Source of the DNA: Sorghum bicolor | Taxonomy: Eukaryota; Streptophyta; Magnoliopsida; Poales; Poaceae | Reading direction: 5' to 3' | Assembly: GCF_000003195.3 (NCBI RefSeq) | Contig: NC_012878.2 | Span: 15,245,262-15,309,261, forward strand | Length of the DNA: 64,000 bases | Shown: positions 1-64,000 of the stretch, one piece after another | Layout of the letters: every line of letters begins with the position of its first letter | How positions within the stretch are numbered: the first letter of the stretch is position 1 | Program-made: the position numbers and the translations under genes | The notes under the pieces: model-generated | Told to the model about the DNA's origin: nothing | Databases searched by the model: none | What the model saw: the letters and a program-made list of their open reading frames with translations, nothing else

Positions 1-1180
1 CATCACTTTCATCATATTGTACCTTAGTGGGTTTAGCCATGAGGCATGTCGAAGGAGTGTTGAAGAGAGAAGTCTTGTTGTTGATGGCGATGCTTGCAAG
101 TGCCTTCTTCTTGGATTTCTTATCATCATCATTACTAGAATCATCATTATCCGAAGAAGCATCACTATCCCAAGTTACCACATAGCCGCCACCCTTTTTC
201 TTCTTTTGGAATATCATTTTCTTCTCCTTCTTTTCTTTCTTTTCCTTCTTATCATTCTCATCATTATCACTATTATATGGACAATTTGCTACAACATGAT
301 TCTTGCTCTTGCATTTGTAGCATCTTCTCACATATTCTTTGCTCTTATTTTGATCTCTTCTTTTTCTTGCACCATAGTCCTTCTTTTTCATAAATTTGCC
401 AAATTTGCGCACAAAGAGAGCTAGTGCTTCATCATCAATGTCACTAGCTTCCTCATCTTCACTTGATTCTTCTTTCTTTGCTTTGCCCTTGCTCTTGGAT
501 GAACTAGCCTTGAATGCCACACTTTTATTTTTCTTGTCTTCATCCTTCTTCTCATCTTGGTCAACCCCTTCCCTTTCTACACGGTATGTCTCTTGTGTCA
601 TGACATCACCTAGTACTTGGTTAGGGGTAAGCTCTTTCAATCCTCCTCTTATAATAATTAATCTTAGTGTCTCAAATCTTGGAGGTAAGCACATCAAGAA
701 CCGATGGGAAACATCATCATCACTTATCTTCTCACCCAAGGCCTTCAAATCATTCACAATTACTTGCAATCTATGGAACATCTCTGGAATGCTCTCATCA
801 TCTTTCATCTTGAAGCTTGTCAATTTATCTTTGAGAATGTATAATTTTGCACTCTTGACCGCCGGTGTGCCCTCATATGTTTCCTCCAATCTCTTCCACA
901 CTTCACTTGCCCTATCACAATCCTTGATTTGCTCAAACACTTTTGAATCAATTGCATTATATATAGTGTTGAGAGCCATAGTATTGCATTGCTTGTTTGC
1001 TTTATCTTGGTTGGTGAGATTGGTGGGATCAAGAATCACAAAATCATTCTCTGTCACATCCCACACTTGATCATTGATTGAACCCAAATACATCTTCATT
1101 TTTCTCTTCCAATAATCATAGCATGTACCATCAAAGAACGGTGGTTTGCCCCCCACATGGTTGAACACAATTTGAGCCAT
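1..1180 (-). CDS. Copia retrotransposon gag, 5' part of gag-pol, runs off the window
   Basis: Read on the minus strand, an ATG at 1180-1178 opens a frame with no stop for 393 codons to the window edge. Seen: a start MAQIVFNHVGGKPPFFDG, the usual opening of plant Copia gag, then a UBN2-type region (about residues 15-210), a lysine/acid-rich hinge and a zinc knuckle of the form C-x2-C-x4-H-x4-C (CYKCKSKNHVVANC, about residues 286-299). Gag of this family binds element RNA and builds cytoplasmic particles. A primer-binding site and a 2.2-kb LTR lie directly upstream in the same orientation, so this is the 5' end of an element whose pol lies beyond position 1. The absence of stops suggests a fairly young copy. 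The long LTR and gag type suggest the SIRE/Maximus lineage, which is inference. Confidence 0.85.
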   Translation of the reverse strand, partial: MAQIVFNHVGGKPPFFDGTCYDYWKRKMKMYLGSINDQVWDVTENDFVILDPTNLTNQDKANKQCNTMALNTIYNAIDSKVFEQIKDCDRASEVWKRLEETYEGTPAVKSAKLYILKDKLTSFKMKDDESIPEMFHRLQVIVNDLKALGEKISDDDVSHRFLMCLPPRFETLRLIIIRGGLKELTPNQVLGDVMTQETYRVEREGVDQDEKKDEDKKNKSVAFKASSSKSKGKAKKEESSEDEEASDIDDEALALFVRKFGKFMKKKDYGARKRRDQNKSKEYVRRCYKCKSKNHVVANCPYNSDNDENDKKEKKEKKEKKMIFQKKKKGGGYVVTWDSDASSDNDDSSNDDDKKSKKKALASIAINNKTSLFNTPSTCLMAKPTKVQYDESD

Positions 1181-1226
1181 CTTTTGACACCGAAGGTTGT
1201 TAAGCCTTGATTAAACGGTGACCACG

Positions 1227-1238
1227 GCTCCGATACCA
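1227..1238 (-). promoter_or_regulatory. Primer-binding site of the minus-strand Copia element
   Basis: On the minus strand TGGTATCGGAGC lies two bases downstream of the LTR end. It is complementary, with one change from the usual TGGTATCAGAGC, to the 3' end of initiator methionine tRNA, the usual primer of Copia minus-strand DNA synthesis. Confidence 0.8.
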
Positions 1239-1429
1239 CTTGAAAGGTCCTAATATGGCTAGAGGGGGTGAATAGCCTATTTAAAAATTCTAAAAGACAC
1301 TAGAGCAAAGGATTAGTATAACAAAAGGCGTAAAGCAATTTTGCTCTAGCTCTACAAGGGTTGCAAGCCACCTATCCAATTATTATAGTTGCTATGATCT
1401 CTAAGCACAAGCAACGGCTAAGTCACTAC

Positions 1430-1495
1430 TCTCTACAACTAGTTACAACTAGCTAAAACTAGGTACTACTAGTTACAACTAGTTTACAAGAAAGT
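1430..1495. repeat. Short clustered CTAGTT/ACAACTAG repeats inside the LTR
   Basis: Within about 65 bp the motif AACTAG or ACTAGT, often as CTAGTTACAACTAG, recurs six to seven times. Each core is close to palindromic. It lies in the downstream (R/U5) half of the minus-strand LTR. Confidence 0.6.
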
Positions 1496-2649
1496 AAAGA
1501 GATGAGTGATAATTATACCGACGTGTAGAGGATGAACCAATCACAAGTATATCAATATATTCACCGGGAGAATACCAATCATAATATTGACACCAATATT
1601 TTTCTCCCGAGGTTCACGTGCTTGCCGGCACGCTAGTCCCCGTTGTGTCGACCAACACTTGGTGGTTCGGCGGCTAATAGGTGTTTCACAAACCTAGCCC
1701 AACAAATGGGAGCCACAAGAACCTACCCACAAGTGAGGTAGCTCAATGACACGAGCAATCCACTAGAGTGGCTTTTGGCACTCCGCCGGGGAATAAGCCC
1801 AAGAACCCCTCACAAATATCACCTTGATTGGGGGCGGACACAATCACCAAATCCCCTCACCAATCAACAAATCCACAACCGTCTAGGTGACGGCAATCAC
1901 CAAGAGTAATAAGAAATCCAAAATCACAATAATCACCTAGTGCCACAAAATATGCAGTTTCAAATGCACCTAGGGTTACCCTCAATCCTCTCTCAGATGA
2001 GCACCAAGCTATGAGAGGGAGAGGAGAGGGAGGAGATGCTCACGAGCTCACTGGATCAATCACGCAGGCCTCTCAAAAATCTCTCGTAGGATTAGCACTT
2101 GGGAGAGATGGGAGAGGGGAGCTCGAGTTCTCTGTTCTCTGGAAAGAAAGAAGTGAAGTGTTATGTATTCGCGAGACCGAGAGAGTAAGGAAGTGGAGCG
2201 CTCGGCCTGATTTACTTGGCCAGCCAGCTCTCCCAACGGGCAACTACAGTACCAATTTCCACAACGGGCAGCAACACAGGCATTGAGTGGCTCTCTGTAT
2301 TTTCTCAGCACTAGGCCCCATCAAATAAATGAGCAAGTGGCAAAGAGCTGCAACCCTGCAGTCCATGCGCATGCACTCCTGCCACTTCTCCACTTCAAAT
2401 GGGACGAGCTGCACAACAGAGCAAATTAGTACCTCCTTGTACTTGAGTGGACCCCATGCTATAATTAGCATAAGTCAATGGCTGCCTCCTTTCTTCAAAG
2501 CGTGTTCACATTTGCATGCATGCATGCAAATCACCTTTCTCTTTCTCTCTCTCATTTAATATGGCAAGAGCTTCACCACATGCACGTATGGATGCATGGT
2601 CCCTGACTGCCATTCCTTCTTTCGCACGAGATGGACAGCAAGCAGCAGC

Positions 2650-2960
2650 TGTAAAAACTTTCAACTGGTTCCAACTAGTTCCAACTGCTTTCAGCTCTCT
2701 TTCATCTGTCTGCTGTTGGGCTGCACGCTGGATTCGACTAGTTGCAACTGGCTTCAGTTACTTGCAACCACACTCATTTGCTTGCTGTTGAGCTATGCAG
2801 TCATCTTAACTGATTGCAACTGGTTGCAACTGCTTTCAGCTTCTTTCAAATATATTCACTCGCTTGCTGTTTGAACTGTCCACTAGTTTTAACTGATTGC
2901 AACTGCTTCCAACTTGTTTCAGCTACTTACAAAAACTTTCAGTTTGTTTCAGCAGCTTGC
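2650..2960. repeat. Degenerate ~75-bp tandem repeat inside the LTR
   Basis: Blocks containing TTGCAACTGGTTGCAACTG, CTTTCAGCT and CTTGCTGTTG recur about three to four times with a period near 75 bp (GCTGTT marks near 2711, 2785 and 2864). The copies have clearly diverged. They lie in the minus-strand Copia LTR. Confidence 0.6.
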
Positions 2961-3192
2961 AGTTCTTTTACGTCTGGACAACAGTTCATCTTCTTTGAAT
3001 TTTCAGCATCTTTTCAAGTAGCTAATTTTACCAAAATATTCTAAAATAAATTGGACATTTAAATTAGCTTTTCACAAATATTTTTTTATAGACTTTCTCA
3101 TGCAGCTCACCACGTCACTAAGCGCTAGGTAAATGCAAATGAGAAACATATTTAGTGGCACTAGATAACCATTGTAATTAAAGATTTCCCCT

Positions 3193-3199
3193 CTTTATA
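3193..3199 (-). promoter_or_regulatory. Putative TATA box of the minus-strand LTR
   Basis: CTATAAAGAGGGG on the minus strand lies about 285 bp inside the LTR start, a plausible place for the U3 promoter. No transcript evidence is available. Confidence 0.45.
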
Positions 3200-3482
3200 G
3201 TACGGTTATCTATCCTAAATCCACTCACACCCACTAGGTGTTTTGAGTGGCAAAACAAAATGGCCCTATTAAAAATACCTTTGCCTTGAGCCCATTTTGT
3301 TTTTCTCATTCTTCTTTTCCAAGTTGGAGCACTTGAATATCATCTTTTGATCACCTCCATCACCATGACCATCATCTAGCTCTATCACTTGGTGTGTACC
3401 AACCTATCTTTATATTTCACTTATGACAAAGGTTAGTACACATAGGTTTCATCAATTATCCAAAACCAAACTAGGGCTTTCA

Positions 3483-4765
3483 TGCAGGCGCGCGTGCGCA
3501 GTAACCGTTGGCGGCAATGGTCGAGTTCAAACGGCTAGTGACACGTGGCTGACGCCTGAGCACCGGACGCTGGAGGTTGAGCGTCCGGTGGCTCCGTGTG
3601 AGCATCCGGTGCCCACGTGTTTTGCCCAGTGAAAGGGCAACGGCTAGTTTAGCCCTTGGGGCTATAAATAGAAGTGGTGGCCGGCCTTGGCCGGTGCTGA
3701 GCACCCTTGGGACTTAGTGTCCATGCTTGGGGAGTGCTAGTGAAGCCTCTAACTCACATATGCTTGATAGTGTTCATCCGATTGTGTGAGTGAGCGATTC
3801 TAGTGCGTTGCATTGAGAGATTGCATAGAGTGGCACTAGGTGTTCGTGTTGCAAGCCGGTGGTGCTTGTTACTCTTGGAGGTTGCCACCTCCTAGATGGC
3901 TTGGTGGCTTGTGACTCCGTCGAAGCACGCAAGGAGATTGTGCGGTGCTCCGGAGAAGAGATTGTGAGGGGTACGGTGATCACCTCGCGGGGATCGCGAA
4001 GAGCAACTCTAGTTGAGCGAGACGTGAAGAGCGACAAGTGGTCCGACTGGGTCAAGTGCTAGAGCTTGTGGTAAACACTCCACGTGGGAGAGTGTGACTT
4101 GAGGGTCACCACTAGCAAGAGGACCAGCGGCAACCTTGGAGCTTGTCTCAACGGGGACGTAGCTTGGTGGCAACCAAGTGAACCTCGGGAGAAAATCATC
4201 GTGTCAACATTGTTCTTCCCGTTGGTTTGCAAGTCCCTAACACAAGCTTGTTCCTACTTTCTTATACTTGTGCTTGTGTAGTTACTCTTGTAATTAGTTA
4301 GCTTGTGTAGCTTGCTAGTTACCTTCTTGCTTGTGTAGCTAGAAGTAGTTCCCTTGCATGACTAATTTGGTTTGTGTAACCTTGTTAGTCACAATGCTTA
4401 GTTTGTGTAGGTAAGTAAGTTGCGCTCTCTAATTTGGCATTAGTTGCCTTGTTATTGAGCTTGCTAGTGAGCTTAGGCTTTGTGCGCTTTGCCACACTAG
4501 TTTGTGTAGGAGCTCCCCCGGTTTGCAAAGTACTAGTTGCATAGGTTTGTGTGACCTTGCTCCTAGAATTGATTAGGTGAGCTCTTGCTAAGGTAGCACC
4601 TTGCTTGCTTGTTTAGGATCTTTTCAAGGTGCTAGAGAACTTAGATAGAGGGGTGTAGTCTTGGCTAGACCGATAGTTTTAATTCCGCATTTGTTTCGGT
4701 TAGCCGACGCGATAAGTTTTAGAAAGGACTATTCACCCCCTCTAGTCTGCCATCTCGACCCTTCA
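3483..4765 (+). mobile_element. Truncated Copia LTR, downstream part, plus strand
   Basis: This stretch has the character of a SIRE/Maximus LTR: a TATA box near its left end, many GCTTGTGTAG-like repeats at 4260-4560, and a terminus CTATTCACCCCCTCTAG...CGACCCTTCA that parallels the end of the minus-strand LTR next to it. The upstream part is missing because the minus-strand element sits at 3483. No primer-binding site follows 4765, so it is a 3' LTR or a solo LTR. No coding capacity is seen. Confidence 0.7.
3663..3669 (+). promoter_or_regulatory. Putative TATA box of the truncated plus-strand LTR
   Basis: GCTATAAATAGAAG at 3661-3674 matches a plant TATA box and sits in the retained part of this LTR, about 1.1 kb before its end. 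Confidence 0.5.
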
Positions 4766-5517
4766 GAAGTGGACTACAGAGGAATCAACGCAGCTATAAA
4801 GTCACCTACGCGAACTACCACTGTCTGGCTGATCAGGGACATTCACAAGCAACCATAGCCCAGACACCACGTCTACGCTACGAATCACTACTCCAACCTA
4901 GGAGCTACCCAAATCGTAGTACTCAATATAATATGAGTTGCAAACCAAAGTACGAATACAAACAAGTTCCTTACTTGAATCAAAAGGGTAAATACAAAAG
5001 TACCTCAGAATGCGGTTCCGGGCGAGGGAGCCGAATCCAGACGAATACAACTCCAGAGGAAGCTCCGACAGGCCAGGACTCCTCCGAATCTCTACTCCTC
5101 TACTCTATCTCTCTAATCTCTATCTTCATTGCTAGCCTAGATCTAGTGGATCTCTATCTAATGCTATGACTCTTCATCTCTTGATCTGGCCTCCCCTAGG
5201 GGGGGGGTCTAGCCTTCTATTTATAGCCTGGTGGGATGAACACGCGCCGTCGGATCAAACCGACTTAACAAGCAGCCGAGATGGCTTCGCAGAGGCGGTG
5301 GAGGAAGCTTCCAGAAGGGGGGAGCAAACCCTAACCAGAGGGGGCCGCCGGCGTTAGGGTGGGGCCGGCCGGCCCCACCTGGTGGCTGCTGGCTCCCCCT
5401 CGCGTCGGGTGTCTTCTAGAGTGTTCCTTCCGTCGCGGATAAGTTTCATGGCCGATTAGAACTTAAATCCCTCTTTTCAGCACTTTCTGAAATAATCTAT
5501 GGAAAACACAGAATGTA
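4766..5517 (-). repeat. Unclassified LTR-like fragment, probably reverse oriented
   Basis: No coding frame is convincing. A reversed TATAAATAG at 5218-5226 lies in a C/G-rich context like grass Gypsy promoters, with CCCTAACC and GGGGCCGGCC blocks beside it, so I read it as the remains of a Gypsy LTR or leader on the minus strand. I could not define its ends. A promoter-proximal piece of a dead gene remains possible. Confidence 0.35.
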
Positions 5518-5520
5518 TAA

Positions 5521-5751
5521 GGCCTTGTTTAGTTCACAAAATTTTTTGTTTTTGGGTACTGTAGCATTTCGTTTTTATTTGACAAATATTGTCCAATCAC
5601 GGAGTAACTAGGCTCAAAAGATTCATCTCACAAATTACATGTAAACTGTGCAGTTAGTTTTTATTTTCGTCTATATTTAATGCTCCATGCATGCAATCAA
5701 AGATTCGATGTGACAGGGAATCTTGAAAATTTTTGCGAACTAAACAAGGCC
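5521..5751. mobile_element. Tourist-like MITE (231 bp) with TAA target duplication
   Basis: Terminal inverted repeats GGCCTTGTTTAGTTC and GAACTAAACAAGGCC are flanked on both sides by TAA (5518-5520 and 5752-5754). The size, three-base TWA-type duplication and absence of coding capacity fit a non-autonomous PIF/Harbinger (Tourist) element. Confidence 0.88.
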
Positions 5752-5754
5752 TAA

Positions 5755-6671
5755 AACTCGTGGAAATTGTTAGTGATAACCCTATTCTAGTAGATATTTA
5801 TTTCTGGTGGAGAAATAAATACTAACAAATTTTGTAAGTTAACATGTGTCAATATGGATCATTCTTTGTGATTATTGTGTGTGCGTTAAAAATACCAACA
5901 CATGGCTATCAATAGAGTCATCAAACACTAGCGTCCTTGACCCAGTGTGCACGGATGCGACAGAGTTGCCACATCACCTGCTATGTCATATGCTACGTTG
6001 TGGTCATAAGGTATGGCTATGGGGAGTCTAGGGCAACACCAACAAGAACGACACCGATGATTATGATGAGCTTGGCGTCGGTGCCCCACTCGTATGGGTG
6101 CTGCTGCTCGTCGAGATGAGGGATGATCACGCCTTGAGCCGACAAAGGACAGATCCATGGACACGTGGGCGGATTTGGGTTCTACTTGCACATGCATGAC
6201 TGATGGCGACATGATACGAGTCTGGCTTGTTGAGAGGTCCGTCCAAGGCTCGACCCTCGCATGATCTGCGGAGCTGCCTCACGAGGTGGTTGTGGAGCTG
6301 AGGGGCACCTTAATGATTCCCTTCCTCCTATGTCATGGACCCAGCATCGAGGTTGGTGCGGTCGATGCATGCGACGCCAGTGGCGGCCCCAAGCACAAGA
6401 TCTCGGTGGCTTGGGAGGAAGCGTGTGGCGATCTGACCAGGCCTCGCCGATGCGATTGGATCCTATCGCGTCTGTGCTCTTGTGCTCTATGGCGAGGCCT
6501 ACCTTCTACACGTTGGGGGCTGCCATGGCAATGTGACATTCAACACTCTTTGTCCTCTTCGGCCCTGACATGATAACACGTGCCTTCACACAGATGTGTC
6601 TGAATTCTGTCTTTTTCATTATGGTTCCCGGCCGGGTTGCGAATGCAAAGCAATTTTATATTCCTTTCAAT
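5755..6671. other. Non-coding stretch upstream of TPT, no gene recognised
   Basis: Short overlapping frames exist on both strands of the GC-richer part (about 5930-6540), but none carries a recognisable motif and all are broken. It may be a decayed gene or transposon fragment. I see no repeats with clear ends. Confidence 0.4.
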
Positions 6672-6674
6672 CTA

Positions 6675-6917
6675 GGCCTCGTTTAGTTCACTCTGAAAAC
6701 CAAAAATTTTTCAAGATTCTCCGTCACATCGAATCTTGTGGCACATGCATGAAACATTAAATATAGAGGAAAACAAAAACTAATTACACAGTTTAGCTGT
6801 AAATTACGAGACGAATCTTTTGATCCTAGTTAGTCCATGATTAGATAATATTTGTCACAAACAAACGAAAGTGATACAGTACCGAAAAGTTTTTACTTTT
6901 CGGAACTAAACAAGGCC
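6675..6917. mobile_element. Tourist-like MITE (243 bp), second copy
   Basis: Ends GGCCTCGTTTAGTTC and GAACTAAACAAGGCC are flanked by CTA on both sides. Internal blocks (the TCGAATCTTG and TTTGTCACAAAC regions) match the 5521 copy in the opposite orientation, so the two belong to one family. Confidence 0.85.
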
Positions 6918-7058
6918 CTATTTCTCAGTCTTTCTGCAGGCATGGAAGTAGAAAAACAGTTATTGGTGTTCGGATTGACCGCCAACCTTGATTGATGCAG
7001 GTCTTCAGATTTAACATTAATAGTTGTGGAATCATTTTCTCGATCTTAGTGAAGCCTA

Positions 7059-7285
7059 CTCCCTCCGTCCCAAAATCATTGTCGTTTGCGCTTTCTAAAA
7101 AATAGCTTTAATTAAATATATAGTAAAAAATATTAATATTTATAGTATATAATTAGTATCATTGGAAAGGTCTTTAAGTCTAGTTATTTAACAAATTTAT
7201 TTAGAGACACAAATATTGCATATATTTTTTAAAAATCGAGTTGGCACGAAAATCTAAAACGATACTGTTTTTGAGAGTGAGGTAG
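7059..7285. mobile_element. Stowaway-type MITE, degenerate right end
   Basis: The left end CTCCCTCCGTCCCAAAAT preceded by TA is the standard grass Stowaway (Tc1/mariner) terminus. The right end TGAGAGTGAGGTAG followed by TA is a worn copy of the expected inverted repeat. About 227 bp, AT-rich and non-coding. Confidence 0.7.
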
Positions 7286-7579
7286 TATTACTTATCTACG
7301 GCTCAAGATATTTATCCTCCAAGACAAAGACTGATCAGACAGTCGAGAGGAGTCAGATGTGCTATCGGTGTACGAGAACGGGCACCTTCAATGTTTTTGT
7401 CGTAGCCACTTCTTTCGAGCCTAACCCTTCCAATAGAAACATCACCTATCACCTATGTCTATAGATGCAGAGTTTATTTTCTTTACTTTGCTCCGTGGAA
7501 TGCTTTTCCCACTTTGTTGTATTGAGCTTTAACGTAATATATTAAATGCTGCTGTTGTAAAAAACACATTATCGATACA

Positions 7580-7995
7580 TCTTATCTTATCTTATAATCT
7601 TATAAAGCTAAACCCCACTAGAGATTTCTCTCAACATATAAGCTATTCACATCAACAATCCAATAAAACTTGCAATTATAGCCAACTAGCACATGTAATT
7701 ATGATAGTCATCTCTTCATCTACTAACATGCATTTAGTTATTCATTTCTCTCAACATGCAAGCTATCCACATCAACAATCCACGAAAACTTATAATTATA
7801 GTCAACTAGCACATGTAATTATGATAGTCATCTCTTCATCTACTAACATGCATTTAGCTATTTATATTGATGTATCAAATCATTCAACAAAATTAATTTA
7901 AGATAGTTTTATTCATATAACTATAAATATAAATAGTCTAATTTCTTTTTAAATTATCTGAAATTTCTGCAACAAAGCACGGGGTATTCTCCTAG
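7580..7995 (+). mobile_element. Short non-autonomous Helitron (about 416 bp)
   Basis: The 5' end after an A reads TCTTATCTTATC...TATAAAGCTAAACCCC, in the style of grass Helitrons. The 3' end has the usual GCAAC-AAAGCACGGGG-TATTCTCCTAG pattern, ending CTAG before a T, which fits insertion between A and T. There are no terminal inverted repeats and no target duplication, as expected. Element ends are my reading of motif conservation only. Confidence 0.55.
7624..7863 (+). repeat. 120-bp direct tandem duplication inside the Helitron
   Basis: ATTTCTCTCAACAT... at 7624 repeats at 7744 with a period of 120 bp through ...CATGCATTTAG. The two copies differ at only about eight to ten positions. Confidence 0.85.
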
Positions 7996-8099
7996 TTATA
8001 TATATGATTAGGTCTTATTTGTTTGTCTAATAAATTATGAAGAAAGTATCATTGACTAATTTGTTGTCAGTCCCCTCCCCGTCCCTTGTCAAGCAGTTA

Positions 8100-8343
8100 G
8101 GGCTTGTTTAGATCTAATTTTTTTTTGGATTTTGACACTATAGCATTTTCGTTTTCATTTGACAAATATTGTCTAATCATGGAGTAACTAGGCTTAAAAG
8201 ATTCGTCTCGTGTTTTATATGTAAACTGTCCAATTAATTATCTTTTTTATCTATATTTAATGTTTCATGCATGTGCCGCAAGATTCGATGTGATGAGAAA
8301 TCTTATAAAGTTTTTGGGTTTTTGGGTGAATTTAAACAAGGAC
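8100..8343. mobile_element. Tourist-like MITE in the TPT promoter region
   Basis: It runs from GGGCTTGTTTAGAT to ATTTAAACAAGGAC with TTA on both sides (8097-8099 and 8344-8346). The interior matches the 5521 MITE. Its right end lies 182 bp upstream of the TPT start codon, so it is the immediate upstream boundary of the gene. Confidence 0.8.
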
Positions 8344-8346
8344 TTA

Positions 8347-8525
8347 GTTGTACGTGCGCCGGGCCGAATTCGGGAAAGCGACGTCTGTAGGCCGGGCTGC
8401 TTCTTCGGCCCCTACTCTCACATTTCCATATTTCTCTACTATCCCCGCGCGCTCGAATGCACATCGCCCAAACAAACCCTCGCTTTCACCGCGCCGCAAT
8501 CCCACCTAACTCCCAACAGGCGCAA
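8347..8525 (+). promoter_or_regulatory. Probable TPT core promoter and 5' UTR
   Basis: This GC-rich stretch lies between the MITE and the start codon. It has pyrimidine-rich blocks (CTTCTTCGGCCCC, TTTCTCTACTATCC) but no clear TATA box. Transcription start cannot be placed from sequence alone. Confidence 0.45.
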
Positions 8526-11500
8526 ATGGCGGCGGTCGGAACACTTCCCGGCGCCGCCGCAGTCGCTGGCGCTTCTGTGCGCCAACGCCAATGCCGCGGC
8601 GCCGCCCCTTCTTTCGTAGCCGCCTACGTCCGCGAGGGCACCCGCCTCGTCTACGGGAGGCAGCTCCGTCCGGCTCCGGTCCTCGCCTGTCCAGCGAGGC
8701 GGCGGTTCCTCGGCGCTGCTGCTGCAGCAGCCTCCTCAGGTTCAGCTGGGTTAGTGCATCCCTTTCTTCCCAGCCGTCTCAGCGCGCCGTACCTTGCATT
8801 TGTCCAAGCAACAACAGTCCGGGGCTTTGCCATAGTGTATTCGTGGAAGCTTCTAGAAGCAGAGGTTTAGATCTTGACCACTTAGCCTTCTTCAGCTGAA
8901 CGGAGCTGTGATATAGAGCAATATTATTACACCTCTATGATGTGGTAGCCCACTTTGATTCCAACTTTTCTAGGCTTGTATTAAAAGCCTAGTTTAACCT
9001 TATTGATTTTATTTAGCAAGCCCACTGAGTGCAGTTCACTTGATTATGGCTGCAGTAATGTGTAGTGCGTACCCTTTGTTCAGTGGTGGCGTACAATTGG
9101 GGCTTTGCCATTGCACCTCCAATGTTTCGTGTAAATACAAAGAAGCCCTTTGAGTATTGGATGCAGCTCTCAAAATGCAGCTCTCAAAATTGGAGCTACC
9201 ATGTAGTAACTTACCACTTTAGCTTATGAAATTTAAGAGTGATCCTACGCTATTTTTTATAACCGGCGATTTATTGCAATTTACATCTCAATTTTCTATT
9301 ATATGAGTTCCTTGACTTTTGACTTGAGCTGAGATTAAGTTCCCATTGTGAAATTCAAAATGATCCACTGTATGTTGTGAGTTTTAACATTCAGTGATGC
9401 CTGGAGCACACAGCGCTGCAGTTAAGAAAATCATTTTGTTGGTCATTAGTAACATGAATTTTTTATTACAGAGATGCAGAGCCCCAGGGATTTGCAGAGA
9501 GATACCCAACCCTTGTCACAGGTTTCTTCTTCTTCTTGTGGTATGTTCAATTACCTGTATTGCAATGTAGCTTCATGAAACTACCCCCCCCCCCCCCCCC
9601 CAAAAAAAAAAAAATCCTTTGGGTACTAGTTTTAATTGTCACCTTGTGATCAAACCTTGCAGGTATTTTCTGAATGTAATATTTAACATCCTCAACAAGA
9701 AGATCTTCGACTACTTCCCCTATCCATAGTATGTTTCCTGGATAAGTGTGCATTCTGTCTTTCATGCTGGCACCATTTGCAATAACATATAAAACTTGTA
9801 CCTATTGTTGTAGTTTTGTATCAGTGAGCCATCTTTTTATTGGAGTACTATACTGCCTCATTGGCTGGAGCTTCGGTATCCCAAAGCGCGCGGTATAGTT
9901 GACACCTCCGTGCTCTTTTTCATTTTTGATAGATAACCGCCTCTCTTTTTTTGAGAGAAAATACAGCAGGGGAGGCCCCCACTGTATGCTTTATTAATAA
10001 CCGCCTCTCTAACTCACAGTTAAGGGTTTTCAGTGACATTTATGAGCAGGGTGTGCGTGCAAACTAAATTGTTTATTCGCTAAAGGAAAATATTTAATGT
10101 TGGATCATATTGCATAGTGAGGTGCATATATAGTGCTTCTGATTTGACAATGTTTCTATTGGATGGATTATACACTGAGAAGAATTAGCAAATAATGCTA
10201 AATTATACAAAATATATATTCTCCAGTGTTTTCGAAATGTTCTTGTATCTATTAAGCACCAGTTGTTTTTTTACATAGCCTTTTTTTTAATATTTCAGTG
10301 ACATCTTTTCTGGAAGGAACTGATAAACTAATGCAAATTGTACTTCTGTAGCCAATCAACTCAACACTTCTGAAGCAGCTTCTTCCAGTTGCGGTTTGCC
10401 ATGCCATTGGCCATGTAACAAGCACTGTGTCATTTGCTGCTGTAGCTGTGTCATTTGCCCACACTATTAAAGGTGCTTCTATGATAAGCTGATTTTATTT
10501 CTATTATTATCCCACTACCTCCTGTTTTCTTGTGCTAATTTGTTTCCAGTTTTACAAATTACAACACAGCTCTCGAGCCATTCTTCAATGCGGCTGCTTC
10601 TCAGTTTATCCTTGGACAACCAGTTCCATTGACACTCTGGCTATCTCTTGTTCCAGTCGTGGTTGGTATGTCTTATTCCAGATTTTTCATTAGTTGTGTA
10701 CATGTTGTAGAACAGAAGATAATCCTTGTGTTGTGGGTGATCTGCGAATGCTGCATAGTTCTTAGTCAGGGTGTAGGTTCAGGTCACCTGCTAAAATGTC
10801 ATTTATTTTGGTGGAGTAGGTTCGTATCAGCCTCCTTGCAGAACAAGCAAGGGTAAGACTTTCCAAAGAAAAGAAAGGGTAAGGCTGCCTAGAAATTCCC
10901 TTTCCCAGACCCCACATTTTGTGGGAGATGTTAGCACCAGGGTCTGTTTGTGATAGATATGTCTATTAGGAAAGTGTATATTAGGCAAGGCTATATTTAG
11001 TATGATTAGCACCTGCCATGTATTGCATTAGGAAAGTGTATATTAGGCAAGGTTATATTTAGTATGATTAGCACCTGCCATGTATTGCATGTAACCTGAT
11101 GGATAAGTCTCTGTGTTGGCTGGTGGTTGTGGGCTGCAGTACGCAGCACATGGTAGGACAGCAGTTAGCATCTGTAGGACAGCATCCTTGACTGCTTTTA
11201 GGACAACAGTTAGCATCTTAGACTAGCATCTTAGACTAGCATCTTGGCATATGCTGGCTGGTTAGCAGCCCTATAAATATGTATCCCCAACCCCTCAGGT
11301 TGGCATAGCATTGTGTGAGAAATAAACCCAGAAAATTGCCTCAACTCTGTGTGCTATCCTCTCGATGAGAGTAAGGATCCTGCTCACACCTAGAGCAAGG
11401 ATCCAACGACTAACAAGTGGTATTAGAGCTGTAGTATCCTGTAGCCTAAGCATTTCCTGCTCAATCCCTTCTCCAATCAAGCTCCCTGCCTCGCAGCAGC

Positions 11501-14500
11501 CCCAGCTGGCAGCAGCAGCTGTTCTGGCTGCCTCTGCTCTCCGCGCAGCAGCGCACCATGGCCGCAGAAGGGAAGTCTCAACACTTGGGCACCTCGAGCG
11601 CGCGGCGTCGGCAGGAGGCCGACCTCGCTGCAGCAGAGGAGCGCAGGCGAGCAGTGGCAGCGACCGCTGCAGCAGCAGCGAGGGCGTCAAGGCTGGCCCA
11701 AGCGGAGCTGGCAGTAGCTAGAGCGGAGGTAGAGGCAGCAACAGTTGCAGATGCAGCGCGTGCAGCGGCAGCGGAGGTTGAGGACCTGCGCAGCAGTCAC
11801 AGCAGCTCCATCGCTGCTGATGACAGTGCTGACCCAGAGCTAGAGCTGCTGGAGAGAGATGCAGCGCGCCGGCGAGCGGCGCAGTGGGCAGCTGCGCACG
11901 CCCACGAGCGTGGCCACAGTCCAGACAGGCGCGGAGGCGCTGGTGGCGCTCCTGGAGGAGGCGCGCACGGCAACGTCGGTGGACGGGTCGAGGAAGAGCA
12001 CGGCCTTCGCAAGCCGCGTGGCTCTCTCTCCCCGGACCGGTATCGCGGTGGAGCCAGAGGCGCTCCTGGAGGAGGCGCACATGGCAACGGCGGTGGACGG
12101 GTCAAGGGAGAGCACGGCCTTCGCAGGCCGCGTGGCTCTCTCCCCGGACCGGTACCGTGGCTACCACGGGTACCAGGCTGTTCCAAGGACGTTGGCCTTG
12201 GTAGTGGGTGGCCTACCCTCCCCAAGACCAACTATGTTGAGTGGGCTGCGGTGATGAAGGTGAGACTTCAGGTGCTGCACATGTGGGAGACAGTCCGGTA
12301 CGGCGACGCCGACTACGACTAGGATCAACGGGCACTGAATGCCCTCATCACTGCAGTCCTGACCGAGATGTAGTTCTCGCTTACCAGCAAGCGGACTGCC
12401 AAGGAGGCTTGGGACGCCATTGCTGCAGCACGCATCGGCAGCGATCGCGCCCGCAAGTCCACATTGCAGCAACTCCGCAAGGAGTGGGAGAACCTGGCCT
12501 TCAAGCCAGGCGAGGACGTTGATGATTTTGCTCTCCGTCTCAACACTTCGCTGCAGAAAATGGTGCAGTTTGGCGACGACACCTACAACGAGGAGAGAGC
12601 TATCGAGAAGCTCTTCCTCTGCGTCCCAAGAAGTACAGGCAGATGGCTCGCTCAATCGAGTCTCTGTTGGACCTCTCCACGATGTCGATCGAGGAGGCGA
12701 TAGGTCGCCTCAAGGTCATCGACAGTGACGAGCCACAACCCTCCTTGGGGCCCAAGCTCCTTCTCACCTGGGAGCAGTGGGCTGCCGGCTAAGGTGACAA
12801 GAAGGGGAAGCCTTCTTCTGCAGCAGCCGGTCGCAAGCGTGGCAAGCGAGGCAAGTCACGCAAAGGCGCCCAGGCCGGGGCGCAAGGGCGTGCCGACAGA
12901 GGTGCCCGCGGAGGTGCCCAGGGCGGCGCCGCCGAAAAACCCAAGCTGCGAGGTGGTGGCCAGCTGCGAGGCAGAGTACATCGCAGCCACTACCGCTTCT
13001 ACTCAGGCTCTGTGGCTGGCTCGGCTGCTTGGCGATCTCCTTGGCAGAGACGTAGAGGTAGTGGAGCTCAGGGTGGACAGCAAGTCCGCCTTGGCCTTGG
13101 CGAAGAATCCAGTCTTCCATGAGCGCAACAAGCACATTCAGGTGAGGTACCACTTCATCAGGAGCTGCCTGGAGGAAGGGAGCGTTCGGGCCCACTACAT
13201 CAACACCCAAGACCAGCTCGCCGTCCCTTGGGCGAATCAAGTTCCAGGAACTTCGCGCCAGGATCGGGATGGCTCAGATACCTCACAAGGAGCCACACAA
13301 GACTTAGGGGGATAGTGATGGATAAGTCTCTGTGTTGGCTGGTGGTTGTGGGCTGCAGTACGCAACACATGGTCCTTGTGTCACAGCATCCTTGACTGCT
13401 TTTAGGACAACAGTTAGCATCTGTAGGACAACATCCTTGACCGCTTTTAGGACAACAGTTAGCATCTGTAGGATAGCATCTTAGACTAGCATCTTGGCAT
13501 ATGTTGGCTGGTTAGCAGCCCTATAAATATGTATCCCTAACCCCTCGGGATGGCATAGCACTGTGTGAGAAATAAACCCAGAAAATTGCCTCAACTCTGT
13601 GTGCTATCCTCTCGATGAGAGTAAGGATCCTGCTCACACCTAGAGCAAGGATCCAGCGACTAACATAACCTGCCATTGCATTGGCTATATATATCAATGT
13701 CACCCCCCACGTTGGGTGTGAGGTGTTCCCCTAATCTTTCCATCATTCTACATGGTATCAGCCGTGATCAATTGATCCCTGATCCGGACCTTCTGCTTCC
13801 GCTCCTCTTTCCCTCCACCTCTCTCAGCAGCCATGCCTGGCGACGACGACGCAGCCGCCGCCGCAGCTGCCAAAGCTCCACCCCAGGCTGTCATCGTCCA
13901 CCCCTACACAACCGTCAATGTGAAAACTCACATCCCGGTGACCCTGGAGATGAAGAACCCCAACATCACCAAGTGGGCTTCGTTCTTCAAGGCTCTGTGC
14001 GGGAAATTCAGCCTCGGTCCCCACATCGACGGGCCTCCTCCTACGGCGGCGGATCCATCGTGGGACATCGTAGAGTGCACCGTCCGTGGCTAGATCCTCA
14101 ACACCGTCGACGACATAGTTCTCGACCTCGCCATCACCGCCGAGAACCAAACTACCCGCGAGTTTTGGATCGCCATCGAGGGACTCTTCCGCTCCAATCG
14201 CGCTCCCCGGGCTGTCTTCCTGCTGGAGGAATTCCACTCGCTGAAGCAGGGTGATTCGTCCATCGACGAGTACTGCCAGAGGCTCAAGATCAAGGCTGCT
14301 GCCCTCCGGGACGTTGGTCACACAATCGAGGACTCCCAGCTCGTCCTCAGCCTCCTCCGCGGCCTCAACCCGTGCTACACCGCTACTGCCGACGACATCG
14401 CCAACTCCACCGTGCTGCCTTCCTTCTCCAGGGTGCGAGAAAATGCTCTCCCTCAAAGAGCTGTGCCTCGCCAATGACGAGAAGACCACGACTGCATCTG

Positions 14501-17500
14501 CCATGGTGGCCGCCTGTGGCTCCACCTGCAATTCTCCAGGGTGCCACCCCTCCTCCTCTGTGGCCACTGGTGCTGCTCCCAAGGGCTTCGGGGGCGGCAA
14601 GAAACAGGGCAGCTGGCATGGCCAAGGCACCGGCGCTAGCTGGCAGCAGGGCAGCGGCAGTGGACAACAATGGGGCAACCGCCCCATGGGGCCCTGGTTC
14701 TGCTACAACCCATGGGCTTTCCAGGGCGGCGTTCCTCCTCCAGGCAGCGGGTGGCAGTAGGGCAACAACACCAGCGGCTGGACCCCTCACGGTTACCAGG
14801 GCGGGCACGACCAAGGCAACACGGGTGCCAGTCCGCAGGCCCACTTCGCTCCCCCTCCCACAGCTCCGTCCGCTCCAGTGTGGGTTTAGTCCGGCCTCAT
14901 CGCCGCCTTGAACCAGATGGCGCTCCAGAACTCCGGCTGGGTCATGGACTCCGGCGCCACCTCCCACATGCACAATTCAGATGGTATACTCCTCTCCTGT
15001 CAACCCTCTTCTATTCCATCCATCATTGTTGGCAATGGTCATCATCTTCCTGTCTCTTGCTCCGGCAGCTCCACATTACCATGCCACACGTCTTCCTTTT
15101 CGCTTCGCAATGTTTTAGTTGTCCCCTCTCTAGTGCGCAACTTACTTTCAGTTCGCCAATTCACTCGTGACAACCATTGCACTATTGAATTTGACGCGTT
15201 TGGTTTTTTTGTTAAGGACCTGCAGACTAGACGCGTGATTCTTCGCTCCAATAGCTCCGACGGCTTCTACACCGTCCCTGCCACGCCACAAGCCAACCTC
15301 GTCATCTCCACCGACCTATGGCATCATCGTCTTGGTCATCAAGGAGCTGCTGCCCTCCATTTGCTTAGACAAAATAATTTGATTTCCTGTAATAAATCAG
15401 CCCAAACTCTATGTCACTCATGTCAACTTGGCAAGCATGTGCGGCTGCCATTTGGAAATTCCAATTCAGTTTCCACTTTACCGTTTGCGCTTATACATTG
15501 TGATATTTGGACATCCCCGGTCGCTATAATTTCTAGTGCACAGTACTACCTTGTCATCCTCGATGACTTCACCCATTTTTGCTGGACCTTCCCCCTCGTC
15601 CACAAGTCCGAGGTAGCTACTCACATTACTTAGTTCTGCGCCTTCGTCCACATAGTTTAGCCTTCCTGTCAAGGCTGTTTAGGCTGACAATGGCACTTAA
15701 TTCGTCAACAATGCCCTTGCCACCTTCTTTGCCTCTAGCGGCATTCACCTACGTCTCTCCTGCCCTTACACCTCTCAAAACGGCAAGGCTAAACGCATCA
15801 TCCGTTCCCTGAACGACATATGCCGCATGCTGCTCATCCACGCTCACATGCCACCTAAATACTAGGCAGAGGCACTAGCTACAGCCACATATCTCATCAA
15901 TAGGCGCCCCTGTTCAGCCATTCAGCATCAAGTTCCTTATGAGCAACACTTTTGGCAACCCCCATACACCATTCTCCGTGTCTTCGGTTGCCTCTGCTAT
16001 CCCAACCTCACCGCCACTTCCAAACACAAACTGTCCCCTCGTTCCACAGCTTGTGTCTTTCTCGGATATCCCTCCTCACACAAGGGGTATGGGCGTCTCG
16101 ACCTCACAACTAAACGGATCATCATCTCCTGTCATGTTGTCTTCGATGAGACGCAATTTCCGTTCCGTACTAACCCTTCCAGTGTGCTGCCAAGCTCTCT
16201 GGACTTTCTTCTTATAGGTCCTCCTGCACTGGTGCCTCGTACTACTGCCACGCCGCCACCAGCTGATGCTTCGCAGTGACGACACAGTGCTCATTTGGAG
16301 GAGCTTGCTGAGGACCTGGCTATTCTACAGATTGGCCCGGTCCTTGCCCCTACCCCCGCTGGTCCTGCTCCAGCCGGCCCTCCACCTCTACGGGTCTACA
16401 CTCGGCGGCGTGCCGACACTTCTGCACCTGCCCCTGCGACAGCCGCTGCACCACCTTCTCCACCGGCTGTGGAGTAGGCGCCTGTTGTCCCTATACAACC
16501 GGCCTCTACTCCAGTTGTGGCGCCTTCCCCGCCACCACCGCCTCCTCCGCCGCCTCCTACATTGAGCCGGCCTGTGACGCTTCCAGACCGGCTCGCTGAA
16601 GCCTGTTGATTGTTACGACTTCCCACCAGCTGCTCACTTCGCTGCCTCCTCTACTGCCTCGCCCATTCCCCGTGACTACAGAGGGGCCCTTGCCGACCCT
16701 CAGTGGCGCGCGGCTATGGCTGAGGAGTACAAGGCTCTCGTCGACAACAACACGTGGCGTCTCGTCTCCCGGCCTCTCGGCACCAACGTCGTCACTGGCA
16801 AGTGGATCTTCAGGCACAAGTTCCACTCCGACGACACGCTGGCTCGTCATAAGGCTCGCTAGGTCGTCCGCGGCTTCACCCAGCAACACGACATCGACTA
16901 CGACGAGACGTTGAGCCTCGTCGTCAAGCCTGCCACGATTCGGGTCGTCCTCAGCATCGCTGCTTCTCGTCAGTGGCCTATCCACTAGCTGGACGTGAAT
17001 AATGCCTTTCTTCACGGTCACCTGCACGAGACCGTCTAGCTTCGTCGACCCGGTGCGCCCTGACGCCGTCTGTCTTCTCCAGCGCTCCCTCTACGGCCTC
17101 AAGCAGGCCCCACGGGCATGGCACCACCGCTTCGCCACGTACGTTCGACAGCTCGGCTTCGTCGCTTCTGCCACCGACACCTCCCTCTTTGTCTACATTG
17201 AGGGCGGCGCCCGTGCCTACTTGCTGCTCTACGTCGACGACATCGTCCTCACGGCTTCCTCGGATGCTCTGCTCCGCCGCATCATCGATCGCCTTTACTC
17301 TGAGTTCGCCATGACGGACCATGGGGAGCTCCATCACTTCCTGGGGATCTCCGTCACTTGTTCCTCCGATGGGCTCTTCCTTAGCCAAAGGCAGTACGCG
17401 GTGGATCTTCTTCAGAAGGCGGGCATGGCCGAGTGTCACTCGACATCGACACCTGTCGACTCTCGTGCCAAGCTCTCTGCCCGTCGCCGATCCCAGTGCG

Positions 17501-20500
17501 TACCGGAGTCTCGCCGGCTCACTTCAGTACTTGACGCTCACTCGCCCCAACCTGGCGTACGCTGTGCAGTAGGTGTGCCTCTTCATGCATGATCCGCACG
17601 AAGCTCACCTTGCACTGATCAAGCGCATACTCCGGTATGTGAAGGGCACACTGTCGGCTGGCCTCCACATCGGCACTGGGCTGTCGACAAGCTGATTGCC
17701 TACTCCGATGCTGACTGGGCAGGGTGCCCCGACTCCCGCCGTTCCACTTCAGGCTTCTGCGTCTTCCTCGGCGACAGTTTGGTGTCCTGGTCGTCCAAAC
17801 GTCAAACCATAGTGTCCCGGTCCAGTGCGGAGGCTGAGTACCGGGCTGTTGCTCATGTGGTCGCAGAGTGCTGTTGGCTTCGACAGCTTCTTCAGAAACT
17901 TCATGTTCCCTTGAAGGTCGCCATAGTTGTCTACTGTGACAACGTCAGCGCTGTCTATATGACAGCAAACCCGGTCCACCACTGCCGTACCAAGCACATT
18001 GAGATCGACATCCATTTCGTCCGTGAAAAGGTGGCTCTCGGCGAGGTTTGTGTTCTCCATGTGCCGTCCAAGTATCAGTTCGCCGATATCATGACCAAGG
18101 GGCTGCCAATTGAGCTTTTTGAGGATTTTCGGTCCTGTCTGTGCATCCAGCATCCTGACGCTTCGATTGAGGGGGGCTGATAGATATGTCTATTAGGAAA
18201 GTGTATATTAGGCAAGGCTATATTTAGTATGATTAGCACCTGCCATGTATTGCATTAGGAAAGTGTATATTAGGCAAGGCTATATTTAGTATAATTAGCA
18301 CCTGTCATGTATTGCATGTAACCTGCCATTGCATTGGCTATATATATCAATGTCACCCCCCCACGTTGGGTGTGAGGTTTTCCCCTAATCTTTCCATCAT
18401 TCTACAGTTTGGTTGCTTGCATTAGCATGTATCCAGGCTTGTGCAGTTTAACTGTGTTTGGTTGCCCACAGAGGCACAAAGGCTCTTATAGGTTTGCATG
18501 GTGCTCAAAGCAAGTCCAATGCAGCGTTTTGTATTACGTATTAGGCAATGTAGATTTGCACAAGCTGATGGGGCACACAAATCTTCCTCCCCCACCTCTA
18601 TTAGAACTGGAGGTGACTACATGTAACACAGTATAAGCAAACAAACACAGCTTGCCTGTGCAGGACAACCAAATACCATGATATTGCATACGTTTATGCC
18701 ATCTTGGGTTGTGTTGCATAAGGTCTAATGCAAGCAACCAATCATACTGGTGTTGGTCTGCCATATACTGCCATATAATCTCTCATGTTTAGCAGCTAAT
18801 GATGGTAATTAGTGCATGCAGTTTGCCCCTTCAAACTCCAGTATAATCTGCATGGGTACCTTGGTGGTAATCATGTGGCTTTTCTTCAGCTTCATTGTCC
18901 ATATCCATGCCTTCCAACACTCACACTTCCAGGCACTCTGCTTGCCAAAATACCACACCACAGTGGGATATAGCACAAATTCTGTGAATCTACTAATGGA
19001 TATACAGTTGCATGTATAATTCTATACCTGAAAATTTTTCTTCATTAGATAAATGTACTTTCTGGAATGTATATGTAGCTCATTTCCCTTTATAACTTGC
19101 TCTCCATTTTTCCCTTTTACAATTTTAAAAAAAAGGGGGAGTTTTTGATTTCATGAAAAATTTTTGGGGTAGGGGTTTTAAAAAAAATTTTTTGGGGGAA
19201 CCCTGGGCCCCCGAGGTTGAAATTAAAAATTTTGGAAAAAAAAAGGCCCCCCCCCCCCCCCCCCCCCCCTATGTTTGAATCCTGGCTCCGCCCCTGCACA
19301 TCATAGCGGCAGGAGCATACCTTTTTTTTTATTGAACACATAGGAGAGCTGAAAATCTTTATATTAAGAAGAAAGGATAAAGAACCCTTACGAGAGACAC
19401 CTAAAACACACTTTTACACAAAACACACACCCAGGTTCTAACATATTGTTCACACCCCTTTTACAATCATAAGAAGACGACCTTGACTGTAAAACCTGAA
19501 ACCTAAACATTCTCATCTGACAGGGAGGACAGAAAGCAATGTCCTTAGCCCCAGCTAAACTCCATAGCCTCATCTCCTCTGATGCCAACCTTGTAGCTTC
19601 TACCACATCCGCTAATGCTCTATCAAATACTCTCTGGTTGCAACGTTTGCAATGGGTGTGTGCACCTAGAATAATTATGAGTTAAGGCCTCGCTGAGCTA
19701 AGCCATCAACTAAACAACTCGATCTGAAGTATCACCCAGTTGGGGTGCAAGGCTTTGCAAGCCAAGTTTCAGCAGCAGACCATACCAGAATTGCCTAGCA
19801 AAGACACGTGAACTTTTAAGGTGGTTGGTAGTTTCCTCCTCTTGATCACAAAGGACGCATTAAGGAGGATGCTGCAGACGGCAGACATCGACGCGAAAGA
19901 CTATCAGCGGTCCAAACATTTAGGGGGTGTTTGGTTGGAGAAATGGTCTAATCCATCATCTACTCATTCCTCACTTTTTTGTTTGCTTTGTGGAATGGAA
20001 TCATCACCTCATTCCCCACAAGCTAATAAGTAGTACTAGTATGAGGAATGGAGTCATTCCACCAAATTTGAGGAATGGACTCATGATGCACCACCTCATC
20101 TAGAATGGAGTGAGTTCTCAAACCAAACACCCTGTTACTGTGTGCAGCCAGCCCAAGAAAAATCAGCAATTATCTGGGGCCCATGTTTTCCAAACCATCT
20201 CCGAAGGTCTGAATATGATAGCTTCATTTAGGAGACCATCATAAGCAGACTTTGCCGAACACCAGAGCTAGCCAATCTCCAAATGTGCTTGTCTTCCACT
20301 TGAGAGGCTGTAATACAACATGAGGCAGAAGGCGTCAGAGGTCGAGGATTCAGAAAAGGCGCCGACACCCAGTGCTCCTTGTAAATCTGAAATCCACTAA
20401 TGGTCAATGAACTCCTCCAAAACTATGCGTTTATTCTCTGCTTATGGACAAGAGCAAATACACGAAGTGCTAGGTCCTTAATTCTCTGCTCATGCAACCA

Positions 20501-23500
20501 CCTGTCCTTCTAGAAGAGAGTGCAAGCACCATCCCCAACTTAAATACACACAGCCATGGAGAAGAAAGTCTGGACGTACTTATGGACTTGGACATGATAG
20601 AAAGACCAAGGCCGTTTATGATCAACCTTCTGCAACCAAAGCCATCTCATCCTTAGTGACTTAATGCCTATCCCATCTTCTGAAGATCATGCCAAGGCCA
20701 CCAAATTCAGGGTGGCAAGCCTTGACCCATGCCACAGGACAGTGGCCACCTCTTGCTTGTTTTCTCCCCCACCATACAAATTTTCTTCAGATTTTCTCAA
20801 TCTCCTTTATGGCCCATGGTGGAAGATTAACATGCATGGCTAAATAGACCACCATAGAAGTAAGAACAATTGTACCAGTGTTTTCCTGCCTGCCTGAGTC
20901 AACAAATCATCTTTCCATCCTACAAAAGGTCAGCTATCCTATCAGTGATAGGCTGCGCTTCTGCTCATGTAAGCTCTCTAGGATCATGCTTAGAAACTCG
21001 TGACTCCAGAAGTTATAGGATGTGGACTAAAATCACTGTTTCTGACTGATTTTTTTTTTAAATAAGATTTCACAACTCCTGTGTTTTTGTACTTATTGTT
21101 TGCAAATTTATTTTCAAATCAGGTGTCTCGGTAGCATCCCTCACTGAACTCTCGTTCAATTGGACTGGCTTCATTAATGCCATGATCTCAAATATTTCTT
21201 TCACCTACCGAAGCATCTATTCGAAGAAGGCTATGGTTTATCTCTTTGGCCTAGCATTTTACGTCAATTTGCCCCTCTACATTTGTAGCAGCTCCTATTT
21301 TTCTGACTTATTTTCTTATTGTTTTCCTTCGTTACAGACTGACATGGATAGTACCAACTTGTATGCATACATATCAATAATTGCTCTCTTTGTCTGCATT
21401 CCCCCTGCACTTATTGTAAGTCTAGTCTTAATTTATCTGCATTATATTTTGAACAATATATTTCTGCAGTTTGTCTCTTTACTTGTATTTTTGCTACAGG
21501 ACCTGTCCTTTCTTAGAATGCCTAATTTCCAGTTATTTCAACTTCTATTCAGTCACAAGCATCAGACCTTCAATTAATTTTTATCAATGCTGTATTAGGA
21601 CATTTGATCAAGAAATAACAACATGCAAAGAAAGAGAACACGAGTAAGAACAGTTGAGAAAATGATGAGAAGACAATTAAACATGAATATATTTATTGCA
21701 CCTGCTTAATTTGAACAATTGGCATCCTCACCATCCAGATTATTTTCAGTACCATGGTAGTTCCTTAGAGATGAACATCCACTCCATTAGTATGGTTTGC
21801 TATACTTGCTACCAGCAGCACAACTTAATTTTGTTCTGTATCTGCACATGCCAGCATGTGTTTGTTTAATTAGCAAACATGTAGCGTTCATTGTTTTGTT
21901 TAATATTTTTGGATACATAGAATTGTGAAGTCCACTAACTACTTTTAAATTCTTGTGCTAGAGTACTGAAACATTCATTTCATGATTGTTTCTTATATTC
22001 TCAACTTTCAGATTGAAGGACCTCAATTAATGCAGCATGGATTTAAAGATGCAATTGGCAAAGTTGGATTAACAAAATTGATTTCTAACTTTTTTGTGGT
22101 GGGCTTATTCTATCACCTTTATAACCAGGTATATAACTTCATGGCATGTGAACTGTCCATATTCTTGCTAGTATGTAGGGCCGATTGCATATTTCCATTG
22201 GTTTGGTGATGGTGAATATGCCACTATACGAAGCCATGGTCAGCGTGAAGTAATGATTTGTCCCAGATGGACTGAGTAATGGCAAACATAAGGCAGAACA
22301 ATTGTTTTGATGATTTTTGCGAATTCGATACAAAGGTTTGGACTAGTGGAAAATTTGCAATTATCCCTAACATTTATTGAGACAAAGTTAAAAGTACAAA
22401 AACATCAATATCAACAGCATTTGGTCATAAAAGGTCAAGGACAGTAAATAACATTGGTCAACTGGAACTGGACAATGTGGCTCAAATAGAGTAGTATTAG
22501 TGTTGGGTTAATTCGATATCCAAATTCCAAATGAGTAATGCTTGCATATAATGTCTCTTGAAAAGAAGAATGTAAAAATAATTCTGGGGAGGAAGCAAGG
22601 ATGGAACACGAAAGACTGCACATTTGCATAGCCTGTCCTTCTGGGGTGGTTTCAAAGAATTTATGGAAGCACAACATGACATGTGCAAATATGCTGCATA
22701 CTTGTGTCTTTTGTGATGATATTCTTATCATTTTTTCATTCAGCTATCTATCATATGTTGACTGGAAAAATGTACATCCAGGTTGCTACAAACACATTGG
22801 AGCGGGTAGCCCCTCTATCACACGCCATCGGCAATGTGTTGAAACGTGTATTTGTCATTGGCTTTTCCATCATCGTCTTTGGTACTTAAATGAACTCTGA
22901 TCTTTCTTAGTGATCTAGTTACCTATAACCATATTGTTGTTCTTGCTATTGTGCAAATAGTGTTTTCACATAACACTCAATGAGCTTAATGTTGAGCAGG
23001 CAACAAGATCACCACACAGACTGGAATTGGCACTTCCATTGCTATTTCTGGTGTTGCTCTCTACTCATTTATAAAGGCTAAGATTGAGGAGGAGAAAAAG
23101 GTATGTACTTTGTTCTTATTTATTACTAGGATGTTATATTGAGTTCTAGATTGGAATCTCTAAAAAAATGGATCCTCTCTCTTCTCTTAGGGGTTATTTG
23201 ATCTATATATATATTTTTTTCTTGAACAAGCAGGAGAGCTGCATATCATTGTATTAATAGAAGGATAAGAGTCATACAGAGACCCACACACACACACACA
23301 GCCCCATTGAATACACAGTCATTCTTGAGCTTCCAGATAAATCCAAGCACCGAGGGTAATGAGGGAGTTTAATCCCTTGCGTGCTTCAACACTAACAGCA
23401 GATTCTGCCCTGTCCCACCAGGCTTCGAAAGAAAGATCAGTAGTCTTAGGTGCAGTCAAAGTGAGACCAACACTACTTAGGATACAGAACCAAAATTGCC

Positions 23501-26500
23501 TTGCAAAAACGCACCCAACAAGAAGGTGTTGGATATTCTCGTCATCCTGATCACACATCAGACACTGATCTAGGTGGGGTAGTGTGGGGTACTGACCTCG
23601 GATACCCACAGCGCAAGACATGGGCCATGCCCCTATGGGTGGTCCAACCCACGAGACGAAGCTTGCGGTGCATGGCTTAGGTCGGTGCACGCTGCAAGGG
23701 ATTAGATCGATAGCCAGGAGAGATAGCCCCGATCTCTTGATTGATGACTTTCTATGTTTATCAATTGTAGCCGATTTTTAACCCTACCCCCGGCCTATAT
23801 AAGGCGGATAGGGACCCCCCCTCGAGACATATCATTATCAAACACATCATCAACACGATCTAGGAGAACACAGGACTAGGGGACTAGGGTTTTATGTTAC
23901 ACTGACGGCCTGGACCTGTCTAAATCTTGTGTTTGAGCTCGTGTTTCCGTCTAGTTCTTGGTTACATGCACCTCCACCGATTGATCTACCATCGTAGGCA
24001 TACCCCTCGGTGGACTGCCAAGCATCTTTTGTCGACAGTCGGCGCGCCAGGTAGGGGGTGTGCACGCTTTCCATAGCGATCAAGATGGTGAAATTCCCGA
24101 ACTTCGAGTTCTCTTCTATGCTCGGCTAGATCTTTACGATTGGGTCCATCTCGTGGGTCGTCAACGCCAATGGTGATGGGGAGATCATCGACTCCGCACC
24201 CGACTGCTCGGCGCCGGTGCTACAGCCGCTCGTTGTTGCGGATCTGATCTCGGAACCACCTTCGAGGTCGCTTCTCCGACAACTCGCCGCCCGCTTCCTC
24301 ATTACTCGAGCGAGCCTATCCCAACAATGATCTAATCGAAAGCATCAATCTGGTCGAGCAACAACTCTCTACTGTTTGATCGTGGCGGAACGGCGCTTGC
24401 TGGACCTGTACGCGGGCAAGATCCGCCGTCGCTCTAGCAACCGCGAGGGCTACGCGCCAAGTGCAACTCCCGACCTCACCGACCTAAACAGATCGGATGG
24501 GGTCTGACCGTCACTGCAATCCCGGCAGGACGTGTAGTCTAGCACACCCTGCTTCTTGGGTCCGATCTGCATGCTGCTGATCTGGACAGGGCGTAGCAGT
24601 TCCACCTCCTTGCCCTTTGGGCTCGTCAACTCTTGCTGCTACATACAGGGGCCAACTCATCGATTACCCCAGAGACATCTACCCGCTCACGAACCCTGTC
24701 GCCGACCACGCTACACCAACGGTTAACATGGTGGCGGCTCGGGGGCTCCCTGCCGAATTCCTCCATAAAATTTTGGAGGAGTGTCACCTCTGATTCTCTA
24801 GGCTCCACTGAAGTTATCACCAACACCGTCATCACTTTTCCTCCCCGACCACTAGGTTATGGTGGAGAAGTTTTTCAACTGAGCCTCGATGAACCCCCTC
24901 AGGATGGAAAAACTAAGGAGGACCGGGTTGCTCGTCTCAACAGGAATGCCAATCGCACAACTTGGTGTCAAAACAAACCCGCAATCGCCACTGCAGAAGT
25001 TGCGCTCTATTCACAGGGCAATCCTTGACTGGTTCGCCGTAATCTTGACATCGAGTTCCTCCGTGTCGGTGACCATGAAGTCTTCCATACTCTGAGCGCC
25101 AACCTCGCAGTTGCCGCCAATGAGCTCGCAAGGCTTGAGTAGATGTTGGAGGTTGCTAAGATCGCTGCTTGGCTCAAGGCCCCCACTGCCAAGTAAACGA
25201 GATCCGTCAGGATCAGGGGCCTTCGTAATCTACGGGCTCTAATCGGCGATCCGCCGCAGCAAGATCCAATCATCGTAACTGTCACGGAGGGAGCCGTTTT
25301 TCTGGTTGCAACGTCGATGGCAGCCAATTCCTCCAAGGAGGCCTGTGGGCAACCATGTCAACAACTCCCGCAATCCTGAAGACACAGCGTGATGTGTGCG
25401 CTCACCTCCATGCCCGCCATAACGAGCGGGCACAATCCTGTAGAAGAGCTCACTCATCGCTAGCGGTACGACGCCAAGCACGGAAATCCGACCAATGCCA
25501 TAGAGCCGCTGGATCCTGAAGCACAGTTGAAGATACCGATGGACCTCGCCTTCACTAGAGCACTCCGAACTCTCCGGTGGCCTCATGGTTTCAAAATCAC
25601 TGGGTAGAATCCTACGATGGGCGAGCCAACCCAACTCAGTGGTTGCAAGCATATGCTACCGCCGTACGAGCTGCTAGAGGCGGTCCAAGTGTCATGGCAA
25701 ACTATCGGCATGTCATGCTCACACCCCCGTGATGAATTGGCTCACCAGCCTCTGAGCAGACTCCATTTCATCATGGGAGCAGCTCAAGGAGATGTTCACC
25801 GACATGATCTGAGTAGGACTTATCAAGGAATGGAAGAGCGCCTCCGTAGCTACATCAGGCGTTTTTTCTGAGGTGAAAAATTCCATCACTAACATAACTG
25901 ATGAAGAAGCGATAACCACTTTTGTTCGTGGTCTTATTCACCATCACCATGATCTCTGATCCAAATTCAACCGCAAGCCGCCTAAGGGCCTCGCTGACAT
26001 GATAGCAACCGCTAACCAATACGTGGACGCTGAGGAGGCCGAGTTTTGCCTTATGGAAGATGATCGAGCCAAGCTAGCTCCCCGACCTCCACGCCGCCAT
26101 GATGATCGCAACGATGAGCGGTAGCGCTCTGTCCGCCCACCTGACGATCGTGTTCATCGCCATGATGTCCGCCGTGATCTGCCAAAATCATCCAAACCTG
26201 GACAGAATCGCCGCTGCCAACCAGAGCACATTTACTGTTGCCCAAACATCACAAGCAAAGGTAGAGATAAATCCCAGAGGTCAGCTTGACCAATGGGCCG
26301 CTTGGATTTAATCTGAAAGTTGCAAAAGCCTGGTTTTACAAAGGAATGGCTGCTGCTTATATAGAGCAGAGCCTCTACAAACTACTCAGCATATTCTTGC
26401 TGTCCACCCTCACCTCCACCACTTCCACCTTCCTGCCCACCCGAGCAGCCTGGACAGCCAAAGAGCTTGGGTTGCAGCAGTTGTGGTGGCTATGTACTCT

Positions 26501-29500
26501 GCCTCGCAGCTTGACAGGGCCACCACCTTCTGCTTGATTCATTGCCAGCTGACCAAGCAATTGCCCAAGAAGAACATCGCCCCACTGGTGCTCTTGCTTG
26601 TGTCGATGTCGCTGGCGAGATCGCCGTCGCAGTAGCCGATGAAATGCGCGGTGTTGGGAGCCCTCTTGTAGTGGAGCCCGTTGTCTAGGGTCCTGGCCAC
26701 ATAGCAGAGCACGCGCTTGGCGGCCTGCTGATGCTCCATCGTGGGCCGTTCCATGAAGCGGCTCAAATACCCGACAACGAACGCTAAGTCCGGCCGGGTG
26801 TGCACGAGGTACCACAGGCTGCCAATGAGCCGCCGGTATTGCGTAGGATCCACCTCCTCTGCCGTGCTCTCAAGGCTGAGCTTCAACTTGTCTTCCATCG
26901 GTGTGGCGGATGGTTTTCAGTCCACCATCTTCCCTAGCTGGAGATGCGCTGCGTGTAGTGAGCTTGGCGGAGGGTGATGCCCTTGGCATCTTGATGCACC
27001 TCGACGCCAAGGTAGAAGCAGAGGAGGCTGAGGTCGCTCATCTTGAACTGATCCTTCATGGCAGCCTTGAAACTTTCCAGTTTCCACCTCCCTCCAGTTG
27101 GTGTCGGTGATGATTTGGTCATCGATGTAGACGCTGGCCAGGAGGACAGAGCGCCTGCTGCCCCTACGGTACACCGTTGCCTCGTGCACGCTCTGCTAGA
27201 AGGCCATCTTCTTCAGCGTGGCGTCTAGCTTTGTGTTCCAGGCGCACGGTGCTTGCCTTAGCCCGTAGAGGGCCTTGTGCAACTGGTACACCTTCCCTTC
27301 TTCTCTGGCGACGACGAAGCCTGGTGGCTGGCACACGTACACCTCCTCCTTGAGGTCGCCGTTGAGGAAGGCGGACTTCACGTCCATGTGATGCACCTTC
27401 TAGCCTCATACGCCTTCAGTGCGAGGAGAACCCACACGGATTCCATCCTTGCCACCGGCGCGAAAACATCTTCGAAGTCAATGCCTTCCTGCTGCACGAA
27501 CCCCCTCGCCACTAGCCTCACCTTGTGCTTGGTCACCACCCCCTTCTTGTCCTTGAGCTTGAACACCCACTTGAGCGAGATCGGGCGGTGGCCGGCGGGC
27601 AGGTGTACGGGCTCCCAGGTCTTGTTTTTCTGCACCGACTAGAGCTCTTGCTTCATGGTGGCCTCCCATGCTAGATTGCCCTTGGCTTCTGCGTAGTTGG
27701 TCGGTTCGCCAGCGTGCGTGAGGTGGAGCTGGGCAAAGAGATGCGGCGCCAGGCCCGGAGGGGATTCATCGCCGATGATGTTTGTAGCGGAGGGGCTCGT
27801 CGTCGTAGAACGCGTCGACCCGGTCCTCATCATCCTCCAGCGGTGTGACGTGCTCGTTTGGAGGTGAGGATGACGAAGCTGCCACTGCAGATGTGGACTC
27901 GATGGCGCCCGGGGTTGGTAACGCCTGGAGCAGAGTAGTCACACCTCTGTTTCGGTGCTCCCCTGCTCCCTCGGAGCCGAAGACGGCGAATGTGGCGTGG
28001 TCGAAGCAAAGCGCAGAGGATGAAGACGCCGCAGTGCGTGTTCCCTCAACAAATGTGAGCTACAAGCCACATTAAAAATCTGCATATGGGTGGGGGGGGC
28101 AGCATCTCCATATACGCTCATAAAGTGCAAGACGCTTGTATGTTTTCCCGAACATAACACCCATGGTGGCAAATCAACAGCCATGGCTAGATATATCAAC
28201 ATGGCTGTTAGAACATGCTGCACCTGAACCACTCTGCCTGCCCATGTCATCAAATACGCCTTCCATCCAGGTAGTTGGTCAGCAATCCTATCAATAATGG
28301 GCTGAAAAGCTTTGTTACAAACATATTTTGATAATTCAAAACAACCTAAAATTCTTTTTGGCCAAGTGTCGATAAGATAAAATCTGTATTGGAAATTTCT
28401 CTTTATGCTGAAACCAGTATTGTGGTTTCTCTGAGAAATCAAAACCTGTTGTGTTTTCTTGGAAAACCACGTCCTCATGTCTTCATTTGCATCAGCTGAA
28501 ACAACCTATCCAAACAAGGTATACTATGGACTTGTCATAACAGAATAATGTCCTAAAATTGGTATTCCTAAAAATCTCAATGGAACTTGTTTTCTATTAA
28601 CTTCTTTTAATTCCATTAATCCAAACAAAAACCTAGCTAGGTATGCAGTCATAGTTACTGTTATTGGTTAAGATCTAGTTACTCTCGCTCACACTAGCTC
28701 CATTATACACATGTTCATATTACACCCAATGGACTTATGAACTTCGAACATGCTGGTCCATTGCTTTGCCCTCTGTGTAGTCAGTAATTTCAGTTGGCAG
28801 CAGTCTCCGGTGGTTTCTATCCACTAAACTCCAGCTTCAACTCAGATTCTCAGGACATCCCATCCTTAACAGCAGGCCTCCAACCTATCGTCAAACTTGT
28901 CATCTTCCATTTGATACAACTGTTAGCAATAGGCGCCCTGATGGGCTGTATGGGCCGGTGCGGTTAAGCACCGTAGGGATTAAGATAGATTGATAAGGCA
29001 AGGATCACCGTTGATTGGGTGTTTCTATAAACCCTTAGGGATCCTTGCCTATATAATGTACCCCTGTACCCCTTAATTAATCTATCTAATCCCGAGGCTA
29101 ATTGCTCTCATGGTATCACGCCTAGGTTAGGTCAGCTTCCGCTGCCTCACGTGCGCCGGCCCCTCGCCGCGCCGTATCCCGCGCGCCGGCCTCTCGCCGT
29201 GCAGCGCCTCTTCCCCTCTCCGCGTGCCCTGCCCTGCTGTGCTGCGCACCCCTGCCATGTCGCCCTCCCCTCCCAACGACGGGCAGGACAATACCGGCTC
29301 CTCCGGTTCTGTCCAAGACGACGAGATCGCCCAGCGAACTGCCCAGGAGCAGGCCAACGCTGCCGCCGCCGCCGCCCAGCAGCTGGAGCGCGACCGCGCC
29401 GCGACCCGCGACGCTGCCCTGGCCCGCGCACTCGCGGCCGAGCAGGAGGCCACAGCCGCGGCCCAGGAGCGCGACGCCGCCGCCAAACGCGCCTCCAACG

Positions 29501-32500
29501 CCCTCGCGCGCGCAGCCCTGGAGCAGGCGGCTGCTGCTGCCGCCGTGGCTCCTTCCTCGTCAGGGCCTCCACCCGGTGGTGCCGCTGCGAACGACAGCAC
29601 CCCACCTGATCTGCGCGCCGCCATGCTTCATCATGAAGCCGTGGCTCTGCTTCAACTTCACTCCCAGGCTGTCGCCGTCAGCAACATCCGGAACCACGTC
29701 ACCACCGTCGTCGACGTCGACTCCGGTAACTTCAATTGCTGGTGCGATCAGTTCCTCCTCATCCTCGGCAAATTCACCCTCCAGGATCACGTCCGCGACG
29801 AACCTCCAGTCCCGATCTCTCCGGATTGGGCCCGGATGGACTGCGTCGTCAAATCCTGGATCATCGCCACCCTCACGGACGATCTGGGTGAGATCATCCG
29901 CGCCCAGGGCTCCACAGCCCGGCACGCCTGGCTCGCGGTCGAGTCGCAGTTCCTCGGCAATCGGGAGGCTCGCTTCATTCAGCTGGAGACGAAGTTTCGC
30001 AACTTTGTGCAGGGGGACCTCTCCATCACCGATTACAGCCGCAAATTGAAGAAGATGGCTGATGATCTCACGGCCCTCGGCGAGGTCATCACTGACCGCA
30101 CCCTCGTCCTCAACCTCATCCGCGGCCTCAACGAGCGCTTCGCCCATGTCGGCACTCTCCTTCGCCGCGCCAAGCCCTTCCCCACGTTCCTGGAAGCTCG
30201 TGAAGACCTCATTCTTGAGGAACTCACCATGACGGATCGTAAGGAACCTCCAGCAGCTGCTCTCGCCGCCTCCACTACTCCCGCTGCGACGCCTCCACCT
30301 TCTGCAGGTTCCGGCGGGGGTTCCAAGGCCCCCAACAACCGCCGCAGCAAGCGCGGTGGCGGCAACAAGGGGCAAGGCAACAGCAGCGCTTCAGGACAGG
30401 GCACCCGGCTGCCTGCCGGCGGCGCACAGCAGCAGCACGCTGCTGTCCGCAACCTGGAGGAGGACGCCCTTGGCCCAGCTTCTTCAACCCATGGTCCGGC
30501 TCCATCCAAATGTGGCCGGGAGGTCCTCGTCCACCTCTGGCACCTATCCCGGTGCCTCCTCACCTCCAGGCGCAGCACCAGGCACAGCAGCAAGCGCAGC
30601 AACAGGCACAGCAGCAAGCCCTACTCGCTCAGCAGCAGCAGCAGCAGGCACTTGTTGCTCCCCAGCAGCACGCTGCACCGTGGGTCGCTCCAGGTTTTTA
30701 CAACCCCATGACCGGCCTACCCTCCTGGGACTCGACGGATCTCGCTGCCTCCTTCAGCACGACCTCGCTGACGCCTCCTTCGTCCAACGAGTGGTACTTC
30801 GACTCAGGTGCTACTTCACATATGACATCTCAACCCTCCTCTCTTTCACATGTTCTTCTCCCGCGGTACCCTACTCCTTCATCTATTATTGTCGGTAATG
30901 GCTCTCTTATTCCAGTCACTGCCACTGGTTCCACAGAGTTAGCCTCAAATTTACGTCTTAATAATGTTCTTGTGTCGCCACAAATTATTAAGAATCTAAT
31001 CTCTGTTCGCCAGTTTACCCTCGACAATAATTGCTCTGTTGAGTTTGACCCCGCTGGTTGTTCTGTGAAGGTTCTTCCGTCTCGGAGAGAGATCGTCAGG
31101 TGTAATAGCTCCGGGCCCTTGTACCCACTTCGCCTTCCACCAGCACTCTCCTTTGCCGCTCAGGGCTCCTCTCCACTGTGGCATTGGCGTCTTGGGCATC
31201 CTGGTCATGAGACCTTGTCAAAGCTTGCGTCTACGTCTAGTGTTTCTTTTCCTATTCAGGATTGTTCAGATTTATGTCATGCTTGTCAGCTAGGGCGTCA
31301 TGTTCGTTTGCCCTTTCATGTGTCCACATCTCGTGCGTCTAGCAAGTTTGATCTCATTCATTGTGATTTATGGACCTCTCCAGTTGTTAGCATCTCTGGT
31401 TATAAATACTATTTGGTCATTCTTGATGATTGCACCCATTATTTGTGGACTTTTCCTTTACGACTTAAATCTGTCACTTTCAGCACGCTCGCTCAATTCA
31501 TCGCCCATGCCTCCACTCAGTTTGGCGCTCGCGTCAAAGCCGTTCAGTGCGATAACGGGAAAGAGTTTGACAACTCCAGCACCCGCCATTTCCTTCTCTC
31601 CCAGGGCATTCACCTCCGCATGTCCTGCCCCTACACATCGTCCTAGAATGGTAAAGCTGAACGCATTATTCGCTCTATCAATAATGTTGTTCGCTCCCTG
31701 CTCTTTCAGGCGTCCATGCCTCCCCGGTACTGGGTGGAGGCCCTCTCCACGACGACTGTTCTCCTCAACATATTGCCCACCAAAACTCTAGAGTTCTCCA
31801 CGCCTCATCTTGCCTTGTTTGGTAAGCCTGCCACATATGATCATCTGCGAGTTTTTGGTTGCAAATGTTACCCCAATATATCTGCCACCGCCATTCACAA
31901 GCTTGCTCCTAGGTCTGTCCTGTGTGTCTTCCTAGGCTATTCCGCTCATCATAAAGGGTACCGCTGCCTTGACCTCTCCTCCAACAGAGTCATCATCTCT
32001 CGGCACGTCATCTTCGATGAAACGGCATTTCCCTTTGCTGAGCGCTATGGTTCTAGTACTCCAGCAGACCTTGAGTTTCTTACAGATACTACTGATGTCG
32101 TGCCTGCTCCTATTGGACCATCACACAAGTCTTTGCCTGTAGGAAACTCGCCCAGTACCTCCGACACCGCCGCTTGCGCCCCTGCCGGTCCCTGTGAGGC
32201 CGTGCCTGGGGCGCCCTGTGAGGATGCTGATGATGCGGACACCCTGACGCCCGCGCTCTACGTTCCTCCTGCGCTGCGGGTGTCAGGACCACCTCCACCT
32301 ACCTCCGCGCCACGCGTGGCCTTGGAGCTCACACCGACTGCGCCACGCGCGGCCACCAGGAGCCCTTCCGCGCCATGCGCGGCCCTGGAGCTGCCTGACG
32401 CCCTGCGTCATGAATCGGCTTCCCCTGCGTCGCCCGTGGGCCCTTCAGCACCCCTCCAGGCACCGCGTGGGCCACCACCAGGATTCCCTCCTCGGCTGGC

Positions 32501-35500
32501 TCGCTACTTCACGCACGTCTACAAGCGACGACCACGTGAGCCACTGACGGCCGCCCCCGCCCCTGCTGCAGCAACTTCGCTGCCCCCTGCTGCACCGGTG
32601 GCCCCTGCTGCAGCAGCCTCGTTGCCCAAGGGTGCGGTTGCAGTCCCTCCGAGGACCAACCAGCACTCCATGGGCACTCGATCGAAGAGCGGCTACAGGA
32701 TGCCCTCTATCTACCACGCCGTGCCTCTCTCTCCGGTGCCGAAGACCTTCCGTAACGCTCTTGCTGATCCCAATTGGCGAGCCGCTATGGAGGACGAACA
32801 CAGTGCTCTTCTTTAAAATCACACCTGGGATCTTGTGCCTCGCCCTCCTCGGGCCAATGTTGTCACTGGGAAGTGGATCTTCAAGCATAAGCTTCAGTCT
32901 GATGGTTCCCTCGAGCGGTACAAGGCGCGTTGGGTCCTCCGTGGTTTTACCCAACGGCCTGGTGTGGACTTTAATGAGACTTTCAGTCCTGTGGTGAAGC
33001 CCGCTACTGTTCGCACGGTTCTCTCCTTAGCGCTCACACGCCACTGGCCCATTCACCAGCTAGATGTGAAGAACGCCTTTCTTCATGGCAACCTGACTGA
33101 GACAGTTTACTGCCAGCAGCCGTCCGGGTTCGAAGATTCAGCTCATCCGGATTTTGTTTGCCTTCTGAAGAAGTCGCTCTATGGCCTGAAGCAGGCCCCT
33201 CGTGCTTGGTACAGCCAGATAGCTTCCTACTTGTTGTCTATTGGGTTTGTTGAAGCCAAGTCAGATACCTCACTCTTCATCTACCAGCGGGGTTCCGACA
33301 CAGCTTACCTGTTGCTCTATGTCGATGATATTGTCCTTACAGCCTCGTCCACAGATTTTCTTCGGCGAATTATCTCAGCGCTCCAGCGGGAGTTCGCCAT
33401 GAAAGATCTTGGTGAACTTCATCACTTCCTTGGTATGCATGTTCAGCGGCGAGGTGATGGACTCCTCTCACAGCGACAGTACATGCTGGATATCTTAGAT
33501 CGTGCTGGAATGACTGAGTGCAAGCCGTGCTCTACACCAGTTGACACCAACTCCAAGGTTGCTGCAGCTGAGGGGGCCCCTGTGTCTGATGCAACAGACT
33601 TCCGCAGTCTTGCTGGAGCTCTTCAGTACTTGACATTCACTCGCCCAAACATTGCTTATGCTGTTCAGCATATCTGCCTCCACATGCATGACCCTCGAGA
33701 GCCTCATCTTGCTGCCCTAAAACGGATTCTTCGCTATGTTCGGGGCACACTTCATCTTGGTCTTCTGCTGCGACCGTCTACTTCGACTGATCTTGTTGTC
33801 TACACTGATGCTGATTGGGCTGGTTGTCCCGACACTCGCCGATCCACCAGGTTATGCAGTGTTCCTCGGTGACAATCTCGTTTCCTGGTCCTCCAAGCGT
33901 CAGAACACAGTTTCAAGGTCAAGTGCTGAAGCCGAGTATCGCGCAGTAGCAAATGGAGTTGCATAGGCAACCTGGCTGCGTCAGCTTCTCTTGGAGCTAC
34001 ATACCCCTCTTCGGCGCGCCACACTGGTGTACTGCGACAACATCAGTGTTGTCTACATGACCTCCAATCCGGTGCAACATCAGCGCACCAAGCACATCGA
34101 GATTGATCTTCACTTCGTTCGAGAGAGAGTCGCCATTGGTGATCTACGAGTCCAGCATGTTCCTACTGCCCTGCAGTATGCTGATATCTTCACCAAGGGA
34201 CTGCCTGCCTCAGTGTTCACGGAGTTTAGGTCCAGTCTAAACGTGCAAAGTGGCTGACGTTTGGACTGCGGGAGAGTGTTAGCAATAGGCGCCCTAATGG
34301 GCTGTATGGGCCGGTGCGGTTAAGCACCGTAGGGATTAAGATAGATTGATAAGGCAAGGATCACCGTTGATTGGGTGTTTCGATAAACCCTGAGGGATCT
34401 TTGCCTATATAATGTACCCCTGTACCCCTTGATTAATCTATCTAATCCCGAGGCTAATTGCTCTCAACAACCATTAAATTTCTTACCTTTGGATAGAAGC
34501 AAAATTTGTTTTGCTTGCTTGGACCATGACTGAGCTGGGCCAGTAGGCAATATTCAATCTTGCTTGTTTCTCAACTTCTGCGACACGAGAGAAGCTCAGT
34601 ATTTATGTGCAAGCGGCAAGCGTTGTCACTGGGCCCACACCATTGAGATTTTCAAATTGCACCAGCCAGCTCAATTCAGTCATCGTTTTTGTTGCTCATC
34701 AGCTAGTCAACCAAGCATACATCAATAGTTATGGATTCCACAAATTCATGCTCCAGCCTCCTAATGAATTTGGGTGAACTTCACCATGTTGGCAATCCAG
34801 CCACCTGCAGAGGTGAGCAATCAGCTCACTCACTCACTCTCACAACTCACGGCTAGAGGTAGAAGAACACTGAGAACAGAGCACACACACAGCACTAGCA
34901 CAAGTCTGAATGTGCAGCAACTGAACTGCTCTCTCCATTGCATTGTCTAGTATATATACAAGTCTAGTACCAACTATATGGCACACTAGTACATGGCTTA
35001 GCTCAGCCTTCAACTACTACTACATGGCTGATGTATGCCACTACATAGTTGGCCTATTGCCATACTCCTACTGTACAATAGATGGACAGCAAGAGCTGGC
35101 CACAATACCAACTCTCTGCTGCACCAAAAGATCAAAAGGGAGCAGCAGATTATCTTACACACCAAACCTTTTCCTTATAGCACTATTGGCATGTCACCCT
35201 TGGATTGTCACTAAGATACCTTCTACATTGTTTTTACGCACACTACTGTGTCATATCATACAACTCTATGTCCAATTTAATGTGGAAACATCTGAGTGGC
35301 GCAAACAATTCAATCTAGTACAATTATGTAAAGCCTACAGTTTGCCCAAATTATAGTACTCATTAGGTCCTAATCAAGTGTTGATAGAACAGACAGTATC
35401 AAACTGCTTAGCTTGGTATCTGTTTAAATTGTTATTATGCACCCCTGATGTTGCATATGATACTGTAAGTTATTCATGGTTTTATGTTATTCTTGTAACT

Positions 35501-35526
35501 AAATGCAGCAAATAAAGAGTGCATAA
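8526..35526 (+). CDS. TPT: Triose-phosphate/phosphate translocator, plastid inner envelope, 12 coding exons
   Basis: Coding exons: 8526-8749, 9472-9540, 9663-9728, 9814-9892, 10352-10472, 10570-10665, 21123-21235, 21338-21415, 22012-22128, 22782-22881, 23000-23100, 35509-35526 (1182 nt, 393 residues). All introns are GT-AG and phases agree throughout. Family knowledge: it exchanges stromal triose phosphate or 3-PGA for cytosolic phosphate. Residues 1 to about 75 form an Ala/Arg-rich chloroplast transit peptide. The rest is a hydrophobic multi-span drug/metabolite-transporter fold with TPT signatures such as [20 protein letters not shown] and [21 protein letters not shown]167, K186, Y319, K342 and R343 fit the substrate-binding residues I recall for TPT structures. 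The last exon encodes only QIKSA and stop. Introns 6 and 11 hold the retroelements listed below; introns 1-5 and 7-10 hold nothing I recognise beyond a homopolymer. The isoform is unknown. Confidence 0.93.
9584..9614. repeat. C18-A13 homopolymer pair in TPT intron 2
   Basis: A run of 18 C followed by 13 A sits 43 bp after the intron 2 donor. Such runs are error-prone in sequencing, so the true length is uncertain. Confidence 0.8.
11097..11415 (+). repeat. 5' LTR of Copia B (319 bp)
   Basis: Begins TGATGG and ends AACA. It carries a minisatellite of GACTAGCATCTTA and TAGGACAGCAGTTAGCATC units in U3, a TATA box CTATAAATATG at 11271-11281, and a primer-binding site TGGTATTAGAGC at 11418-11429 right after it. 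Confidence 0.85.
11558..13313 (+). pseudogene. Broken Copia gag fused to an RNase H remnant (element B)
   Basis: The first frame (11558-12322, 254 aa) has an Ala/Arg-rich helical start, two copies of a Gly/Arg repeat, and the gag opening [20 protein letters not shown], then a TAG stop. Gag resumes at 12464-12640 ([20 protein letters not shown]). From 12970 an RNase H tail is read ([19 protein letters not shown], then [13 protein letters not shown]), ending out of frame near 13235. The family catalytic core in between is absent. No zinc knuckle is visible. The two TAG stops replace Trp or Gln codons. Confidence 0.75.
13316..13665 (+). repeat. 3' LTR of Copia B (350 bp)
   Basis: Matches the 5' LTR except in the U3 minisatellite, where the copy number and order of TAGGACAACAGTTAGCATC units differ, explaining the 31-bp length difference. 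The TATA box is at 13521-13531. Confidence 0.85.
13833..18180 (+). pseudogene. Copia A gag-pol, multiply interrupted
   Basis: Gag starts at ATG 13833 ([17 protein letters not shown]) with UBN2-type sequence to about 14450. Protease is at about 14930 (MDSGATSHM), GAG-pre-integrase zinc region at 15310-15460 (HRLGHQG...[14 protein letters not shown]) and integrase from 15490 (HCDIWTSPV). RT is at 16680-17600 ([14 protein letters not shown] at 17220) and RNase H at 17730-18130 ([26 protein letters not shown]). TAG stops occur near 14091, 14758, 14887, 15631, 15680, 16475, 16860, 16986 and 17570, with further frameshifts. No protein can be made in one piece. The reading order proves Copia rather than Gypsy, since integrase precedes RT. 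Confidence 0.88.
18178..18406 (+). repeat. 3' LTR of Copia A (229 bp)
   Basis: Starts TGATAGATATG directly after the RNase H frame and a GAGGGGGGC purine tract, ends TCTACA, then target duplication GTTTG. It contains the same 62-bp duplication as the 5' LTR. Confidence 0.88.
18751..19121 (+). other. Intron 6 sequence, nothing recognised
   Basis: AT-rich intronic sequence between the split MITE and the low-complexity block. I see no coding, RNA gene or clear repeat ends. Confidence 0.5.
19122..19275. other. Low-quality-looking homopolymer block in intron 6
   Basis: Successive runs of A, G, T, A, T, G, C and then about 24 C make up this block. The pattern of sorted homopolymers resembles a failing base call or a poorly resolved consensus more than a natural repeat. 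Treat the bases here as unreliable. Confidence 0.6.
19320..21040 (-). mobile_element. LINE remnant, minus strand
   Basis: A T-run at 19322-19331 fits the poly(A) tail of a minus-strand LINE. On the minus strand around 19850-19720 a broken frame reads [14 protein letters not shown] and then ARQFWYGLL, the zinc-binding RT tail (zf-RVT) typical of plant L1 elements. Further upstream the signal fades. A MITE is inserted at 19923. The 5' end is not defined. Confidence 0.6.
19923..20134. mobile_element. MITE with GGGTGTTTGGTT ends (212 bp)
   Basis: Ends GGGGGTGTTTGGTT and AACCAAACACCCTG are flanked by TTA on each side. The interior has mirrored GAATGGA/TCCATTC blocks. A Tourist-like (PIF/Harbinger) assignment fits the TTA duplication. 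Confidence 0.7.
23208..23690 (-). mobile_element. 5'-truncated LINE fragment, minus strand, in intron 11
   Basis: A T-rich stretch at 23208-23220 marks the tail. The minus-strand frame 23690-23319 (123 aa) carries the zf-RVT pattern [18 protein letters not shown] followed by [10 protein letters not shown]. It begins only about 110 bp into intron 11. It belongs to the same general LINE type as the remnant in intron 6. Confidence 0.72.
23691..26320 (+). mobile_element. Decayed Gypsy element, Tat-like 5' half
   Basis: An LTR-like part ends near 24037 (TTTTGTCGACA) with a TATA box CCTATATAAGGC at 23792-23803. It is followed by GGCGCGCCAGGTAGGGGG, which resembles the primer-site region of Tat-type Gypsy elements. 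Degenerate gag follows, best at 25800-26080, where [31 protein letters not shown] and [13 protein letters not shown] can be read across frameshifts. No protease or RT is seen before the antisense Copia fragment. The LTR start is not defined. Confidence 0.6.
26376..28060 (-). pseudogene. Copia RT/RNase H fragment, antisense, no LTRs
   Basis: On the minus strand the order is an integrase-RT linker (28060-27840), the RT start [20 protein letters not shown] (near 27700), [20 protein letters not shown] (27630), [18 protein letters not shown] (27390), ALYGLRQAP (27260), YIDDQIIT (27125), and the [20 protein letters not shown] and [15 protein letters not shown] block (26840-26540). Stops and frameshifts interrupt it. 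YVDD-type catalytic residues are present as IDDQ. Both ends are cut, so it is a dead fragment. Confidence 0.78.
28061..28480 (-). pseudogene. LINE RT C-terminal fragment, antisense
   Basis: The minus-strand frame ending near 28060 reads [19 protein letters not shown] and then [18 protein letters not shown], the conserved region following the RT domain in plant L1 elements. It abuts the antisense Copia fragment without a visible tail. Confidence 0.6.
28481..28920 (+). other. Intron 11 sequence, nothing recognised
   Basis: AT-rich intronic sequence with no open frame of note. It ends with ACAAC (28916-28920), the left target duplication of Copia C. Confidence 0.5.
28921..29110 (+). repeat. 5' LTR of Copia C (190 bp)
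   Basis: TG...CA ends, TATA box GCCTATATAATG at 29048-29059, followed by the primer-binding site. Confidence 0.92.
29257..30475 (+). pseudogene. Copia C gag
   Basis: I take the ATG at 29257 ([14 protein letters not shown]) as start, since the frame upstream has only a non-ATG opening. Residues about 20-110 are an Ala/Glu/Arg-rich helix. A UBN2-type gag region follows ([48 protein letters not shown]). The C-terminal part is Gly/Ser/Arg-rich with no zinc knuckle. The frame is lost near 30475, where the sense reading moves to another phase and continues into a Gln-rich linker (30560-30680). Confidence 0.72.
30476..34257 (+). pseudogene. Copia C pol, interrupted
   Basis: In order: Gln-rich linker, protease FDSGATSHM at 30798, GAG-pre-integrase HWRLGHPG and [14 protein letters not shown] (31180-31310), integrase HCDLWTSPV (31360) and [10 protein letters not shown] (31540). 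A TAG stop at 31644 precedes the integrase end. A Pro/Ala-rich linker (32100-32640) follows, then a TAA stop near 32814 and RT ([39 protein letters not shown] at 33310). A 2-bp frame loss near 33850 and a TAG at 33964 break RNase H ([29 protein letters not shown]). Four to five lesions only, fewer than Copia A, in line with a younger insertion. Confidence 0.86.
34277..34466 (+). repeat. 3' LTR of Copia C (190 bp)
   Basis: It follows a GCGGGAGAG purine tract and ends CTCTCA before ACAAC. Confidence 0.92.
34472..35508 (+). other. 3' part of TPT intron 11, no element defined
   Basis: AT-rich sequence. A reversed TATATATAC near 34950 and CA-repeat-like stretches (34880) hint at an old LTR piece, but no ends are visible. 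It closes with the acceptor TAACTAAATGCAG at 35496-35508. Confidence 0.45.
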
Positions 35527-35801
35527 GGTGTTGGACTGTTGGCTGATGTGAATGCGGTTGGTTTGTTGCTTTGATGGACCTGTATTCTCTCGGTGAATGA
35601 ACAGACTTGCAAGATGGATAAAATCTTGCTATCTCCTACTACATTCTCAGTTTTGTATTGAGGTGTGTGGTGGCTGGTGTTGGCTAATTTGTTTATTTGA
35701 AGCAAATTTGAGCAATGCTCAGAGACATGGAATTTTCATTTAGTTTTCCTTTGCTCATTTATTATGATTTGACATGGTGCTCTTGTAATCTTAAGTACTA
35801 G
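35527..35801 (+). other. TPT 3' UTR region up to the Gypsy insertion
   Basis: It directly follows the TAA stop at 35524-35526. TTTGTTTATTTG and TTTATTATG stretches could guide polyadenylation, but no canonical AATAAA follows the stop here. It ends with ACTAG, the left target duplication of the Gypsy element. Confidence 0.55.
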
Positions 35802-36193
35802 TGTTATGACCGGTATGGTCTATCAGAGGAGGGAGAAGGAACGTGGCTGAACCAGACCAGGAAGGCAGCCTGGACGTGGTCACCACCTGGCCTATTGGCC
35901 AAGTTATCTAGAGTTTGCATTAGTTAAGATTTACTTTCCATAATAGATTAGATCTATTCCTATTAGATTGGAACTGCTATTGTATAAAGAGTGGAACTCG
36001 TATTGAATGAGAGGTTAGCCTGGGATTGAGATATTCTTATCTCCCTTGGGCTCCCGGCCCTTGTCTCCTGTTTCCCGTCTCCCTGTTGCGTGAGTTCCCT
36101 CGACAACGGCACCTGCACGCCGCCGCCCAGCTCGCCCTCACGTCCCTGTCTCTCCCCCATACTTCCTCCGAAGCAAGCTCCGGCGTCGTAACA
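35802..36193 (+). repeat. 5' LTR of the Reina-like element (392 bp)
   Basis: TG...CA ends. TATA box TGTATAAAGAG at 35981-35991. It is followed four bases on by the primer-binding site. Confidence 0.93.
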
Positions 36194-36196
36194 ACC

Positions 36197-36207
36197 TGGT
36201 ATCAGAG
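36197..36207 (+). promoter_or_regulatory. Primer-binding site of the Reina-like element
   Basis: TGGTATCAGAG, complementary to the initiator methionine tRNA 3' end, lies three bases after the LTR. Confidence 0.88.
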
Positions 36208-36210
36208 ACC

Positions 36211-38432
36211 ATGGCTACGACCGGCGTCTCCTCCAGCCCCGTCGATCCTGCTGCCGGCACTACTCTTCCACAAATCACCGCCACCCTCCCCGCTGCCGAC
36301 TCCACAATACCACCTGCATCCTCCAACGCCCTGATTCCCACCCTCACCATGCCGCTCACCACCCACACACCGCCCCCACAGCTGGTGTCCATGCCCAGCG
36401 ACACTCTGAATTTCTTCACCAACACCCTGCAAGGGATCCAAAACCAGCTGTCTGTCCTCAACTTCCAGGTGGGTGATCTCGCCACGCGTGTGGCTGTCAT
36501 CGACGGCCGGGAATTGGCTTCGGCCCAGCACCTCCCCCAAGTTGCGCTGCCAGGGTTTGGCTCCATGCCCGCCCTGACCGCGCCCTCGTCAGCTGGGGCC
36601 TCGGCGTCGACACCCCATGTGCCAGCAGCATCTTCGGCGCCCGCAGCAACAACAATGGGCTCCCTGTCCTTCGGCTCGGTGCAGCCGACGTCCGCTGCAC
36701 TAACAGCGGGGGTGCCAATCAATCAGATCCGCTTCCCGGCTTCACCATCTCCGATCCCTTCACTGGAGGCAATCATGAGGGGCGCACCAGCCGTGTCCTC
36801 GGCTCCGATGGCATCACCGTCACCACATGTCAGCGTGTCCCCGGCACCGGATGGTCACGTCGTCCCCAAGTACCACAAGCTTACGTTCCCCACCTTCGAT
36901 GGCAAGGAGGACCCGCTGGGGTGGCTGAACAAGTGTGAACAATTTTTCAATGGGCACCAGACGCGCCACAGCGACCGAGTCTGGCTTGCATCTTATCACC
37001 TCACCGGGGTTGCCCAGCAGTGGTACCTCGTCCTTGAGGCTGACTCCGGTCGTCCACAGTGGGAAGAGTTCCGCACGTTGTGCCATCAACGCTTCGGGCC
37101 GCCCCTCAGCACCAACCATCTCTCGGATCTCGCGCGCCTACCTTTCACCTCCACGGTGGATGCGTACATGGAGGCGTTTCAGGCTCGCGCAGCCCACGCC
37201 GGGCGTCTCTCTCCGGGCCAGAAGGCAAAGCTGTTCACTGGAGGCCTGCCCCATCACATCCGCGTCGATGTCGAACTCCACGACCCGCAGGACTTGCAGC
37301 GTGCCATGTACTTGGCCCGCGCCTATGAACGCCGGAACGCGCCGGCGCCCCTTGCCCTGCCGGCACCCCCGTGCCGCCGACCGACCAGCACCACTTCGAC
37401 GCCGGCTGGCGCGGTGACCCAGGCGGAGAGCTCCTCATCCTCAGCACTGCCGCGCTCCTTCAAGCGGCTCACACCAGATGAGATGGCCGAGCACCGAAAG
37501 CAAGGCCTTTGCTACAACTGTGATGAGCCGTACGTCCGTGGCCACAAGTGTGCTCGGCTGTTCTTCCTGGAGGTCACCGATTACATTGTGGAGGAGCCTG
37601 AAGATACGGACAGCGGCAGTACGCAGCCGGCTGAGGACGCGCCCTATGACACCGACAAGCCCCTGATCTCCCTGTCCGCGATCACCGGCATTCGGGCGCA
37701 CGAGACGATGCAGCTCCGCGTACATGTGGGTCAGCACGAGCTGACTGCGCTGCTGGATTCGGGATCCACTCACAACTTCATCAGCAGCGCCGCAGCCCAC
37801 CGCGCAGGTCTCCACTTCCAGGACAGCGAGGGCGCTCACGTCACGGTCGCCAACGGTGACCGCGTCCTGTGTCGCGGCATCGCCCGCGGAGTCAACCTCC
37901 AGATCGGCATGGAGGTCTTCAAGGTCGATTGCTACGCCATTCCGCTGGACTCCTGTGACATGGTCCTTGGCATCGCCTGGCTACGCACACTCGGACCCAT
38001 CTTGTGGGACTTCGACAACCTACGCATGGAGTTCTCTCTACACGGCCGCCGAGTACAATGGCGCGGCGAAGGGACGCCATGCTCAGCAGCAGCATCGCCC
38101 CCCAACGCCCAGAGCCTGCAGATCCTCTCGGCCAAGGGGACCGAGCCGGCCCTCCTCGAGCGCCTGCTGGACGCATACGCTGACGTGTTCGCAGAGCCGG
38201 ACGGGCTGCCACCAGCCCGCGACTGTGACCATCGGATCCACCTCAAGCCGGCCACAGAGCCCGTGGCGGTGCGCCCGTACTGCTACCCGCAGCTCCAAAA
38301 AGACGAGCTCGAACGCCAGTGCGACGCAATGCTGCAGCAGGGCACGATCCGCGCCAGCACCTCCCCGTTCTCAGCACCTGTCCTGCTGGTCAAAAAACAA
38401 GATGGCTCATGGCGCTTCTGCGTGGACTACCG
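36211..38432 (+). pseudogene. Gypsy gag-protease-RT start, first half of the split polyprotein
   Basis: ATG at 36211 just after the primer site opens a continuous frame. Residues about 1-210 are a Pro/Ser/Thr/Ala-rich leader. Gag (FPTFDGKEDPLGWLNKCEQF) occupies about 225-395. The zinc knuckle is the Reina-style C-x2-C-x7-H-x-C (CYNCDEPYVRGHKC, about 431-444). Protease (LLDSGSTHNFIS) is near 513. RT begins at about 690 (FSAPVLLVKKQDGSWRFCVD). The frame is cut in the RT by the inner element at 38433 and resumes at 53030. Apart from the insertion I see no stops in this half. Confidence 0.92.
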
Positions 38433-41400
38433 TGTAACACCCTAGGTGTTAAGCATGCACTTAGCCTCACCAAAGCCATGCATAAGCATTTCATCAAGCA
38501 TAAGCATCATGAGCATGACACTCTTGAGCAAAGTATGATTTTATGTGCTTTATTTCATGTGTTTTAAATATGATAAAAATATGATACTTGCTTCTAAAAT
38601 TGTGAAAAATTCAAATTAGGTAGATTTATGTGTGAGAAGAATTTAGAATATTTTTGTGCACTTTTTGGAGCTATGGAATTTGAGAAATGGAATTTATACA
38701 AAAATATCTAAAAAGAATTTAATTAAAACCTAGAACTGAGTTTTAACTTGTAATTCAAATTCTGTTTGGAATTTGGTTTTGCTTGTTAAAACAAAGTGGT
38801 AGAGTTTTTGTTTTGGAACAACTTTGCTTTTGGGTGGAAATGGTGAAAATGATTTGAAAATAGTCAAAATGCTTTTGGAAGAGGATTTGAGAAAAGAAAA
38901 TTTAAAAAAAAAAATGGAAAAGGGAAAAGGGGGCGCTAGCAGGCCGCGGCCTCGCTTCTGGCCCACTGGCCGAAGCCGGCTCGGCCCGCCCGCGCTCTCC
39001 CCTCCCCCTTCCCCCGCGCTCGCGCCCGCGTCCGCGCGCGGACAGCGCTCGCCGCGACGCCGTGGCACGCCGGCAGGGCTCGGCCGCCGCGTGGCGGGCA
39101 TGCGGCAGCGAGGACGCGCCCCGGTCGGCCACCAAGGCGCCCCGGTCGCGCTCGCCTCCGCCACCGCTCCCATTTGCGCCCCTCAGCTCTCTCTCTCTCG
39201 CTCTCTCGCCCTCGCCCCGCACGCGCGGAGCGCCGCCGTCGCCATTGGAGCCCGAGCTTCGCCTCGGCTGTTCCTCCTCCGTACGTGCGCCATTCTTCAA
39301 TTAGTTCTTCCCCGAGCTTCGCTTTCGCTCCGCCGTTGCGAAACGCTCATCGGAGCACTCGGTAAGGCACGGTGAGCCCCGCTCGCCCTCGCTTTCTTCT
39401 CCGGCGAGAGCTCCGCCGCCGCACGCGTGATCCGCGCGTCCCCATGCCTTCCGGTGCTACGTAGTTGGCGCATCGTGTTCGCCTTGGCACCGCGATGCTC
39501 GCAAGCCCCTCCAGCCACGCTCTACCGAGCCGGCGTCCCGTACCGACGACGAGCAGCGCCGCCGCTCCGCCATGGCCGGTGGCGAGCCTGCTCCGGTCCG
39601 TTTTAGGCCGCGCAAATGAGTGCCTTAGGTCCGCCGTGATCCGTAGAACGTGTAGAGCCGCTTGATTCGCCGAAAGGGGTCGCCGACGGTGAGCTCCGGC
39701 TCGCCGGAGCTTCCCCCCCCCCTCTGCGCTCTGACCAGCGGGCCCTGCTGGCAGGCGGGTCCGCTCGTCAGCGGCCGCGGGTGCACTGCACCGGGTGCAC
39801 CTAGCAGATCTCGGGGTGGATTTGATTTGTTTTCAGAAAAATAATTTCCAGGAAATGATTTAAATGTTCAAAAATTCATATCTTGATGAATATGGCTCCA
39901 AAAATGGTGAAATAAATTTTGGTGTGTTCCTTATTTCCAGATCTATATCCTAGTATGATTGCATGTCATGTTTGAATAACTTTTCTGTGTAAGTATAATT
40001 AATCCATGTTTTTGTTGAACTTGGAAAATGCATAGTAAATGGAATATGGCTCAGAAAAATGTGAAACTTGTTTTGCTGGCTCTGCATGTGTGTTTACTCA
40101 CTGAGAAAATATTGTTACATATTATTTGGTGTATAAATGAATTTATGGTAATTTAAATGCTTGCATGGCAGTACTTTATGATTTTTAATAATTAATTGAG
40201 TCATGCAATAAATCTGGAAAATTTTGTGGATGTTTCTTATGATATTAGACAAATTGTAAAAATATGACATCTGTTGTTTAACACTTATATCACAGTAGGG
40301 TGATTATACTTACTCTATTACTTAATCTTGAGATTTTTGTGGTTCAAAATAAGTAACCAAAAATTATAAAAAATTTACAGTGGACTTTGTGATTAACTAG
40401 TAGTCTCCTGTAATTTTTCTGGAATTTATTGATGAACAGAATTGCATGTGATTTTAATAGGCTTAGAAATAAATAAAGAAAATTTTTGAATGGTTGTGTA
40501 TATGGGTTGAATGGATTAAGTTGGGTTTGGTGTATCTTTGAAGCATCATATAGGTTGCTGATGTCATTTGAAAAATAATTATAGAAGAGAATGTAATAGA
40601 TGTTTGATTCAATTGTTTATTCTTGGATGATGTTGACTACCTTGTAATAAGCATGATCAAGTGCATTACTTATGCATCACAACATGACTCTTTTGGTACT
40701 CTCTCATATAAGCATCCACTCGGGCATCTCGCACTCCACTCATGAGCATATATGCATCATACAGGCTCGCAGGAGAACAGAGTGGGACCCGAGGAACCCG
40801 AGGAGCTTCAGGAGCAGGAACCTCCGGAAGCACAAGAGTCCGGAGAGGAACTGCAAGAGTGCCCGGATCATCGACCCAGCACGTTTGAGAAAGGCAAGCC
40901 CCGGAGCATTCTAAGTCTCCCTATTCTCACTAACTTATATAAAGTGCTATACTTATTCTACTATATTGCATATTACGTGATAGGAGTTGTCTGGTACCGT
41001 TGCTGCATATGTATTCCTTGTTATCCCTACTCGTTATCTACCTTGTCCTATGTAGATAGGCGCGGAGTCTATGCTTAGCCTGCTTAGTCCGGTAGAAGTC
41101 GGGTGATGTCCTGTCACCTGCGAGATGTAGGTGGATACCTGCTTGATTAAGCAGTGGTTGCTGGGGAAAGAAATAACCAAGTGTGGAAAGTAATTGGAGA
41201 CCGGGCAGGGTCTTATGGTGGGTTGCCCATAGTGCCCCTGCCTGTGTCGATTAAGGACCGATCGTTGACGGCCCTCTTGTCATGTTGAACGCATGCCCCA
41301 CATTTAGCTGGAAGGATAAGTCGTTCCGACCGCGAAGCCTGAGCACTATCCGGGCCGGGAATCGGCCCGATGTACGCGCTGTATTGGTGATGGTTGAGGA

Positions 41401-42399
41401 GAACGACGAGGGCGCGGCGCGCAACCTTGGTATACCTTGGATACCTCGGTCGCCGGAACGGTCCTCGGGTACGGGCGGTGCCTGTCGAACCCGCGAATTG
41501 GTCCTGGATAGTGCAATACGGTGATCTGTAGCTCACTTGATCAGTGAGTGTGGTTTGTGTGGGGAATAAACTCGCCAGCTGGTTAGAAATCGATTCGAAT
41601 CGCCATCGCTCCTGGATAGTGAGCACTTGACATGAGCCCTGTCCTCGTAGTAAGGACTATGGAACACTTGGGTTATAATGAAACGGGTTTATGACTGCTG
41701 TAATAAGGTACTATCATAGTCTCATATTTGCTTGTAATAGCACAGGAGCAAATCTAGGTAATAGATAATGATACTGTCAACTTGAGCAGATTAAAAGAAG
41801 AAAGGATTTATGTAGGCTTGGGTAATAAAATCTTGCGGTCTTTGCAAAATGGTTGTCAGCTACCCCACTAAATAGCCTTCATGATCCTTGATGAGTCTTT
41901 CTTTTAAGTTTATGACGGGTAAGTCTAGCTGAGTACCTTCTCGTACTCAGGGTTCTATTCCCATGTTGTTTTGCAGATGGTCAAATGTACTATGGTTATT
42001 GCATCCTCTGTCTGTACCCAGCTATGGGTGATGACTAGACCAAGGGCGATGGTCACTCCGTCTCTTCTTTTGCTTTTGTGGGAATGACCGAACTATGGCA
42101 CTGTATCAGACTTATCGCGTGTGTTGTATTTTCGAACTATGAAGCTTCCGCTACTTGAAGAACTTGTTTTGTAATAACTTAAGTACTCCGATGTGTTTCA
42201 TGAATGTTGTAATCTGGATGTACTTGTGGATGACGACCGCTAAACTTATTACGATCTTGGCTGTATATGTGATGTGTGGTTTGAAATCCTTCGAGATTTC
42301 ACGGACTACCGGGATTATATGGGCTTAAGCGTGATAGTTCGACTATGCAAATGGTCACTATTAGGCTTAATCTCTTATAATTTGGTCGGTTCTGTTACA
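38433..42399 (+). repeat. 5' LTR of the chromovirus (3967 bp)
   Basis: Layout: AT-rich start, GC-rich block 38930-39790, AT-rich middle to 40700, then a mixed end. The LTR tip TAACACC-CTA-GGTGTTA is an inverted repeat. Open frames inside the GC-rich block recur in the 3' LTR and are not genes. Two promoter readings are possible: near the GC-rich block, or the TATATAAA at 40936. Confidence 0.93.
40936..40943 (+). promoter_or_regulatory. TATA-like box in the chromovirus LTR
   Basis: TTATATAAAGTGC lies about 1.46 kb before the LTR end, with the equal position in the 3' LTR near 51566. It could set the U3/R boundary. The GC-rich block upstream is an alternative promoter. Confidence 0.4.
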
Positions 42400-42401
42400 G
42401 C

Positions 42402-42413
42402 TGGCATCGGAGC
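42402..42413 (+). promoter_or_regulatory. Primer-binding site of the chromovirus
   Basis: TGGCATCGGAGC follows the LTR end by two bases, a variant of the methionine-tRNA site with two changes from TGGTATCAGAGC. Confidence 0.75.
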
Positions 42414-43218
42414 AAAGTTTAGCGAGTTACTGTTCATAAGCACGCTCTGAACAAAAGTCTAAACCGGTTTAATGAAAGATTTTAGTAATTAATAAAGATC
42501 AAGGTGTTAAACTAAGTTTTGGAAAACTATCTAGTGTGCCATGGTCATATCCTTTATGCCCAGTTAAGGACTCTAAGGTGGCTAGCTAAGTACTGACTTG
42601 GGGGTTAATGCATCATATTTTTATTTCGTCGCTCATACGGCGTGCAATAGTATGAGTGCCATTCATTTGAGTGGTAATGAATGGATCAATTCTTCCTCTA
42701 CGCCATGGTAAGTGGGAGTTGTGAGAGCATGATCGGATACACTGCCGGTCTAGGGAAGTGTTGTCAAGTGCTGTGTCACGCACACATGTTGGTGTGTCTT
42801 GGGAACAGTACCGCATGCTGGGAATTCCGTCTTGAGAGGCGATGCCGTCAATAGGGCGATGATGTGGGTAGTGGCACGTCACCTGCATAGACGGGTGTCT
42901 GTGTGGGTGAAGTGCATGGTTCTAAATTCTTGCTCTGCATGATCATATTGTGGGTGGGCTGAAATGAGTTTTCTGCAGGTACACTAACCACGTTCTCGCT
43001 TAGAACGCTAGTTACGTTATGAGAGAACGTTGTGTGCCACCGCATCTACCGCTTAGTGTTAATCTTTGTTTCAAGGTTTGTGAGATCGTAAGTTCGTGCA
43101 TGCATCATGTTCATTTCATATCATTGCTTACTTCCCCCTTAATTTAATCTGTCCCATTTCTAAATAAAATAATTAAAGGTAATCCTCGCTCTTACCCACG
43201 GTATTCCATTTGCAGCAG
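42414..43218 (+). other. Untranslated leader between primer site and ORF0
   Basis: About 800 bp with no long frame. It ends in TTCCATTTGCAGCAG directly before the ORF0 start codon, which resembles a splice acceptor. Packaging signals are expected here but cannot be recognised. Confidence 0.5.
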
Positions 43219-44262
43219 ATGGCACGCACTAGGCTTACAGCTCGCAAGTCCACTGGTGGGCGGGCCCCTCGCCGTCCGTTGGCAGCTAGGAGCTCGCGAC
43301 ATAAGAGCAAGTTCCTAGAGGAGTTTGGGATGCCCACTTTGCTTTGGAGGGTGCTCAGTTCGATGGGGTACCCCGAAGGAAGGGAGCCTCGCTACTATTG
43401 GGATAAGGAGCCGCTTGGTGACGAGACCCTGGTGGGGATTGAGGCAGTTGTCCCTACCAGTGGAGGAGACCCTGCTTGGGGCGGCTGGGTGTACGAGTCC
43501 CGAGGTGTCACGCCTTTCCACGGTGCCAGCAGGGCAGCTTTTGCAGTTTTGAGGGACCTCATGGAGAGGTTTCCACAGGAGCTGGCCCACGCCTTCGCTG
43601 GGGTGTTTCCCCGGGGTGACCCTTACACTTCGGTGTGGGATCAGTCCGAGGTGAATGCTCTAGAGAGGAGTGCGGATGAGGACCAGCACAGTGACAGTGC
43701 AGCTATGAGTGCCATGTACGCGTTGATGAAGACCTATGGAGGCCTGGAGCGTTGTTTGGGTCGCTTGTCCGGGTCTCTTCTCACCGTCCAGGATGAGAAG
43801 CGTCAGTTGCAGCGTGAGTTTGACTCCGAGGTTGAGAGGCTACAGGCAGAGTTGGCTCGTGTGACCAGAGAGAGGGACCAGGCAGTCCAGAAGAACAGTG
43901 AGCTGAGTCAGGACCTGCTTGCAGTACGGGAACAGAAGGACAGGGTGACTACTGCTCACAGGAACTGCGAGCGCATGCTAGTCCATGTGCTTGGACAGAG
44001 GAATGAAGCCTGGCACGAGGAGGACACTTTGAGGGCCCGACAGCTAGAGCTAGAGCAGCAGCTAGCTAATGCCGAGGAGTACAATGAGAACTTGCATGAG
44101 GAGATCCACCAGCTGCATAACCAGCTTCACCCTCACCACCTACCTGGAGCCGCGGAGCTAGACTCTGAGGACGAGATGGACACGGATCCCGAGTTAGGAG
44201 CAGCTGCTAGTGGTGACGAGGATGAGGATGGCTCTGGCATGGACAGTGACCACAGCGAGTAG
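43219..44262 (+). CDS. Chromovirus ORF0: histone H3-tail mimic with coiled coil and acidic tail
   Basis: I choose the ATG at 43219 (347 aa); the three codons upstream begin at a TTG. Seen: after Met, residues numbered as in H3 give A1 R2 T3, then T6-A7-R8-K9-S10-T11-G12-G13, A15 P16 R17 and L20 A21, 16 of the first 21 identical to plant/animal H3. Positions 4, 14, 18 and 23 are Arg instead of Lys, and RHKS replaces the K27 motif RKS. Residues about 35-125 could fold as helix-strand-strand-strand-helix like a dsRBD (inference). About 195-305 is a heptad-rich coiled coil. The last 35 residues are Asp/Glu-rich, like histone-binding tails. There is no histone fold, so it is not an H3 gene. Function unknown. 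Confidence 0.85.
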   Translation: MARTRLTARKSTGGRAPRRPLAARSSRHKSKFLEEFGMPTLLWRVLSSMGYPEGREPRYYWDKEPLGDETLVGIEAVVPTSGGDPAWGGWVYESRGVTPFHGASRAAFAVLRDLMERFPQELAHAFAGVFPRGDPYTSVWDQSEVNALERSADEDQHSDSAAMSAMYALMKTYGGLERCLGRLSGSLLTVQDEKRQLQREFDSEVERLQAELARVTRERDQAVQKNSELSQDLLAVREQKDRVTTAHRNCERMLVHVLGQRNEAWHEEDTLRARQLELEQQLANAEEYNENLHEEIHQLHNQLHPHHLPGAAELDSEDEMDTDPELGAAASGDEDEDGSGMDSDHSE

Positions 44263-44582
44263 ATGCTAGGGCTCTGGAGCTAGTCTTCCCTCCCTTGTTG
44301 TTGTATGTTGCATGGCATGTCGTGTACTTTTGGGATCTGGGCTGTGTAAGACTTTATGAGTTGATACCGAAAGTCCAGTGTATGTATGCTGGCAAGTTGG
44401 ATGTACGCGAACCTTGTTGCGTAAATGTTAAGTAATCTGTTAGTGATGTTGTGCGTGGATAATGAGTTATTGTGCCTTTGTTTATTGTGTGAATCTATTC
44501 CCTCAGTAAATTCAGTATGGCACGATTTTACACATTTTCTACCGGTTGATGGCAACTCCTAACGATTGCTTATCATTGGCGT
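44263..44582 (+). other. Spacer between ORF0 and gag-pol (320 bp)
   Basis: Non-coding. It ends GGCGTATGCAG right at the gag-pol start, again acceptor-like. No internal ribosome entry feature can be recognised. Confidence 0.5.
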
Positions 44583-47500
44583 ATGCAGATGGTGCAAACA
44601 CGTGGCGGGGGTAGCAGCAATCCGGGCCTTGGAACAGGTACATCCGGAGGTGGGGCTCAACGGATTGAGGACAGAGCACCAACACCGCCACCGCCACCAC
44701 CGCCTCCCCCGTACACTGCGGATGTGTTTTTCGCGCAGTTTCTGGGAAGCCAACGCAACATGGAACAGATGCAGCGCAACATGGAAGAAGCTTTGCGCAA
44801 CATAGCTGACAACACCCGTCGTGGAGATAATCAGGGTGGTCGGGAGGTTAACCAGTACAGTTCGTTCAAGGACTTCATGGATACCAAGCCACCGATCTTT
44901 AAGGAGGCTTTGGAACCGCTCGAAGCAGATGAGTGGATCAACACCATGGAGCAGAAGTTTCGTCTTCTCCGAATGACAGAAGAACTCAAGGCTGAGTATG
45001 CGGCACATCAGCTGCAAGGACCCGCTGGGATTTGGTGGTCCCATCACCGTACCACCTACCCGGAGGGGACACCAATCACTTGGAACCGCTTCACCACCGC
45101 TTTTCGGGGAAATTACATTCCTCCTGGTGTGGTTGAAATGAAGGTTGGGGAGTTCATGAGGCTGTCCCAGGGGACGAAATCTGTAAAAGAGTATCTACAT
45201 GCCTTCAATAATCTCGCTCGCTATGCCCCTGAGTTTGTGAACACGGAGGCCAAGAAGATTGCTAGTTTCCAGAGGGGCTTGAATCCAAAGATGCTGAAGA
45301 CCATGGGTACAGGGGCCAGGGCTACTTTCAATGCTTACATCAGTGACTGCCTGACCCAAGAGAACAATAACAACAACTACAGTGCATCCAAGTCGCGTAA
45401 AAGGGCTTTTGAAGCTGGATCATCCCAGTCCAGGGCACCAGTGGCAGGGCGACAGCAGTATCGTCCTCCTGCCCCGGGTGCTAGGTTCCGACCACCGCAG
45501 AGAAGGAACACCGGACATCCGACACAGCAGAAGCCGTACAAGGCGGCGATAGCTCCTGCCAAACCAAAGGCAATTCAAGCTGCAGCACCTGCCGTCAACA
45601 ACGCGCCCAAGGGTCCATGCTATAACTGCCACAAGATGGGGCACTTTGCTAAGGAATGTCCCTACCCCAAGAGGCAGCAGCCAACATATCCAGCTCGTGT
45701 GCATCATACCTCGATCGAAGAAATCCCGGAAGGAGAACCGGTTACAGCTGGTATGTTTTCTGTCAACCAACATCTTGCAGTTGTTTTGTTTGATTCTGGA
45801 TCGTCGCATTCATTCATGAGCCAAGCATTTGCACAAAAACATGATCAGCCAGTTACCGAGTTAGGTTATGGCTATCGCATCAGCTCAGCCGGGGCAGATG
45901 TGTTGACTAATAAAACGGTAACAGGAGTTACCTTGGATATCAGTGGTCGAAGGTTCCGTGTAAACCTTGTGGTCATGCCAGGACTGGTTTTGGATGTCAT
46001 CATTGGGATGAACAAAATGACTGATTGGGGCGCGGTTATAGATACCGGGAATAGAACTCTTTCCCTTAGAGACCCGCAAGGAAAGGGGGTGCTTCAGGTC
46101 AAGCTACCTAGACGGTTGGACTTCGCCAGCCTTTCATGTGCAGTGCAGGTAGTTCCTCTAGAACACATACCCGTGGTACGTGAGTTCCCGGACGTGTTTC
46201 CTGAGGATTTACCAGGACTTCCCCCAGATAGGGAGGTAGAGTTCGCAATAGAGTTGATACCAGGTACAGCACCAATATCTAGAAGGCCGTATCGGATGCC
46301 CCCAAATGAACTCGCAGAATTGAAGAAACAACTGAAGGAATTATTGGAAAAAGGGTTCATCCGGCCCAGCTCGTCGGAATGGGGTTGTCCCGCGTTGTTT
46401 GTGAAAAAGAAGGATCAGTCGTTGCGCATGTGCGTGGACTATCGTCCACTCAATGCAGTGACAATCAAAAATAAGTATCCCTTGCCAAGGATTGATATCC
46501 TGTTTGATCAGTTGTCCAAGGCAAGAGTGTTCTCTAAGATAGATTTGAGATCCGGGTATCACCAAATCAAGATTCGTCCGCAAGATATCCCGAAGACTGC
46601 TTTCTCCACCAGATATGGGTTGTACGAGTATCTTGTCATGTCCTTTGGGTTGACAAATGCTCCTGCATACTTTATGTATCTGATGAATTCAGTTTTTATG
46701 CCAGAATTGGACAAGTTTGTTGTGGTGTTTATCGATGATATCCTGGTGTATTCAGAAAATGAGCAAGATCACGCCGAACATCTGAGAATCGTGCTGACAC
46801 GATTACGAGAGCATCAGTTATATGCCAAGTTCAGCAAGTGTGAGTTCTGGTTGAAGAAAGTTCCGTTCCTAGGGCACATTTTGTCTGAAGAAGGGATTGT
46901 CGTGGATCCATCAAAAGTGCAGGAAGTCATGGACTGGAAGGCACCAATTTCGGTCTCGGAAGTTAGAAGTTTTCTTGGTCTGGCCGGGTATTATCGTCGT
47001 TTTATACCTGACTTCTCCAAGATTGCTAAGCCCATGACAAGTTTGCTACAAAAGGACCATAAGTTTGTCTGGACGGAAGGGTGTGAGTTAGCCTTCCGCA
47101 CCCTGCGAAGATTGCTAACCACTGCTCCCGTTCTGGCACAACCTAATTTAGAGAAGCCTTTTGATGTGTTTTGTGACGCATCAAAGAGTGGCCTGGGGTG
47201 TGTGTTGATGCAAGATGGCAGGGTGATAGCTTATGCTTCCCGACAGTTAAGGAAACATGAAGTCAACTATCCAACGCACGACCTCGAGTTAGCAGCGGTA
47301 GTGCATGCTTTGAAGATTTGGAGGCATTATCTGCTAGGAAATAAGTGTCACATTTACACCGATCACAAGAGTTTGAAGTACATCTTCACGCAGTCCGAGC
47401 TGAATATGAGGCAACGACGGTGGTTAGAGCTAATCAAGGACTATGACCTGGAAGTTCACTATCATCCAGGCAAAGCTAATGTGGTCGCCGATGCTTTGAG

Positions 47501-49064
47501 TCGCAAACCGCGCTATCAAATGGTTCAACCGTTGTTTGAAGATGGGTTCAATCTTATGCATCCTGAGGTTTTATGTCATATACAACTCAGTTGTTCACTC
47601 GAGAGTCAAGTCATTGAAGGTCAGAAAACAGACAAGGGTATTTTCCACATCAAAGAGAAGATCAAAGATGACCCAAAGACTCAGTTTCGGGTTGACGAGA
47701 AGGGGGTACTGTGGTTTCAACAGCGGTTAGTGGTCCCGAAAGATCGGGAGTTGAAGAATCGCATCATGGATGAAGCCCATCTCTCCAAGCTGTCTATTCA
47801 TCCGGGCAGCAGCAAAATGTATCAAGATTTAAGGCCCCACTTTTGGTGGACCAAGATGAAGAAAGAAATAGCAGCTTATGTGGCCCGTTGTGACACGTGT
47901 TGCAGAGTTAAGGCCATCCATATGAAACCTGCAGGTCTGTTACAACCGTTATCAGTTCCGGAGTGGAAATGGGAAGAGGTCAGTATGGACTTTATCACAG
48001 GTTTACCAGCCACAAGGAAGGGGAATGACTCGATTTGGGTAATCATAGATCGGTTGACCAAATCGGCCCATTTCATCCCTGTGAAGACTCGTTACCGACC
48101 TCCTGAGTATGCCGATATATATATGGCTGAGATTGTCAAGTTGCATGGTATTCCCAAGACAATCATATCAGATAGAGGACCGCAGTTCACCGCTCACTTC
48201 TGGGAGCGCATGCATAAGAGCTTGGGAACCAGTCTGATAAGAAGTACGGCGTATCATCCCCAGACTTCAGGTCAAACCGAGAGGTTAAATCAAGTGTTAG
48301 AAGATATGCTGAGGGCCTGTGTGCTATCATCCAAAGGATCATGGGAATCGTGGTTACCTTTGGCTGAATTCTCCTACAATAACAGTTATCAAGAGAGCAT
48401 CAAGATGGCCCCGTTTGAAGCTTTGTATGGTCGAAGATGTCGGACTCCGTTAAACTGGGTTGAACCTGGTGAAAGAAGATACTATGGTATCGACTTTGTG
48501 AATGATGCCGAGAAAAAGGTGCAGATCATACAACAACATATGCAAGCAGCACAGTCACGACAGAAAAGTTATGCTGATAAGAGAAGAAGGCCACTTGAAT
48601 TCAACATAGGTGACTATGTGTACCTCAAGGTTACGCCGATGAAGAAAGTTCAACGTTTCCGAGTTCGAAGCAAGCTTGCACCCAGATATGTGGGACCGTA
48701 CCAAGTACTAGAGAGGAAAGGCCCGGTGGCCTATAAGATTCAGCTACCTGAGGAGATGAGCTCGATCTTTCCGGTCTTCCATGTGTCGCAACTACGGAAA
48801 TGTTTGAAAGTGCCTGAGCAAAGAATTGAACCCCGAGGGATCAAAATAAAAGCAGACTTAGAGTATAAAGAGCAGCCAGTGGGAATCGTGGATACCAAGG
48901 AGCGAGTAACCCGAAACAGAATTGTCAAAACATACAAGGTGGTGTGGAGTCATCATGACGATAGGGATGCCACCTGGGAAACAGAGGATTACTTAAAAAC
49001 AGTTTACCCAAAGTTTCATAAGAAATGGTTAGTAACCCAAAATCTCGGGACGAGATTTCCCTAA
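44583..49064 (+). CDS. Chromovirus gag-pol polyprotein, intact, 1493 aa
   Basis: A single uninterrupted frame from ATG 44583; a second in-frame ATG at 44589 is equally plausible. Domains in order: Pro-rich start, gag (about 100-270, [17 protein letters not shown]), zinc knuckle [14 protein letters not shown] (about 347-360), protease [14 protein letters not shown] (about 400), RT from about 570 ([14 protein letters not shown], catalytic FIDDILVYS at about 718), RNase H ([16 protein letters not shown], about 860; [21 protein letters not shown]). Integrase has an HHCC zinc finger (CDTCC) and a DD35E core ([32 protein letters not shown]). A C-terminal chromodomain (about 1430-1485, [14 protein letters not shown]) ends it. 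Family role: replication through RNA in particles and chromodomain-guided integration into heterochromatin. No lesion was seen. Confidence 0.95.
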
Positions 49065-49076
49065 GGGGGGAAGGGC
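49063..49076 (+). promoter_or_regulatory. Polypurine tract of the chromovirus
   Basis: AAGGGGGGAAGGG lies immediately before the 3' LTR, the priming site for plus-strand DNA. It overlaps the gag-pol stop codon. Confidence 0.85.
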
Positions 49077-52000
49077 TGTAACACCCTAGGTGTTAAGCAT
49101 GCACTTAGCCTCACCAAAGCCATGCATAAGCATTTCATCAAGCATAAGCATCATGAGCATGACACTCTTGAGCAAAGTATGATTTTATGTGCTTTATTTC
49201 ATGTGTTTTAAATATGATAAAAATATGATACTTGCTTCTAAAATTGTGAAAAATTCAAATTAGGTAGATTTATGTGTGAGAAGAATTTAGAATATTTTTG
49301 TGCACTTTTTGGAGCTATGGAATTTATACAAAAATATCTAAAAAGAATTTAATTAAAACCTAGAACTGAGTTTTAACTTGTAATTCAAATTCTGTTTGGA
49401 ATTTGGTTTTGCTTGTTAAAACAAAGTGGTAGAGTTTTTGTTTTGGAACAACTTTGCTTTTGGGTGGAAATGGTGAAAATGATTTGAAAATAGTCAAAAT
49501 GCTTTTGGAAGAGGATTTGAGAAAAGAAAATTTAAAAAAAAAAAATGGAAAAGGGAAAAGGGGGCGCTAGCAGGCCGCGGCCTCGCTTCTGGCCCACTGG
49601 CCGAAGCCGGCTCGGCCCGCCCGCGCTCTCCCCTCCCCCTTCCCCCGCGCTCGCGCCCGCGTCCGCGCGCGGACAGCGCTCGCCGCGACGCCGTGGCACG
49701 CCGGCAGGGCTCGGCCGCCGCGTGGCGGGCATGCGGCAGCGAGGACGCGCCCCGGTCGGCCACCAAGGCGCCCCGGTCGCGCTCGCCTCCGCCACCGCTC
49801 CCATTTGCGCCCCTCAGCTCTCTCTCTCTCGCTCTCTCGCCCTCGCCCCGCACGCGCGGAGCGCCGCCGTCGCCATTGGAGCCCGAGCTTCGCCTCGGCT
49901 GTTCCTCCTCCGTACGTGCGCCATTCTTCAATTAGTTCTTCCCCGAGCTTCGCTTTCGCTCCGCCGTTGCGAAACGCTCATCGGAGCACTCGGTAAGGCA
50001 CGGTGAGCCCCGCTCGCCCTCGCTTTCTTCTCCGGCGAGAGCTCCGCCGCCGCACGCGTGATCCGCGCGTCCCCATGCCTTCCGGTGCTACGTAGTTGGC
50101 GCATCGTGTTCGCCTTGGCACCGCGATGCTCGCAAGCCCCTCCAGCCACGCTCTACCGAGCCGGCGTCCCGTACCGACGACGAGCAGCGCCGCCGCTCCG
50201 CCATGGCCGGTGGCGAGCCTGCTCCGGTCCGTTTTAGGCCGCGCAAATGAGTGCCTTAGGTCCGCCGTGATCCGTAGAACGTGTAGAGCCGCTTGATTCG
50301 CCGAAAGGGGTCGCCGACGGTGAGCTCCGGCTCGCCGGAGCTTCCCCCCCCCTCTGCGCTCTGACCAGCGGGCCCTGCTGGCAGGCGGGTCCGCTCGTCA
50401 GCGGCCGCGGGTGCACTGCACCGGGTGCACCTAGCAGATCTCGGGGTGGATTTGATTTGTTTTCAGAAAAATAATTTCCAGGAAATGATTTAAATGTTCA
50501 AAAATTCATATCTTGATGAATATGGCTCCAAAAATGGTGAAATAAATTTTGGTGTGTTCCTTATTTCCAGATCTATATCCTAGTATGATTGCATGTCATG
50601 TTTGAATAACTTTTCTGTGTAAGTATAATTAATCCATGTTTTTGTTGAACTTGGAAAATGCATAGTAAATGGAATATGGCTCAGAAAAATGTGAAACTTG
50701 TTTTGCTGGCTCTGCATGTGTGTTTACTCACTGAGAAAATATTGTTACATATTATTTGGTGTATAAATGAATTTATGGTAATTTAAATGCTTGCATGGCA
50801 GTACTTTATGATTTTTAATAATTAATTGAGTCATGCAATAAATCTGGAAAATTTTGTGGATGTTTCTTATGATATTAGACAAATTGTAAAAATATGACAT
50901 CTGTTGTTTAACACTTATATCACAGTAGGGTGATTATACTTACTCTATTACTTAATCTTGAGATTTTTGTGGTTCAAAATAAGTAACCAAAAATTATAAA
51001 AAATTTACAGTGGACTTTGTGATTAACTAGTAGTCTCCTGTAATTTTTCTGGAATTTATTGATGAACAGAATTGCATGTGATTTTAATAGGCTTAGAAAT
51101 AAATAAAGAAAATTTTTGAATGGTTGTGTATATGGGTTGAATGGATTAAGTTGGGTTTGGTGTATCTTTGAAGCATCATATAGGTTGCTGATGTCATTTG
51201 AAAAATAATTATAGAAGAGAATGTAATAGATGTTTGATTCAATTGTTTATTCTTGGATGATGTTGACTACCTTGTAATAAGCATGATCAAGTGCATTACT
51301 TATGCATCACAACATGACTCTTTTGGTACTCTCTCATATAAGCATCCACTCGGGCATCTCGCACTCCACTCATGAGCATATATGCATCATACAGGCTCGC
51401 AGGAGAACAGAGTGGGACCCGAGGAACCCGAGGAGCTTCAGGAGCAGGAACCTCCGGAAGCACAAGAGTCCGGAGAGGAACTGCAAGAGTGCCCGGATCA
51501 TCGACCCAGCACGTTTGAGAAAGGCAAGCCCCGGAGCATTCTAAGTCTCCCTATTCTCACTGACTTATATAAAGTGCTATACTTATTCTACTATATTGCA
51601 TATTACGTGATAGGAGTTGTCTGGTACCGTTGCTGCATATGTATTCCTTGTTATCCCTACTCGTTATCTACCTTGTCCTATGTAGATAGGCGCGGAGTCT
51701 ATGCTTAGCCTGCTTAGTCCGGTAGAAGTCGGGTGATGTCCTGTCACCTGCGAGATGTAGGTGGATACCTGCTTGATTAAGCAGTGGTTGCTGGGGAAAG
51801 AAATAACCAAGTGTGGAAAGTAATTGGAGACCGGGCAGGGTCTTATGGTGGGTTGCCCATAGTGCCCCTGCCTGTGTCGATTAAGGACCGATCGTTGACG
51901 GCCCTCTTGTCATGTTGAACGCATGCCCCACATTTAGCTGGAAGGATAAGTCGTTCCGACCGCGAAGCCTGAGCACTATCCGGGCCGGGAATCGGCCCGA

Positions 52001-53029
52001 TGTACGCGCTGTATTGGTGATGGTTGAGGAGAACGACGAGGGCGCGGCGCGCAACCTTGGTATACCTTGGATACCTCGGTCGCCGGAACGGTCCTCGGGT
52101 ACGGGCGGTGCCTGTCGAACCCGCGAATTGGTCCTGGATAGTGCAATACGGTGATCTGTAGCTCACTTGATCAGTGAGTGTGGTTTGTGTGGGGAATAAA
52201 CTCGCCAGCTGGTTAGAAATCGATTCGAATCGCCATCGCTCCTGGATAGTGAGCACTTGACATGAGCCCTGTCCTCGTAGTAAGGACTATGGAACACTTG
52301 GGTTATAATGAAACGGGTTTATGACTGCTGTAATAAGGTACTATCATAGTCTCATATTTGCTTGTAATAGCACAGGAGCAAATCTAGGTAATAGATAATG
52401 ATACTGTCAACTTGAGCAGATTAAAAGAAGAAAGGATTTATGTAGGCTTGGGTAATAAAATCTTGCGGTCTTTGCAAAATGGTTGTCAGCTACCCCACTA
52501 AATAGCCTTCATGATCCTTGATGAGTCTTTCTTTTAAGTTTATGACGGGTAAGTCTAGCTGAGTACCTTCTCGTACTCAGGGTTCTATTCCCATGTTGTT
52601 TTGCAGATGGTCAAATGTACTATGGTTATTGCATCCTCTGTCTGTACCCAGCTATGGGTGATGACTAGACCAAGGGCGATGGTCACTCCGTCTCTTCTTT
52701 TGCTTTTGTGGGAATGACCGAACTATGGCACTGTATCAGACTTGTCGCGTGTGTTGTATTTTCGAACTATGAAGCTTCCGCTACTTGAAGAACTTGTTTT
52801 GTAATAACTTAAGTACTCCGATGTGTTTCATGAATGTTGTAATCTGGATGTACTTGTGGATGACGACCGCTAAACTTATTACGATCTTGGCTGTATATGT
52901 GATGTGTGGTTTGAAATCCTTCGAGATTTCACGGACTACCGGGATTATATGGGCTTAAGCGTGATAGTTCGACTATGCAAATGGTCACTATTAGGCTTAA
53001 TCTCTTATAATTTGGTCGGTTCTGTTACA
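49077..53029 (+). repeat. 3' LTR of the chromovirus (3953 bp)
   Basis: Same sequence as the 5' LTR except for the 14-bp GAGAAATGGAATTT segment absent near 49325, an extra A near 49541, one C fewer near 50345 and two substitutions. It ends TTACA before TACCG. Confidence 0.94.
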
Positions 53030-55368
53030 TACCGCGCGCTCAACTCGGCCACCGTGAAGGACAAATTTCCCATACCAGTGGTCGAGGAACTTTTGGATGA
53101 ACTCCGTGGTGCTCGCTTCTTTACGAAGCTGGATCTCCGCTCCGGGTACCACCAGATTCGCGTACATCCTGACGACGTGGCCAAAACGGCGTTCCGAACC
53201 CACCACGGCCGCTTTGAGTTCCTGGTCATGCCGTTCGGCCTCTCCAATGCGCCGTCGACGTTCCAGGCCCTCATGAACACGGTGCTGAAGCCCTTTCTTC
53301 GCCGATGCGTGTTGGTGTTCTTCGACGACATCCTTATTTACAGCACCACGTGGACTGAACACCTCCTCCAGCTGCGCGCCGTCCTCGACGTCCTTCGAGC
53401 CCACAGCCTTCATCTCAAGAGGTCCAAGTGCTCCTTCACAGCGACTTCAGTTCACTATTTGGGCCATGTGATTTCTCATGCAGGGGTCTCCATGGACGTG
53501 TCCAAGGTGGCGGCGGTCCAGTCTTGGCCACAACCGCGTTCAGCCCGTGGTCTTCGAGGCTTCCTCGGCCTCGCGGGATACTACAGGCGCTTCATCAAGG
53601 ACTATGGCGCTATTGCGGCGCCGCTGACCAGCCTCCTGCGCAAGAACGCCTTCTTGTGGACAGCCGAGGCTGAGGACGCGTTTTCTGCATTGAAGCAAGC
53701 CCTTTCAGCCGCCCCGGTGCTGCATCTTCCGGACTTCAACCTCGAGTTCTTCGTCGACTGCGACGCGTCCGGCTCCGGCTTCGGGGCTGTTTTGCATCAA
53801 GGAGAGGGCCCTCTGGCGTTCTTCAGCAGGCCATTCGCTGTTCGCCACCTGAAGGTTGCTGCATATGAGCGCGAGCTGATCGGGTTGGTCCAGGCAGTGC
53901 GGCATTGGCGGCCGTACCTCTGGGGCCGGTCCTTCGTCGTCCGCACCGATCACTATGCGCTCAAGTTCCTGCTAGACCAACGCCTATCAACGATCCCGCA
54001 AAATCACTGGATCAGTAAACTCATGGGTTATGATTTCAGGATTGAGTTCAGGTCAGGGCGCTTCAATGTCGTCGCCGACGCGTTATCAAGGCGGGATGGC
54101 GACGCACCCTTGCTGTCCACGTTGCCGTCGGCTGCGCCGGCACTGGCAGCACTTTCGACACCGACATTCCAACTGTTCGACGAGCTCCGCCAAGAGTTTG
54201 CTGCCTCCGATGAGCTTCGGGCAGTCTGCGAAGAAGTGGCTGCGGGCGGCCGCGGCGCGGACTGGGCGCTGCAGGACGGCCTCCTTCTCCACAAGGGGCG
54301 GGTCTATGTTCCAGCCTCTTCCTCGGTCTTCGACGACGTGCTACAGCTCACGCACACCAACGCACACGAGGAGATCCAAAAGACGCTGCAGCGATTGCGC
54401 ACTGAGTTCTTCATAGAACATGATCGTCGCACTGTCCATGACTACATTAGGGCCTGTGCAACGTGTCAGCGCAACAAGACAGAGGCTATGCACCCGGCTG
54501 GTTTGCTGCAGCCCCTCCCGGTGCCATCGAAGGTGTGGGCTGACATCGCGATGGACTTCGTCGAGGCGCTACCCAAGGTGCACGGCAAAAGCGTTATCTT
54601 GACAGTGGTGGATCGCTTCTCCAAGTACGCCCACTTCATTCCTCCGCGACATCCATACACAGCCTCGTCTGTTGCTCGCGCGTTCTTCCGCGACATCGTG
54701 CGTCTCCATGGTTTTCCGGACTCCATTGTAAGTGACCGTGATCCGGTGTTCACGGGGAATGTGTGGCGCGATCTCTTCAAGCAGGCTGGCGTCCAACTTC
54801 GCATGAGTACCGCCTTCCACCCACAGACGGATGGGCAGTCCGAGGCTGTGAACAAGACGATTGCAATGTATCTCCGCTGCATCACAGGTGATCGTCCAAG
54901 AGATTGGCTTGATTGGCTGCCGTGGGCTGAGTTCTGTTACAACACATCCTTTCACTCAGCGCTGCGTGCCTCTCCATTCATGGTGGTGTATGGTCGGCCG
55001 CCGCCACCACTGCTGCCATATGGTCCCGGGACAGCCCGCACCGAAATTGTGGATTCCATGCTAGCTGACAGGGATGAGTTTCTGGCAGAGGTTCGTGCTC
55101 GTCTTCTCCAAGCCCAGGAACACGCACGCCGCTTCTACGACGCCAAGCACCGACCTCTCGAATTGGCTGTGGGTGACTGGGTGCTGCTCCGGTTGTTCCG
55201 CCACAACCAGTCTGTTGCACCGGGCAGCACCGGCAAGCTGGGCCCCAAATACGCTGGTCCGTTCCAGATCTTGGAACGCATTGGCGAGGTGGCATATCGG
55301 CTCCAACTTCCTGAAGGTGCCCGCATTCATGATGTGTTCCATGTGGGCGTCCTCAAGCCGTTCCGGGG
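53030..55368 (+). pseudogene. Gypsy RT-RNase H-integrase, second half of the split polyprotein
   Basis: The frame continues the RT cut at 38432. [19 protein letters not shown], catalytic FFDDILIYS near 53315. RNase H: FFVDCDASGSGFGAVLHQ near 53755, [10 protein letters not shown] near 54070. Integrase: CATCQRNK finger (54455), AMDFVEAL, SDRDPVFTGN, QSEAVNKT core (54550-54860). GPKYAGPFQILERIGEVAYR (55240) marks the integrase C-terminus. After KPFRG near 55368 the frame shifts, and the chromodomain is in another phase. Because of the inner insertion and this shift the element cannot make its full polyprotein. Confidence 0.92.
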
Positions 55369-55369
55369 C

Positions 55370-55595
55370 CGCTGCCTGCAGCTGCACCAACATTGCCTCC
55401 GCTACGTCATGGTCGGCCCCTTCTTCGTCCACAGCAGGTGCTGCGTTCTCGGCTCAGCCGCGGCGAGTGGCATGTGCTCGTCCAGTGGGCGGATCTTCCA
55501 CCTTCAGAAGCTACTTGGGAGCCGGTGTCAGACTTCCGTGCTGCTTACCCTTCCTTTCAGCTCGAGGACGAGCTGTTTCCGAAGGAGGGGAGAGA
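55370..55595 (+). pseudogene. Frameshifted chromodomain of the Reina-like element
   Basis: In the shifted phase the sequence reads PLRHGRPLLRPQQVL then GEWHVLVQWADLPPSEATWE and SFQLEDELFPKEGRD, a chromodomain of the chromovirus type. A single-base loss near 55370 explains the phase change; I cannot exclude a sequencing error. The frame runs on into the LTR. Confidence 0.8.
55581..55595 (+). promoter_or_regulatory. Polypurine tract of the Reina-like element
   Basis: GAAGGAGGGGAGAGA lies directly before the 3' LTR. Confidence 0.85.
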
Positions 55596-55987
55596 TGTTA
55601 TGACCGGTATGGTCTATCAGAGGAGGGAGAAGGAACGTGGCTGAACCAGACCAGGAAGGCAGCCTGGACGTGGTCACCACCTGGCCTATTGGCCAAGTTA
55701 TCTAGAGTTTGCATTAGTTAAGATTTACTTTCCATAATAGATTAGATCTATTCCTATTAGATTGGAACTGCTATTGTATAAAGAGTGGAACTCGTATTGA
55801 ATGAGAGGTTAGCCTGGGATTGAGATATTCTTATCTCCCTTGGGCTCCCGGCCCTTGTCTCCTGTTTCCCGTCTCCCTGTTGCGTGAGTTCCCTCGACAA
55901 CGGCACCTGCACGCCGCCGCCCAGCTCGCCCTCACGTCCCTGTCTCTCCCCCATACTTCCTCCGAAGCAAGCTCCGGCGTCGTAACA
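55596..55987 (+). repeat. 3' LTR of the Reina-like element (392 bp)
   Basis: I found no difference from the 5' LTR by eye. It is followed by ACTAG, the right target duplication. Confidence 0.93.
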
Positions 55988-55992
55988 ACTAG

Positions 55993-56979
55993 TGTCTCTA
56001 GATGTTTTCCCCATGGAGATTTCAATACCGAACCCAAGGAGATTTCAGTACCAAATTTGAATAATGTTCATATACGTGGAATTTTGATTTCCACGTAACC
56101 TTACTCAGTTATTCTAATATACAATGGTGTTCATGTAACCTTAAGCAGTAGTGTCTCCTGATCCTTTTTCCAATGAAATTTTCAGTATTGTTGATAGTAC
56201 ATTACGAATCATGATGAAAAGCAAAATGGAGTGAGAACAATGTTGCCAGTCGTGTGATATAACCTATTCCTACTAAGGTATCATTGTTGCTAGGAGCACA
56301 TGAATTATATCTGGTTGCAAACATGTAGCATGCAGTTTAGATGTTTACTTATGGCATGGTGGAATTTACATTACTGAGTACATATTATTTTTTAGTGGAA
56401 ATACACTAGTGAGAATTATAATCAAGTCCTGTTTACCTTTATCGGTAATGGTGCGTTCTTGGTAGTGAGTAGTGACTATTTGTTAGTTTTTTTTTTTTTA
56501 CTGACTTGCCTGAAACGGATTCTTAGCCTGACTGTTCTAGAGTCTAGACAAGGATCCTTATTTCAGTCCGACGAAGTTGTTTTTGGAAGATCTCAAACAG
56601 TGGCGAGCTCGTAGCCTAACTGTTCTAGAGCCTATACACCAAAAAAAAAGGGTCCCAATTTTCGTATAATAAAGCTGTTTTGGATGAAGACCTAAAACTG
56701 GTATGTGTTCGTATTTTTCTAGATTTATTTTAGGATTTAACGGTGTTATGCTTTTAGTAGTAGACGATGTCTCTGTTAACAGTGAAGCGCCTGTGGTGAC
56801 TTCGTGAATATCGTGATCTGCCAGCTCAGTTCTTCGAAGGTGCTTATAGGGATAGAGTTTATGTAAGTGTTCATAAAGATGAGCGTGCATATGTTGTGTA
56901 CTGTAACCCTTTAAAAAGTTGAAGAGTTTGAAAAGAAGTTCACAGAGACGTTCGGTGTGCATTTAGTGCACCACCGGGT
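55993..56979 (+). other. Displaced 3' flank of TPT, no gene recognised
   Basis: It continues the sequence that ended at 35801, so the distal TPT 3' UTR or 3' flank was moved here by the insertion. AT-rich, with several TTTAAT and AATAA-like stretches. A direct repeat (ACTGTTCTAGAG at about 56531 and 56619) is the only structure noted. Confidence 0.5.
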
Positions 56980-57010
56980 GGGATATTTAACTTTTTACCA
57001 TTTTTATAAA

Positions 57011-57459
57011 GGGGCATTTGGCTACCGGACATGCAAAGTGGCGCGCATTAGCTGAAAGACACTTTTTCATGTAACACTCACCACCAAAACAGTTGCCATT
57101 TGTAAACCATAAGGCCAATGGCTATGAAATTTTAACAGCAACAAGATATGATAGTTATCTACAAATCATCTAATACTCACTTCCATAGAAAATCTTGTTA
57201 AGGACATGAAATCATGTCCACCAGCAACCTTAACAGCCATGATTTGCTGGTGGACATGATTTCGTGTCCTTAACGAGATTTTCTATGGAAGTGAGTATTA
57301 GATGATTTGTAGATAACTATCGTATCTTGTTGTTATTAAAATTTCATAGCCGTTGGCCTTATGGTTTACAAATGGCAATTGTTTTGGTGGTGAGTGTTAC
57401 ATGAAAAAGTGTCTTCCAGCAATGGTCACCACTTTGCATGTTCGGTAGCCATTTTTCCC
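57011..57459. mobile_element. Foldback element, near-perfect 217-bp inverted arms, 9-bp target duplication
   Basis: Arms 57011-57227 and 57244-57459 surround a 16-nt centre and could form a hairpin over the whole element. TTTTATAAA (57002-57010 and 57460-57468) flanks both sides, the 9-bp duplication typical of Mutator-family insertion. Ends are GGGGCATTTGGCTACCG and CGGTAGCCATTTTTCCC. It is non-coding and interrupts the left inverted repeat of the surrounding element. Confidence 0.85.
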
Positions 57460-58136
57460 TTTTATAAATGACGCTCCATCAAAAACCACTATTAGAATGG
57501 CATCTATATTTTTGCCACTGTGAGAGAATCTTCGTTCAGTTTTTGCCAATTTCGCTGATTTGGCAAGACATGTCAGCGATAGAGAGGCCAAGTGAAAAGT
57601 CCAAAATACCCTTGTTAGGACGTGGAAGACATGTTGAAGAGATTCACACGTTACTTTCCACGTAGCCACCACACTGCAATCGCACACGCCTCTATAGTTG
57701 AACATGCATGCTGCTGGTCCGCGGCGGCGGTCAGGTCCTCGATACATCAAGCAGATGCCATAGGGTGGCCTTGTCATGGTGCTGAGTGCACGTGAATTTG
57801 GTCCCGCCCCAGCTCCAACAACGGCTCAGATTCTTGTGGCACAACCCGTTCCACACACGAGCGTACCACTCGCCTCTCCTGGTGACACCGTGACACCACT
57901 GCCGCCGAGCGCTCAGCAGACATTTGGTACATGGCAAAACGAACGGTGCCAGATTCCATCATGAGCGGCTACGCAATGCCAAAACTCCATCTCAAGTGAA
58001 CATCATCAGCATTCGGTGGCAGTTCTCTTAGCTTCAATGCGTTTATGCATGGTGGATTTGCACCCTTCGACTTTTGCACGATGTGAAACGGAGGAAGTAA
58101 TGGGCGGCTTGGAGAGTGGAGGTGCCATCGCATTAA

Positions 58137-58369
58137 GGGGTTGTTTAGTTCCTAAAAAAATTTACAAAGTTTTCAAGATTTTCCGTCACATCGAATCTTG
58201 CGACATATGCATGAAACATTAAATATAGATAAAAAATAACTAATTGTCCGATAATTTGCGAGATGAACCTTTTAAGCTAATTAGTCCATAATTGGATACT
58301 AGTTATCAAATATAAAAGAAGGAGCTACGGTAACCAAAACAAAAAAAAATCACCTACTAAACAAACCCT
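58137..58369. mobile_element. Tourist-like MITE, fourth copy
   Basis: From GGGGTTGTTTAGTTCC to ACTAAACAAACCC, with the family interior (CCGTCACATCGAATCTTG, GCATGAAACATTAAATATAG). The flanking duplication (TAA/TGA) is imperfect. It lies inside the Mutator-like element. Confidence 0.72.
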
Positions 58370-58574
58370 GAACCTAAAGCATACAGTGGAAGGGGTATAT
58401 TAGACTTTTCACATGGCCTCTCCACCCTACCAGGCTGACATGTCTTGCCATATCAGCGAAATTGGCAAAAACTGAAGAAACCTTCTCTTATCGGTGGCAA
58501 AAATGTAGATGCCATTCTAATAGTGGTTTATGAAGAAGTGTCATTTGTAAGAGTGGCAAAATATTAAATATCCC

Positions 58575-59097
58575 GATTTATTCAGTGGCCTGTGGCCCAA
58601 CTGCCCAAGGGTTGTGGGCACCGGATAAAAGGGCCCTATGCTTCGTCTGTGCAGGCTCTGATCGGCCTAAGGTGGCGGTCGTGCGCGAGGTGCAAATTTG
58701 ACAGGCGGCGTAGCACGTGTTCTGGAGTTGGAAGCGCGGGAAGAATTGGAAGATAGGGGCCTCGCCCTTGGGTCAAGGACTTATCAGGTTAAACTGCCTA
58801 TAAATATTAATTACTTCAAATATTTTTTTTTTTGCGAGCAATTACTTCAAAGATTGCCAAGAGGAAATAACAAACAACTACATAAAAATGGTGATCTCAG
58901 TAAGATGAAGTACATGCGAGGCGCACATATCACTATTCAACTTTGCTGTTAACAAATATATCTATCTAGCTCTAGCGGAATAGAAGTTGAGCATTCTGCT
59001 ATTGAAACTAATAAGATTGTAGGATCAACAATCAATGTCCTCTTTAGACAATCAATACTGCAAGTATGAACAATCCAATATATAATTAGTTCAACCA
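58575..59097 (+). other. Spacer, nothing recognised
   Basis: It includes GGATAAAAGGGCCC at 58623 and a T-run near 58824, but no open frame, RNA gene or element ends that I can support. Confidence 0.45.
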
Positions 59098-62000
59098 TAT
59101 AACACTCCAAAATTTTTAATTTTGGATTGTTATTAGAAAACACTAAATTAATTAAGGATTTAAAATTTTTTTGTAAAATATTCCAAGATTTTATTCATTG
59201 TTGTTATTATAAAAGGGGAAAAATGTGGAATTTTAAAACTCTTATAAAATTAAGTGAAGGGTGTTTTGTTTTGTTATTGTGTGCTTTGTGCCCTAGCTTT
59301 GTTTGGCTTGTGTAAAAAAAAGAATTACAAAATTTCCAGCGAGCCACGATTAAGTCCTTTCGGTTTTCGGTAAAATAAAAACACTAAAAGTCCTTTTTGA
59401 AAACTAATTTGTAATTGAGTTGAAAAACAATTTTAAAATGTGTTATTAAGAAAATATGTTTTGTTCTAAAAGTAGTAAGGAAAACAAGCTCTTAAATAAT
59501 CTCAAATTAGGAATTAAAAAGGGTTTTGAAATTTTGGTTTAGTAAAATAGTTTAGAAATCATGTTTATAAAAAGAAAAAGGGATTTCTTCCTCTCTGGGC
59601 CGTCCCATTCTTCCCCGGCCCAGCTCCCTTTCCCCCCTCTCTCTCTTGCCGCGTGGGCCGCCAGCGCTTCTGGCCCAGCTTGCCCGCGCACCAGCCAGGC
59701 CGCGGCCCAGCCCCCTGCGCCCGCGCCTTCCCACTGCCAGGCGGGCCCCGCCTGCCAGCCGCGCCTGAGCCGCTGACAACGCGGGCCCACATGTCAGCGG
59801 GACGCTGCGTCGTCTCCTACCTCCGCATCGGCCGGAGCTCACTGCTGCCGCCCGATTTCACGATCGTGCGCGCAGATCGAGGATGGCCGTGCCCATAAAA
59901 GGGCTTAGCCCTGTGCGCCGCACGCCCGCATAACCCTAGCGAAGCCCCGCCGCCACGCGAGACCTAGCCGCGCCGAGCCGCCGCCATTGCCGCGCACTGG
60001 AGCTCGAGTCGCCGCCGTCGGTCTTCTCGCGTGCTGCGTCTCCGGCGACGAGGAAGTCTCCCCGAGCTTCGCTGCGTGGTAAGGAATCCACCGGTGCCCC
60101 TCCCGTTCATCCTCCCTCTCTCAGTCGCGCGCGCGCGCCCTCGCCGGAGTAGTGCGGCCGCCGCCGAGCCGCCCCGCCTCGCGCACCCGCCTCCCCGGCC
60201 ACTCTCGGCCCTCGCCGACGCGCTCATCGGCCTCGCCACGTCCCGCGCGTCCTTCCCATGCCCTCGGCGTGGCCTCCCGAGCCCCGCAGCGCCGCACAGC
60301 GAGCTCGCCGCAAAGCCGGCCATGGCGCCGCCGCGGCCAGGCCGCCCTCCGCCACCACGCACCGGCCCGGTCCACCATGGACCGGTGGACCACGCCCCAG
60401 CCCGCGGTCCACAGCGCCGCCCGTGGACCGTCCAACCCCAGCGCGCCACGTGGCCAGCCCGCCCGGCCGCCCGCGCCGCTCCCTGCTCTTTTGCAAAAAG
60501 GTCCCTCTGGTTTTATGAAATCAACCCGCAGTCCATCCCCATTCAAAAGTAATTAGGTTTCAGTCCTGTTTTTAGCAGTCTAGCCCCTGGATCCATTGGT
60601 ATTCGTGGATTTAATCCAAATTGCGTATTTAATTCTGTTTTAATTATTTAAAATACAAAAAAATAGTTCTGCTTATTCACGGCTTTGCCACTGACCTAGT
60701 TTTGGCCATAGAATCCGCGTATTAATTCCAATTGAGCCCATTCTTGTCGCGTTAGTTTAATATCGCCGCGCTCTACGCAGTAGTATACATATTCATCATG
60801 TAACTTATTTCTGAATTTATTGATTTAAATATAATTTGATTAATAGCTTTTAAATTAAAATAATCTAGGGTTGTAATTCGGTTCTCGTTGCATTGTGACT
60901 ATGTCGATGTAATATACATGTTAGCAGTGCTATATTTATTGTCTCATGTTTATGAGTATAATTAATCCGATTAATGTTTCAAATGCATTCCTATTTAATT
61001 AATTTAAAAACACGTTAGGTTTACACTTTGGTATTTATAATCAAATGTGAACTCAAATACCTCTTAATTATAATTTGGTTATTTAAACATGAAGCACATA
61101 AATAATTTAGTAATATTTATCTAGAGTCTTTTTGATTTAAAAGTAAATAATGTTTATAATTTTGATCTTTTGTAAATAAATAAATGCCCACGTTATTAAT
61201 ATCAACTTTAATGTTTCTTTATTAGTTATAACTTGATTAGTTTAAATATGATATGTAATCACTCGATTAGTTGCTTTCATATATTCTATTTTTCAAAACT
61301 ATAAATGCTTGATTGGCTTCAGTGATATATAATTAATTATGAATAGAATATGACTGACATTTAACCCTCACCTTTATAATTCTTTATAATTTGGTCAACT
61401 CAATTTTCAGATATTATTTTGAATAATCCTTCACCCGTTTTCTTAAAATACGACCAGCATATAGTCGCCTTTTCCGTTACACTTCGAGCCTCGATAGTCG
61501 TGTCCGTTTAACGATAGCTCCGTTCTTAATCGTTCTTGCGTGTCACGATCGTAGCAATAAGTCGTGTCGTTTAGTGCGCTCTTTCTAAGCTTTTCTTTTG
61601 ATTGATGCTTGTTCTTAGTCGTGATTGTTTGTTTGTCTGTTTGTGTTGCTTGGTTGCTACGCGTAGAAGAAGTGTGGTTCGTCAACAGTGAAGACCAGGA
61701 GCTGAGGACCGACAGTCGAAGCAGAAGGAAAGAAGCTAAAGAATTCTGAGCAGTTATACACTGGGAATAAAGGCAAGTGCAGACACCCTTTGATCATATT
61801 GTACCTATGAACTTTAAATACATTTACTTTCCAGTGCATGTGTCTTAATACTGCAAACCCTAAGGACATGACTAGTCTTCTACTATATTCCTTGTATACC
61901 TGGGTTTATATATGGGTAGTATAGTGAACAGTAGATATGCTTAGTTGCTCTACTCATCTAATCTATATAATAATAATAATAATGATCTTGCTTAATGAAT

Positions 62001-63309
62001 TCTTCAATGATGATAAATGATTAAATGGTGAACAATGGTCACTTCGGTGATGGAGATGTTGCGGTGCTTGCGAGCATCGTGGTTTGGTTGAGGACAGGGG
62101 GAGCGGGTACTGTTGGTGGTCCGGTTTGTCGGGCGTACCCGTCTCTGCTCTCCGTAAGGACTTAGTCAGGGAGCGGCCCCCTGGGACTTACAGTGCAGCT
62201 CCAAGCTATATGGCTCTGGCTTGACTAATTAGCAGGACCTCCACTAGTAGGGTGTTACTTTCCGGGTAGGCGTGAGGAAGTAACTTGGGTAATGAATATT
62301 AAGTTGTCGGTTGATCGGTACGCCATGGCTATGGGTATCGACTGCCGAGCGCCCCGGCAAAAACTTGCGAGTGGCATCCTATTAGTTGGACCCTGTGAAA
62401 GGTCTCGTAGTGAGACCCCGCCTGCTCACCTTGGAAGTGTTTTGGGGAGTCGCGACCCCGGGCAAATGGGAATCACGACTTGGAGTGAACGTGCACACCT
62501 CTGCAGAGTGTAAAACTGATATATCAGCCGTGCTCACGGTCACGAGCGGCCCAGACCCTCACTTGATGAGCAAATTGGATTCACTGGAACTTGGAGGCGA
62601 AACTTGGTTGAGGTTGCTACCTCGTGCTTTGACGGAATGGCTATTCCGTGTTGGCAGGATTGGTATCCTGTGTTCTTAATTGGGATTGTTATCCCATGAT
62701 ATTAATGGGGTTGCTACCCCGAGTTACTATCCGAGGTTGCTACCTCGGTGATCTTAATAATAATAGTGATTATAATGATGACTAATAATATTGCTAATTA
62801 ACCTTCATCTAAATAAGGGTTGGGATGCTTTACCCATATTTAGTAATAGATTGTTTTAATAATAGAGTTGTAATAAAAGTTTACCAACTTAAAAGCTCAC
62901 CTGCAGTTAAACAGTGTCAGCTTTTCCTTTGATTAAGCCTTGCATGTCATTATACTTTCCGCCTGTACTTGTTGAGTTCGACATGAACTCACCCTTGCTA
63001 TTTCCCCCACACTCCAGTGTGTAGTAAAGTGCTGCTCAGAAGAAGAACAAAGATGCTATGGAGTTTTCTAGAAGTATATGAAAAGTGCTTGGCGTACGGA
63101 GCCCCCAGTCAACCGTCCCTGAGAAGAATGGAGCCTAAGACGTTTAGCTTCTGTTTCTGCGTACTCTGATGTTTGTAAGTGTTAATATAAATATGTTTTC
63201 CGCTATATATAACATTGTTTCTGATATTTCTATTCTTTTGTTATATGTGTGGACTTCCTGGGCACACATATGACGACTCTGGTCTTATTTTAAATGCCAG
63301 GGTGTGACA
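59098..63309 (+). mobile_element. 5' LTR of a further Gypsy element (about 4.2 kb, left end approximate)
   Basis: The right end CCAGGGTGTGACA is certain because a methionine-tRNA primer site follows. The left end is inferred: TATAACACTCCAAAATTTTT at 59098 looks like a worn TGTAACACCCC start. The layout parallels the chromovirus LTR: AT-rich start, GC-rich block 59590-60480, AT-rich middle, mixed end. A TATA-like CATAAAAGGGC lies at 59894. Short frames in the GC-rich block lack any motif. Confidence 0.7.
62610..62748 (+). repeat. Array of six short covarying hairpins in the LTR end
   Basis: Stems of 5-7 bp around a 4-nt loop: GAGGT-TGCT-ACCTC (62610), CGGAAT-GGCT-ATTCCG (62633), CAGGAT-TGGT-ATCCTG (62655), TGGGAT-TGTT-ATCCCA (62681), GGGGT-TGCT-ACCCC (62707), CCGAGGT-TGCT-ACCTCGG (62731). 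Stem sequences differ yet always pair. All close with T-A around a loop ending in T. Confidence 0.85.
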
Positions 63310-63313
63310 GGAA

Positions 63314-63325
63314 TGGTATCAGAGC
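63314..63325 (+). promoter_or_regulatory. Primer-binding site of the last Gypsy element
   Basis: TGGTATCAGAGC, an exact match to the usual methionine-tRNA primer site, lies four bases after the LTR. Confidence 0.9.
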
Positions 63326-63898
63326 AATGTCGACTGTAGGACGTATGCCTAGATAGCACTGGTCGATTTCTAAAGCTTATTCTAATATAAAACTATTTTC
63401 TCATCTCTTGACTATTTGATTCTGACTATTTCTTCATCCTTGTCATGTTGTATCCCCTCCTTGAATAGCTTCCTTTGAGCTATTTCTATTAATCTCCTTG
63501 GCTTTTGTTTAGTTGTTTTACTGAAGTTTTCAAAACTTGCTTTATTTCAAAATTCGTTGGCCCTTCATCATCTTGAACTTACCTTTTAAGATGACCACCA
63601 CTACTGAAAGAAGTACGTGTAGTATCGTTGGTGTGTTGCGTGCTTGTTTTGCTTGGTTTGTTGTTTTGTGTGTCGTCTCAGTTCTAGTGTTTTGAGGAGT
63701 TCTGGAAGAAATCGTTTGGGGATTAGTTCGATCTCTGTTAAGTGGGGTAGTGATCTCTCTTATCCTATCCATATCTTTTGTCAATCTTAATCCTGTCCAG
63801 CTATTCTCTCCTACCCTATGTCATACTCTTTGCCTATATTACTCTAGCTCATTCTACTATTGCCTAATGTCAGATGATTGATCCAAGTGGTGACATCA
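63326..63898 (+). other. Untranslated leader of the last Gypsy element
   Basis: Pyrimidine-rich, with no long frame. Near its end AATGTCAG-ATG could be an acceptor next to a short frame that stops after 14 codons. Confidence 0.5.
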
Positions 63899-64000
63899 AT
63901 GGAAAAGAATATTGGTGATCCGAGTCAACCAATGACTTCTGCAACACAATTGAGCAGTGAAGAGATGATAGCTTGGCAATCCCAAATCCTAGAGATGGCA
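63899..64000 (+). CDS. Probable gag start, runs off the window
   Basis: ATG at 63899 opens MEKNIGDPSQPMTSATQL..., 34 codons without a stop to the window edge. The position after primer site and leader fits a gag start. Too short to show a domain. Confidence 0.45.
   Translation, partial: MEKNIGDPSQPMTSATQLSSEEMIAWQSQILEMA

Follow-up and report, generated by a model that had tools for sequence, protein, structure and literature searches.

An H3-like N-terminal tail on the ORF0 protein of a sorghum retrotransposon, a possible decoy for host silencing factors

Introduction

Why should a retrotransposon protein begin like histone H3? Mimics of histones have been described in viruses and in a small number of cellular proteins, mostly as short motifs; in influenza NS1, SARS-CoV-2 ORF8 and the G9a automethylation site, for example, the motif is only several residues long and usually lies internally or at the C-terminus. 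In these mimics an ARKS- or ARTK-type motif outside a histone has been proposed to engage the writers or readers of H3. Among grass retrotransposons, an extra open reading frame, ORF0, is known from Retrosat2, RIRE3, RIRE8, ZMsat2, Sorsat2 and Brasat2, and its product was predicted to be a hydrolase, acyltransferase or transporter (Gao et al. 2012, PMC3485330). The word "histone" has 0 occurrences in the main text of the same article (PMC3485330).

Here we analyze a stretch of 64,000 nucleotides of the Sorghum bicolor genome (NCBI RefSeq assembly GCF_000003195.3, contig NC_012878.2, positions 15,245,262 to 15,309,261 of the forward strand), referred to as the window, whose coordinates are used throughout. 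An initial annotation had reported that the upstream ORF of a young chromovirus starts with a mimic of the H3 tail. We asked whether this tail is real, whether it is kept and what it might do.

Results

ORF0 lies within an intact young chromovirus

We found that ORF0 resides 5' of gag-pol within an intact LTR retrotransposon, with the following features.

38428..38432, no strand: left copy of the target-site duplication (TACCG, 5 bp), immediately 5' of TGTAACACCC; the same 5 bases lie behind the 3' LTR
38433..42399, + strand: 5' LTR (TGTAACA...TGTTACA), about 3.97 kb, from comparison of the LTR pair
42402..42413, + strand: putative primer-binding site TGGCATCGGAGC, from the sequence
43219..44262, + strand: ORF0, 347 aa, from the ORF list; at least 117 copies in the assembly
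44583..49064, + strand: gag-pol ORF, 1493 aa, from the ORF list and Pfam matches
49077..53029, + strand: 3' LTR, from comparison of the LTR pair
53030..53034, no strand: right copy of the target-site duplication (TACCG), from the sequence

The primer-binding site TGGCATCGGAGC is presumably tRNA-Met-like. The two LTRs differ by 2 mismatches in 3951 aligned bases, with 16 gap columns, which bears out the description of the element as young; with an assumed grass substitution rate, its age would be roughly 20,000 years. Gag-pol runs in the order gag, zinc knuckle, protease, reverse transcriptase, RNase H, integrase and weak chromodomain, and Retrotrans_gag, RVP_2, RVT_1, RT_RNaseH and Integrase_H2C2 all lie above the Pfam cut-off, in the order of Ty3/gypsy elements. 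The C-terminus matches Pfam Chromo weakly (17.2 bits, under the cut-off of 25.1) and is 34% identical to an HP1 chromodomain (E = 3e-6 in a single comparison). A study of such chromodomains gives the Tekay motifs as (K/R)-X-(L/T)-R-X-(K/R) and EEXTWEXE (PMC3350952); by eye, RVTRNR of gag-pol agrees with the first, and RDATWETE retains TWEXE of the second but not EE. The element also has the Tekay-type combination of LTRs above 3 kb, here about 3.95 kb, with an ORF0 5' of gag-pol.

The N-terminus of ORF0 is a near copy of the H3 tail

43219..43308, + strand: H3-tail mimic, residues 1-30 of ORF0, from a PDB sequence search, a shuffle test and homologues

ORF0 starts with MARTRLTARKSTGGRAPRRPLA, and positions 43219-43308 encode MARTRLTARKSTGGRAPRRPLAARSSRHKS. 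Aligned in register from Ala1, 16 of 21 residues are identical to H3 1-21. Among 200,000 shuffles of ORF0 residues 2-46 the maximum was 9 identities and the mean 2.0, and the BLOSUM score of the tail lies 9.9 s.d. over the shuffle mean. When the whole protein was compared with PDB chains by phmmer, histone H3 was the top match (residues 1-24, E = 2.8e-4), and the best 60 of 167 matches with E <= 10 were H3, H3 variants or CENP-A/Cse4 chains by name. Since the identities far exceed the shuffle maximum and H3 is the top PDB match, the observation of an in-register near copy is correct, and the PDB search and shuffle test rule out chance similarity.

The TARKSTGG block around K9 is intact in the window, as first described. 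The window's tail has Arg at K4, K14, K18 and K23 and Leu at Q5, which leaves K9 as the only lysine among the first 27 residues, and its net charge is +10. A K27-like RHKS had also been proposed; position 27 is His in the window and K27 is kept in 0 of the 28 tails described below, which rules out K27 mimicry. The body behind this exactly N-terminal tail is unrelated to H3, as had been stated: Pfam matches of ORF0 up to E = 1 include no histone family, no histone-fold follows the tail, and a dsRBD-like order with a coiled coil is predicted instead.

The tail is conserved among homologues, and K9 is invariant

Three protein searches (41 of 41, 120 of 216 and 120 of 237 matches listed) gave 242 different proteins, so that 243, including the window's ORF0, were scanned for a tail, defined as at least 8 of 21 identities to H3 following a Met within the first 40 residues. 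An H3 tail is present in 28 of the 243, which answers the objection that it might be absent from all related elements. Most ORF0 homologues are metagenome fragments, and the majority of the tail-less proteins are fragments or have downstream starts; among viral and prokaryote contigs no relative of ORF0 was confirmed. Three proteins from two subfamilies (P0108, P0075 and P0067) have ARTKQTARKSTGG / MARTKQTARKSTGG identical to H3, and four more (P0047, P0069, P0122 and P0194) are one position off MARTKQTARKSTGG. Tails are damaged in P0129 and P0181, and P0085 has Asp at position 1.

Among the 28 tails, the H3 residue is kept in all 28 at K9, P16 and L20, in 27 at A1, A7, S10 and G13, in 26 at R2, T3, T6 and A21, and in 25 at K4, G12 and A15; the counts then fall through R8 (24), R26 (23), R17 (20), T11 (14) and Q19 (11) to Q5 (8). 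Position 4 is Lys in 25 tails and Arg in 3 (the window and 2 others). The acetylatable lysines are almost always replaced by Arg or His, with K4 and K9 retained: position 14 is Lys in 1, Arg in 26 and Gln in 1; position 18 is Lys in 0, His in 21, Arg in 6 and Gln in 1; and position 23 is Lys in 0, Arg in 26 and His in 2. These data show that the ORF0 tails match H3 in sequence and register, conserved beyond chance and with K9 kept, as expected of a histone mimic.

We compared the tail with the core in 13 proteins having both, giving 78 pairs that share members and are not independent. Core identity is below 60% in 59 of the 78 pairs, and in every one of these 59 the tail was better conserved than the core (mean identity 80% against 48%). 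Fifteen short ORF0s of about 200 aa (P0025-P0037, P0039 and P0040) are without the dsRBD-like domain, with the H3 tail fused directly to the coiled coil; 13 of the 15 have Ala at T11, and all 15 have K4.

A tree of the core domain divides tail-bearing from mostly tail-less proteins

A core-domain tree was built from 32 chosen rows with the tail excluded and P0103, a rearranged tail-bearing protein, left out; by the program's warning, the long branches of P0192 and P0011 are possibly misplaced. The tree divides into two groups (support 100/99). Conservation in related elements holds for one clade and fails for most of the other: among rows whose N-terminus is known, 11 of 12 in the first clade have a tail, the twelfth, P0129, having a decayed one, and 9 of 10 in the second have none. 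These tail-less rows begin like MAAPAGCENFL (P0192: MDAPASPRPSDTFL), and because this sister clade is mostly without the tail, the element type can live without it. The exception, P0194, has a tail although it is sister to the tail-less P0165 (100/99); their upstream peptides are similar, and P0165 begins MATPVGCENFL in place of the tail. This placement suggests recombination, a natural tail swap, although P0194 may instead be a chimeric assembly. Tail state changes 2 times on the tree against 7.1 for shuffled labels, a count that does not distinguish gain from loss.

Sorghum copies carry fewer amino-acid changes in the tail than expected

The assembly of 709,120,108 bases contains at least 117 ORF0 copies at 98-100% identity, and among these best-scoring matches 100 of the 117 scored have no internal stop. 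Two other types were sought in the same genome: the short ORF0 type did not appear among the 150 matches listed for P0032 (54-62% identity, nearly all spanning only the coil part), nor did the P0067 subfamily among its 150 matches listed (58-62% identical). We fetched 60 loci (59 different copies, including the window's own), and the tail was readable in 58: 34 do not differ from the window, H3 position 18 is His in 17, and 7 are otherwise changed, two of them by a stop in codon 27 and one by loss of the ATG.

Thirty of these loci (L031-L060, 26 distinct sequences) were found via the coil and not selected by tail. Within them, nonsynonymous variants number 7 and synonymous ones 12 in tail codons 1-26, where 15.0 and 6.9 were expected. 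Codons 27-124 carry 27 and 36 (expected 53.3 and 24.2) with 2 stops, and linker codons 125-160 carry 16 and 8 (expected 19.7 and 8.8). Across all 55 distinct sequences, a set biased because half of the loci (30 of 60) were chosen by protein similarity, tail variants common to at least 3 number 1 nonsynonymous and 5 synonymous (expected 3.6 and 1.9). Amino-acid change in the tail is lower than expected, and purifying selection, which the initial annotation had raised, is supported, with the qualification that the counts are small.

The start codon of the tail adjoins an acceptor-like site

42708..42709, + strand: best-scoring candidate splice donor (ATG|GTAAGT) of 38434-44590, by a rough scoring matrix
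43196..43218, + strand: splice-acceptor-like stretch TTCCATTTGCAG(CAG), adjoining the ORF0 ATG, by a rough score

An in-frame stop lies at 43180, with no ATG from there to the ORF0 ATG at 43219. The leader (42400-43218) contains 20 ATGs, so that ORF0 would be poorly translated from an RNA that is not spliced. The acceptor-like TTTGCAG(CAG) at the ORF0 ATG ranks 4th and 7th of 182 AG sites by a rough scoring, and TTTGCAGCAG|ATG is the same in 56 of the 60 loci (3 changed, 1 without an alignment there). The gag ATG also stands behind an acceptor-like GCAG (GTATGCAG|ATGGTG at 44589). In 16 homologues with a predicted start further upstream (10 with and 6 without a tail), the extension ends in Q before Met, as in LLQ|M, VQ|M and FLQ|M; P0188 is without such a Met. 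These ends are consistent with a CAG|ATG splice junction, and from this arrangement we infer splicing onto the ATG at 43219.

Could translation begin only downstream, at Met38, so that no tail is made? Starts are predicted exactly there in 14 of 137 homologues, and at the core or no more than 6 residues from it in 28 of 105 later homologues, probably because prokaryotic gene callers favour the SD-like GGAG before that ATG. The acceptor-like site adjoining the upstream ATG, kept in copies, argues against a downstream-only start, as do the fewer amino-acid changes in the tail codons, and we consider such a start unlikely. Once the tail is made, Ala behind Met should permit Met removal and leave a free end the same as that of H3.

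The body of ORF0 is predicted to combine a dsRBD-like fold with a long coiled coil

43324..43584, + strand: predicted dsRBD-like domain, residues 36-122, alpha-beta-beta-beta-alpha, from a structure model and structure searches
43699..44127, + strand: predicted coiled coil, residues 161-303, one continuous predicted helix with pLDDT of about 95 over most of it
44128..44259, + strand: acidic C-terminus, residues 304-347, mostly low-confidence in the model, net charge -16; similar ends in homologues

The predicted order is thus H3 tail, dsRBD-like fold, long coiled coil and acidic end, and no Pfam family lies above cut-off in ORF0 or seven relatives. The middle domain is modelled with the alpha-beta-beta-beta-alpha order of a dsRNA-binding domain. 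For residues 34-123, Foldseek returned six dsRBD rows, ribosome-hibernation-factor chains (5x8r, 28lu and 6eri, E 0.03-0.07) and, lower and close behind the dsRBD rows, unrelated enzymes; the VIA-align rows were dsRBDs.

The usual RNA-contact motif of dsRBDs is a basic KKxAK at the start of helix alpha-2. By eye, this motif occurs in 0 of 52 aligned rows, 37 of which have no Lys in the 11 columns at its site, and the net charge of residues 37-124 is -4. A canonical dsRNA-binding role is unsupported, given the missing motif and the negative charge. The protein-interaction dsRBDs, TRBP dsRBD3, Loquacious dsRBD3, Staufen dsRBD5 and DRB7.2, are among the closest known systems to this domain.

The acidic C-terminus ends in DSDHSE, and DSDHDE-like ends in many homologues hint at a second conserved short motif.

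Discussion

The initial annotation had suggested that the tail could bait H3K9 methyltransferases, readers or chaperones. We hypothesize that ORF0 is a multivalent, acetylation-blind mimic of the H3K9 tail that engages the silencing factors of the host and most likely serves as a decoy for them; judged from sequence, we give this slightly less than an even chance. Upon Met removal the protein would start at Ala1 like H3 and could offer A1-R2-T3-K/R4-x-T6-A7-R8-K9-S10 to host proteins. Because K14, K18 and K23 are replaced, the tail would resemble H3 of the heterochromatin type that stays deacetylated for good. Through the coiled coil, several tails would be brought together in a multivalent array. 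The dsRBD-like domain might mediate protein-protein contacts, and binding of the tail or of histones could fall to the acidic end. Host SUVH-type enzymes may methylate K9 of ORF0; alternatively, H3K4me0/K9me readers of the SHH1, AGDP1 or CMT3 type may bind the tail. In either case ORF0 would compete with nucleosomal H3, and silencing of the element would be weakened.

AGDP1 contacts A1, R2, K4, A7, R8 and K9me2 of H3 and makes no specific contact to T3, Q5, T6 or S10 (PMC6208443). SHH1, which reads K4me0 plus K9me, and ZMP, which binds K4me0, are both linked to Pol IV (PMC7617993). In the ORF0 tails, the AGDP1-contacted positions A1, R2, A7, R8 and K9 show good conservation and position 5 varies freely (Q5 in 8 of 28), a pattern that would fit AGDP1- or SHH1-type partners. 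Against AGDP1-type reading, T3, T6 and S10 are conserved though AGDP1 makes no specific contact with them. The window's own tail, with Arg for K4 and Leu for Q5, would present a dual K4me0/K9me2 reader with an altered ligand.

We favour a decoy over four other readings, namely that the tail tethers ORF0 to heterochromatin, directs nuclear import, is a structural accident or mimics the K4 end of H3. The same conservation of the tail would be expected if the tail, K9-methylated or not, tethered ORF0 and an attached particle or cDNA to readers of heterochromatin, its effect being to guide integration into silent chromatin and not to block silencing. The group II chromodomains of plant elements, including Tekay, have no first cage aromatic and usually no third, and in 2012 no factor interacting with them was known (PMC3350952), which makes a second targeting device plausible. 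Gag-Pol, however, already ends in a chromodomain-like part, and nothing here ties ORF0 physically to integrase or cDNA; we regard a tether as unlikely. Since the element's own chromodomain is weak in Pfam, its binding of the tail is possible and not favoured.

H3 tails also function as nuclear localization signals, and the ORF0 tail could be such a signal for importins, its Lys-to-Arg changes keeping the charge; the net charge of +10 and the Arg or His that mostly occupy K14, K18 and K23 would agree with this. The uncharged A1, T3, T6, A7, S10, G13, P16 and L20 are nevertheless as conserved as the basic residues, position 18 is His in 21 of 28 tails, and the exact N-terminal register is kept beyond the need of an import signal, so that this role appears improbable. 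Still less probable is an accident frozen in place, in which a single capture brought in part of an H3 exon that has since been kept only as a basic segment to pair with the acidic C-terminus: the charges of +10 and -16 within one protein would suit such pairing, but the tail exceeds the core in conservation in 59 of 59 diverged pairs, K9 is invariant in 28 tails, 15 short proteins retain the tail without the dsRBD-like domain, and nonsynonymous tail variants number 7 against 15.0 expected. The least probable is that the free A1-R2-T3-K4 end is taken up by PHD fingers, LSD1-type demethylases or COMPASS, as that of SNAG domains is, with the K9 part incidental. The exact N-terminal position and A1, R2 and T3 (27, 26 and 26 of 28) would speak for this; against it, K4 is Arg in the window and 2 others, K9 is invariant in 28 tails, and conservation reaches residue 21.

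A bolder form of the decoy hypothesis is that a grass retrotransposon lineage captured the start of a host H3 gene and made of it a multivalent, acetylation-proof H3K9 decoy. The scaffold encoded by the element would then attract the host's H3K9 methyltransferases and K4me0/K9me readers, while the dsRBD-like module engages the small-RNA machinery (DCL/DRB partners). We consider this conceivable but rather doubtful; if true, one protein would interfere with both the chromatin and the RNA arms of silencing.

VANC of VANDAL elements is a transposable-element anti-silencing protein from DNA transposons that binds DNA. Both VANC and ORF0 are accessory proteins proposed to counter host silencing, and ORF0 would do so by histone mimicry. 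It differs from the viral and cellular mimics in that its match to H3 covers about 21 residues, in register and beginning at the N-terminus, belongs to a family of plant LTR retrotransposons and has lost the acetylatable lysines. The element resembles those of Retrosat2/RIRE type in having an extra ORF 5' of gag-pol, in belonging to grasses, in LTRs of about 3 kb or more and in a poorly conserved ORF0 body; LTR ends are TGTCACACCC in RIRE8/Retrosat2 and TGTAACACCC in the window's element (PMC3485330). To the description of ORF0 by Gao et al., the present analysis adds the H3 tail, the predicted dsRBD-like fold and the distribution over two clades. We found no description of an H3 tail in a plant retrotransposon in the literature searched, most subscription journals lying outside it, and within that literature an ORF0 decoy would have no precedent among transposable elements as a mimic of a histone tail.

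The description of ORF0 in 2012 left it with no clear function; it would gain a concrete one if host proteins read or write its tail as they do that of H3, and transposons could, if the decoy is true, turn the host's main silencing mark against the host. The family, with at least 117 near-identical copies of ORF0 in one 709-Mb genome, carries a tail of about 21 H3-like residues. The idea is open to direct tests, since some natural families have the tail, others lack it and one apparent swap is known, and the tail might serve the element as a tool for interfering with the plant silencing machinery.

Sequence surrounding the element

By eye, the young element seems to be inserted in the reverse transcriptase region of another gypsy-type element (flank 38410-38432), whose pol ORF appears to continue past the 3' LTR (52949-55603 of the window). 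A 195-bp stretch at 36001-36195 is repeated at 55795-55989 with 100% identity and possibly represents parts of this outer element. Each LTR of the young element contains a 108-aa ORF (40752-41078 and 51382-51708), the two differing by one residue by eye. A near-perfect palindrome of about 470 bp lies at 56999-57470, where the sequence and its reverse complement agree at about 90%.
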